This document shows, piece after piece, positions 1-38,420 of a DNA stretch of 38,420 nucleotides. The stretch's first letter is position 1, and every line of letters begins with the position of its first letter. The notes under the pieces were generated by a model. That model searched no databases. It was not told where the DNA came from and worked only from the letters and a program-made list of their open reading frames with translations. A program made the position numbers and the translations under genes. The DNA comes from a virus. The stretch is taken from positions 1 through 38,420 of IMG/VR virus record IMGVR_UViG_3300007639_000007. One strand, written 5' to 3'.

Positions 1-34
1 AAGAGATCGTAGCATTTGATGCTTGGAGATTATT

Positions 35-480
35 TCAAGCAATCGTTGTTCCACTTGTTGATCCAACACGCACTGTTGCAGCTGCACCGCCAAGGTTTAC
101 AGCAGTAGTAGAAGTATTTGCAAGATTAAATGTCGTCGGACCAGTGATGTCTCCACCATCAACATCAATGTCACCAGTGACGTTCAAATCGTTTCTAACA
201 TTCGTTGTACCAGTAACAGCACCAATTTCAATTGTTGTTGCAGCACCACCCAAATTCAATGTCGTTGTTGTAGTGTTAAGAAGATTTGCAGTTGCTGTAG
301 AAGTAATATCTCCACCATCAACATCTAGGTCACCAACAACGTTTAAATTATTTTTAACATCTGTTGTTCCAGATGCAGCACCTAAATTTAACGTGGTTGC
401 AGCACCACCGAAATTGACTGTCGTGGCAGTCGCATTTACCACATTCATTGTTGATGTGGTTGTTACAATATCGCCACCAG
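35..480 (-). repeat. Three ~160-bp tandem repeats inside the fibre-like gene
   Basis: Three in-frame repeat units are marked by the VDGGDI-coding motif at about 474, 312 and 153, giving spacings of 162 and 159 bases. Each unit encodes a TTTxNLGGAATT core and a GTT-x-V-[KR]-N-[ND]-L segment. The third unit is interrupted by a TGA where the other copies have Lys or Arg (AGA in the second copy). Repeats like these are prone to recombination and length change. Confidence 0.8.
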
Positions 481-1186
481 AAACTGTTAGATCTCCTGCA
501 ACACTCGTATCACCAGAGGATGCAGTTACATTAAACTTGTTAGTATTAACATTGAAGTCAGCAGTAACATTTGCGGTTCCAGTGATTGTCGCATTTTGCG
601 TTACAGTTAGGTTTTTAGAGACTGCAACATTAGAATATAAAGAAGCATTTCCAACAACTTCTAGCGTAGAACCGACATTCAACGTTCCAACCACATTAGC
701 ATTTTGAGATACTACAGTATTCTTGCTAACTGTTAGATTGCTTGATAGAATCGTATTTGCAGCAACATTAAGAGTACCAGAAATCTCTGTATTACCATCA
801 GCTGCTTTTACATTAAACGTGCCACTGCTAGTACCAATCTTGAAGTTGGAATTGACGTTTGTTGTTCCAGTTATTTGAACATTTGCGTTAAGAGAGGTGG
901 TTCCACCGACTCTGAGTGTATCAACAATTACTGCGTCATCGCTGACTGTCAAATCGCCAGTTGTTGTTTCTCCAGTGACTAGAGCATCGCCAGAGACACT
1001 AAGAAGTGTGCCTCCAGTTGATCTTTCAATAGAAATAGAGCCGTTGGCAATCTTGAAATCAGAATTATCTTTTACATAGGTGTGATTGCGAAGAATATTA
1101 CGATCTTTAATTAAGTCGTTTGTATTAACTCGCCACTCATCAAATGTATTTGTGACTGCAATAGTAGATATATTTGCGTTAGCCAT
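35..1186 (-). CDS. Repetitive fibre-like virion structural protein
   Basis: This 383-aa protein is almost entirely low-complexity beta-type repeats rich in T, N, V, G and A, with no Cys and no enzymatic motif. The C-terminal third has three tandem copies of a roughly 53-aa unit with the core LNLGGAATT followed by a GTTxVRNDLNV-like segment and VDGGDI. Such proteins in marine T4-like phages are fibre or baseplate-associated structural proteins; the exact role here is inferred. The ATG at 1186-1184 overlaps the end of the 71-aa gene by 8 bases. The last copy stops at a TGA (37-35), but the same frame continues with repeat-like residues NNLQASNATIS to the window edge. The true protein may therefore be longer, or the gene may be truncated by a nonsense mutation. 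Confidence 0.75.
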   Translation of the reverse strand: MANANISTIAVTNTFDEWRVNTNDLIKDRNILRNHTYVKDNSDFKIANGSISIERSTGGTLLSVSGDALVTGETTTGDLTVSDDAVIVDTLRVGGTTSLNANVQITGTTNVNSNFKIGTSSGTFNVKAADGNTEISGTLNVAANTILSSNLTVSKNTVVSQNANVVGTLNVGSTLEVVGNASLYSNVAVSKNLTVTQNATITGTANVTADFNVNTNKFNVTASSGDTSVAGDLTVSGGDIVTTTSTMNVVNATATTVNFGGAATTLNLGAASGTTDVKNNLNVVGDLDVDGGDITSTATANLLNTTTTTLNLGGAATTIEIGAVTGTTNVRNDLNVTGDIDVDGGDITGPTTFNLANTSTTAVNLGGAAATVRVGSTSGTTIA

Positions 1187-1394
1187 GTTGTCCTCTATTT
1201 AAGAGCTGCGCGAGCATATGTTTAATCTCTGAAATTTCTGATTTTAGATTATTTATTTCCAAATCTCTAGCCTTATCCGCTTTAATTCGACCAATTTCAG
1301 CTTCGTATTTTGCTTGCACCGTTAAATCTGTACAAAAAATACCGCCTGTGGTTAAATCTTTAACATAACCAGTATTTCCAATTTTGACGCGCAT
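1179..1394 (-). CDS. Small coiled-coil virion-associated protein, unknown
   Basis: This 71-aa protein has an N-terminal part (MRVKIGNTGYVKDL) that looks like a short beta segment. It is followed by a charged helical stretch (about residues 28-62) with heptad-like L/I spacing, so a short coiled coil is likely. I do not recognise the family with certainty. It lies between two structural genes: its ATG shares a TAATG overlap with the stop of the 984-aa gene, and its stop overlaps the start of the fibre-like gene. That placement suggests a chaperone or connector for the fibre-like protein; this is inference. Confidence 0.65.
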   Translation of the reverse strand: MRVKIGNTGYVKDLTTGGIFCTDLTVQAKYEAEIGRIKADKARDLEINNLKSEISEIKHMLAQLLNRGQHG

Positions 1395-4348
1395 TAATCA
1401 CCTGGAACAGCAGTGACTGTTAGTGTATCAACAAAAGGGGCAACTGTTGGGTCAGCAGCTGTTAAGCGTAACTTGACCATAAATCGATTAAATGTACCAC
1501 CAACAGGCATCGTATTTGTTCCATCGAAGTATTCAATACGCCCATTGAGAGAATATTTGTATTTAAGTTTAACAGGAGTCTTTTGATCTGGAGAGGTTGC
1601 GTTCACAACCTTCGACATTCTCACCCAATCTTTGTTGTTTATTGATTCGCTGTCTGTTGGCGACAAGACTTTAAAGTAAACTTGCACGTCTGTTCCAGAT
1701 GGTTTAATTGCATCAATATCAACAACTAGATCTCCAGCGACAAATCCCTTTTCTAAGACAAGAATCTTAGTTTGGTATTTGGTGAAGATGTTACCGCTAT
1801 TATCACCACTCTTACCAGTTTCTCCATAAATGAGTGCCGTTGCAGTTGTATTACCAGTTGACACTGATGGGGCATCAACAGAGATCGTTGGGGTTGAGGT
1901 ATAACCACTGCCTGGGTTTGTGATAATAATATGGCTGATAGTGTTTCCGCCAGCAGGATTTACGTTACCAACTGCATAACCAGTTGCTCCAGTACCGCCA
2001 CCGCCAGAAATAGTCACAGCAACATTTGCAAAAGTGCAAGCGGAAGTATTGGTATATCCAGTTCCTGCTTCTGTTATTTTAATAATATTATTATGAATAC
2101 CAGCGTTGTTAATGATATTTGTATAAGTCAAAAACCCTGCACGTTCCCAGTTAACAATTGGAGAAACTGTGTTGTCAGTTGTTTGTAGAGTGACTCTAAC
2201 ATTTACTGCAGCCACATTTGAGTTTTCAATCAAACGTCTCTTCGAAGAAGAAGAACTTGAAATATTGGTATCTTTACCGAAACCATACTTTTCACTTGGT
2301 TGTAGTGTGATCCAATCAGACTCTGTTCCATCAAGTAATTTTGTTTTTACCGCATATGCAATTGAAGTTGGTGATGGTACAAACTGAGAGGCTGTAAGCG
2401 ACATCGCATCAAATACAAGATTTGATGCAAAAAACTTACCAGGCGTTTTTCTGCTTAAATCTAAGTTTAGATAAATGTCAGAGGCTGATGTACTAAATGA
2501 CGCACGATTGATTCTAAACATCAAATCTTCATTAAGCAGAGGATTCCAGTTTGATGCATTTTGAGATTTAAATAAGTTTCCAACATATGGCTGCTCAGAA
2601 ACTCTTCTTTGATTATCATCTTCGTCAACAATAATATCTCCAAGTTTTGCCGTCCAAACTTGATAATCACCAGATTCTGTTTTTAGTTGAATGGCATATT
2701 CGGTTTCTGCTTCAAGTTGAACTGGATCCGCAAAGGTGAAGCGAGTGTTTGTTGAAGCATTAGATGTGCTTGGCACACCTGAGACTACGATTTGAGCAGC
2801 ATCTAGTGTTTGTGATGCAATTGCCTTCTTTGATGGGTCTGGTAAACCATTTGTCACAGGAACAATTTCTACCGTAAATGGTAAGAGTTCTGTTGCGTCT
2901 GGTTTTGTTGAATCGTATGTTGGCTTTGCTTTGAAATATAGATCTACGGAGGTCAAAAACATACCATATTGTTTTACTGCAGCTCCATCAACTATCAATG
3001 CACCGCGAGGAGTAAAGAATGTTTGGCACATAAACTTACGATCGTTAAGTGCTGGTGTTTGCTGAGTTACAGAAGTTGGTGCTTGACCACTGGCAGGAGT
3101 TTGCTCATTAAGAATTGGATTTCTTGTATTAATATTGGTATTTGTTTTACCAAGCGCTGTGTATGCTGCAAATGCGCGCATTTTATATGCATTATCATTA
3201 TGCGTTGCAGTATCAGTGATTGTAAATTTACGTTCACCTGTTAACCAACGCAATCCTGGTTGCGCTGGAATGTGGAAAATACCAAACAATCCACCAACAT
3301 CATTACACTTATGTTCTCCAACAGAGTAGACTGAGTTTGATGTGCAGTTTGCAGGCAAATCTTTATCAACAATCGCCTCAAGCCAGCCTAGTGTAGTATT
3401 GGCAGAAGTTGCAACAACATTAGCCTTGAAGCCCATGTTGGTTCCAGAAACGATAGAAATCGTATTACCAACAATATCTGAGAGCCCATCACGGCTAACA
3501 TTATTAGATGATAAAATAATAGAACGACTATTGATCGTATTTGCAGCAGTAACAACAGAAGACAACGCAACATAGGCATTTGCGCTTGATACTGTTATAG
3601 TTTTTCCGCTTGATGATGTTAATGTTTCACCAGCCTGAAATCTATTGTTTGAATACAAATTAGAAATTTGACGTTGTTCAATACTAATTCTTGTAGAATT
3701 GAAAAGTTTACTGCGTGAGCCATTCGTTACATCTGTGTAGAAAGATCCTGTTAATGGTTCAATAACCAGCACACCATCTGATGCGTTTAGTTTTTCCCAT
3801 CTCTTAACCTTTCCTCCGAAAGAAAAGTCTGGAGAAAATGTTTCAGTGAAAATGTCATAATTAAAAATTAGATTATCTTCGGTCTGGTATACAATATCAT
3901 TAACAAGATATTCAGTATCTGAAAGATCAGCAGAGCCTGATGTTTTACTTACTTTAAGTGTAATGAAGTTATCGTTTAGATAAATTTGATTTTCTGTTCC
4001 AGTAACTGAGGTGCCAAGAATTTCTGCATATGCCTTCGATGTTGCACCATACAACCCCTCATTAATCTTTAATTGAGTGAATGTTGTATTTGCCGTGACG
4101 TTGATATAAGATGCTCTTTGACAGAAATTGTTTACACGAATTTCGTCAAAAAATAAATTAGCAGATTGAGCTGGCTTTAAACCTTTAGCAGCAAAATTAA
4201 TATCGTTTTCGCGAATAAATGGAGTCAATCCAATTCCAATTGGATTGGTATCATCAGAACCTGGTCGACCAGGTCTGAGCGGAGTTGCGTTCGGATCATC
4301 TTCACCGCGTATTCTATTTCTATTAGCCGCTGCTATCCCTTGTCCCAT
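1394..4348 (-). CDS. Large baseplate/tail structural protein (984 aa)
   Basis: This 984-aa protein has no signal peptide or enzyme motif. It starts with a polar Pro/Gly/Asn-rich segment, continues with long beta-rich regions, and has a C-terminal third with Gly-rich motifs of the GSGYTSTPTISV type (about residues 800-860), a pattern that recurs in several other proteins of this window. Similar long proteins lie downstream of gp8 in marine T4-like phages, in the region that holds gp9-gp12 fibre connectors in T4. A baseplate-periphery or fibre-attachment role is inferred from context. The gene lies 18 bases after the DUF4815 gene. Confidence 0.7.
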   Translation of the reverse strand: MGQGIAAANRNRIRGEDDPNATPLRPGRPGSDDTNPIGIGLTPFIRENDINFAAKGLKPAQSANLFFDEIRVNNFCQRASYINVTANTTFTQLKINEGLYGATSKAYAEILGTSVTGTENQIYLNDNFITLKVSKTSGSADLSDTEYLVNDIVYQTEDNLIFNYDIFTETFSPDFSFGGKVKRWEKLNASDGVLVIEPLTGSFYTDVTNGSRSKLFNSTRISIEQRQISNLYSNNRFQAGETLTSSSGKTITVSSANAYVALSSVVTAANTINSRSIILSSNNVSRDGLSDIVGNTISIVSGTNMGFKANVVATSANTTLGWLEAIVDKDLPANCTSNSVYSVGEHKCNDVGGLFGIFHIPAQPGLRWLTGERKFTITDTATHNDNAYKMRAFAAYTALGKTNTNINTRNPILNEQTPASGQAPTSVTQQTPALNDRKFMCQTFFTPRGALIVDGAAVKQYGMFLTSVDLYFKAKPTYDSTKPDATELLPFTVEIVPVTNGLPDPSKKAIASQTLDAAQIVVSGVPSTSNASTNTRFTFADPVQLEAETEYAIQLKTESGDYQVWTAKLGDIIVDEDDNQRRVSEQPYVGNLFKSQNASNWNPLLNEDLMFRINRASFSTSASDIYLNLDLSRKTPGKFFASNLVFDAMSLTASQFVPSPTSIAYAVKTKLLDGTESDWITLQPSEKYGFGKDTNISSSSSSKRRLIENSNVAAVNVRVTLQTTDNTVSPIVNWERAGFLTYTNIINNAGIHNNIIKITEAGTGYTNTSACTFANVAVTISGGGGTGATGYAVGNVNPAGGNTISHIIITNPGSGYTSTPTISVDAPSVSTGNTTATALIYGETGKSGDNSGNIFTKYQTKILVLEKGFVAGDLVVDIDAIKPSGTDVQVYFKVLSPTDSESINNKDWVRMSKVVNATSPDQKTPVKLKYKYSLNGRIEYFDGTNTMPVGGTFNRFMVKLRLTAADPTVAPFVDTLTVTAVPGD

Positions 4349-4366
4349 GTTACATTTTCCTCGTTA

Positions 4367-7300
4367 TTATTCGGCTGGTGTTAGTTCTTCAGTGCTTGAT
4401 CTACCTAGATTTGATTCTGTTTCGCCAGTAGGTGATGCAACAATTTGTCTATTATAGGCATATCCAGCTGGGAATGTAGATAATCCAGATTCGTTAGCAA
4501 CCTTACTTGGCGCACCAGTCCAGGCATCTTGAACAAAGGTCTCAGGAGATACGCCAGCAAAATTCAATGGCACATACGCTACTGACTTTGGTTCGAGGTC
4601 TGTAGGCGCATTTGAATAGTGCGGAACTGTAACAGTCTGTCGTACATTAATTGCTTCAGAATCACCAACAACACCAGGATTTTTATAAAGATCATCACTG
4701 TATTTATAGCTGCCAAGATCCTCGTTACTCAACGTATCACTGAGTGCTGGATCTTGCTCTGGTTCTGTTTGAGTTATTTCATATGTTCGACCACCAACAT
4801 CAGAAATATATGGAGCATATTCTAGTGAATAGAAGTAGTCACTTTCAGGAGTTAGTGTGATTGCTCCCTGATCAAACTTGGCTACGATTCCAGGCTGCAC
4901 GACTGATTGAGTAGAGGCAAGTCGCTGCTCAAGTGCTTTCACTTCAGTGAAACTACATGCAACGAACTTATCAAAAACTCTACTATCATTTAAGTTTACA
5001 GGCTTTAATCCAAGAGTAGAAACATCTTGATATGGACCTAGATATCCTTTCTCAATACTTGCAGCAAAATCCTTTGTATAATCTGCAATTTGCTTATTTT
5101 CAAAATCATCTACAATCAATCCAACAACTGGTTTTGTAACGCTTGGATTGGTTGGGCTTACTTGTGGATTGTTAAGTGCTGCTTTTTCTTTTTCTAGCAA
5201 TGTAATTCTAGCGTCAAGAACAGCAACGTCATTATCAATTCTAGCAATATCCTTCATAGTATATCTTTTATTTTCAATATACTCTAGACTGATAGATCTG
5301 TGTGATGGTGTATATGGTGGAATTTTAATGACGTACAATGCCATTGAATTTTCATCTTCTGCAGGTGCTACTGGAGCAACATCTGGAACGCCAGTTAGAA
5401 GTTTAAATTCTTTATCCTTTGTGACAACCAATTTATCAATTCTACCCAAGTAATAATCATAGTCTAATTCAAATGGTATTGTTGCATCTGGTTTATAGGT
5501 GATAGCACCACCAGTTGCTGGTTCTTTAAATTGAATGTTTTGAGTAATTAATTCAATTGCACTGTTAACAGCAGAGTATGTAAATCCGCTGCTCACTCTA
5601 ACAGCTGTTGCATTTATTACAGTTTGAATTGTTCGAACTTCACCATTAACTCTGAGTAATGATCCCACAGTTAGAGGAGGAGAAATAACATTTTGACTCA
5701 ATGATAGGTTAGCAGTGACTAGTGTGCTAGATGTTGTCACATTAACTGCTGCATTTACGACCGCACCCTTATATGGTGCAACTTCAATACCAGATTTTCT
5801 TACAGGTCTCAAATCAATGCAATTTTGAAGTTCGTACAATTCACCTGATGGTGATGCATATGGAGGAATTAATCCAGTATCATACAACGTAGTTTTGTCA
5901 TACGAAGAAGCTGAAGTATATCCTTTACCACTATAAGAGAACGAATCAAATAGTACTGCAGTTTGTCCAACAGGAGGATTTGCTGTCGCCTTCAAGGTGA
6001 TTGCAGCGTGATCATAATAATTATCTTTCTGACCGCTAATAAATGTATAGCGATCTGTAATATCAGTCATGTTTGAAGTGTTTGGTGCATGACTAATATT
6101 TCCAGACTGATAAATCTTATTAATTTTGATTACGTCAGGAACAAAGAGTGACTGTCTTTCACCTGCAGTTTTTGCAATAGTATTTGCATGTTGATACCAA
6201 ACAATTCCGTTTGCACTATCGATTGTAACGCCAGGAACTCCACTAATTGCAGTACCGTTCGTTGGCACATCATTAACAATAACTGGACTTCTAGCAACAC
6301 CAAGAGCAGAAATTGAGGACACCTTTGTTTTTGTTCTTCTAAATCCGCTTTCTGCACTAGAAACTTTAGTCGTAATATAGACATCACCAGTAAATGTTGT
6401 ACCAGAACCATTTTCTGTATAGAATGTTAATTCTTTATTTGTGGTTCTTAGAACAGATCGTGGACTTGCTGTCATATCGATGATTGCGCCAGCATTTGTG
6501 TTTGATTTTGCAACAACAATAATATTAGCAAGAATCTCAGAACTTGATAGTGTTGATCCGTTTGTACCGTAGGTAATTACCTCATTAGTATCAAACGAAC
6601 CAGAAGAAATCGTTGCGGCACCATTAGATGTGAAACTGACTCCAGAGAATAATTTTCTTCTGGAAATATCAACATTGGCATCGCTACCATGTTTCACATA
6701 AACTGTCTGACCAATTCTGTCAGAACCAACCTTAAAGATATTCTTATCAACTAGTGTATCTTGAATAAAGGTGTTACCCTTTGAGTTTTTACTTCCACTT
6801 GCGATATTTGCTTGTAGATTTGCAGAAGTATATGATGATGCGGCATTCACTGTCATGATAGATTTAATAACATCAACTGGCATTGATAGAGTAAACACAG
6901 TACCGAGTGTTGGTGCACTAGTTGTTGCTGGCGTAAACTCTACAACTTTAGTTGATCCATCATAATATGTTACAGTATGTTTTGTTCCAGTTGCAGTGAA
7001 TGTAACTGTGCAATTTTTGTAAGCATCTGATACAGAAGAAAAATATTGATTTAATTTTAAAGAAGTTGCGTTTGATGACAATCCATTTGCAGCACTAGTG
7101 ATAGGTGTAAAATTGACATCTGTCAAATACAAATAGTATTCATTTGTAGCACTTGTTCTATCAATATTCTTAACTCTAGCACTACCAACTCTTGTTGAAT
7201 AGTATTTGGCTGTGTTGGCATCTAGTGTGACTTGGTTGTTTGAGACACAGTGCAGATCAATGTCTTCATAATTCGTACCAAATACGATTCCGTTTGCTGA

Positions 7301-8398
7301 ACCTAAAACGTTTGCAATTTGAAGGCGGTTTACATAAAGTGCATTCAACGGATAGTCTTTTTGAGTTTTTGATGTTCTTGCTCTAAGTGCAGAAATTCTA
7401 GTCGTTCCAATTGTTTCGAATTCGAATCCCTTCACATAAACTTTACCAGGAGCAATATTTAAAATAAATGATTCTGTGTTTCCAGCAGATTTTGAGGTAT
7501 TCGCAGCTGCAGTAACTTCAAACTTTTTAACTGCATAGTTACCTGATTCATCAAACGTTCTTCGAGCGAATGTTTTCTCAAGTTCAGAGTAGATCGGATA
7601 ACTAACTTGTTTTGTAATGACTCCATTTTCTACACGAAGTAGTTCGAAGAAACGAGAGTCGTCGATTGAATTCAAAGATCGTTTTGCTAGATTTAAAGCA
7701 AATTGATAGCGATGCGCACCAGGAGCCTGATAGTTAAATGACTCTTGAGCTGGATCTAACAAAGCAGCATCGTCTGATTCTTTAATGATTGTTTCGTCAA
7801 TTTCTAGACCGATTCTATATGAAGGTGTGTTTGAATATGGTTCTAGGACGATAGTTTGAGGCTGAACTGTTACGAAATAACCATCAACGTAAAACACACC
7901 TTCGTTGATTGTAACTGTTGATCCTGTTCCAGAAAACCCTGCTGATGAGTTTACTGTCGCAGCCACCCCAGCTGCAGTATTGATTGTTTCTCCAGCAGCA
8001 AATGGACCACCGCGAGTATAATTTAAGATGAGAGTTCTATCGGTTGTAGTCGAATAGATTTGCTTAACTTTTGCTCTTGTTTTTGGTGAGCCAGAGTTAA
8101 AAACAACTGTTCCAGAAAATTCATCAAGGTCAATATCTTGATTATTTTGTTGCTTGTTTAGTTTAATATAGTTTACAGATGTATCGAGTGTTAAATGCCC
8201 ACCGATTACTGGGGAACCATCTTGGAAGATATGATCGCCGAATTGTTTAAGCTGATTTTGTAAAATTGACTGAATTTGAGTAAGTTCGCGAGCTTGTACA
8301 GCATATCCTGGTCGAAATAGGATTCGCATGTAGTTTTCTTCGCGCGCACCGTTTGTAGCGTCAAAATCGTCCCAATATGGTTCTAAATTAAATTCCAT
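4367..8398 (-). CDS. DUF4815-type virion structural protein (1343 aa)
   Basis: This is a 1343-aa protein. The N-terminus has the hallmark of the DUF4815 family: PYWDDFD at residues 7-13, FRPGYAVQARELTQIQ at 28-43, then a QNQLKQFGDHIFQDGSPV-type segment to about residue 64. The rest is long beta-structured sequence with many N/T/S residues. Family members are large virion proteins of marine T4-like phages, placed after the baseplate wedge genes; I infer a baseplate or tail-fibre role. It starts 12 bases after the gp8 stop. A TATAAATA late-type box lies about 108 bases upstream, inside gp8. Confidence 0.8.
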   Translation of the reverse strand: MEFNLEPYWDDFDATNGAREENYMRILFRPGYAVQARELTQIQSILQNQLKQFGDHIFQDGSPVIGGHLTLDTSVNYIKLNKQQNNQDIDLDEFSGTVVFNSGSPKTRAKVKQIYSTTTDRTLILNYTRGGPFAAGETINTAAGVAATVNSSAGFSGTGSTVTINEGVFYVDGYFVTVQPQTIVLEPYSNTPSYRIGLEIDETIIKESDDAALLDPAQESFNYQAPGAHRYQFALNLAKRSLNSIDDSRFFELLRVENGVITKQVSYPIYSELEKTFARRTFDESGNYAVKKFEVTAAANTSKSAGNTESFILNIAPGKVYVKGFEFETIGTTRISALRARTSKTQKDYPLNALYVNRLQIANVLGSANGIVFGTNYEDIDLHCVSNNQVTLDANTAKYYSTRVGSARVKNIDRTSATNEYYLYLTDVNFTPITSAANGLSSNATSLKLNQYFSSVSDAYKNCTVTFTATGTKHTVTYYDGSTKVVEFTPATTSAPTLGTVFTLSMPVDVIKSIMTVNAASSYTSANLQANIASGSKNSKGNTFIQDTLVDKNIFKVGSDRIGQTVYVKHGSDANVDISRRKLFSGVSFTSNGAATISSGSFDTNEVITYGTNGSTLSSSEILANIIVVAKSNTNAGAIIDMTASPRSVLRTTNKELTFYTENGSGTTFTGDVYITTKVSSAESGFRRTKTKVSSISALGVARSPVIVNDVPTNGTAISGVPGVTIDSANGIVWYQHANTIAKTAGERQSLFVPDVIKINKIYQSGNISHAPNTSNMTDITDRYTFISGQKDNYYDHAAITLKATANPPVGQTAVLFDSFSYSGKGYTSASSYDKTTLYDTGLIPPYASPSGELYELQNCIDLRPVRKSGIEVAPYKGAVVNAAVNVTTSSTLVTANLSLSQNVISPPLTVGSLLRVNGEVRTIQTVINATAVRVSSGFTYSAVNSAIELITQNIQFKEPATGGAITYKPDATIPFELDYDYYLGRIDKLVVTKDKEFKLLTGVPDVAPVAPAEDENSMALYVIKIPPYTPSHRSISLEYIENKRYTMKDIARIDNDVAVLDARITLLEKEKAALNNPQVSPTNPSVTKPVVGLIVDDFENKQIADYTKDFAASIEKGYLGPYQDVSTLGLKPVNLNDSRVFDKFVACSFTEVKALEQRLASTQSVVQPGIVAKFDQGAITLTPESDYFYSLEYAPYISDVGGRTYEITQTEPEQDPALSDTLSNEDLGSYKYSDDLYKNPGVVGDSEAINVRQTVTVPHYSNAPTDLEPKSVAYVPLNFAGVSPETFVQDAWTGAPSKVANESGLSTFPAGYAYNRQIVASPTGETESNLGRSSTEELTPAE

Positions 8399-8410
8399 TG
8401 ATTTTACCTA

Positions 8411-10042
8411 TTAAAATTCGACAACAATCTTAACTGTTTCGGTCTGAGATGTCGATCTGATGATTTTTGCACGGTTCTCGATATACAAAACCCTTCCGCT
8501 AAAGATATTTATATCAGGCGAATCAACATCAACGACGCGAGCAGATCTAGATCTATCTTGTTGGTAGATTGTATTACCACTCACAGTAGTCACATCCCCA
8601 ACAATATTGTTTAGAACAAGAATATTATCGTCATCATCAAAGTGAGCAACTCTACCAGAAAACGTTGAACTCTCATAACTTGAACCCACATAAACGATCT
8701 CATCGTGCTCAAATGTAGGATTTGGTGTAGTCGTGTAGACAAGTGTGTACAATGGGATTGCAGCGGCAGTTGTGAAAGTTCCGTTTGAATATGCTGGGTC
8801 TTTTACGATGGAAATTTGACGAATATCGTCTGTTCCATCGTTTTGAACTTTAAGTAAACCGTCAACATCACCCCTGAAATCAACTCCAATCATTAGGGCT
8901 GATGCTCCAATCTCATTTACTGGGTTTCTTCCGTGACCATCTTGCGGACTAATTACAACTTGAAACTCTGCTGGCGTTCCAGTAATTTCGTTTTGCAGCG
9001 GATCATCTACTGTAAATGTTGCAGTTGTATAGTTATTTCCACCATCAAGTATATTAATATCAGTAATAACACCACTGGTCACATCTACTGTTACGTTAGC
9101 ACCAGATCCATCTCCAGAAACAGTTCCGATCGCATAATTGGTAGTGGTGAACCCACCATCATATCCAGTACCACCATCTAAAATCTTAATTATATCAATT
9201 CTACCATCTACTGCATTTTCGAAAACTGTAGTATCTCGAATCACTGGCATGTACTTATCAGTGAAAAACTTACTCTTTAGCCCAGCTGGAATCGTGTACA
9301 AATACTTCCACTTATACCCGTCTCCAGTCTCAATGTAAGGATTTTCTGGTAATTGACCATCGACTGTAATTTCTGGCATTACAGTAGATTGTGCGTCTTC
9401 GTTATTGAAGAGGCACTTAAAGACTTGATCGTATTTGTTACGAACATAGAATTTATTAGAATATTGCGTCGTTGTCGTTGATCTTGAGAAAATGTTTACT
9501 CCTGTATAAGCCGAAGCGAATCCAGTATTGACAACGAGTGCTGTTGAATTCTTTGCAACAACTTCTTTTAACTCATCTCCAATTTTTACGATTGTTCCGA
9601 TCGAAATTGCAGGTGTTGCAGTCGTAAAATTAATTGTTGATGAATTGACTGTATTTGCTAATCCAGCACCAACGGTAACTACACCATTGCCAGCGGCATT
9701 TACAATACGAGTATCTGCGGTTTTAACGAACAGATTTGCTGATTGATCATATGCAACATAAACTGTACCAGAAACCCAATCAACTCTTGGAGCAACAGGC
9801 TGAACATCGTTTGCAGTAATTTTCTTTAAAAGAATTCCATCGCGAATTGCTTGATACTTATACTCAGTGGTATCATATGGGGTTGTTATCACATCGTCAT
9901 CTAAAACCGATGGATTAGAGACATTTGCCCATTTAGTTGACCTACCAACCATAATGTATACGTTGGCTTCAGCCTGAGCGATCATATGCTCAAAATTTTC
10001 GGCATTTGTTACCGCAAAATCTTTTGTAATTAATGATTTCAT
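8411..10042 (-). CDS. 8: Baseplate wedge subunit gp8
   Basis: This 543-aa protein resembles T4 gp8 (334 aa) at both ends. Near the N-terminus it has an IMVGRSTKW segment matching the FGRSEPW region of T4 gp8, followed by a PRVDW segment. In the middle is a DGYKWKYLYTIP motif matching T4 DGYVWEYLFEIP. It ends with GRVLYIENRAKIIRS and a short beta strand, matching T4 GEMIYMENRPPII and its C-terminus. The extra ~200 residues are insertions, including a GGTGYDGG-type Gly-rich loop. In T4, gp8 dimers form part of the baseplate wedge with gp6, gp7, gp10 and gp53. The position after the gp7-like gene and gp6 fits. Confidence 0.85.
   Translation of the reverse strand: MKSLITKDFAVTNAENFEHMIAQAEANVYIMVGRSTKWANVSNPSVLDDDVITTPYDTTEYKYQAIRDGILLKKITANDVQPVAPRVDWVSGTVYVAYDQSANLFVKTADTRIVNAAGNGVVTVGAGLANTVNSSTINFTTATPAISIGTIVKIGDELKEVVAKNSTALVVNTGFASAYTGVNIFSRSTTTTQYSNKFYVRNKYDQVFKCLFNNEDAQSTVMPEITVDGQLPENPYIETGDGYKWKYLYTIPAGLKSKFFTDKYMPVIRDTTVFENAVDGRIDIIKILDGGTGYDGGFTTTNYAIGTVSGDGSGANVTVDVTSGVITDINILDGGNNYTTATFTVDDPLQNEITGTPAEFQVVISPQDGHGRNPVNEIGASALMIGVDFRGDVDGLLKVQNDGTDDIRQISIVKDPAYSNGTFTTAAAIPLYTLVYTTTPNPTFEHDEIVYVGSSYESSTFSGRVAHFDDDDNILVLNNIVGDVTTVSGNTIYQQDRSRSARVVDVDSPDINIFSGRVLYIENRAKIIRSTSQTETVKIVVEF
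8506..8513 (-). promoter_or_regulatory. Candidate T4-type late promoter TATAAATA
   Basis: The minus strand reads TATAAATA, the exact T4 late promoter box, inside the 3' part of gp8 and about 108 bases upstream of the DUF4815 ATG. A late co-activator (gp33) is encoded elsewhere in the window. The box also encodes the gp8 residues DINI, so chance is possible. Confidence 0.35.
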
Positions 10043-10045
10043 TTG

Positions 10046-13000
10046 TTATCCGTTTGTCTTGATAATTTTAAATCCAACTACGTTATAAACTGGTGTTAGT
10101 TTGTACAGAACATTTGCATTAGCATGACCAGTTGAACTATTAAGTTTAATTCTAGTACCGCTAACTTCTAGAATTGATTTTCTATATTCTGTTCCAGCGA
10201 TATTAAATGTAATATTATCGTTCACCTGGAACAACAAATTAACTGCTGTTGTGTTTGAATACACAGTAGCATTTGCATTTCCTGCAACAAATCTTAATCG
10301 ACCTTCTCCAATTTTTTCTAATGGAGCATCAAGAGTAACTTGAGTATCACTATTAACATTTGCAACAGAACGAGCATACTGTCTGTATTCATTCGTGTCT
10401 GTCGTATTTATGATGAGAATATCATTGTTAGAGATCTCAGTTAACCAACTTGATCCATTTCCATACAGAACGTTGCTACTAAAACTTGCATTAACGTTGA
10501 CAAGTTCACCATTAGCAAACATTAAGTTCGATGTATGTACATTTGAAGAAATAGTAACTGTTTGATCAATCTGGTCTTTGATCAAGAATTTAGAAAGAAG
10601 TTGCATACCTGATGGGTGTGCGACGCGATAGATTGTTTCTTTATAATCCTCTAATGATTTTTCTGATTGAATTTCATAAGAGAAGTTATGATAATAATCC
10701 TTATTTTGTAGTTTCTTATCTGCAGACAAGAACCCGTCAGTATTAAGATAGAATCCTTCGTACTTGATTAGACCACGCAAGAATTCTGCGTTGGCTTTTG
10801 CTGTTCCATCTCCATAGTAGAATGGATATGCTCTATCCTCAATTGGGTTTACATCATTAAATGAGATATTGGCATTTTGAGAAAGAGCAGTTACTGAAAC
10901 ATTTCCAGTTGCAGTATTGATTCTGAATGGTTTTGCAGTATTAATAGAACCGCTAAATCCAAATACGCGAATTACTGCGTATGATGAATTTGGGCGATAT
11001 ACTTCATCAACAGTACCAGAGAATTCTGCAGCTGTATTTGTAACACCACCCTGCCAAACTGCTTCACCTCCAATTAGTGCTGTTGATGTTCCAAGATCGT
11101 TTGAAAGGACATCAACGACTTTTAGAGAAACCACTGGAGTATTTGCATAGTCAAATCCGCGATTAATAATATTAAAGTCTTCAATTCTACCAATATCTTC
11201 TGCTTCACCAGTAAGTTGCTCACCATCACTCAATCCATACACCGCAAATGATGCCCCAGTTCCAGTCGAAACTGCACCAGTTGCGTTATTTAAAATTCTA
11301 ACTGATGGCATTGAGCCATGAATATAGCCTTCACCGTTTGCGTCAACTGTGATTGCAGTTATGGCGCCACCTGAAACAGTTATGTATGCATTTGCTCCAT
11401 AACCTGTTCCGACAAATTCTACCTTGTCTGTGCTATTATATCCACTACCACCAGATAACAATTCAACTTTACCAATCTTACCCACATTTCTGACGCTTGG
11501 ACGCAAATCAAAAAGTAGTCTATATTGTTTGATGTTTGTTTGATTAATATTATTTTCAAATGCTCTATCTAGATATAGAGTTTTAACATTTGATGATGTA
11601 TCTTTATCTGTTACGATATAATCTAGAACTTTTGCATAATGTGATGTATCGCCAACGTCTAAAAACAACTTCATTCCATTATAATATCCATTAGAGGTTG
11701 GGAATGAATTATTTGCGCTGTTTAACGTAATCGTTCTTAATGCTTTATTATAAGTGTAATCAACACCTGCAATAAACAAATAATTTTCTTGTTCAGTGCT
11801 CCAGTCTGTGTCATAAATTGAATCTGCATCAAAAGATGGAGTTGTTTCAAATCCAGCACCGCTATCTTTCAATTGAATTGATCTAATTCTACCAAGAGTT
11901 ATTGTGTCGTAGGAAAATGCTTTCCCTAATTGAGTGGTGCTACCAACATGAATCTCAATGTTACTTGTTCCACTCGGAGCTGTTGTAAATGATGCAGCTG
12001 CATTAATTGCAGCATTTGTTCCAGTTGTGGTGAATGCAGAAGTTACTGTTAAATGATAGTTATTTGTAACTGAATCAATAGTTCGCGTTTCACCTAAAAT
12101 CTCAATTTGTTTTCCAGCAACAAGATAATTATAGAATCCTGGTATACCGTCAGCAAATTCTGTCTCATATGTTGGGGAACTATTTCTAGACGCAGCAGAA
12201 ATACTATTTGATGTGACAACGTTGCTTCCACTCGTAATGTCAACTGTACCAACTAGAGGTTTAAACGAATCAATAGTTGCAAGCCTCGACACTCCATTAT
12301 AAGTGCTAATTACAGCCGTGTTCACATTTGATCCAGTGCCGTCAGAGCCTGTTCCTGCAGTAATTCGAATCACAAATGACTCATAGGTATTTGCAGTTGT
12401 ACTTGCAACGAACGTAGCTGTGTTTAGATTTACAGTTGTTGTTGTATTTCCAGAACTAGTAATGAATCCGACTCTGTTAGTTACGTTAGCAAAGTCATAA
12501 CCATCTACGTCATTTAAATCAATATCAAGTTTATTGAATGTAGAATCTGTACAAAAATCATAACTTGCTGTATTTGCAGTATCAGAAATTTCAGTAATTG
12601 TTGAGATAACAACATTAGCACCAACGCCAGTATCCGATAGAACTCGAATATATGAATTAGGTTCTGCTCTGAAGAAATATCCTGGCTGTACAACTTCAAC
12701 GGTTTCAAGAGAACCTGTCGTGACATTTCTGACTGTTGCAATTGCTTTGGTTGCGTCTGGTGTATCTGCAAGACCACCATAAATTACGACAGGATCTCCA
12801 GTTTTATATTTTGTACCTGTCTGTACAACACCGAATCTATTTCTATAAAGTCTGAGGTTTGAGATTAGAGAAATGATCTTAGACTTAAATGTCTGAGTCT
12901 CCCCATTCTCATCAATGTACTCAACGACAAGATTTTCACCAGCGTCAAATAATCTTTTTACGTTTGAAACATATACTTCTACAATTTCTCTTCCAGTTTG

Positions 13001-13822
13001 TTTGTCAACGCTCTGGATTGCTTTTTCAATAATACAAGTTGTTCTTGATGTCTCACCAATACCCTGACGTTTGTTTAGTCTACTTACGTCAAATGTTGAA
13101 TATGGATTGACAGTAACTTTATATAATTTTGCAGTGTCATATATTGATACTGCATTTCCAAGTGGATTTGCAAATTTAAGTTCAACATTTAAGTTGGCAC
13201 CGACTGAATCAATATTAATAACCTTACGCTTTTCATTCCCAATCTGAATATAAGAATTTGCAGTGATGCCTTCTGCTGCTAGATTGAAGCCATTGGCACT
13301 TACCATTGTTGGGCTTGCAACATTCACCCAAACATTGCCGTTGGAGACTAATGTTAAGGTGTCGGCGAATGAGAGACGAAGTGCTTGCGGAAGTTTCCAT
13401 TTACCGTCAGACGCTCTAAGGATTTCTTCTTTTGGAAAAAAGACTTCAACTTCTTGATTGTAGAGAGCACGAAATAGAAATTTAAAAGAAACTGGCGTGC
13501 CTTTCTTTGAGTAAAAGTCTTTTGCTGCCTTGATTACTTTTTCTGTTGAGAGTTCAGTTTCTTCTGGAAATGAAGCAATAAATTTTGTTTTAAAGTATTT
13601 TAACAGATCTTGTCGAGTTGTATCGACATCGATGTAATCATAAAGACTTTTACCAACATCTAATGTTTTTGTATCTTGCTCAAGATACTCGTAATACTTT
13701 TTGAGTAACTTTGTGAATGTTGGTGCTGAGTTATTTGCAGCTGCAGTTTCAGCATCTGCTGAACGAATAAACTCAGGCAGCTGATCTTCAACTAGTGTTG
13801 AGATGTAATTGTTAGCAAACAT
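10046..13822 (-). CDS. Large baseplate wedge protein in the gp7 position
   Basis: This 1258-aa protein begins with an LPEFIR motif (residues 15-20) and a helical region containing KYYEYLEQ and FYSKKGTPVSFKFLFRALYNQEVEVFFP (about 43-130). This N-terminal signature is shared by large structural proteins of marine T4-like phages. The remainder is beta-rich with GGSGYNSTDKVEF-type loops. T4 gp7 (1032 aa) lies between gp6 and gp8, and this gene occupies the same slot. I call it the positional counterpart of gp7, not a proven homologue. It shares a TAATG stop/start overlap with gp6 and ends 3 bases before gp8. Confidence 0.7.
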   Translation of the reverse strand: MFANNYISTLVEDQLPEFIRSADAETAAANNSAPTFTKLLKKYYEYLEQDTKTLDVGKSLYDYIDVDTTRQDLLKYFKTKFIASFPEETELSTEKVIKAAKDFYSKKGTPVSFKFLFRALYNQEVEVFFPKEEILRASDGKWKLPQALRLSFADTLTLVSNGNVWVNVASPTMVSANGFNLAAEGITANSYIQIGNEKRKVINIDSVGANLNVELKFANPLGNAVSIYDTAKLYKVTVNPYSTFDVSRLNKRQGIGETSRTTCIIEKAIQSVDKQTGREIVEVYVSNVKRLFDAGENLVVEYIDENGETQTFKSKIISLISNLRLYRNRFGVVQTGTKYKTGDPVVIYGGLADTPDATKAIATVRNVTTGSLETVEVVQPGYFFRAEPNSYIRVLSDTGVGANVVISTITEISDTANTASYDFCTDSTFNKLDIDLNDVDGYDFANVTNRVGFITSSGNTTTTVNLNTATFVASTTANTYESFVIRITAGTGSDGTGSNVNTAVISTYNGVSRLATIDSFKPLVGTVDITSGSNVVTSNSISAASRNSSPTYETEFADGIPGFYNYLVAGKQIEILGETRTIDSVTNNYHLTVTSAFTTTGTNAAINAAASFTTAPSGTSNIEIHVGSTTQLGKAFSYDTITLGRIRSIQLKDSGAGFETTPSFDADSIYDTDWSTEQENYLFIAGVDYTYNKALRTITLNSANNSFPTSNGYYNGMKLFLDVGDTSHYAKVLDYIVTDKDTSSNVKTLYLDRAFENNINQTNIKQYRLLFDLRPSVRNVGKIGKVELLSGGSGYNSTDKVEFVGTGYGANAYITVSGGAITAITVDANGEGYIHGSMPSVRILNNATGAVSTGTGASFAVYGLSDGEQLTGEAEDIGRIEDFNIINRGFDYANTPVVSLKVVDVLSNDLGTSTALIGGEAVWQGGVTNTAAEFSGTVDEVYRPNSSYAVIRVFGFSGSINTAKPFRINTATGNVSVTALSQNANISFNDVNPIEDRAYPFYYGDGTAKANAEFLRGLIKYEGFYLNTDGFLSADKKLQNKDYYHNFSYEIQSEKSLEDYKETIYRVAHPSGMQLLSKFLIKDQIDQTVTISSNVHTSNLMFANGELVNVNASFSSNVLYGNGSSWLTEISNNDILIINTTDTNEYRQYARSVANVNSDTQVTLDAPLEKIGEGRLRFVAGNANATVYSNTTAVNLLFQVNDNITFNIAGTEYRKSILEVSGTRIKLNSSTGHANANVLYKLTPVYNVVGFKIIKTNG

Positions 13823-15903
13823 TACTCAACCGTCTTCATGTCAATAGAAATTGATCCTACATCTTCCTCATCAATTGTGAGGATTCTGCTTCTATTTGAT
13901 CCGAAGTTATTTGTTGCTGGTTTTGCAGTGATAAACAATGTTCTTTGTGGATCATTAGAATCACCTTCACCGATAGAAACAGGATCAAATTGAGTCAACG
14001 TAATTTTACCAAGAACATAATCTACCGTTCCAGCATTTGGATCTAAAACAGTTTTTCTGTTTTGCTGGTCAAAGTAGTAACTGCGAAGCACACCATATCT
14101 GTTTTGTACATTAACTTTAAGTTCAGCGGTGGAATCAGCAGAACCCTGATAATATACAGTTGCTGTAGCAGTTGTGTAACTTACACCTGGATCATCAATA
14201 ACAACTTTAGTAATTACACCATTTACAATAACAGGATATGCATTTGCTCCAACACCATCACCCTCAATAACAATCGAAGGTGGGTCATCATAACTTCCTG
14301 GTGCTGCGATGATTTCAATGGAGCCAATACCAGATGATGTTCCTGGCGTTTCTTCTAGTTTACAGTTACGCAATACGAAATCATTATCGTATGCTTTAAA
14401 TGCAGGAGTAGATGAAATTTTATATGTTGGGTCTTCTCTAGAAATTTGAGTTCCAAAATTTAATGTATAATTTCTTGAGGCACCTAGTTGTGGAATGAGT
14501 CTTTTCTGTATTGTACAAACAACGTCACTGTAACTAATTGATAGGTCAGTGTCATCAATTTTACGAAGAAGTCTTGAAACTTTATAAGAACTATTGAAGT
14601 CATCTAGATCAGAAGTTTTAAATGCAAGAATAGAATTTCTAATCAAACTCTTTAGTGAGTCGGAAGAGCGATTTGTTTTAGTCTTGTCATAGTGAACTTC
14701 AGCGTAGATGTTAAGATAGTTATAATCCACATCAACGAATTCTGGAATAACTGTTACAACTGAAACTGGCTTAATAACATCGTTAATCACAGTTAGTTTT
14801 TCAGTTTCTGTAATCTCATAACCATTCGTTGGCTTGGCTGCAACAAAAACTTTACCATACACAGGTGGATCATTTTCTTCTCCACCCCAGACATTGACAG
14901 ATTGAAAGTATGGATAATTTTGTTTGATAATAGCAATTAGATCGTTTTTCGTAACACCGCGACCATTTGATGCATATGCTTTGGTGGATGTTGACCGAAT
15001 GCTCTCAACACTTTCTTGAGAGTTTCCGCCAGTGGCTGCTATGATAGGATATACAATGCTTTGTTGAAAGCCGCCAATTGAATCAACAACGCTGAATGCA
15101 TTGGCTTTGTTTGCAGCCGCGCCTTCTGTGACAATATACGTCACAATAACGATGTTTCCGTTTACTAGACTCTTTCCGATAACACCATCACCGAAATAGA
15201 TTTTATATTTCCCATTTCGAGTCTCATCCAAGAAAAATGCTGCTGTAGAGGAATCAATTTCGGTTGCATCAGTTGAAAGAGTAAACTTTTCTGTTTTAAG
15301 GCTCAATGAAGATTCTTGTACAATTACTTCAAGAGTAGAAGTATCGATTCCAGCGTCTGGTAATTCGAAATTTTGATTTGGGTTTGTACTGGCATCGTAT
15401 GTGAACGTATAACTTAATGGACGACCTTGGTAGATATAAAGATCGTCAAAACAGAAACGATTACATGTTTCGTCGTAATCAACTGTCGCTGTTCTAGTGT
15501 TCACAAACGTGTATGACGCTCCATTAACTGGAATAGACTGAAACTTTGTGAACTTTGGTAAGGTTAAAGAAGACTGAGTTCCTGAATCTCTGATTACTTG
15601 AAGATTTACTGTAGCGCGAGGAGCAACAGCTGATCTTGGAGTGTATCCAAGCATCTTAGCATGAGAAACGACTGAGTCGCGAATCAGTGCTGTATCAAGG
15701 AACATCTCGTTGGCAATCATATTATTATAGAATGCCATGTAGTGTGTGTTATATGCTAGGATGTCCAGCAAGGTACTCATACCAGAGGCTTCAAAATCGA
15801 AATCAGTAAATTCTTGCTGATCGCGTAAGAAGTTCTTTAGGTTGGTTTTGATTGTGGAAAAGTCTAGTTCTGATACCACAAGTTTTTGATCGGTATTTGC
15901 CAT
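13822..15903 (-). CDS. 6: Baseplate wedge subunit gp6
   Basis: This 693-aa protein (T4 gp6 is 660 aa) has the typical gp6/baseplate J-like N-terminus: DFSTIKTNLKNFLRDQ, then DFEASGMSTLLDILAYNTHY and the helix around NNMIANEMFLDTALIRDSV ending in LGYTPRSA (residues about 14-93). gp6 forms the continuous ring that holds the six wedges together and links gp25 and gp53. It overlaps gp25 through TGATG and the following gene through TAATG, so translation is probably coupled across gp25, gp6 and the gp7-position gene. A GVGANAY/PGVSYTTATATVYY Gly-rich insertion lies in the C-terminal half. Confidence 0.92.
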   Translation of the reverse strand: MANTDQKLVVSELDFSTIKTNLKNFLRDQQEFTDFDFEASGMSTLLDILAYNTHYMAFYNNMIANEMFLDTALIRDSVVSHAKMLGYTPRSAVAPRATVNLQVIRDSGTQSSLTLPKFTKFQSIPVNGASYTFVNTRTATVDYDETCNRFCFDDLYIYQGRPLSYTFTYDASTNPNQNFELPDAGIDTSTLEVIVQESSLSLKTEKFTLSTDATEIDSSTAAFFLDETRNGKYKIYFGDGVIGKSLVNGNIVIVTYIVTEGAAANKANAFSVVDSIGGFQQSIVYPIIAATGGNSQESVESIRSTSTKAYASNGRGVTKNDLIAIIKQNYPYFQSVNVWGGEENDPPVYGKVFVAAKPTNGYEITETEKLTVINDVIKPVSVVTVIPEFVDVDYNYLNIYAEVHYDKTKTNRSSDSLKSLIRNSILAFKTSDLDDFNSSYKVSRLLRKIDDTDLSISYSDVVCTIQKRLIPQLGASRNYTLNFGTQISREDPTYKISSTPAFKAYDNDFVLRNCKLEETPGTSSGIGSIEIIAAPGSYDDPPSIVIEGDGVGANAYPVIVNGVITKVVIDDPGVSYTTATATVYYQGSADSTAELKVNVQNRYGVLRSYYFDQQNRKTVLDPNAGTVDYVLGKITLTQFDPVSIGEGDSNDPQRTLFITAKPATNNFGSNRSRILTIDEEDVGSISIDMKTVE

Positions 15904-16295
15904 CAGCGAACCTTTTCGAGGAAAAAGTTAATTGTAATAGGTGCTTCTACGTTATTAATAAAGAATCTTAGAGTAATGGCATAACGATTTTGATCAGGTT
16001 GCGCCTGAACACGAATAGCATCAATTCCAACACGTGGTTCAAAATTTTTAATTGAATTCTGAATTTCCGTCTGCAAAACACTAGCAGTAATCTGAGAAAC
16101 GTCTTCAAAGAGTAAAGAGCGAACGCGAGTCCCAAATCCAGGCTGAAATGGTTTTTCATATGGATTTGTCAACAAAAGATTTCGAAGTGCTCCGATTATC
16201 GCCGAGTTTCCAGTTCTTTTGACAACGTCTTTAGTAACTGGATGGGCTGACAATTTGAGGTCGAGGTCTTTGTATGTTCTTACATCAAGTGACAT
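15903..16295 (-). CDS. 25: Baseplate wedge subunit gp25
   Basis: This 130-aa protein matches T4 gp25 in length (132 aa). It carries the conserved core NPYEKPFQPGFGTRVRSLLFE (about residues 41-61), followed by an amphipathic helix and a beta hairpin ending in ITINFFLEKVR. gp25 is the most widely conserved contractile-tail baseplate protein. It joins the wedge core to the first sheath ring and nucleates sheath assembly. It lies immediately upstream of gp6 with a TGATG overlap. Confidence 0.93.
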   Translation of the reverse strand: MSLDVRTYKDLDLKLSAHPVTKDVVKRTGNSAIIGALRNLLLTNPYEKPFQPGFGTRVRSLLFEDVSQITASVLQTEIQNSIKNFEPRVGIDAIRVQAQPDQNRYAITLRFFINNVEAPITINFFLEKVR

Positions 16296-16323
16296 TCTTG
16301 TACTTCTTGTACCTTTTTGTTAT

Positions 16324-18354
16324 TTAGCATGGTTTCGCGCATGGATCTTCTGGGACGTTCACATCTGGATCATTATTATCAACACCAGTATCGGCTTCAC
16401 CAGTTCCAGTTCCAGTTGTCTGACGTGGGAATGGACCATCTACGCCGTCCAATTCATCCAGCTCACCGAAGTTTGGAATAGTCGTATTTGCTGTTACATC
16501 GTTATTGTTGAATCCAGGATCGTTGTATTCTTGATCAAAGTCGTCTAGAATTACGATAAAGTCGCTGGTTGTGGCATTACACCCCTGCCGCTGTGGGTTT
16601 GGATAAAGAATAATATCCAGATATTCATCTGAATCATTTGCCCCAGTGTCCTTTCTCTTTTTCTTAGAGCAAGAGAGGGAGAACAACTTGACCATCCCCT
16701 TAACGAGATTTTTCGCCTGATTTAAAACTGCAATATCCTGCTCAACGATATTTCTGACATCATCTCGCGCATTTGTTAACTGATTGGTGATATTGGTTAT
16801 CGCCAAAACAGTATCTGCGTTTGAAAGACTGCGAACTGCATCATTTCTTAGATCATATCTCATTTGATTTAAGATTTCTCGAGTTCTACGCATCAACTCA
16901 TCTTGGAATAGTGCTTGCGCCGCATCAGTTGGTTTTGATGCACTTACGGTCTGATAAATTCCGTTCGCTCTGCGGACTCTTGTTACCATTCCATCCATAT
17001 ACGTTGGATCGCCAGTGATTGATCCTGGAAGAGTGAATGCATTTACAATACCGTCTGGATCAACTAGATCTTCATCTAATCCGACAAATGGAGTCTCATT
17101 CGTAACTTTATAGACTGCGAAATTGTTAGCAGCTCTCACATAATCGTCGACGACAATCGTGGTATCTGTGACTGAAACAACGATATATTCTCTTGAATCA
17201 TATAGAATTTTATTATTCGCAACCAAGTCTGATGTGAAACTTGTGCCATTACCAGTGATGACATTGTCCAAGCAAATTGAATTACAGACTAGTGATTTTC
17301 TAACTTTAAGTTCTTGATTGGTGCTTGTTGTACTGAACGCGCTGTTCACATTAAATGAAGTTTCTTTGTACAGAGTTTGTGCTACAGCAGAATTATAAAA
17401 TGGATAATATACGGTTAGATAATCACCTAGAGTATTAATTGTATTAACCTGACGCACCTCTCCATTAACAGAGATGTACATGTTTGTATTAAGTGTGAGC
17501 GTTCCACTTGTTTCAAGCAAACTGTTTGCCAAATTTAGAGTTGCAACGTTTGCTGTGATTATCTTGACATTATCTGTTAGAACATCCACAGAAACGTTAG
17601 CCGCTGCACCACCAGAAGTGGCAGTGAATGTTTTATCTACAACTATCTTTTGTTCTGATGAAACAACAATCGTATCACCAATATCAACTATCGGATATCG
17701 ACTTGAACTTAGATTTGGCGAAACAACAACGCTAGATGCAATATTAACATTTGCACCTGAATATGAAACGTTGCCATATAGTCTTTGCAGTTCTAATGCA
17801 GATCCAGCACCACCTAGTCCAGAAAGGTTATCGGTATGTTGCTCGTATTCGCGGATTGCTTTAGCAAGTGAATCAGAAGATTCAGCCATATTAATCAATT
17901 CACCCAACATAAATGGACCAACTTTGTAATTGTCTGTGTTGGTGTTTACTTTCCCAAGACAATTTAGTAGGTTGTTTCGAGCAGATACAACACTTGAATC
18001 GGTCTTAGAAAATAATTCTGGTATGGATGCTTCTAGTCCTGCATAATTGTTTGCTGTATATTTGTCTAAAAACTCATTGATATCATTCAATGGACTAGAG
18101 ATATCTCTATCAAGTGGAGATAGAAGTTTATCACGCACTCCATCTCTGATTGGATTGATGAAATTTTGAGAAAAGAAATCCTTTACGGCATCCACACCTC
18201 TGTCGATGCTGCTCTTAATACTTGATAAAAACTGCCCAAACTTACTTGCTTGGAAATTGAATCCGCCATTTTTAGCAAATGGAATCGGAACACAAGAGAA
18301 TACCATCGCAAGTGTTTGAAGCAGGGGTAGTCCTCCGATTAAACAGAGGATCAA
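16324..18354 (-). CDS. Structural protein of unknown function (676 aa or slightly longer)
   Basis: The long frame encodes a hydrophobic N-terminus (LILCLIGGLPLLQTLAMVF), a helical segment and beta-rich middle regions with VNGEVRQVNTI and NGTSFTSDL motifs. The C-terminus is acidic and ends in DPCAKPC. I do not recognise the family, but its place between the hub genes and gp25 suggests a virion protein. The start is uncertain. The first canonical codon is TTG at 18354-18352. The same frame is open back to 18393 (RVFLGKIIGKIIK), and a good Shine-Dalgarno AGGAG (18401-18397) sits upstream. The GTG at 18392 placed for that AGGAG is one base out of frame. A single-base difference would give an MSFLGKIIGK-type start. 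Confidence 0.65.
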   Translation of the reverse strand: MILCLIGGLPLLQTLAMVFSCVPIPFAKNGGFNFQASKFGQFLSSIKSSIDRGVDAVKDFFSQNFINPIRDGVRDKLLSPLDRDISSPLNDINEFLDKYTANNYAGLEASIPELFSKTDSSVVSARNNLLNCLGKVNTNTDNYKVGPFMLGELINMAESSDSLAKAIREYEQHTDNLSGLGGAGSALELQRLYGNVSYSGANVNIASSVVVSPNLSSSRYPIVDIGDTIVVSSEQKIVVDKTFTATSGGAAANVSVDVLTDNVKIITANVATLNLANSLLETSGTLTLNTNMYISVNGEVRQVNTINTLGDYLTVYYPFYNSAVAQTLYKETSFNVNSAFSTTSTNQELKVRKSLVCNSICLDNVITGNGTSFTSDLVANNKILYDSREYIVVSVTDTTIVVDDYVRAANNFAVYKVTNETPFVGLDEDLVDPDGIVNAFTLPGSITGDPTYMDGMVTRVRRANGIYQTVSASKPTDAAQALFQDELMRRTREILNQMRYDLRNDAVRSLSNADTVLAITNITNQLTNARDDVRNIVEQDIAVLNQAKNLVKGMVKLFSLSCSKKKRKDTGANDSDEYLDIILYPNPQRQGCNATTSDFIVILDDFDQEYNDPGFNNNDVTANTTIPNFGELDELDGVDGPFPRQTTGTGTGEADTGVDNNDPDVNVPEDPCAKPC

Positions 18355-18380
18355 TTTAATAATTTTTCCGATAATTTTAC

Positions 18381-18566
18381 CTAGGAAGACACGTTACTCC
18401 TATTGAGTTGTTCTACGACACTTAATACTACAACATATGCATCGTATTTTTGTTTTAAATTGTGCTCGTACAAGAATTGTTTGTCTTGATTAGAAAGAGG
18501 AGCAAGTCTAGACATCTTTGCCATAATCACTTGATATTCTTTCAAATCACGTTGATTGATACACAT
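18381..18566 (-). CDS. Small helical protein, unknown (61 aa)
   Basis: This 61-aa, mostly helical protein has no Cys pair and no transmembrane segment. It contains the motif LSNQDKQFLYEHNLKQKYDAY. I do not recognise it. It is tightly packed, 2 bases after the 132-aa gene, and its last codons contain the AGGAG that should serve the following 676-aa gene. A role in baseplate assembly is possible from position only. Confidence 0.55.
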   Translation of the reverse strand: MCINQRDLKEYQVIMAKMSRLAPLSNQDKQFLYEHNLKQKYDAYVVVLSVVEQLNRSNVSS

Positions 18567-18568
18567 AT

Positions 18569-18967
18569 TTATCCAAGTCCAGTGGCACTCTTAAACCCTG
18601 AAGTTGGTTCTTGCGCCTCCACATCATGATCAACGGGTTGCGAAGAAGTTATTGCGCCATTTTCGTCTTGAGTAAACATATTTGCAACTGATTTTGCTAA
18701 GACAGTCGGATCCGTGACCCCCTTTAAATCACCAGAAATAATTAGCCCACCTGTATTTGCATCAATCTTTCCTGTCAGTGTGCATGCAGCATCTTTCGCC
18801 AATCTAACGCTGTTGTTTGCACCATCAACAATTGATGATTCTGTTACAGCTGTTTCTGTTTTTCTCACCTGATCAACTTTAGAAAACTTATCTGTTTTGG
18901 GTGGATGTGGAGATCTTGAAGGAACTTTCTTCAACGGTGCAGCATTTAATACTTCTGGGTTTGCCAT
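18569..18967 (-). CDS. Hypothetical protein next to gp5 (132 aa)
   Basis: This 132-aa protein starts with a Pro/Lys-rich segment (LKKVPSRSPHPPKTDKF), has a middle part with a short beta pattern (TLTGKIDANTGGLIISGDLKG), and a polar C-terminus. No PAAR motif or enzyme motif is visible. Its ATG overlaps the gp5 stop through TAATG, so it is probably translationally coupled to the spike gene. A tail-tip or gp5-associated role is suggested only by this context. Confidence 0.55.
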   Translation of the reverse strand: MANPEVLNAAPLKKVPSRSPHPPKTDKFSKVDQVRKTETAVTESSIVDGANNSVRLAKDAACTLTGKIDANTGGLIISGDLKGVTDPTVLAKSVANMFTQDENGAITSSQPVDHDVEAQEPTSGFKSATGLG

Positions 18968-20271
18968 TATTCACCACCTAAATTAAAATTTGGTGCTTCT
19001 ACTTTCACTTCTCCTGGTCCAATCATTTCAGGTTCAGGGATTTGAAGCACCTTTCCAAGTGGAGGCAAACAGGAATTAAAGTCTTGAATGCCGTGTGTTT
19101 TTACAACTTGAGCATCAACTTCAAATATATTTGCAGTGCTATGAACAAGCGTGCCACCGAGAGAAGTTTGACCGCCGCTTGCAACAGAAGCATTCTTACC
19201 ACCAAAGATTGACGCATTTACAGCACCACGAACAATAGCAGTTACACCACTGATGGCTGCAGAAATTCCACTTGCGCTAAAATTTTGTCCTGCTTTAGCA
19301 GTTAAATTTGTTGATGCTGTTAAACTAGCAGCAGCACCTGAAACTAATTCAAACCCCTCACACTCAATTCTGATCTTACCATTTACGCGAAGAAAATAAT
19401 CAGAATCAATTGTTTCGTATTTGGTTCCATTCACATAATTACGATGATCTCCCATAGTCACGTCGTAGCGACCTTTTTGAGATTTAATTTTTGTATGCCC
19501 TTCTGGAAGGAACTCTAGAGTTGATCCAGTTCTATGAGATAGTTGAACGCGCTCAAACTCATGCGTGTCATCCATTTCAAACGCATGTCCAGATTCAGTC
19601 TCAGTTACATGATTGAATGGATATTCAGCATTAAATGATGGGTATGGTTCATCCCAAGTTGATCCTGAATCAGCGGTCTTAATATCGACAACTCTTGTTT
19701 TTCTCTGAATATCGATTGTAGTGTTTGCAATAGAAGAAGATGCAATACCATCATAAGCACCATTCACAGATCCACGAACAGGTCTCGCCAATCTTGAGAT
19801 TGTTGGCTCACTTAAATGTTCTGGATATCGTTTAGGTGTATCTTCTGTAATATTAACGCCTGTTGTATCTGTTTTAATTGTTGCTTCTTTAATCTTTCTT
19901 GGGAAATTTTCAGCTGTCTTTTGCTCTACGGTGAGTGGATCTGAGAAGCCTTCTTCTGGATCAAGAAGTGGACCTTCTGGAATTCCTGGAACTGTACCCA
20001 TGAGAATTGGGTATAATCCCTCTTTACCATCAGCAAAAAATCCAAATACCATGGTGCCTTCAGTTGGTGGCTGCACCGCTTTTACTCCATATGGAACAAC
20101 TGGATGTGCCCACGGAAGATCCTCTGTAGAGATCTGATCGCGTTTTTCATTGTGCCAACCAAAACAGCGAACTTTACATCTCCCGAGTTCAAGTGGGTCT
20201 TTTCGATCTTCAACGATACCAAACCACCAAACGAATTGTTGACCTAAAAAGGCAGGTGCGTTAATGTCCAT
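18967..20271 (-). CDS. 5: Baseplate central spike gp5, lysozyme domain absent
   Basis: This 434-aa protein has an N-terminal OB-fold region (about 1-125; WWFGIVEDRKDPLELGRCKVRCFGWH and LPWAHPVVPY are typical). A linker follows, and the C-terminal half is a phage-spike beta-helix type sequence (GKIRIECEGFELVSGAA and Ala/Gly/Ser-rich repeats). T4 gp5 is 575 aa with a lysozyme domain between these parts; that domain is missing here. A muramidase-like domain is instead found in the 767-aa protein at 26268-28571. I chose the ATG at 20271, which overlaps the hub-gene stop as TGATG, over the TTG one codon upstream. Confidence 0.88.
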   Translation of the reverse strand: MDINAPAFLGQQFVWWFGIVEDRKDPLELGRCKVRCFGWHNEKRDQISTEDLPWAHPVVPYGVKAVQPPTEGTMVFGFFADGKEGLYPILMGTVPGIPEGPLLDPEEGFSDPLTVEQKTAENFPRKIKEATIKTDTTGVNITEDTPKRYPEHLSEPTISRLARPVRGSVNGAYDGIASSSIANTTIDIQRKTRVVDIKTADSGSTWDEPYPSFNAEYPFNHVTETESGHAFEMDDTHEFERVQLSHRTGSTLEFLPEGHTKIKSQKGRYDVTMGDHRNYVNGTKYETIDSDYFLRVNGKIRIECEGFELVSGAAASLTASTNLTAKAGQNFSASGISAAISGVTAIVRGAVNASIFGGKNASVASGGQTSLGGTLVHSTANIFEVDAQVVKTHGIQDFNSCLPPLGKVLQIPEPEMIGPGEVKVEAPNFNLGGE

Positions 20272-21626
20272 CAAAAGTCTCTCACTGTTTTATAAACACT
20301 TGATGTATTATCTGCACGAGGGAATCCTGTTGCGACTGAATTCTTGCATAAAGTTAATTGAGTTTGTAATCCACCAGATTTTGTTAAATTATGGCGAACT
20401 GCAGTAATCAAATATTTACCCTTGTAAAATGAATCTAACACTCGTTCGTTACTTAGATTTTTAGTAAACGCTGGTAAATTGAAATTGACTAAAAACCCAG
20501 CGGCATACAATGGATTGCCAGAAACAGTGCATTCTACTAAAGTATTTTTTAATAAGTTTAATTGTGTCTTTCTTTGTAATAACACCGTTTCAATATTAGA
20601 GTCCTGCACCTTTACACTTCTTTCTGCAAAATATGAGTAGTTTGTCTGTCCCAAGTTTGTTAACCAATAATTGATTTCGGAATCAGTCTCTGCATAAAGT
20701 GGTTTTTCGTTTCTATTTTGAGCATCATTTAATGGGAAAGAACCATCAATTAATATATTTTTAGCAAAAGAGTTTACAACAGTATAATCGATCGTACGAT
20801 ATTTCTGTCTTATGAGATCCAATGTTTTTAATTTACCAGCATATGTTGCTTTTCGAGTATTATCAAGAATATTGAAAACTTGTTCAAAATTAAAGTCAAT
20901 AACCTCATTTGAGGTCGTTGCTGTTGAATCATTCACTTCTTTTGCATATTTAACAGAACCATAGTTGAGTGTATTGAGGACTGGTCGCTTCAGAAGAGTT
21001 TCTAGAGAAATAAAATTGTATCCATATCTATTCTCAAAAAACAAAAACGGTGATTCATTAGCATTAAATGAATATGCAGCAAGATAATTAATCGCTTCAA
21101 ATGGTTTATAGTTCGTCAAAACGTGTCTAAAAATTCCAGAAGATGTTTCGAAATTTTCTGCAGCATTGACTCGTTTTTTATTTGCTCTTAATGTTTGTGT
21201 TAAGATGTTATACACATGTTGAGTTGCAGAAACATCTTTCAGAGTTTTAGATATGTTTAATTGATTCGAAAATACAAGTTCTTCAGAACAAAACCAAACT
21301 GTGAAAAATTGAGACTGATTTTTTAAATTTGGCTTTCTATCACTAATTTTATAAATTCTAAAAGTTCTTTCATATTTTAACTGCCCTTGATCTGGTCTTT
21401 GGAAAGAAATGTAAACATATTCATTTCCGTGAAGATCTAGACTAATTGACGAGCCGCTGCCGTCTGCAATTTGCATTGATCCAGTGACAACTGGATTAAA
21501 GATATCTTCGTGTATATTTAAAATATTTACAGCATCAGTAATATCATTATTTGCGCCAGTTGAACTGACGATCTTAATTGTTTGCTGTATATCTCTATTT
21601 GTTGTAGTCGTATTCAGATTAGCCAT
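20271..21626 (-). CDS. Baseplate hub protein, gp27-like
   Basis: This 451-aa protein contains segments typical of contractile-tail hub proteins: an early beta-barrel part (ILNIHEDIFNPVVTGSMQIADGSG, about 34-57), YERTFRIYKISDR, a helical insert around DVSATQHVYNILTQTLRANKK, and a second barrel with FFENRYGYNFISLETLL. It lies directly before gp5 with a TGATG overlap. That matches the functional pairing of gp27 and gp5 in the T4 hub, although in T4 gene 27 lies elsewhere. The ATG overlaps the gp53 stop by 8 bases. Assignment rests on the pattern and on context. Confidence 0.75.
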   Translation of the reverse strand: MANLNTTTTNRDIQQTIKIVSSTGANNDITDAVNILNIHEDIFNPVVTGSMQIADGSGSSISLDLHGNEYVYISFQRPDQGQLKYERTFRIYKISDRKPNLKNQSQFFTVWFCSEELVFSNQLNISKTLKDVSATQHVYNILTQTLRANKKRVNAAENFETSSGIFRHVLTNYKPFEAINYLAAYSFNANESPFLFFENRYGYNFISLETLLKRPVLNTLNYGSVKYAKEVNDSTATTSNEVIDFNFEQVFNILDNTRKATYAGKLKTLDLIRQKYRTIDYTVVNSFAKNILIDGSFPLNDAQNRNEKPLYAETDSEINYWLTNLGQTNYSYFAERSVKVQDSNIETVLLQRKTQLNLLKNTLVECTVSGNPLYAAGFLVNFNLPAFTKNLSNERVLDSFYKGKYLITAVRHNLTKSGGLQTQLTLCKNSVATGFPRADNTSSVYKTVRDF

Positions 21627-22302
21627 TCAAAATCGTTTCCAATTCAAAAACCAATGGTTGGATATATTGTGGTTTAAGCAATTTAATTTCTCTCTTTTCT
21701 TCATTTAATCTATATTCATGATCATAAACCATAACTTGTTTATAGGTACTTTTTTGCGTAAGTGTCGCAGTGTTTGCAGAGGATGGGTCTGCATTATTTG
21801 CGTGAAAATGATATACTTGAGTTGTTGGAGTATTTACAGCAACTGTTGAGAGTGTGTTTGTGGTATAACTATATTGATCAAGAGTAATGATATAATTGTT
21901 TGTGGTCACAGTTGTCGCGCCGTTCACAATAGCCAACGTGTCTTCAACCTCAAGTTCATAATGATGAATTGTGCTATAGGCTTCTCCAATAGAAGTTAGA
22001 TCATATTGTTTTAACATCTTTCGTTCTAGTGCAGGCTGAGTCAACGGAAACTCAAATTGAGCGTCCATAATATCATTAACGTAACATATGATCCAATGAT
22101 AAGAAGGATCGCCATATTGTTTATATGCAACGATATCTGGTGTGTCACCATCGGCTAGTTGATATTTGTAGAATGAATATGCATTATTCAACACTTGACT
22201 GCGAACTTTAAATCTAGAAAAGATATTTGTAACTGCTTTTGGGCTCTCAGTCTTTAAATTAAATGCATAAAATAGTTTTGGAAAGTTTGAAAAGAACGAC
22301 AT
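21619..22302 (-). CDS. 53: Baseplate wedge subunit gp53
   Basis: This 227-aa protein (T4 gp53 is 196 aa) has the typical gp53 N-terminal LysM-like part: SFFSNFPKLFYAF, then YSFYKYQLADGDTPDIVAYKQYGDPSYHWIICYVNDI (about residues 42-79). gp53 completes the wedge and joins adjacent wedges around gp6/gp25. It follows gp48 by 2 bases and overlaps the hub gene by 8. Confidence 0.9.
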   Translation of the reverse strand: MSFFSNFPKLFYAFNLKTESPKAVTNIFSRFKVRSQVLNNAYSFYKYQLADGDTPDIVAYKQYGDPSYHWIICYVNDIMDAQFEFPLTQPALERKMLKQYDLTSIGEAYSTIHHYELEVEDTLAIVNGATTVTTNNYIITLDQYSYTTNTLSTVAVNTPTTQVYHFHANNADPSSANTATLTQKSTYKQVMVYDHEYRLNEEKREIKLLKPQYIQPLVFELETILNG

Positions 22303-22304
22303 TC

Positions 22305-23528
22305 TTAGTATCCTTCAGCGACAGAATTTCTATCAATGATTGCTGTTTCTTGAAATGTGAGTTGCATTCTAGTTTCAACTGGCATGCCATCATCAAAAGT
22401 CGCAAATCCATTTGGAGCGTAATCTAGATTTAATCCAGTCAAAACACATTTTTTAGTCCTGAACAATTTATCATTCAAGTTACCATTACCATCATAAAAT
22501 TCAATCTCAAACTGAGCTGGCGGAATAAAGTAACGACCAGTTGAACTGTCTGGGATTTTTGGAGCTGAATACAATTTCAAAAGGTAGATGATTGTTTGAA
22601 TGTCAGCGGCTTCTCTTCTATTTTTCGGAATCATTCTAAAATCAAATACGAATCGACGCAAAACTGGAGATGTATAGATCATCTCAAGTTGCGGATTAAC
22701 TACTCTTCCTGTTGTCGCAAATAATCCAAGTTTAGTTGCACTTGCATCTCCACCCAAAAGTTTACTGGCTAACGTTGCAGCCATTTCACCGATGTATGGA
22801 TCCATTTCTTCTGTGCCACCCTTTTTTGCGGCGAGTGCTTGTGCAGCGAATCCACCTAGTCCAAGAGTAGCAGTAACGGAGAGTGTTTCATATTCGTTAT
22901 CGTAACTCGTATTGATACCCTCTGGCATGAACAGTCCAATTGCTATCTTTTGTTGATCTACGTTTCGTTTTAGTGCAAACGATTGTAATAGATTTTTTGC
23001 TCTGTCGATGATCGAACCAGTGCCACTAGTTGAGGTGCCGAATAAGACGTTTCCTGCTTGATTTATTACATTTTGACCCGTTTCAGTCGTAGCGGCTACG
23101 CCAACTAAAGCACCAGTGAGTCCAGCTGCAGCTGCGCCTACAGCACCCGCTGCGATTGTTTCTCCACCAGGAATTGCTGATACAACCGCACTAGTTGCAG
23201 CTCCGACCTGTGCTGCTCCACTTCTTAGAGAAGCGGTCGTTTGGTCAAAAACTTCTACGGAACCAATTTCAAATATTTTTAGTAAAACGTAAGGAACACC
23301 ATTCACACCTACATCGCTTGGAAATCTAAGTATTTTTATTTCTGTTGGATTTTCTACTGTTAAATCCTTTTTAGTCCCAGTAACGACAACTTCTTCTAAG
23401 CCAGCCAAATCATCTAATCGAGATTTGGTTGTTGCGGCATAACTTGAAGGTTGACCAGTCTGTTTTTGTTCATCAAGACCAGCCTGTTTAGTGGCGTTAT
23501 TAATTGCCTCTTCTAATGTATCTGCCAT
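22305..23528 (-). CDS. 48: Baseplate tail-tube cap gp48
   Basis: This 407-aa protein (T4 gp48 is 364 aa) has an N-terminal polar region, then LRFPSDVGVNGVPYVLLKIFE (about 68-88), an Ala/Gly-rich middle, and a C-terminal LysM/tube-like part with FDFRMIPKNRREAADIQTIIYLLK and TGLNLDYAPNGFATFDDGMPVETRMQLTFQE. This order matches gp48/gp54-type tube initiators that sit on the hub and start tail-tube polymerisation. It is the first gene of the minus-strand virion block and has an AGGAA Shine-Dalgarno (23541-23535 region) in the 22-base divergent gap to gp4. Confidence 0.85.
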   Translation of the reverse strand: MADTLEEAINNATKQAGLDEQKQTGQPSSYAATTKSRLDDLAGLEEVVVTGTKKDLTVENPTEIKILRFPSDVGVNGVPYVLLKIFEIGSVEVFDQTTASLRSGAAQVGAATSAVVSAIPGGETIAAGAVGAAAAGLTGALVGVAATTETGQNVINQAGNVLFGTSTSGTGSIIDRAKNLLQSFALKRNVDQQKIAIGLFMPEGINTSYDNEYETLSVTATLGLGGFAAQALAAKKGGTEEMDPYIGEMAATLASKLLGGDASATKLGLFATTGRVVNPQLEMIYTSPVLRRFVFDFRMIPKNRREAADIQTIIYLLKLYSAPKIPDSSTGRYFIPPAQFEIEFYDGNGNLNDKLFRTKKCVLTGLNLDYAPNGFATFDDGMPVETRMQLTFQETAIIDRNSVAEGY

Positions 23529-23538
23529 GAATAGTTCC

Positions 23539-23546
23539 TATAAATA
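23539..23546 (+). promoter_or_regulatory. 4: Candidate late promoter TATAAATA in the gp48/gp4 divergent gap
   Basis: An exact T4-type late box lies only 5 bases before the gp4 ATG at 23551. With normal late spacing, transcription would begin at or next to that ATG, so the mRNA would be leaderless or start just inside the gene. The same 22 bases also contain the Shine-Dalgarno of gp48 on the other strand. Confidence 0.5.
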
Positions 23547-23550
23547 CTTG

Positions 23551-23985
23551 ATGGCTTATAGTGGTAAATTCAGTCCGAAAAATACCAATAAATATTTAGG
23601 TGATCCTACGAACGTCTGGTATAGAAGTCTATGGGAACGCCGAGTAATGGTGCATTTGGATGATAATCCAAACGTAATTGAGTGGTCTAATGAGGAGATC
23701 GTCATACCTTATTTATCCCCAGTGGATAACAAAGTGCATCGATATTTCCCAGACTTTTTCGTAAGGACAAGAAATAGGAATGGCGTTATACAGGCAATGA
23801 TTCTTGAGGTTAAACCTAAAAGCCAATCAATACCGCCAAAACAAAGAAGTCGAGTTACGAAACAATATATCCGAGAAGTCATGACTTACGGAATAAACGA
23901 AGCAAAATGGAAAGCAGCAACTGAGTACTGTAAGGATCGAAGTTGGACTTTTAAGGTAATTACTGAAGAAGATTTAGGAATCTGA
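23551..23985 (+). CDS. 4: Head completion protein gp4
   Basis: This 144-aa protein (T4 gp4 is 150 aa) has the typical start MAYSGKFSP, then YRSLWERRVM, IEWSNEEIVIPY, RYFPDFFVR and ILEVKPKSQ. The WE, PDF and EVK residues give a TnsA-like PD-(D/E)XK pattern, which is known for the gp4 head-completion family. gp4 joins the filled head before tail attachment. I prefer the ATG at 23551 because family members start MAYSGKF. An in-frame ATG at 23527 would add MNSSYKYL and overlap the divergent gp48 start. Confidence 0.88.
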   Translation: MAYSGKFSPKNTNKYLGDPTNVWYRSLWERRVMVHLDDNPNVIEWSNEEIVIPYLSPVDNKVHRYFPDFFVRTRNRNGVIQAMILEVKPKSQSIPPKQRSRVTKQYIREVMTYGINEAKWKAATEYCKDRSWTFKVITEEDLGI

Positions 23986-24533
23986 TGCCATCACTTTTTG
24001 ACAAATTAAGTAGAGAGATGAATGCCGCAGGTATTCGTCCAAGAACAGACGCAGCTCGAGCATGGCTTGGGGCTAAGATCGGAAAACTTCGAATCCCATC
24101 CGACCGTTCAAATATCTTAAACGATGCATCGCGTATCTCAGCAAAGACACTGATAGGTCGTATGTATTTCTATCATTATGACCCTAAACTCAAGGATACG
24201 CTTCCTGTCTACGATAAGTTTCCGCTTGTAATTCCAATTGAGCCTTATAGCGACGGATTTTTGGGGTTAAACCTTCATTATCTCGATCCATACTCTAGAT
24301 TAGCACTTCTTGATCGCTTATTGGATTTCGCTAACAACGATAAATATAATGATACGACGAAACTCAATTTGTCGTATGATCTTTTGTCAAGTGCTAGAAG
24401 ATACAAACTCTTTGAGCCATGCGTGAAACGCTATTTGCTGAATCACATCAGATCTTCTGTGATATACATTGAACCAGACAACTGGGAAACAGCAATCTTT
24501 TTACCAACTGCAAAAATGGTGTATAAACGATAA
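23985..24533 (+). CDS. Conserved phage assembly protein, unknown (182 aa)
   Basis: This 182-aa soluble protein has a core SAKTLIGRMYFYHYDPKLKDTLPVYDKFPLVIP followed by SDGFLGLNLHYLDP (about residues 50-100). I associate that signature with a small conserved protein of marine T4-like phages that has no assigned function. The remainder is helical with a C-terminal IYIEPDNWETAIFLP motif. It overlaps gp4 by TGATG and the next gene by TAATG. A head-completion or tail-joining role is possible from these neighbours only. Confidence 0.65.
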   Translation: MPSLFDKLSREMNAAGIRPRTDAARAWLGAKIGKLRIPSDRSNILNDASRISAKTLIGRMYFYHYDPKLKDTLPVYDKFPLVIPIEPYSDGFLGLNLHYLDPYSRLALLDRLLDFANNDKYNDTTKLNLSYDLLSSARRYKLFEPCVKRYLLNHIRSSVIYIEPDNWETAIFLPTAKMVYKR

Positions 24534-25264
24534 TGGCACTAGATGAACCACAAGAAGTTATTCAAGAATTTGTAGTTACAACCAATCGCCCACCTTATAA
24601 CTATTATGACGTAAATAAGATTTTACGACATAATCTCTTAAAGAGCGCGAAGTTTGCCGTCCAGTTTCCATCTCTTCCAGAAATTATTGGAATGAGTGTT
24701 AAGAGTGAAGACTTAACGTTCCTTTGCGACTCAGTAGAATTCCCTGGACAATCGCTCACAACTACCGAATTCAGAACACCAGGTAAACTTAAACTCAAAG
24801 TTCCATATCTTCGCGAACAGAATGAAGTTACAATGACATTCTATCATAGCGAAGAATTCCCAATGTATGATCTATTCGCAAATTGGATCTCAAACTCCTC
24901 GCCAACAAATACAACAAATTACTATTTCGACGAGATCGTTTGTCCAGCGATAAACATCGTTCAGTTTGATGAGGTAAGTGGGTATCTTGGACTAAAAAAT
25001 AACATGTCCAAATACATGATGGTCATTTTACGAAAAGCCTATCCTTTGAACTTTGCCTCCATGCCTTCTAATTGGGCAGACGACGGATACCATAAAATGA
25101 CAGTCACGTTCTTTTATGAAGAACTCCAGACGCAGTGGGCAGCAGGAAGAAGTCTACCATTTATGGCTGATAGATTTGGCGTAACTACAGATAATACAAA
25201 TGCCGACCCATCAAATAAGGGAAATCCAATATCTAATCAAAATCAAAATCAAATAGGAATATAA
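24533..25264 (+). CDS. Tail-tube-fold baseplate protein, gp54-like
   Basis: This 243-aa protein has conserved segments of the gp19/gp54 tail-tube fold in T4-like phages: AKFAVQFPSLPEIIGM, LTFLCDSVEFPGQSLTTTEFRTPGK, KVPYLREQNEVTMTFYHSEEFPMYDLFANWI, YYFDEIVCPAINIVQF and AYPLNFASMPSNWADDGYHKMTVTFFYEEL. T4 gp54 (320 aa) sits with gp48 and initiates the tube. The length and C-terminus are closer to gp54-like proteins of marine phages than to gp19, but I cannot exclude a second tube-related paralogue. Confidence 0.75.
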   Translation: MALDEPQEVIQEFVVTTNRPPYNYYDVNKILRHNLLKSAKFAVQFPSLPEIIGMSVKSEDLTFLCDSVEFPGQSLTTTEFRTPGKLKLKVPYLREQNEVTMTFYHSEEFPMYDLFANWISNSSPTNTTNYYFDEIVCPAINIVQFDEVSGYLGLKNNMSKYMMVILRKAYPLNFASMPSNWADDGYHKMTVTFFYEELQTQWAAGRSLPFMADRFGVTTDNTNADPSNKGNPISNQNQNQIGI

Positions 25265-25276
25265 TGAGGAATTGAT

Positions 25277-26032
25277 ATGCCTTTACCAAAAATAGATTCA
25301 CCAATCTTTGAATTGAAATTAGTTTCATTACCAAACCCAGTTAAGTTTAGACCGTTCTTAGTAAAAGAAGAAAAATTACTTTTAATGGCACTTCAGGGAG
25401 AAGATGAGGACAATATCTACAAAACGATTAAACAAGTCATAAACAATTGTTTAATTAGCGATATCGATATTGATACGCTCCCAATTTTTGACATTGAATA
25501 TTTGTTTTTAAATGTTCGTGCGCGATCAATGGGCGAATCAATTGAAAGTTACTTTATGTGTCGTAATGTGGTTGGTAAAGATAAAGATGAAAATGGAGAA
25601 CAAATTGATGTTGAGTGTAAGAATTTAATGCCAATTAGTATTAACATTCTTGACATTAAACCACCAGTTACCGACGTACAATCTAAAGTTTATGTGACTG
25701 ATAAAATTGGAATTCAATTAAAGTTTCCAAATTTAAGATCATTTAGATCAATTGAAATGTTGTCAAATGAATTGACAAACGAAAAACTCTTTGAGTTGAT
25801 TTACGAATGTACAGATTATGTTTTTGACGAAAATGGGGTATACTATGCAAGTGAATCTTCGAAAGAGGAAGTGCTGCAGTTCATTGATGCTCTAACACAG
25901 GAACAGTTTGATCGTATTGTTGGCTTTTTTGAGAGTCTTCCGAAAATTAAACACGACACAACAACAACTTGCCAAAAGTGTGGATTCAAACATGATCTCC
26001 ACCTGGAGGGTCTCAACGATTTTTTTATCTAA
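25277..26032 (+). CDS. 26: Baseplate hub subunit gp26 (T4_baseplate family)
   Basis: This 251-aa protein (T4 gp26 is 208 aa) has the family signature near the N-terminus: PIFELKLVS, VKFRPFLVKEEKLLLMALQGEDE (about 23-45), then CLISDIDIDTLPIFDIEYLFLNVRARSMGE. A CQKCGFKHDLH motif lies about 15 residues before the C-terminus. T4 gp26 acts with gp51, gp27, gp28 and gp29 in hub assembly. The gene ends GAT TTT TTT ATC TAA, and the last T-run is a possible -1 slip site into the next ORF. A separate start, ATGAGGA then a Shine-Dalgarno-like AGGA, lies just upstream of the ATG at 25277. Confidence 0.85.
   Translation: MPLPKIDSPIFELKLVSLPNPVKFRPFLVKEEKLLLMALQGEDEDNIYKTIKQVINNCLISDIDIDTLPIFDIEYLFLNVRARSMGESIESYFMCRNVVGKDKDENGEQIDVECKNLMPISINILDIKPPVTDVQSKVYVTDKIGIQLKFPNLRSFRSIEMLSNELTNEKLFELIYECTDYVFDENGVYYASESSKEEVLQFIDALTQEQFDRIVGFFESLPKIKHDTTTTCQKCGFKHDLHLEGLNDFFI
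26020..26026 (+). other. Candidate -1 ribosomal frameshift site T-TTT-TTT
   Basis: Seven T residues end gp26 in frame as GAT TTT TTT, then ATC TAA. A -1 slip here would continue as TAT CTA ACT TTT CGT and run in the downstream ORF to 26268. That frame is open from 25996 and has no stop in between. The fused product would be about 330 aa (250 from gp26 plus 80). No clear downstream pseudoknot is visible. Confidence 0.55.
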
Positions 26033-26268
26033 CTTTTCGTGATGTAAATTTGAAGGGATACTATAGCAATATGTTTACACTAGTGCATCAATATAAGTAT
26101 ACCCTAACAGAGCTTGAGAATATGATTCCGTGGGAAAGAGACATGTATATTGGAATGGTGAACAATTGGGTGAAAGAAGAGACAGAGAAACTAAAACAAC
26201 AGAGTACCGAGTCGCAACAAGAAATGCAAAAAATGTTTAGAAATCTTAAATCTAAGAAGAAACGATAA
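26026..26268 (+). CDS. C-terminal extension of gp26 by frameshift, or separate small hub-assembly protein
   Basis: The downstream frame encodes YLTFRDVNLKGYYSNMF, then VHQYKYTLTELENMIPWERDMYI and a charged helical tail. The sequence upstream of the first start candidates (TTG 26050, ATG 26071) is protein-like and in frame with the slip site. The Shine-Dalgarno-like AAGGGA is about 12 bases from the ATG, which is long. The motif TELENMIPWERD is typical of small proteins after gp26 in marine T4-like phages. As in lambda G/GT, an extended chaperone just before the tape-measure gene would make sense. It ends with a TAATG overlap to the 767-aa gene. Confidence 0.65.
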   Translation, partial: YLTFRDVNLKGYYSNMFTLVHQYKYTLTELENMIPWERDMYIGMVNNWVKEETEKLKQQSTESQQEMQKMFRNLKSKKKR

Positions 26269-28571
26269 TGACAATCGCAAGTGTTGCACAAGACCTGTAT
26301 ACAATCCAGTCTAGAAAAAATGTTCCATTTAAAACGGCAGCATCTATTCTTCTACGTGAAGAACTTGCTGCTCGATTTTCTGTATACAATATCGTAAAGA
26401 TCGTTACGAAGTCTAGTCTCCTTGCAACCATTGCGCAAGCAAAGTACGGTAAACAGACTCCTGAACAAAAAGCGCAAATGGATAAAGAAAAAGAACAGCA
26501 GCAAAGATCTGCTTTGTTCCAGCGATACACTTTATCATCAATTGCAAACTTAAATCGTAGACTTACTCTGCTTTCTAGCATTGTAGAGCGAAACAATCAA
26601 CTTGTAACAAATCTGTACAATGAGATTGGATCATATAGAATGGGCAGAAGAATCAGTCCTCAAATGCTTTCAAATCCGAGAGCAATTAAGATTCCGCTCA
26701 ACAGATCAATTAAAGGAAAACTCGACGAACTGTCTGCTGAACTTGCTGAACTGAAGAAAATAAAAACGATACAAAAACAATATAGACAATCCAGACCAGC
26801 TCCCAAAAAAACTAAAAAAGAAACAGAGTCTGATTCAACTAGTGGATTAATCTCTTTTCTATTATCTAATCCAAGACTAGCAATGACATTGATGGGTGGA
26901 GCAGGAACGGCAATTGGTCTTGGGACATTTGCTGCACAAATTGGATCACTAATTACCGCACCAAAATTAATTGGTCGAATGACGGATAGATTTAGTGGTA
27001 AGCCTGGGTTTGAAAATCCATTGGCAGAAGAAGCCAGTCAATTTTTTGATCCACTTTTGATGGGAGCAGCGGGATACACTGCGGTAAGAGGTGGTCTTGC
27101 GGCAACTTCAATTGGGTATGATTTAGTACAAAAAATGAAGGCAAAAAGATTAGAGAAACAATTAACAGAAAGATATGCCAGTGGTAAGGGTCCACTTGCT
27201 CAAAAGTCAAGACCTAGAGAAAGAGCACAAAGAATTGTTCAAAGAAAGTCTGGACAAATCGGAAAATGGAAACAATTAAGTCCAGCTCTAAAAGGAATTG
27301 CGAAAAGATTACCAGCATTCATGGCTGCAGATGTGGCATATGAAATTGATAGAATGTCTGGATATGTGGCAGATCATTCTACAAATAAGATGAATGATAG
27401 CCAATTTAAAGAAAACATGACCAATAGTTATGCAGAACTTATATCAACTGTCGGAATTGGTGGTGTTGCCACAGCGTTTGGTGGGATCATAGGAACTGCA
27501 GCGTTCCCAGGTCTTGGAACAGCAGCTGGACTTGTTGGTGGTGGTGTTCTTGGTGCAATTGCGAGCATTTACGTTGATGAAGAAGATTTAGATGGAGTTG
27601 CTTCAAAAGTATTTGATATGATACATCGCGACATAGCACTTCGACTTGAATCATCTAAAGAAACTCCAGGGACGCCACCAGTCACAGGCAGTCGTCGAAG
27701 AGTTGGACGGCGCGAAATAACAGCAAGTGACTATGCAAGAACTCAAGTTGCTGCTACTCCAGTGACAAAAAATTCTGGAAGAAAACTGCTTGATTACATT
27801 GGAAACCTTGAATCGCAAGGAAATTATAATGCTGTGAATTATACAGCAGTGCAGCATGGATATCCAAAATCAATGGATTTAACCAATAAGACTCTAGCAG
27901 AAGTCTTGGCACTACAAGCACAAATGATCAAAGACGGTGCAGCAAGTAGTGCAGTTGGAAAGTATCAATTTTTGCAAAGCACTCTCAAAGAAGAAGCGCA
28001 GAATATGGGTCTTGATTTGGCAAAAACAAAATTCGATCCTGCAACTCAAGACGCATTGATCTATAATCGTTTAGTTAGAATGCGTGGCTACAAAGATTTC
28101 GGAAACAATAAAATAACAGCGCACCAATTTGTAAAGAATCTTTCAATGGAATTTGCATCAATTCCAGACCCTGATACTGGCAAAAGTTATTACCAGGGTC
28201 TAGCAGGAAACAAGTCTCTTGTAGCATTAGAAAGCATATATTCTGCAATTGGAGCATCACCAACTGATGTGGCATCAGCAGTCAGACTTGCTCAATCTCC
28301 TCCAGCACTTCCAGCAGGTGATCGATCTGCGCAATCACCACCAGATTCTCCACTTGTTGCAGATACAGATGCAATAGATGGTGAATCAACTGCAATTACG
28401 GCAGAGGCTGCAGCAATGGGGCTTTCTCAATTAAGTGCACAAGTGACTGCTGCTCTGACTGGAATCGATTCTAGAATAAATGCTCTAGAAAACTCAAATC
28501 AAGATCGATCAATTAATGTTAGAAATAGAGAATCTACGATCGAAGAACTTCGAAGAGTTTATGGTGGATAA
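26268..28571 (+). CDS. Tape-measure/hub-like protein with muramidase-like domain
   Basis: This 767-aa protein has a basic, helical N-terminus (1-185) and two Gly/Ala-rich hydrophobic segments (about 202-230 and 392-435) that could insert into membrane. A lysozyme-like domain spans about 505-660: LDYIGNLESQGNYNAVN with likely catalytic E515, GKYQF at 564-568, and DPATQDALI around 590-597. A Pro/Ser-rich linker and a C-terminal coiled coil ending in STIEELRRVYGG follow. Long helices plus transmembrane segments and a muramidase are typical of tape-measure proteins. T4 gp29 is 590 aa and lacks the muramidase. Because gp5 here has no lysozyme, this protein is the likely cell-wall-cutting component. 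The tape-measure role is inferred. Confidence 0.7.
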   Translation: MTIASVAQDLYTIQSRKNVPFKTAASILLREELAARFSVYNIVKIVTKSSLLATIAQAKYGKQTPEQKAQMDKEKEQQQRSALFQRYTLSSIANLNRRLTLLSSIVERNNQLVTNLYNEIGSYRMGRRISPQMLSNPRAIKIPLNRSIKGKLDELSAELAELKKIKTIQKQYRQSRPAPKKTKKETESDSTSGLISFLLSNPRLAMTLMGGAGTAIGLGTFAAQIGSLITAPKLIGRMTDRFSGKPGFENPLAEEASQFFDPLLMGAAGYTAVRGGLAATSIGYDLVQKMKAKRLEKQLTERYASGKGPLAQKSRPRERAQRIVQRKSGQIGKWKQLSPALKGIAKRLPAFMAADVAYEIDRMSGYVADHSTNKMNDSQFKENMTNSYAELISTVGIGGVATAFGGIIGTAAFPGLGTAAGLVGGGVLGAIASIYVDEEDLDGVASKVFDMIHRDIALRLESSKETPGTPPVTGSRRRVGRREITASDYARTQVAATPVTKNSGRKLLDYIGNLESQGNYNAVNYTAVQHGYPKSMDLTNKTLAEVLALQAQMIKDGAASSAVGKYQFLQSTLKEEAQNMGLDLAKTKFDPATQDALIYNRLVRMRGYKDFGNNKITAHQFVKNLSMEFASIPDPDTGKSYYQGLAGNKSLVALESIYSAIGASPTDVASAVRLAQSPPALPAGDRSAQSPPDSPLVADTDAIDGESTAITAEAAAMGLSQLSAQVTAALTGIDSRINALENSNQDRSINVRNRESTIEELRRVYGG

Positions 28572-28595
28572 AAAAAGGGGAGCATCAGCTCCCCC
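28570..28595 (-). terminator. Rho-independent terminator of the gp32 transcript
   Basis: On the minus strand a GGGGAGC/GCTCCCC stem (7 bp, 4-base loop; stem arms 28577-28583 and 28588-28594) is followed by a T-run (28576-28570) that overlaps the stop codon of the convergent 767-aa gene. For plus-strand transcripts the hairpin lacks a T-run, so termination there would be weaker. A second hairpin (GAAAAC/GTTTTC, 28596-28614) lies between it and the gp32 stop. Confidence 0.9.
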
Positions 28596-28623
28596 GAAAA
28601 CATCGATGGTTTTCTAATCGAAA

Positions 28624-29520
28624 TTACTCAGCAGCAAGTTTCTCGAAGAATGCCATGTCATCATCTTCGACAGTGACATCCTCAGCAGTGACTCGCTTGG
28701 CAGGAGCAGAGCGAATGACAGGAGCGGCTGCTTCCTCATCATCAACTCGCTTTGCGGTTGCGCCAGACACACCACCAGCACCAAGAACCTTATCCAACTT
28801 CGCCTTGAGTTCATCATAGGACTTGAAGTTATCAGGCTTCAAGAAATCCTTGAGTGAATGGGCAGACTTCCAGACCTGTTCAATCTTCGCATCGTCGCCA
28901 TTCAACAATGGAGCAGGAGATTCAAACTCCGACTTGTCATAGTTGCGATAGCCTTCAACGTTGCGAATCTTGACCTTGAAGTTTGCACCCTTCCAGAAAT
29001 CAAACGGATTCATTGGAGTTTCATCAGCAAACTGCGGCTCAAGTTGTTCCTTGATCTTGTCGAAAATTTTCTTTCCGAACTTGTAAAGGAAAACCTTGCC
29101 TTCATTCTGCGGACGCTTTGCGTCAGAGATCACAAGAACGTTTGCGATGTAGGTCAACTTGCGCTTCTGCTTACGAGCAATTTCCTTGTTGGCTTCAATG
29201 CCAGAATTCCAAAGAACTGTGTTGTATTCAGAAACAGGATCGGTCTTGCCAAGAGTTGTGAGAGAATTCTCAATGTACCAACCACCTGGACCTTGGAAAC
29301 CGTGTGACCAGATTTGTACCCACGGAAGACCATCCTCACCATCAACGGCTGGCGTATCAAGAAAACGGATAACTGCGTATCCATTGCCAGCAGCGTCAAC
29401 TTCTGGTTGCCAGAAACGATCATCGACGTTCTTGCCACCACCATTACCTGCTGAAGAAGCCTCAACTGCTTTCTTCAACTTATCAAGGGAAGAACCCTTC
29501 TTTAGACTAGATAGACTCAT
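28624..29520 (-). CDS. 32: Single-stranded DNA-binding protein gp32, zinc ligands lost
   Basis: This 298-aa protein (T4 gp32 is 301 aa) has a basic N-terminal segment (SLSSLKKGSSLDKLKKAV), an OB-type core (IRFLDTPAVDGEDGLPWVQIWSHGFQGPGGWYIENS, about 51-86) and ARKQKRKLTYIANVLVISD. The C-terminus is acidic (VEDDDMAFFEKLAAE), as needed for partner binding. gp32 coats ssDNA in replication and recombination. In T4, H64, C77, C87 and C90 bind zinc; here the matching loop reads KTDPVSEYN and has no Cys. Its gene lies downstream of gp59 in the minus-strand order. A GGAG Shine-Dalgarno precedes the ATG. Confidence 0.92.
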   Translation of the reverse strand: MSLSSLKKGSSLDKLKKAVEASSAGNGGGKNVDDRFWQPEVDAAGNGYAVIRFLDTPAVDGEDGLPWVQIWSHGFQGPGGWYIENSLTTLGKTDPVSEYNTVLWNSGIEANKEIARKQKRKLTYIANVLVISDAKRPQNEGKVFLYKFGKKIFDKIKEQLEPQFADETPMNPFDFWKGANFKVKIRNVEGYRNYDKSEFESPAPLLNGDDAKIEQVWKSAHSLKDFLKPDNFKSYDELKAKLDKVLGAGGVSGATAKRVDDEEAAAPVIRSAPAKRVTAEDVTVEDDDMAFFEKLAAE

Positions 29521-29585
29521 TTGTATTCTCCGTATAGCGTTGTATTAATGTATATCGACTTGTCCACTTTTGTCATCACCATATC

Positions 29586-29614
29586 ATTATATATCATTTC
29601 AGTCGGCAAGTAAA
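29586..29614 (-). promoter_or_regulatory. Sigma70-like promoter for gp32
   Basis: TTTACT (29614-29609), a 17-base spacer and TATAAT (29591-29586) lie at the end of gp59, about 66 bases upstream of the gp32 ATG. The -10 box and spacing are consensus; the -35 matches 4 of 6. A separate promoter for gp32 would allow high ssDNA-binding-protein levels. Confidence 0.55.
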
Positions 29615-30192
29615 GTTTCCTTTGTCAGTTGCTTATACTTGTCAACATTCACTGCAAGAAAAGCACCATACTTGCGCACCTTTCTTGAAATCTTGGGATA
29701 GATGATGTCATCAGAAATCTTCTTGTCCCAAATTCGAATAAAGTCGAAGATGTTATTGAGAATGACCATTGTCTCAATCGTTACATCTTTTTGGAGGAAT
29801 GCAACTAACAATTTTGGAAATTGTCCATCTTCGACTTTAAATAGTTCGTTGAAATTATCTTTGTTTGCAATCTTTTCAAGATCCTCAACGTAGATCTTGC
29901 TCATCGAATCTGTCTTTCGTTTCCATTCTCTGTATGTGGACTCAGCCTCTTCTTCAAGTAGACTTTTGGTCCAATTATCATCACTGTGTACAAAATTAGC
30001 AACCAGAAATGGAACCATCTCATCGTCGCGATACTTCCGCGCAAGACGGTGAAATAAAAATTTGTCGCGACGTTTTTGAAATGCATCTATTGAAACTCGA
30101 GTCTTGCCATCGTATTGAAAGAAGTTATATTTTTCTGAAGTAAAGTGTAACTTGATGGCTTGATACAATCCGTAGAGATCATATCCGTTCAA
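29599..30192 (-). CDS. 59: Helicase loader gp59
   Basis: This 197-aa, mostly helical protein (T4 gp59 is 217 aa) has an N-terminus of gp59 type: MNGYDLYGLYQAIKLHFTSEKYNFFQYDGKTRVSIDAFQKRRDKFLFHRLARK. The tail is basic (ISRKVRKYGAFLAV). gp59 loads the gp41 replicative helicase onto gp32-coated forks and controls origin and recombination-dependent replication. It lies directly upstream of gp32, its partner. The start overlaps the stop of the 83-aa membrane protein by ATGA. Confidence 0.8.
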   Translation of the reverse strand: MNGYDLYGLYQAIKLHFTSEKYNFFQYDGKTRVSIDAFQKRRDKFLFHRLARKYRDDEMVPFLVANFVHSDDNWTKSLLEEEAESTYREWKRKTDSMSKIYVEDLEKIANKDNFNELFKVEDGQFPKLLVAFLQKDVTIETMVILNNIFDFIRIWDKKISDDIIYPKISRKVRKYGAFLAVNVDKYKQLTKETLLAD

Positions 30193-30440
30193 CGTGTCAC
30201 TCCTCGACGAATCTTATCCATATATTGCTGCATTTGTTCTAATGTTTCTTCGTCTAGTTCAGTTTCTTTTTCCTGTTTGGCATTTTCTTCAACAACTGCC
30301 TTAACCAAATCAGATGCACTCTTAGTCATTGTAAAGATAGCAGGAAGAACTAACCACCACATGCTTGATTGCATTACATAAATCATAACGCCAGTGAACG
30401 ACCAAGAAAATATATTCCAAATTAATAACTGCCAACTCAT
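30189..30440 (-). CDS. Small two-segment membrane protein, unknown (83 aa)
   Basis: This 83-aa protein has a hydrophobic N-terminal half with two Trp-rich segments (about residues 3-22 and 26-40) that could form one or two membrane passes. A charged, coiled-coil-prone C-terminal half (DELDEETLEQMQQYMDKIRRG-type) follows. It overlaps gp33 and gp59 through ATGA junctions. I do not recognise it. Position in a replication/late-transcription operon suggests linking an internal process to the membrane, but this is only inference. Confidence 0.6.
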   Translation of the reverse strand: MSWQLLIWNIFSWSFTGVMIYVMQSSMWWLVLPAIFTMTKSASDLVKAVVEENAKQEKETELDEETLEQMQQYMDKIRRGVTR

Positions 30441-30658
30441 ATGGGCAACCTACCTCCGCGTGGAAGATATCTTAATTCCATTGCCTCGCTCTCAATTAAA
30501 CCTTTTAGAGCATCATTGATCAAACTTGCTGTGACTTCAATTTCAAGATTGTTGCGTTCGCAGTATGATGTAATTGCATCCATGTGATCGATCTTTTCAA
30601 CAATTGCCATTTGCATGATCATCATAGAGAAATTATTTTTTTCTTCGCGACTTGCCAT
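30437..30658 (-). CDS. 33: Late-transcription co-activator gp33
   Basis: This 73-aa protein (T4 gp33 is 112 aa) contains EKNNFSMMIMQMAIVEKIDHMDAITSYCE and a C-terminal LRYLPRGGRLPI, matching short gp33 proteins of marine T4-like phages. gp33 binds RNA polymerase and the sliding clamp to activate late promoters (TATAAATA). I prefer the ATG at 30658 (MASREEKNN), 1 base after the GuaC TAA, because family members start there. An upstream in-frame ATG at 30670 lies inside the GuaC end and would add four residues. Confidence 0.75.
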   Translation of the reverse strand: MASREEKNNFSMMIMQMAIVEKIDHMDAITSYCERNNLEIEVTASLINDALKGLIESEAMELRYLPRGGRLPI

Positions 30659-30659
30659 A

Positions 30660-31682
30660 TTAGATCTCATATGTGCTCAAGGAATTGTTCAACTGCTGAG
30701 TAACACGAACAAATGTTGCACGCTTACTCAACTCCTTCAATTCACTTGCTCCAACATAGGTACACGCTGAACGCAGACCACCTAAAATATCTTGCATTGT
30801 TCTACTGACTTCACCACGATATGGAATCTCAACCGTCTTACCTTCAGAGGCTCGATAGTTTGCCACACCACCATTATGCAGATCCATAGCAGTATCAGAA
30901 CTCATACCATAGAACTTATTCTCACCAAACGGAGATGCTCCACCCTCTTTATGTCCTGCAAGCATTCCACCAAGCATCACAAAGTCGGCACCCGCAGCAA
31001 ATGCTTTCACAACATCTCCAGGAACGGAACACCCTCCATCCGCTATGATGTGACCCTTGAGACCATGTGCAGCATCTGCGCACTCAATAACTGCACTCAA
31101 CTGCGGGTAGCCGATACCAGTCATCTTCCTGGTTGTACAAACAGAACCAGGACCAATACCAACCTTCACAATGTCAACACCTGCGAGAATCAATTCCTCA
31201 GTCATCTCTGGTGTGACAACATTACCTGCCATTAGAACTACACTAGGATAACGATCACGAAATTTCTTGATGAAGTCGACAAACGTTTGTGTGTAACCAT
31301 TCGCAACATCAATACAAACTCGCATCAGACGATTGCCAACAACGCTGTACACATTGTCGAACTTTTGTAAATCTTCGTCGCTAATTCCCATTGAATAAAT
31401 GGTGCTGTCTAATTTTTTAGCAAAATGCTCAATGAGTTTTGTATCACTATAATGTTTTGTCAGTGCAACCATGCAATGGTGCTTGTTAAACTCTGCATCC
31501 ATCTCTAGTGTTCCAACACCATCCATATTCGCTGCGATGATTGGAACACCAAACCAAGAGTTATAACTTCGAAAGGTGAACAATCTTTCAAGTTTTACTT
31601 GACTCCTTGAGGATAAAGCAGATCGCTTTGGTGTTATGAGAACGTCTTTATAATCTAATTTCACATCTTCAACGATACGCAT
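30660..31682 (-). CDS. guaC: GMP reductase (GuaC-like)
   Basis: This 340-aa TIM-barrel enzyme (E. coli GuaC is 347 aa) converts GMP to IMP with NADPH and releases ammonia. Motifs: [11 protein letters not shown] (11-21), [10 protein letters not shown] (51-60), CIDVANGY (123-130), [15 protein letters not shown] with catalytic C182, [18 protein letters not shown] and ADGGC, then YGMSS and [14 protein letters not shown] near the C-terminus. No CBS domains are present, and the sequence is nearer to GuaC than to IMP dehydrogenase. A phage would gain adenine and inosine nucleotides from host guanine pools. It lies between the SleB-like gene and gp33 with short gaps, so it is a co-transcribed metabolic gene. 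Confidence 0.9.
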
Positions 31683-31688
31683 AAAACC

Positions 31689-32318
31689 TCATTGATAAAA
31701 TATATGATTGCCAATTTTACGAATTAACTTCTTTTGATTTGCCCATGCTGGATCAACATAGTCTGCATGGAAATACTTTGCAGATCCAATTATACCGTAG
31801 TGCTGTTTAGAAATCAATATATTCTCTGCAATCTTGATAGAATCAAGCCATGCAGAACTATTGCGATAAACAGTTTTCTTACCTTCACAGACCCAAGAGA
31901 ATTGGCAGGTGCCTTTGATGCGCTGATGAACAACACCGCACACAGTCCGTGGATACTGTCTGCTCTTGACGCGATTCATGGTGACTTCAGCAACAGCAAT
32001 TTTACCATTGCGTGGCTCACCACCTGCCTCAAAGTAAATGTTGCGTGCAAGGCACTCAACTTCTTTCAAGACCAATTGTTTCTTTTCGTAAGAGAGATTT
32101 AGAAACTCGACTTTGTGATTTAGAGTTTCGAGTTCTGATGTCAAGAGCACATTCGCTGTTTGCTGTGCATCTAATTTATCTTGCATCTTATTGACCATAC
32201 TAAATGGTAAATATAGTGTGAAGAATAAAAGAGCAAACAGCCCACCCCACATACAGAACAAATTGTGATTGCGATCAAAATATTTTTCTACATTACAAAG
32301 TGTATCTACTGCATTCAT
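31689..32318 (-). CDS. Membrane-anchored SleB-type cell-wall hydrolase (putative endolysin)
   Basis: This 209-aa protein has an uncharged segment at about residues 22-42 (signal anchor) and a helix to 88. A cell wall hydrolase SleB (Hydrolase_2) domain follows: ECLARNIYFEAGGEPRNGKIAVAEVTMNRV with likely catalytic E97, CGVVHQRIKGTCQFSWVCEG, and ending in FHADYVDPAWANQKKLIRKIGNHIFY. The membrane anchor suggests an exported or signal-arrest-release endolysin acting in the periplasm. A holin was not recognised in this window. Shine-Dalgarno GGAG lies 8 bases before the ATG. Confidence 0.82.
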   Translation of the reverse strand: MNAVDTLCNVEKYFDRNHNLFCMWGGLFALLFFTLYLPFSMVNKMQDKLDAQQTANVLLTSELETLNHKVEFLNLSYEKKQLVLKEVECLARNIYFEAGGEPRNGKIAVAEVTMNRVKSRQYPRTVCGVVHQRIKGTCQFSWVCEGKKTVYRNSSAWLDSIKIAENILISKQHYGIIGSAKYFHADYVDPAWANQKKLIRKIGNHIFYQ

Positions 32319-32354
32319 GTTTAGGTCTCCATTATTGCAGTGGAAAGAAAAGGT

Positions 32355-32372
32355 TGGTGGTTCGCACCACCA
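32355..32372 (-). terminator. Hairpin terminator after the 79-aa gene
   Basis: The minus-strand transcript forms TGGTGGT/ACCACCA (7 bp with a 4-base loop), followed by ACCTTTTCTTT. It lies 40 bases beyond the 79-aa gene stop and before the SleB-like start. The T-run is imperfect, so termination may be partial. The rest of 32319-32413 holds only the Shine-Dalgarno for the SleB-like gene. Confidence 0.6.
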
Positions 32373-32413
32373 CCCCAGACTCGTTCTGTTACCAAGCGGT
32401 CAACTCTTAGCCA

Positions 32414-32653
32414 TTACTTGCCGTTTGAAATAAAATCATTCAACCGTGTGGCTTTATCCAAAACATCATCCTCAGTAAAATACTTCGGATAATTTGGTTG
32501 AGATGGAAGTTGTGTTTTGTTTCCCATTGCTGCGGAGCACAATACTTCCCATTCGCTTTTAATGGTTGAGTGTCGAGTATTAAACTCTTCGCTCAGCATA
32601 TCTTTTGCGAGTTTTACCAACTCTAGTCTAATTTCATAAGGTGTCATAGTCAT
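32414..32653 (-). CDS. Small conserved phage protein, unknown (79 aa)
   Basis: This 79-aa protein begins TMTPYEIRLELVKLAKDMLSEEF. A similar MTPYEIR-type start is familiar from small proteins of marine T4-like phages that have no assigned function. The C-terminal part has a polar loop (PNYPKYFTEDDVLDKATRLNDFI). I chose the ATG at 32653 because it is 6 bases from AAAGGAG (32666-32660). The ATG at 32659 touches the Shine-Dalgarno. It lies just after the tmRNA gene, possibly on the same transcript. Confidence 0.65.
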   Translation of the reverse strand: MTMTPYEIRLELVKLAKDMLSEEFNTRHSTIKSEWEVLCSAAMGNKTQLPSQPNYPKYFTEDDVLDKATRLNDFISNGK

Positions 32654-32751
32654 TTTCATCTCCTTTGTGTGTTGTGTGTGTTATGACAAATGGTGCGTTT
32701 ATTCTGTTTCCAAGAAAACCCACCGAAAACTCAGGTAATCTATGACTGCAA

Positions 32752-32790
32752 TTAAGCAGCTAGAGCCATTTCGTAGTAATCGTCATTTGC
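32752..32790 (-). other. ssrA: tmRNA proteolysis-tag ORF ANDDYYEMALAA
   Basis: The frame GCA AAT GAC GAT TAC TAC GAA ATG GCT CTA GCT GCT TAA encodes ANDDYYEMALAA, ending in the ALAA degron recognised by ClpXP-type proteases. E. coli uses ANDENYALAA. GCA is the resume codon. The Ala added first from charged tmRNA is not coded here. Confidence 0.92.
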
Positions 32791-32877
32791 GTTTACTTTC
32801 TTTGCGCTGATTAAGTCAGTCGCCTCACTGGTTGCTGTCGGGTTATTACTTGCCCTGTCGAAGCCAAATTCATCCCC

Positions 32878-32921
32878 ATAAGATAGCCACCACGTACATT
32901 ACTGCAGAGGTGATGGGCATT
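32878..32921 (-). other. Spacer removed from the permuted tmRNA precursor
   Basis: The 44-base segment between the encoded CCA and the GGGGATG start is the intervening loop of the permuted gene. It contains ATCACC and GGTGGC that may form a short hairpin. Known permuted tmRNAs lose this segment during maturation, leaving two RNA pieces; here this is inferred. Confidence 0.75.
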
Positions 32922-32983
32922 TGGTGGAGATGTCGGGGGTCGAACCCGAGTCCAGAACACCTTTAGTCGTCAGTTTACAACCA

Positions 32984-33148
32984 TTATTCGGTTATGAGAA
33001 TATCTCTATTTGCAACATGCTCATTGTATGCAGTCTGTGCTGCTTCTACTTCACTGTACGGAGCATTTTCTTCCAAATTGCGGACAATCGCGTCAGTTAG
33101 AATTTCTTTCAATTCTCCTAATCTATCATTGTATTCTTCTTCTGTCAT
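32984..33148 (-). CDS. Small acidic protein, unknown (54 aa)
   Basis: This 54-aa ORF reads MTEEEYNDRLGELKEILTD, continues helical with EENAPYSEVEAAQTAY, and ends in DILITE. It begins 8 bases after the AhpD stop and ends exactly where the tmRNA acceptor piece should begin. Its helical, charged and normal-looking composition supports a real gene. Shine-Dalgarno is weak, so translation may depend on coupling to AhpD. I do not recognise the family. Confidence 0.5.
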   Translation of the reverse strand: MTEEEYNDRLGELKEILTDAIVRNLEENAPYSEVEAAQTAYNEHVANRDILITE

Positions 33149-33156
33149 GATAATAT

Positions 33157-33666
33157 TTAGCCATTCAGAATTTTTGCAACAGCATTCATCGTTGCGGAAA
33201 TACGACCGATGTCGCGAAGTTGTTCAACTGTCATTCCTTCTTTTTTGAGGGTATCGTAGTGTGCCTTTACACAGAAATGACACTTACCAACAATTGACGC
33301 AGCAAGAGAATATGCTTCAAAATTAACTTTTGAAGTGCCACCATGGCTCATAATCGCATTCATACGAAGTTGTGCAGGCAATCCTTTGAGTGCAGGATCT
33401 TCTGCCATCTCAACATATGGATACCAGACATTGTTTTGTGCCATGATCGATGCAGCACTCAATGCTGCATCGGCTTCCTTGCGATCTTCCAATTCTGCAT
33501 CAAATGCAGTAGCAAGCCGACTATTTCCAGTTGCAAATGCTGCAGCGAGTGCGCATCCAGTTGCAACTTTTGGATCAAGCGTACTGCGATTAATCACAGC
33601 ATCAAGATTCAAACGAATATCTTTAGCATATTCTGGAATTGCTTCCTTGATGATATCAACCCACAT
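33157..33666 (-). CDS. ahpD: Alkylhydroperoxidase AhpD
   Basis: This 169-aa protein (mycobacterial AhpD is about 177 aa) starts EAIPEYAKDIRLNL, as AhpD does. It has AASIMAQNNVWYPYVE, RMNAIMSHGGTSKVNFEAYS with E117, and GKCHFCVKAHYDTLKKEG with C129, H130, C132 and H136. The CxxC, downstream His and Glu are the catalytic network of AhpD. The His is at C+1 rather than C+2 as in Mycobacterium. AhpD reduces AhpC after peroxide turnover, and AhpC is encoded about 1.1 kb upstream in this block. Its ATG overlaps the small Cys protein stop by 11 bases, so coupled translation is likely. Confidence 0.9.
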   Translation of the reverse strand: MWVDIIKEAIPEYAKDIRLNLDAVINRSTLDPKVATGCALAAAFATGNSRLATAFDAELEDRKEADAALSAASIMAQNNVWYPYVEMAEDPALKGLPAQLRMNAIMSHGGTSKVNFEAYSLAASIVGKCHFCVKAHYDTLKKEGMTVEQLRDIGRISATMNAVAKILNG

Positions 33667-33874
33667 TTGCTGTTTCCCTCTGTTGTCTTGCAGCGATTCT
33701 GTCAGCCATCATCTTCATTCCAATTTCGTATGCTTCACGTGCTTTTGCAAGACGTTCTTCATCCATGTCATGCCAGCCAACACACTTCCCTGTTGGGCTG
33801 CGACCACAGTCACACGTTGCATTTCCAATTCGTGCAATTTCAGGAGGAATTGTATGTGCTAGACTTTCGCTCAT
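33656..33874 (-). CDS. Small CDGSH-like 3Cys-1His protein
   Basis: This 72-aa protein has the motif CDCGRSPTGKCVGWH with C21, C23, C31 and H35. It recalls the CDGSH iron-sulfur motif (CxC, Ser, Cys, Gly and His), but one residue is missing between Ser and the third Cys, and the D of CDG is Val. Such CxCGRSPTGKCxGWH proteins occur in other phages and bacteria and may bind a metal or Fe-S cluster; this is unproven. It overlaps AhpD, so a redox role is reasonable. A late-type TATAAATT box and a GGAG Shine-Dalgarno lie upstream. Confidence 0.6.
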   Translation of the reverse strand: MSESLAHTIPPEIARIGNATCDCGRSPTGKCVGWHDMDEERLAKAREAYEIGMKMMADRIAARQQRETANVG

Positions 33875-33887
33875 GATTATTTCTCCA

Positions 33888-33907
33888 GTGTAAATTTATA
33901 TTTACAC
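33888..33907. repeat. Perfect inverted repeat GTGTAAAT-TTAT-ATTTACAC
   Basis: A 20-bp perfect palindrome (8-bp arms, 4-base centre) covers the EF-hand stop codon and the region before the 72-aa gene. On the minus strand it contains TATAAATT (33900-33893), one base from the late consensus. It has no T-run, so it is more likely a regulatory site or processing hairpin than a terminator. Confidence 0.55.
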
Positions 33908-34141
33908 AACTCTGTCGCAGCGGTCAAAGAGATATCTCTTTGCTGTACGCATTTCTGCATTGTTCAAAAAACCATCACCATTCTTATCAGCAGTTTCAAA
34001 AAGTGACTTTGTAACTGTGCAGTAGCGATTAATGTCATCAAATGATACTTTGCCGTCCCTGTCAAAGTCATATTGTGCTACGCGATCTTGCGCCAATACT
34101 GGAGCAGAAACGAGAGCGAATGCTAGAATTAATTTCTTCAT
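33902..34141 (-). CDS. Exported EF-hand calcium-binding protein
   Basis: This 79-aa protein has a signal peptide MKKLILAFALVSAPVLA, with cleavage expected after ALA before QDR (about residue 17). Two EF-hand loops follow: DFDRDGKVSFDD (25-36) and DKNGDGFLNNAE (52-63), with the Asp, Gly and Asp/Glu ligands of a canonical 12-residue loop. C41 and C75 could form a disulfide in the periplasm. I chose ATG 34141 over an upstream ATG at 34231 because the signal peptide begins here and AAAGGA lies about 8 bases before it. The role is unknown; calcium-dependent binding outside the membrane is inferred. Confidence 0.78.
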   Translation of the reverse strand: MKKLILAFALVSAPVLAQDRVAQYDFDRDGKVSFDDINRYCTVTKSLFETADKNGDGFLNNAEMRTAKRYLFDRCDRVV

Positions 34142-34152
34142 TTTGATTTCCT

Positions 34153-34260
34153 TTAGTAAAGTATATTTGTAAAAGTAATTAACAACCAAAATGCTCCGAA
34201 ACAAATCAACGGAATTAAAACTAACCCCCATTCCTGTAAAAATCGCAGAGCCTTATTCAT
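34153..34260 (-). CDS. 35-aa single-pass membrane peptide
   Basis: This small ORF encodes MNKALRFLQEWG followed by a hydrophobic stretch (LVLIPLICFGAFWLLITF, residues 13-30) and ends in TNILY. It has a positive N-terminus and one predicted transmembrane helix. The ATG overlaps the last 8 bases of the oxygenase gene, and the stop is followed directly by the Shine-Dalgarno of the EF-hand gene, so it fits a gap of 112 bases exactly. No family is recognised. Holin-like or assembly roles are possible but unsupported. Confidence 0.5.
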   Translation of the reverse strand: MNKALRFLQEWGLVLIPLICFGAFWLLITFTNILY

Positions 34261-34792
34261 GATTTTTGTACTGACATGTGTAAACGTATCGAACATCTGG
34301 ATTCCATTGAACTAAACCAGGTTTATGTTTCAATCTTCCATCAAACGCCACTATTTGTCCTGGAACAAAATCGATGGCTAACTCTTTTTCACCGTACATA
34401 TTATAAAACAATGTCTCACCACCGTTATCTGTATCCCATATTGTGTTTATGTAATACAATATAGTAAAGACATAACCATCAGTATGTGGATAATATCTGC
34501 TACCAGCCAAAGTACCATTTATCCAACTCCTAACTCGAGAACGATTGTGAACAATTTTTTTAATAAACTCGTGTTTATTCAAACCAAAATCGTTATCCTC
34601 TTCATCAGAAAATATACAACTATGAAACGAACCCAACTTACTTGATTTATAACCTATATCAGAATGATTCCCAAACATATACTTTGAAAACACAGCAAAC
34701 ATATAGAAATCATTTTGCTCTTGAGCAGTAAAAATATTCTGATATATGTCAATACTAGATCCGCAGGTAAGTTTTAATGATTTGTATACCAT
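34253..34792 (-). CDS. 2-oxoglutarate/Fe(II)-dependent oxygenase-like protein
   Basis: This 179-aa protein has the HxD...H...R pattern of the prolyl-hydroxylase-type oxygenase fold: H103 and D105 in YYPHTDGYVFTILYYIN, GGETLFY, then FVPGQIVAFDGRLKHKP with H156, and NPDVRYVY with R168. Such enzymes hydroxylate proteins, nucleic acids or small molecules using 2-oxoglutarate and O2. They are frequent in marine T4-like phages, but the substrate here is unknown. It lies 7 bases after AhpC. It needs Fe(II) and O2, which ties it to peroxide-related chemistry. Confidence 0.8.
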   Translation of the reverse strand: MVYKSLKLTCGSSIDIYQNIFTAQEQNDFYMFAVFSKYMFGNHSDIGYKSSKLGSFHSCIFSDEEDNDFGLNKHEFIKKIVHNRSRVRSWINGTLAGSRYYPHTDGYVFTILYYINTIWDTDNGGETLFYNMYGEKELAIDFVPGQIVAFDGRLKHKPGLVQWNPDVRYVYTCQYKNHE

Positions 34793-34799
34793 ACACCAT

Positions 34800-35372
34800 T
34801 CAAGCGGCGTTCAATGTTGCTTCGCCGATCTGGCGACCACACTGGCAAAGTTCACCCGTCTGCAAAGCATCGAGAACACGAAGTGTCTCATCTGCATTAC
34901 GACCGACAGCAAGACTATTCACGGTAACATGCTGAATGACATTTTCTGGATCAACGATGAATGTTGCACGGAGTGCCGCACCTGCTGGTTTATAGAAAAC
35001 GCCAAGTTGTTGAACAAGACCTTGTTCATCATCATGCCACTCATCACTACGCGCAGTGTCAGCAAAGAACCAAGAAGTGGTTGTTCTGAGACCTTCGTGT
35101 GCATTCTTCCATGCGAGTTTGCAGAATTCATTGTCAGTTGAACCGATGAGAAGAACTGCATCACGATCAGCAAAGTCCTTGTTCAACTTATCGTATGCAA
35201 TAATTTCGGTTGGACAAACGAATGTAAAATCTTTTGGATAGTAAACAATAACCTTCCACTTTCCTTCGAATGATGTTTCAGTAATATCTTCAAAAGCATT
35301 GTCAGGTGTAAGAGCACCAGGTTTGACACCAGTGATGCGAAATTCTTCTAACTTATCTCCAACTGTCTTCAT
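34800..35372 (-). CDS. ahpC: Peroxiredoxin AhpC (alkyl hydroperoxide reductase subunit C)
   Basis: This 190-aa protein (mycobacterial AhpC is 195 aa) has the peroxidatic motif PKDFTFVCPTE with T50 and C53, R135 in ALRATFIVDP, and resolving cysteines C176 and C178 in the GELCQCGR C-terminal motif. The latter resembles mycobacterial AhpC ELCAC, which uses AhpD as reductant. It reduces H2O2 and organic peroxides. Another Cys (C84) is present. I chose ATG 35372 because AGGAG lies about 6 bases upstream; a TTG two codons earlier is not needed. A 230-base upstream region with promoter, hairpin and operator-like repeats precedes it. AhpC heads the accessory block that ends with AhpD. Confidence 0.92.
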   Translation of the reverse strand: MKTVGDKLEEFRITGVKPGALTPDNAFEDITETSFEGKWKVIVYYPKDFTFVCPTEIIAYDKLNKDFADRDAVLLIGSTDNEFCKLAWKNAHEGLRTTTSWFFADTARSDEWHDDEQGLVQQLGVFYKPAGAALRATFIVDPENVIQHVTVNSLAVGRNADETLRVLDALQTGELCQCGRQIGEATLNAA

Positions 35373-35393
35373 GTTCAAACTCCTGTATAATGA

Positions 35394-35414
35394 AAACCTA
35401 TACGAAACCTATAC
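35394..35414 (-). repeat. Tandem GTATAGGTTT repeats upstream of ahpC
   Basis: Two copies of GTATAGGTTT (35414-35405 and 35403-35394), separated by one base, lie 10-20 bases before the ahpC Shine-Dalgarno. They could be a protein-binding site or part of a compound -10 region. Function is not shown. Confidence 0.5.
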
Positions 35415-35425
35415 ACGATCGTATA
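35410..35425. promoter_or_regulatory. Operator-like inverted repeat TATAC-N6-GTATA
   Basis: A 16-bp inverted repeat with CGATCG-containing centre lies next to TTGACA (35433-35428, minus strand). It overlaps one GTATAGGTTT copy. A repressor or redox-sensor binding site is possible. No -10 at normal spacing is evident for this TTGACA, so it may not be a promoter. Confidence 0.4.
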
Positions 35426-35471
35426 TATGTCAATTTTACGAAAAATTATAAGTTTTTTTGATTGTTTAATC

Positions 35472-35486
35472 TAATCGAAACGATTA
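35472..35486. other. Hairpin TAATCG-AAA-CGATTA in the ahpC leader
   Basis: A 6-bp perfect stem with a 3-base loop lies in the transcribed leader of ahpC, about 100 bases before the gene. No T-run follows on either strand within the usual distance, so it is probably an RNA stem or protein site, not a terminator. Confidence 0.4.
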
Positions 35487-35513
35487 AGATTCTCTATCAT
35501 GCCAGACATTCTT

Positions 35514-35542
35514 ATTCTACTATACAAGATCAACCTTGTCAA
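35514..35542 (-). promoter_or_regulatory. Sigma70-like promoter for the ahpC block
   Basis: On the minus strand TTGACA (35542-35537) and TAGAAT (35519-35514) are separated by exactly 17 bases. Start of transcription would be near 35507, giving a 135-base leader before ahpC. The promoter lies between the nuclease gene and ahpC. Host-polymerase recognition would suit early or continuous expression of the redox block. Confidence 0.7.
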
Positions 35543-35606
35543 GTTTTTCTTGGTATGCTTGAATGTATTTCAACAATTATTGACGATATAACTCTAATTC
35601 ATCCTC

Positions 35607-36206
35607 TTACACTACAAGAGTCTGACAGAAGTTTGCAGTATCTACGCCAATGAGGATAATGACCTGTTTCGGATCCAATCCTGTCATCTCTTTGAACATC
35701 TGGCGATAGGCAGCGGCTTGCATAAAGTAATTGCCGATGTTCTCTTTCTTCTTGAGACGAACGGAAGTCTTAAAGTCGATGACAGAGAGAATTCCATTAT
35801 GCTCAGCAATACAGTCTACCGTTCCAGCAAGTTTAAGTTCGTGAGAGAACAGACGATCTTCCAAGCAATGAATGTTATTGACCTTGGCATCTATTTCTTG
35901 TTTCATTCGAACGAACAAAGACTTGACGTTTGGTAACATCTCTAGGGATGAGATGTCTTCATTCTTGAGATACATTTCGAGTGCTTTGTGGACGGATGTC
36001 CCACGAGTCGTGGCTTTACGAGAGATTTCATTGGCTTTATCATTACCAACTCTCTTGCGCCATTCTAGAATGGCTTCTTTACCATAGTCAGAAAGAACTG
36101 TGGTGACTGAAGGGTATTTCTCACCTGTGGGTGTGACATAGCACCGAGTTCCGTCAACGTTCTCTTGAAGAAGTTTCGGGAAATCATGACGAATATGATT
36201 AAACAT
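35607..36206 (-). CDS. PD-(D/E)XK nuclease (Cas4/RecB-like)
   Basis: This 199-aa protein has the motifs of RecB/Cas4-like exonucleases: TRGTSVHKALE with H73, LKLAGTVDCIAE with D131, VIDFKTS with D144 and K146, and FMQAAAYRQMF with Q163 and Y167. It has no Fe-S Cys cluster. In T4-like phages such nucleases act in DNA recombination or end processing; the substrate is not known. I chose ATG 36206 because it overlaps the PhoH stop (ATGTTTAA) by 8 bases; an upstream in-frame ATG at 36236 would lie well inside phoH. Confidence 0.8.
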   Translation of the reverse strand: MFNHIRHDFPKLLQENVDGTRCYVTPTGEKYPSVTTVLSDYGKEAILEWRKRVGNDKANEISRKATTRGTSVHKALEMYLKNEDISSLEMLPNVKSLFVRMKQEIDAKVNNIHCLEDRLFSHELKLAGTVDCIAEHNGILSVIDFKTSVRLKKKENIGNYFMQAAAYRQMFKEMTGLDPKQVIILIGVDTANFCQTLVV

Positions 36207-36948
36207 TATTTTCTTTTTCGTACCTTTCAACTGCAATCAAGAAATCTTTGACAAGACTACTACGAACAATGTCATCAGTAGTAAATTCAATGTTGGTAAA
36301 CGACTGCATCATCTTTGCAATTTCATGAAACTTCTTCATGCCACTTTTGTCTTTGTTATTGCGATAGAGATCAGTCTGTTTATAATCGCCGCAGAAGATA
36401 ATCTTCGAACGATAACCCACACGAGTCATTATAGTCGACAATTCTTCAAAAGTCATGTTCTGACATTCATCGACAATAATAACGGCATCGTCGAAACTCA
36501 TACCACGAATGAAACTTGTGGAGATGAATTCAATGCGCCCACATTCTTTTAATGCTTCGTATGAATCTCTTCGACCAAACAGCGTGTGATAGATTTGCAT
36601 GTAAGGTTGTTCATACAAACTCATTTTATCTTCTACAGATCCTGGAGTGAAACCAAGATCACGCGACTGCACTGCTGAACGCACAATAACAACTTTATGA
36701 AATGATGAAGTCTTATCCAAGACTTCTTCAATTGCTTTGTAACAGGCAATAAATGATTTGCCAGTTCCTGCAGAGCCACAGAGCATGATAAAATAATCAC
36801 CACGCTTGTATGCGTCGAAGAATAATGATTGATTTGTTGTGAGTGGTGCAAACTGCTTCAGTTCAGCAGCCTTGATTCTCGCTGGCTTCTTTTCTATTGG
36901 CTGATCACTGAAGACGATTTCAGTGTTTCCGTTTTTCTTTTTAGACAC
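36199..36948 (-). CDS. phoH: PhoH-like P-loop ATPase
   Basis: This 249-aa protein has Walker A GSAGTGKS (58-65), SAVQSRDLGFTPGSVEDKM (about 91-109), Walker B VIIVDECQN (156-164) and a sensor-like IIFCGDYKQTDL. It has an N-terminal basic tail. PhoH is frequent in marine phages and is linked in the literature to phosphate response, though its biochemical role is unclear. It lies in a compact series with the nuclease and the small protein upstream, which points to a nucleic-acid function. Confidence 0.88.
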   Translation of the reverse strand: MSKKKNGNTEIVFSDQPIEKKPARIKAAELKQFAPLTTNQSLFFDAYKRGDYFIMLCGSAGTGKSFIACYKAIEEVLDKTSSFHKVVIVRSAVQSRDLGFTPGSVEDKMSLYEQPYMQIYHTLFGRRDSYEALKECGRIEFISTSFIRGMSFDDAVIIVDECQNMTFEELSTIMTRVGYRSKIIFCGDYKQTDLYRNNKDKSGMKKFHEIAKMMQSFTNIEFTTDDIVRSSLVKDFLIAVERYEKENNV

Positions 36949-36957
36949 ACAATATCC

Positions 36958-37269
36958 TTATTTTTGAAATAAATTATGTTTCTTCAAGACTTGATCTGTC
37001 TTCACGCGCTTGGTGCTCTTGCGCATGACGTCATCTGCTAACTTGCTTCTAGGATTTTGCTCTGCGATTTTATGCAAAACTTCTTTCCAAGTATTATCTG
37101 TTTTCTTTCCAGCCATGTCACCAGGTCCAGTGTAACTGAACAATGGTGCGTCGCTGTAATATCTTTCGAGATGAGGATTCTCTGCTTTGAATCCATCATA
37201 AGCAGAAACAGACATCGAATATTCTTCAATCTTTTTTGTTTTAGTGTTCACAAACTCATAAGTTGGCAT
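36958..37269 (-). CDS. Small conserved phage protein, unknown (103 aa)
   Basis: This 103-aa protein starts MPTYEFVNTKTKKIEEYSMSVSAYDGF. The N-terminal beta hairpin resembles FmdB-type proteins but has no zinc-binding cysteines. The C-terminus is basic and helical (RSKLADDVMRKSTKRVKTDQVLKKHNLF). I chose the ATG at 37269 because a Shine-Dalgarno-like GGAAA precedes it; an upstream ATG at 37314 lies inside the HAD gene. It is known as a conserved protein of T4-like phages with no assigned role; I cannot add a function. Confidence 0.65.
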   Translation of the reverse strand: MPTYEFVNTKTKKIEEYSMSVSAYDGFKAENPHLERYYSDAPLFSYTGPGDMAGKKTDNTWKEVLHKIAEQNPRSKLADDVMRKSTKRVKTDQVLKKHNLFQK

Positions 37270-37270
37270 A

Positions 37271-37864
37271 TTAATATTTCCGAAAGTATCCATGGTTTGC
37301 CATGTACGCCACAAACTTCACACTTGGATATTCTTTCTTGAGTGAAAGAAATACCTCTAGGTTTCTCGCATCATCATCAAACAGAGATACAGATTTAAAT
37401 TTGCCAGTATCAAGATATTGTTTGATGAACACACGCTTTGCTTCAGCAGAGGGGAGTCCGAGATTTCCTGCTCTGTGAACATGAACCTGTTTCATATTTA
37501 GTCCATACTTCTCAAATGTATTCAAGAAAGTATGCGGATCATCAAAATCAGAACGTGCGGTCAGAACAATGACCTTTGAATTGGGTAGATTTGAATAGGC
37601 TTTAAGAGTTTTTGCAGCCTTATCAATAGCACGTTGAATTGGAATAGAAGTCTTATTGAAAAGTTTAGCATCACGAAACTCAGTGAAGTCGTACGATTCA
37701 CCCTTCTTGAGTTTGTATGTATTGAATTCTTTATTGCTCAGAGACTTCACGCGCTTCCCGTCTTTCACGACATGAACTTGTGCTTTAGTCTGGAATAGAG
37801 TTTCGTCAATATCCCAGACGGAAAGATTACCTAATTGTGGACGGATCTGCGAGAACTTTTGCAT
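37271..37864 (-). CDS. HAD-superfamily phosphatase-like protein
   Basis: This 197-aa protein has all four HAD motifs: VWDIDETLF (I; D18 and D20), VLTARSD (II; T102), a motif III Lys in AEAKRVFIKQYL, and SLFDDDARNL (IV; D163-D165). This pattern suggests a phosphohydrolase such as a 5'-nucleotidase or a DNA/RNA 3'-phosphatase. The substrate is unknown. It lies between a conserved 182-aa protein and the 103-aa gene with 1-4 base gaps. A TATAAATA box overlaps the previous stop just before the ATG. Confidence 0.8.
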   Translation of the reverse strand: MQKFSQIRPQLGNLSVWDIDETLFQTKAQVHVVKDGKRVKSLSNKEFNTYKLKKGESYDFTEFRDAKLFNKTSIPIQRAIDKAAKTLKAYSNLPNSKVIVLTARSDFDDPHTFLNTFEKYGLNMKQVHVHRAGNLGLPSAEAKRVFIKQYLDTGKFKSVSLFDDDARNLEVFLSLKKEYPSVKFVAYMANHGYFRKY

Positions 37865-37868
37865 TCAT

Positions 37869-38417
37869 TTATTTATACCACTCTGGAGTCTGTCGATTCT
37901 TCCATGTTGCGAATCGCTTCTTGTAGACTCGATAATAGTTTTTATATGCAGTGATCGAGTCTCCAGGAACCTTTACATCCTCTGGCATGGCTTGCGGCGG
38001 CTCGTTGAATATTCCAGTTCGAGGGATGTTATCAGGAGCGAAACTCAACTTCTGAATCACCAACGAGGACTTGTGCTGCTTATCGTTCGTGCCGCCGTAA
38101 CGATGACGATATTCCTGACAGAGTTCAGAAGCCATATTCCAGAGCCATTGATAGTGATCGAAAGACTCACGAACCCAAATAGCAGAAGGATGATTCCAAC
38201 TCACTGCATGATACATCGTATCTTCGCGATACTGATCTAACTTCCAACGATGAATCTTGCGATTATTTTTGCTTTTGTCGAAATAATGATTGCCATCTAA
38301 AATCCGATGAGCAGTTGACATCAACTGCGCATACTCAACGATCATCTTGACAACATGTTTGTCGCAATGTTCTTGAGCGCAGATTTTCGTATCACGATTT
38401 AGATAAAAGATATTCAT
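37869..38417 (-). CDS. Conserved phage protein rich in His/Trp, unknown (182 aa)
   Basis: This 182-aa protein starts MNIFYLNRDTKICAQEHCDKHVVKMIVEYAQLMSTAHRILDG. It has a WNHPSAIWVRESFDHYQWLW segment (about 74-93) and a polar C-terminal half with PRTGIFNEPPQAMPEDVKVPG. The pattern is familiar from conserved proteins of marine T4-like phages, but I do not know an assigned function. The many His residues (HCDKH, TAHR, NHP, DHYQW) could bind metal or be catalytic. The complete gene fits within 4 bases of the window end. Confidence 0.65.
   Translation of the reverse strand: MNIFYLNRDTKICAQEHCDKHVVKMIVEYAQLMSTAHRILDGNHYFDKSKNNRKIHRWKLDQYREDTMYHAVSWNHPSAIWVRESFDHYQWLWNMASELCQEYRHRYGGTNDKQHKSSLVIQKLSFAPDNIPRTGIFNEPPQAMPEDVKVPGDSITAYKNYYRVYKKRFATWKNRQTPEWYK
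37870..37877 (-). promoter_or_regulatory. TATAAATA box before the HAD gene (possible late promoter)
   Basis: Minus-strand TATAAATA lies 5 bases before the HAD ATG and overlaps the end of the upstream gene (TAT AAA TAA). With late-promoter spacing the transcript would start at the ATG. The box is also required by the Tyr-Lys-stop codons, so chance is likely. Confidence 0.3.
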
Positions 38418-38420
38418 GCG

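Follow-up and report, generated by a model that had tools for sequence, protein, structure and literature searches.

Tail Assembly Chaperones and Frameshifting in Known Phages

In lambda, a short tail assembly chaperone (gpG) and its −1 fusion product (gpGT) are encoded 5′ of the tape measure position (PMC5009743). A related arrangement is found in the Vandenendeviridae and Andersonviridae, where a poly-T −1 shift lies at the end of the short chaperone gene and the downstream ORF is annotated separately, as at the locus described here; these phages belong to other families and differ in their motif, GTTTTT (PMC12846349). In T4, gp26 and gp51 are listed as hub assembly chaperones, and gp51 is required yet absent from the particle (PMC3004832).

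The T4-like chaperone genes were identified by Vladimirov et al. 2022, according to two later papers (PMC10274946, PMC12846349). According to the PRFect paper, that work found the short and the long form encoded by separate genes in some T4-like phages (PMC10274946). It is also the source named in the Adele paper for −1 slip signals of the polyT type in the short chaperone genes of T4-like phages (PMC12846349). The genes are the same as those considered here; the title of Vladimirov et al. 2022 stresses a non-frameshift mechanism, whereas the present locus is predicted to use a frameshift. An earlier note on this DNA was aware of no such shift for gp26 of T4-like phages; as far as these accounts reach, this has been overtaken, since polyT slip sites had already been credited (PMC12846349). 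The frameshift is of a known kind, widespread in T4-like phages, of which the locus is a further member with a candidate upstream stimulator. Credit for the slip site thus lies with others, which may not be true of the stimulator and of a variant found in Ackermannviridae-like phages.

Organization of the Locus

The DNA analysed, called the window, is the whole 38,420-nucleotide IMG/VR record IMGVR_UViG_3300007639_000007. The locus belongs to the T4 gp26/gp51 family, as judged from PF12322, phrog_150, phrog_634, and hhalign comparisons, and its features are collected in Table 1. The gp26 ORF encodes 251 aa and ends GAG GGT CTC AAC GAT TTT TTT ATC TAA. The slippery T-TTT-TTT that the earlier note had read there is exact, and it stands in the X_XXY_YYZ register that tandem −1 slippage requires. 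No stop interrupts the −1 frame between 25996 and 26265; its stop codon is at 26266-26268. The predicted slip product, consisting of gp26 residues 1-250 followed by YLTFRDVNLKGYY...KKR, has 330 aa in total; both this length and the extent of the open frame had been proposed beforehand and are borne out by the sequence. The −1 ORF matches phrog_634, the family of the T4 gp51 “baseplate hub assembly catalyst,” and a Pfam search with the −1 extension returned weak, unrelated matches only. A single PF12322 gene is present in the 38-kb record, which may be a fragment, and gp51 occurs in it as the −1 extension only.

Table 1. Positions of the features at the gp26/gp51 locus of the window
Feature	Position	Strand	Basis
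gp26, predicted short tail assembly chaperone, 0 frame	25277..26032	+	PF12322 E 6e-58; phrog_150 E 1.4e-63; N-terminal fold like HK97 gp13
TGGAGGG, Shine-Dalgarno-like candidate stimulator	26004..26010	+	9 nt 5′ of heptamer; predicted anti-Shine-Dalgarno duplex −9.8 kcal/mol
Slippery heptamer T_TTT_TTT	26020..26026	+	Window sequence; T_TTT_TTN in 96/107 loci
gp26 stop codon TAA	26030..26032	+	Window sequence; one codon past slip site
−1 extension, gp51-like C-terminal domain, 82 codons including the two Phe codons	26020..26268	+	phrog_634 E 4e-20; pN/pS 0.26
Next gene, 767 aa, in tape measure position	26268..28571	+	Position and phrog_90 match

For comparison, a set of loci was assembled from 80 IMG/VR relatives fetched first, named phages, and the results of further searches, giving 107 loci after deduplication.

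Selection on the −1 Frame and the Question of a Separate Start

Selection was measured over codons 3-17 past the slip site in 34 non-overlapping locus pairs. In this stretch pN/pS is 0.26 in the −1 frame, on par with the value for gp26 itself (0.27), whereas the two remaining frames give 1.24 and 1.41. The −1 frame just past the slip site is, on these sequence comparisons, under purifying selection as a protein, and it is predicted to be translated from the slip site onward. That protein-like sequence precedes any start codon, as the earlier note had stated, holds up in the comparison of the window with its relative L001, where pN/pS is 0.24 in the −1 codons 5′ of the first ATG.

Most records annotate gp51 as a separate short gene, which would be translated from its own start at ATG 26071 or TTG 26050; it is listed in this way for S-ShM2, syn9, and phiM19. 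ATG 26071 could in principle initiate a 65-aa protein, with GAAGGGA lying 12 nt upstream (−5.1 kcal/mol), a rather distant placement. The equivalent ATG of the two nearest relatives lacks a comparable site (L001, −0.1; L002, −2.6), and TTG 26050 has a poor ribosome-binding site. The remark that the first start candidates have poor ribosome-binding sites therefore stands for TTG 26050 and needs qualification for ATG 26071; given the distance of GAAGGGA and its absence at the L001 and L002 equivalents, it is roughly right. The first ATG of the −1 frame is moreover scattered among loci, from codon 1 to codon 55 past the slip site, so that no start position is conserved. A separate gene would account neither for purifying selection on codons 5′ of the ATG nor for the invariant heptamer, and is considered improbable.

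Conservation of the Slippery Heptamer

All 80 IMG/VR relatives of the first set carry T_TTT_TTN at the end of gp26, followed by a −1 frame that leads into the gp51 domain. In the full set the in-frame motif is found at this place in 96 of the 107 distinct loci, far beyond chance, and the −1 frame is open in every locus that has it. The carriers include Kyanoviridae, Cr30, phiM19, S13, Chrysonvirus avDM12, Schizotequatrovirus PG216, and Menderavirus Marzo. The remaining 11 loci come from T4/Marfa-type and Ackermannviridae-like phages. The alignment of homologues that had been proposed as a check thus favours the conservation of both the T run and the −1 frame; within the clade of the window no non-slippery gp26 end occurs.

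The silent positions are informative. The T before the two Phe codons, which is the third base of the preceding codon, is present in 96/96 cases (59 expected), and the first Phe codon is TTT in 96/96 (66 expected). The second is TTC in 75 of 94 loci, a bias which is attributed to dual coding, because the −1 codon starting with that base specifies Arg in most loci.

Slippage of RNA polymerase on the T run, rather than of the ribosome, would yield the same fusion, and the seven Ts of the window would suit it; most relatives, however, have six Ts followed by C, which is short for polymerase slippage, and the strict X_XXY_YYZ register together with the Shine-Dalgarno-like element points to the ribosome, making a transcriptional origin very improbable. 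That the T run has no function and simply follows from Phe-Phe conservation at high genomic AT content can hardly be credited: the pair is indeed conserved as protein, T4 gp26 (GAG TTC TTT) included, but it alone is insufficient to explain the fixed silent positions, and Phe-Phe elsewhere in the heptamer loci is written T_TTT_TTY in just 71 of 664 cases.

An Upstream Shine-Dalgarno-Like Element

The −1 shift of E. coli dnaX is an example of stimulation by internal Shine-Dalgarno elements. In the present family, the Glu-Gly codons located about 10 nt 5′ of the heptamer are biased to GAG GGR. At this Glu, GAG is used in 53 of 77 loci against 21 expected (p 2e-17), although the loci are partly related and not fully independent, so that the p-values for selection are optimistic. 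The mean predicted duplex with the anti-Shine-Dalgarno sequence is −7.0 kcal/mol at the element, versus −1.5 at control positions; the value for the window is given in Table 1. Sequence usage thus indicates that GAGGG is favoured beyond the needs of the protein sequence, and its place as a candidate stimulator is well supported.

With regard to RNA structure 3′ of the slip site, the window showed no stimulatory fold (z +0.6), and the family yielded no consensus pairs. The family mean for downstream folding is slightly below that of controls (z −1.3 versus −0.2).

Chaperone Fold and Neighbouring Genes

A search by sequence for solved structures gave chance matches only. An AlphaFold2 model of gp26 (pLDDT 89) was re-aligned to solved structures. 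Foldseek alone returned nothing below E 0.6 against the PDB, and the chaperones surfaced only on re-alignment. Residues 1-90 of the model match 3klu (YqbN), 3fgx (RBSTP2171), and 2ob9 (the HK97 tail assembly chaperone) with Z 7.6-7.8 and an rmsd of 3.8-4.0 over 84-85 residues. Such Z values are middling when taken alone, but these top matches are clear of the rest, the next being 5ir0 (Z 5.4) and the other, unrelated structures lying at or below 4.2. The modelled N-terminal part of gp26 therefore matches the chaperone fold.

Directly 5′ of gp26, at 24533-25264, lies a gene for a tail-tube-like protein (phrog_45). On the other side, the 767-aa ORF overlaps the gp51 stop codon by 1 nt and contains a lysozyme-like region at aa 492-703 (phrog_90 match). 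Its candidacy as tape measure gene rests on position and not on similarity to T4 gp29, with which no sequence match was obtained. In the annotation of Cr30, the tape measure gene is placed two small ORFs after gp26. Farther along the window, an ORF on the minus strand (30660-31682) resembles, by eye only, IMP dehydrogenase or GMP reductase of nucleotide metabolism.

T4 gp51 and the Ackermannviridae-Like Relatives

T4 gp51 matches phrog_150 along its whole length. In hhalign comparisons the match to the gp26 profile extends to residue 201 of gp51, and that to the profile of the −1 extension begins at residue 200. On this alignment, T4 gp51 is an in-frame version of the predicted slip fusion of the window, joined at the slip site, and T4 gp26 is the short form. 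T4 and the window thus share homologous short and long proteins, the long one ending in the same C-terminal domain. In T4, however, these come from two separate genes, and gp26 carries a non-slippery Phe-Phe. T4/Marfa-type phages in general have Phe-Phe codons without a preceding T, and gp51 as a separate gene. The two-gene organization, in which gp51 has its own N-terminal domain, is not seen in the possibly fragmentary record of the window. In the T4 locus (L081), gp26 and gp51 occupy 3803-4429 and 4480-5229 and are transcribed in divergent directions; BLASTP shows them to be homologous (E 2e-6). By sequence, T4 gp51 resembles a duplicate copy of gp26 to which the extension has been joined in frame.

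The Ackermannviridae-like loci (L092, L093, L095, L086, L091, and L115-L132) keep a gp51-like −1 extension. Their gp26 ends are of the NTT TTY form, namely ATT TTC ATT TAA, GTT TTT CGC TAA, or CTT TTC AAG TAA; some have an ATG that overlaps the stop codon (TAATG), and others have ATT there.

A single history could link these arrangements, and it is put forward tentatively, at somewhat less than even confidence. The frameshifted single gene, with a conserved internal Shine-Dalgarno stimulator and no downstream structure, would be the older state across T4-like phages. The T4 lineage would have duplicated the gene and fixed the fusion as gp51, and the Ackermannviridae would have kept the extension, reaching it by slippage on a weaker U_UUY site or by restarting at a codon that overlaps the stop.

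Proposed Mechanism and Significance

The heptamer, the −1 frame ahead of any start, and the Shine-Dalgarno-like element are all conserved; this, together with the chaperone fold, supports the programmed −1 frameshift proposed in the earlier note, which very probably joins gp26 to gp51 in one tail assembly chaperone gene. Taking the heptamer, the selection, the T4 gp51 match, and the fold together, gp26 and gp51 are best read as a chaperone pair of the lambda G/GT type made by −1 frameshifting. The likeness to lambda is one of logic, with a slip site of T_TTT_TTT and a Shine-Dalgarno-like stimulator in the window.

In the proposed mechanism, gp26 and the overlapping −1 ORF would form a single gene. 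The majority of ribosomes would terminate at the TAA and release the 251-aa gp26. A minority, this rate being inferred like the slippage itself, would pause while TGGAGGG is paired to 16S rRNA and would slip by −1 on T_TTT_TTT, where the tRNA-Phe in both the P site and the A site could re-pair perfectly. The slipped ribosomes would complete a fusion of gp26 and gp51 with 330 aa. If lambda gpG/gpGT is a guide, the tape measure protein would be coated by many copies of the short chaperone, and a few copies of the long one would recruit their presumed partners, the tail tube or baseplate hub subunits.

Of the relatives examined, 14 are annotated and one further record is not; no annotation joins the two ORFs, so the annotation gap is real. 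Most genome records still show gp26 and gp51 as two separate genes, although gp26 and its longer fusion with gp51 are almost certainly both produced. Tail frameshifting of the lambda kind, to which T4 is listed as an exception, is apparently used by many T4 relatives.

Follow-up and report, generated by a model that had tools for sequence, protein, structure and literature searches.

Does a T4-like phage carry a complete pair of peroxide-reducing proteins, where did such a pair come from, and what could it do in an infected cell? These questions are raised by two genes, ahpC and ahpD, in the window, i.e. the whole 38.4 kb virus record (38,420 nucleotides) analyzed here, which is a fragment of a T4-like myovirus. 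Phages carry genes for photosynthesis and for phosphate and nucleotide metabolism. Our analysis makes it likely that the accessory metabolic cargo of this one includes an intact, peroxide-reducing AhpC/AhpD pair with a Burkholderiales-type operon as its ancestor. What the sequences show directly is gene integrity, family membership, residue conservation, purifying selection, co-occurrence in a conserved order and ancestry. The two genes and the features around them are:

35514-35542, minus strand: sigma-70-like promoter match (TTGACA-17-TAGAAT, 11/12), a consensus match only, about 142 bp upstream of ahpC
34800-35372, minus strand: ahpC, encoding a three-cysteine peroxiredoxin of 190 aa with C53, C176 and C178
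34253-34792, minus strand: 2OG-Fe(II) oxygenase-like ORF, between ahpC and ahpD and outside the unit
33902-34138, minus strand: small EF-hand protein with a signal-peptide-like start, a local gene also found where AhpC and AhpD are absent
33656-33874, minus strand: 72-aa CxCGRSPTGxCxGxH protein with a CDGSH-like motif, overlapping the ahpD start by 11 bp
33157-33666, minus strand: ahpD, encoding the putative CxxC reductant of AhpC, 169 aa, with E117, C129, C132 and H136
32661-33014, minus strand: permuted (two-piece) tmRNA with the tag ANDDYYEMALAA, matching the Rfam betaproteobacterial tmRNA model

The window is genuinely viral, as seen from its T4-like genes: proteins of the baseplate wedge and hub, gp53, a T4 baseplate match, gp32, gp59 and PhoH. 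Its gp6 is closest to those of Methylophilales phage Melnitz and Pelagibacter phage Mosig (39-40%). The minus-strand order is exonuclease, ahpC, the oxygenase-like ORF, a small membrane ORF, the EF-hand protein, the CxCGRSPTG protein and ahpD, followed by a 54-aa ORF, the permuted tmRNA, an 81-aa ORF, a CwlJ-like hydrolase, GMP reductase, gp59 and gp32; ahpC and ahpD sit in a variable cargo region of this virus. The match of the tmRNA to the betaproteobacterial model would fit a betaproteobacterial host. The tmRNA genes of relatives have varied tags, for example ANDDSFTPMALAA, ANDSNYDLPLAA and ANDAYYDQELPLAA. The GMP reductase (30660-31682, minus strand), which scores above the NCBIfam GMP_reduct_1 cut-off, is kept in nearly all close relatives. 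The exonuclease gene (35607-36236, minus strand) stops early, the versions of relatives being about 25-30 residues longer, and its tail is still readable at 35519-35606 (minus strand) past two in-frame TAA codons. The promoter-like site upstream of ahpC falls inside this tail, and sigma-70-like sites in the window are no commoner than in shuffles.

Both genes are complete, and the coordinates, strand and catalytic residues that the earlier note had given for them are exact. AhpC matches Pfam AhpC-TSA (E 7e-23) and aligns over nearly its whole length with Mycobacterium tuberculosis AhpC (2BMX; phmmer 1e-39), being about nine residues longer near positions 109-117. It has one peroxidatic cysteine in a PxxxTxxC motif and two C-terminal resolving cysteines (CxC), and all three (C53, C176, C178) are conserved across all 101 distinct AhpC sequences from viruses. 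Its score is below the curated cut-off of the TIGR03137 equivalog (107.4 vs 272 bits), as are those of Burkholderiales AhpC controls (116-117 bits); TIGR03137 is another AhpC branch, under which the phage protein is not classed.

AhpD passes the cut-off of Pfam CMD (E 6e-12), is above that of TIGR00778 (core domain) and matches M. tuberculosis AhpD (1GU9) over nearly the full length (phmmer 3e-24). Its residues E117, C129, C132 and H136 align with those of the mycobacterial protein and are invariant among all 93 distinct AhpD sequences from viruses. In an AlphaFold2 model (pLDDT 88.6) the predicted AhpD fold spans the full length, the top PDB match being 1GU9 (TM 0.85, E 5e-9). AhpD falls under the cut-off of the NCBIfam subfamily TIGR00777 (129.8 vs 191.95 bits). 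Two Burkholderiales AhpD proteins score even lower, 114.7 and 117.6 bits, so this cut-off excludes the whole Burkholderiales branch, and missing it is no argument against an AhpD of that branch.

The pair had been described as lying in one minus-strand block. The strand is indeed shared, but the genes are 1,133 bp apart and four ORFs lie between them (34253-34792, 34156-34296, 33902-34138 or 34231, and 33656-33874). The suggested link to O2 chemistry of the neighboring oxygenase did not hold: the oxygenase was ruled out as part of the unit, since a homolog is present at only three of 158 viral loci, each near-identical to the window. Whether the CxCGRSPTG protein belongs to the unit is uncertain. 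Its gene neighbors ahpD here and adjoins or overlaps it at several loci; as a partner of AhpD it was rejected, being also found at loci without AhpC and AhpD (L301, L305, L308). Comparison of its model (pLDDT 74, pTM 0.52) with the PDB gave no match. The CxCGRSPTGxCxGxH proteins are small phage proteins of one family, similar to CDGSH iron-sulfur proteins but with one residue fewer between the cysteines. A CDGSH protein directly follows ahpD at two other viral loci, L131 (5507-5659), where it scores above the Pfam zf-CDGSH cut-off, and L133 (3797-3949).

Among named phages, AhpD has no match and AhpC has only distant ones (at most 35% identity where most of the protein aligns). IMG/VR, in turn, contains at least 599 matching stretches for AhpC and at least 599 for AhpD. 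We fetched 158 viral loci and inspected their gene content. Both genes were present at 130 of them, always on the same strand with AhpC first, the two overlapping by 40, 4 or 1 bp in some cases and lying up to several kb apart in others; nine loci had AhpD only, all with less than 1 kb of upstream sequence. A fairer measure of co-occurrence is given by 55 distinct loci recruited by AhpC alone and having at least 2.4 kb downstream. AhpD was found downstream at 45 of these 55, in the same strand and order and often overlapping AhpC, and at one additional locus (L065) elsewhere on the contig. Co-occurrence in viral contigs, which had been proposed as a check of the pair, is therefore strong. At ten of the 55 loci AhpD was not nearby, so AhpC may persist there with another donor.

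Some carriers are T4-like relatives of the window; others belong to different lineages and include records of 250 and 270 kb. A gp23 capsid gene is present in nine of 41 long carrier records, and a T4 baseplate protein, terminase, Hsp20, ligase or endolysin in others; all other records are classed as viral by IMG/VR only. Several side observations concern these and related contigs. Rubredoxin-like genes directly or shortly follow ahpC in T4-like contigs, with or without ahpD (L009:5839-5991, L013:4201-4359, L030:1616-1780 and L074). Two large viral contigs bearing AhpC/AhpD have tRNA genes with the CTA anticodon, called tRNA-Pyl by ARAGORN (L148:1157-1230 and L050:6315-6391), which are possible amber suppressors. 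More distant T4-like phages have a different AhpC-like gene, about 40% identical (L354:5500-6021, also L359 and L371), which directly precedes gp59; the L354 copy has a single C-terminal cysteine, and no AhpD was seen in the fetched stretches of these three loci.

Where the pair came from was addressed with trees of both proteins. In each of them all viral sequences group in a single clade (SH-aLRT 99 for AhpC and 99 for AhpD) beside the Burkholderiales sequences, and the M. tuberculosis protein is placed at a great distance from both groups. Both trees are quick ones with partial bacterial sampling. That for AhpC was mainly Pseudomonadota; for AhpD, 84,980 genomes were scanned and the best 80 matches taken, almost all of them from Burkholderiales or betaproteobacteria, together with one Bacteroidota MAG contig (L160). 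No other nominally bacterial sequence falls within the two viral clades, and this 5.9 kb contig is probably viral and misbinned. Identity to Burkholderiales reaches 64-68% for AhpC and is 52-63% for AhpD. The mycobacterial resemblance pointed out earlier thus stands for the nearest solved structures, whereas the nearest kin by trees and identities are Burkholderiales. An unrelated type of peroxiredoxin, named in the earlier note as the outcome that would speak against its reading, is not what the tree gives: AhpC groups with the Burkholderiales branch instead.

The gene order points in the same direction, as ahpC is followed by ahpD at 78 of the best 80 bacterial AhpD loci and at 44 of 51 bacterial AhpC loci. 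Taken together, the sequences argue for descent of the viral pair from a Burkholderiales-type bacterial ahpC-ahpD operon. Tight co-evolution of the two proteins within viruses was rejected, the correlation of viral AhpC and AhpD distances being weak (Mantel r 0.23, and 0.04 without near-copies), which suggests partial reshuffling after acquisition or differing evolutionary rates.

Close relatives were sampled by gp32 (at least 85% identical, with a complete exonuclease-to-CwlJ interval). Both genes are present in two of the six relatives, which represent one phage type, and both are absent from the other four, two of which are near-copies of each other; more distant relatives having this interval also lack ahpC and ahpD. 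The pair is hence patchy among close relatives, that is, accessory cargo in a variable region and not core. The dN/dS ratios of the window ahpC and ahpD against relatives are 0.08-0.18, demonstrating purifying selection on both in viruses. Appearing host-derived, lying on a true viral genome and being selectively kept, the pair can be regarded as auxiliary metabolic genes.

What the pair would do is best read from Burkholderia thailandensis. There, AhpC has the peroxidatic C57 and the resolving C171 and C173, AhpD binds AhpC directly and reduces it via its CxxC motif, and electrons from Lpd/SucB/AhpD/NADH are preferred over those from TrxC (PMC6626918). As this Lpd/SucB to AhpD to AhpC route has been shown biochemically and none of these cysteines is missing from the phage proteins, the phage pair is best predicted to run the same cycle. 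On attacking its substrate (H2O2, peroxynitrite or an organic peroxide), C53 of AhpC would turn into a sulfenic acid, which C176 and/or C178 would resolve to a disulfide. This disulfide would be reduced by AhpD through its C129/C132 dithiol, aided by E117 and H136, after which host Lpd and NADH, acting through a lipoyl-bearing E2 subunit of the host (SucB or similar), would return AhpD to its dithiol form. By analogy with B. thailandensis, the earlier proposal of a three-cysteine AhpC whose reductant is AhpD and which needs host electrons is thus supported. We infer that the phage pair is enzymatically active, draws on host electron donors, is expressed in infection and benefits the virus; the likely benefit is that enzymes and DNA of the infected cell are shielded from peroxide until lysis.

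One could suppose instead that the benefit lies in AhpC, with host thioredoxin or small redox proteins of the phage (rubredoxin, CDGSH-type) as its main reductants, and that AhpD is a side partner or has another job. The ten of 55 AhpC loci without AhpD nearby and the rubredoxin-like ORFs right after ahpC at several loci (L009, L013, L030) agree with this, as does the ability of B. thailandensis AhpC to accept TrxC, though less well (PMC6626918). We consider it unlikely, as AhpD retains all catalytic residues, has a low dN/dS and accompanies AhpC at most loci. No rubredoxin is present in the window, and elsewhere it is found at loci that have AhpD as well as at loci that lack it (L007, L008, L012); the two not being exclusive, there is no clean replacement of AhpD by rubredoxin.

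It is also rather improbable that the AhpC/AhpD pair counters a specific host attack, by peroxynitrite or by a burst of reactive oxygen raised by infection, and not ambient peroxide. Peroxynitrite is among the substrates reduced by B. thailandensis AhpC (PMC6626918), but the pair has no defense-system neighbor and a defense function of either protein was rejected, as PADLOC gave no match for AhpC or AhpD. The chemistry would be identical to that of the main reading, which makes the two inseparable by sequence.

More doubtful is a broader scheme in which the electron donor of peroxide removal is exchangeable, AhpD mostly and elsewhere a phage rubredoxin or CDGSH-type iron-sulfur protein; peroxide removal could then tap different host electron pools. 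That the genes are neutral passengers, acquired from hosts and circulating in a variable region with no role in infection, would agree with their patchiness among close relatives but is highly improbable given invariant catalytic residues in about 100 distinct sequences of each protein, dN/dS of about 0.1 and presence in several virus lineages. On the main reading, a complete set of peroxiredoxin and reductant, kept intact across many virus contigs, would suggest that peroxide truly limits infection in these bacteria.

AhpC and AhpD themselves are ordinary members of known families; the points of interest are the pair, its breadth among viruses and its clear tie to a characterized bacterial system. 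The nearest solved structures, M. tuberculosis AhpC (2BMX) and AhpD (1GU9, 1KNC), have the same catalytic residues as the phage proteins. In M. tuberculosis AhpD is the reductant of AhpC and is fed by SucB/Lpd. In the open-access literature we found no description of phages with AhpC and AhpD together, an absence that is weak evidence. A 2025 study of a Lake Erie bloom reported ahpC on viral contigs and suggested a role in oxidative stress during infection (PMC12542629); we liken it to our locus by description only, and it named ahpC alone, without AhpD. Phage Melnitz resembles the window in being T4-like with phoH and a two-piece tmRNA (PMC9004378). However, neither Melnitz nor Mosig, the nearest named T4-like phages by gp6, has a match to AhpD; no named phage does, and AhpC matches among named phages are distant at best.

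The closest known system is that of Burkholderiales, whose genomes have the same ahpC-ahpD order as the viruses and whose sequences branch closest to the viral ones in both trees. The phage pair is like that of B. thailandensis in combining a three-cysteine AhpC with a CxxC AhpD, there the electron donor of AhpC (PMC6626918), the identity to the Burkholderia proteins being about 57% for AhpC and 56% for AhpD. The B. thailandensis genes are chromosomal and controlled by OxyR (PMC6626918), whereas those of the phage are virus-borne and 1.1 kb apart. Since the bacterial version has already been characterized biochemically, the phage pair is directly testable.
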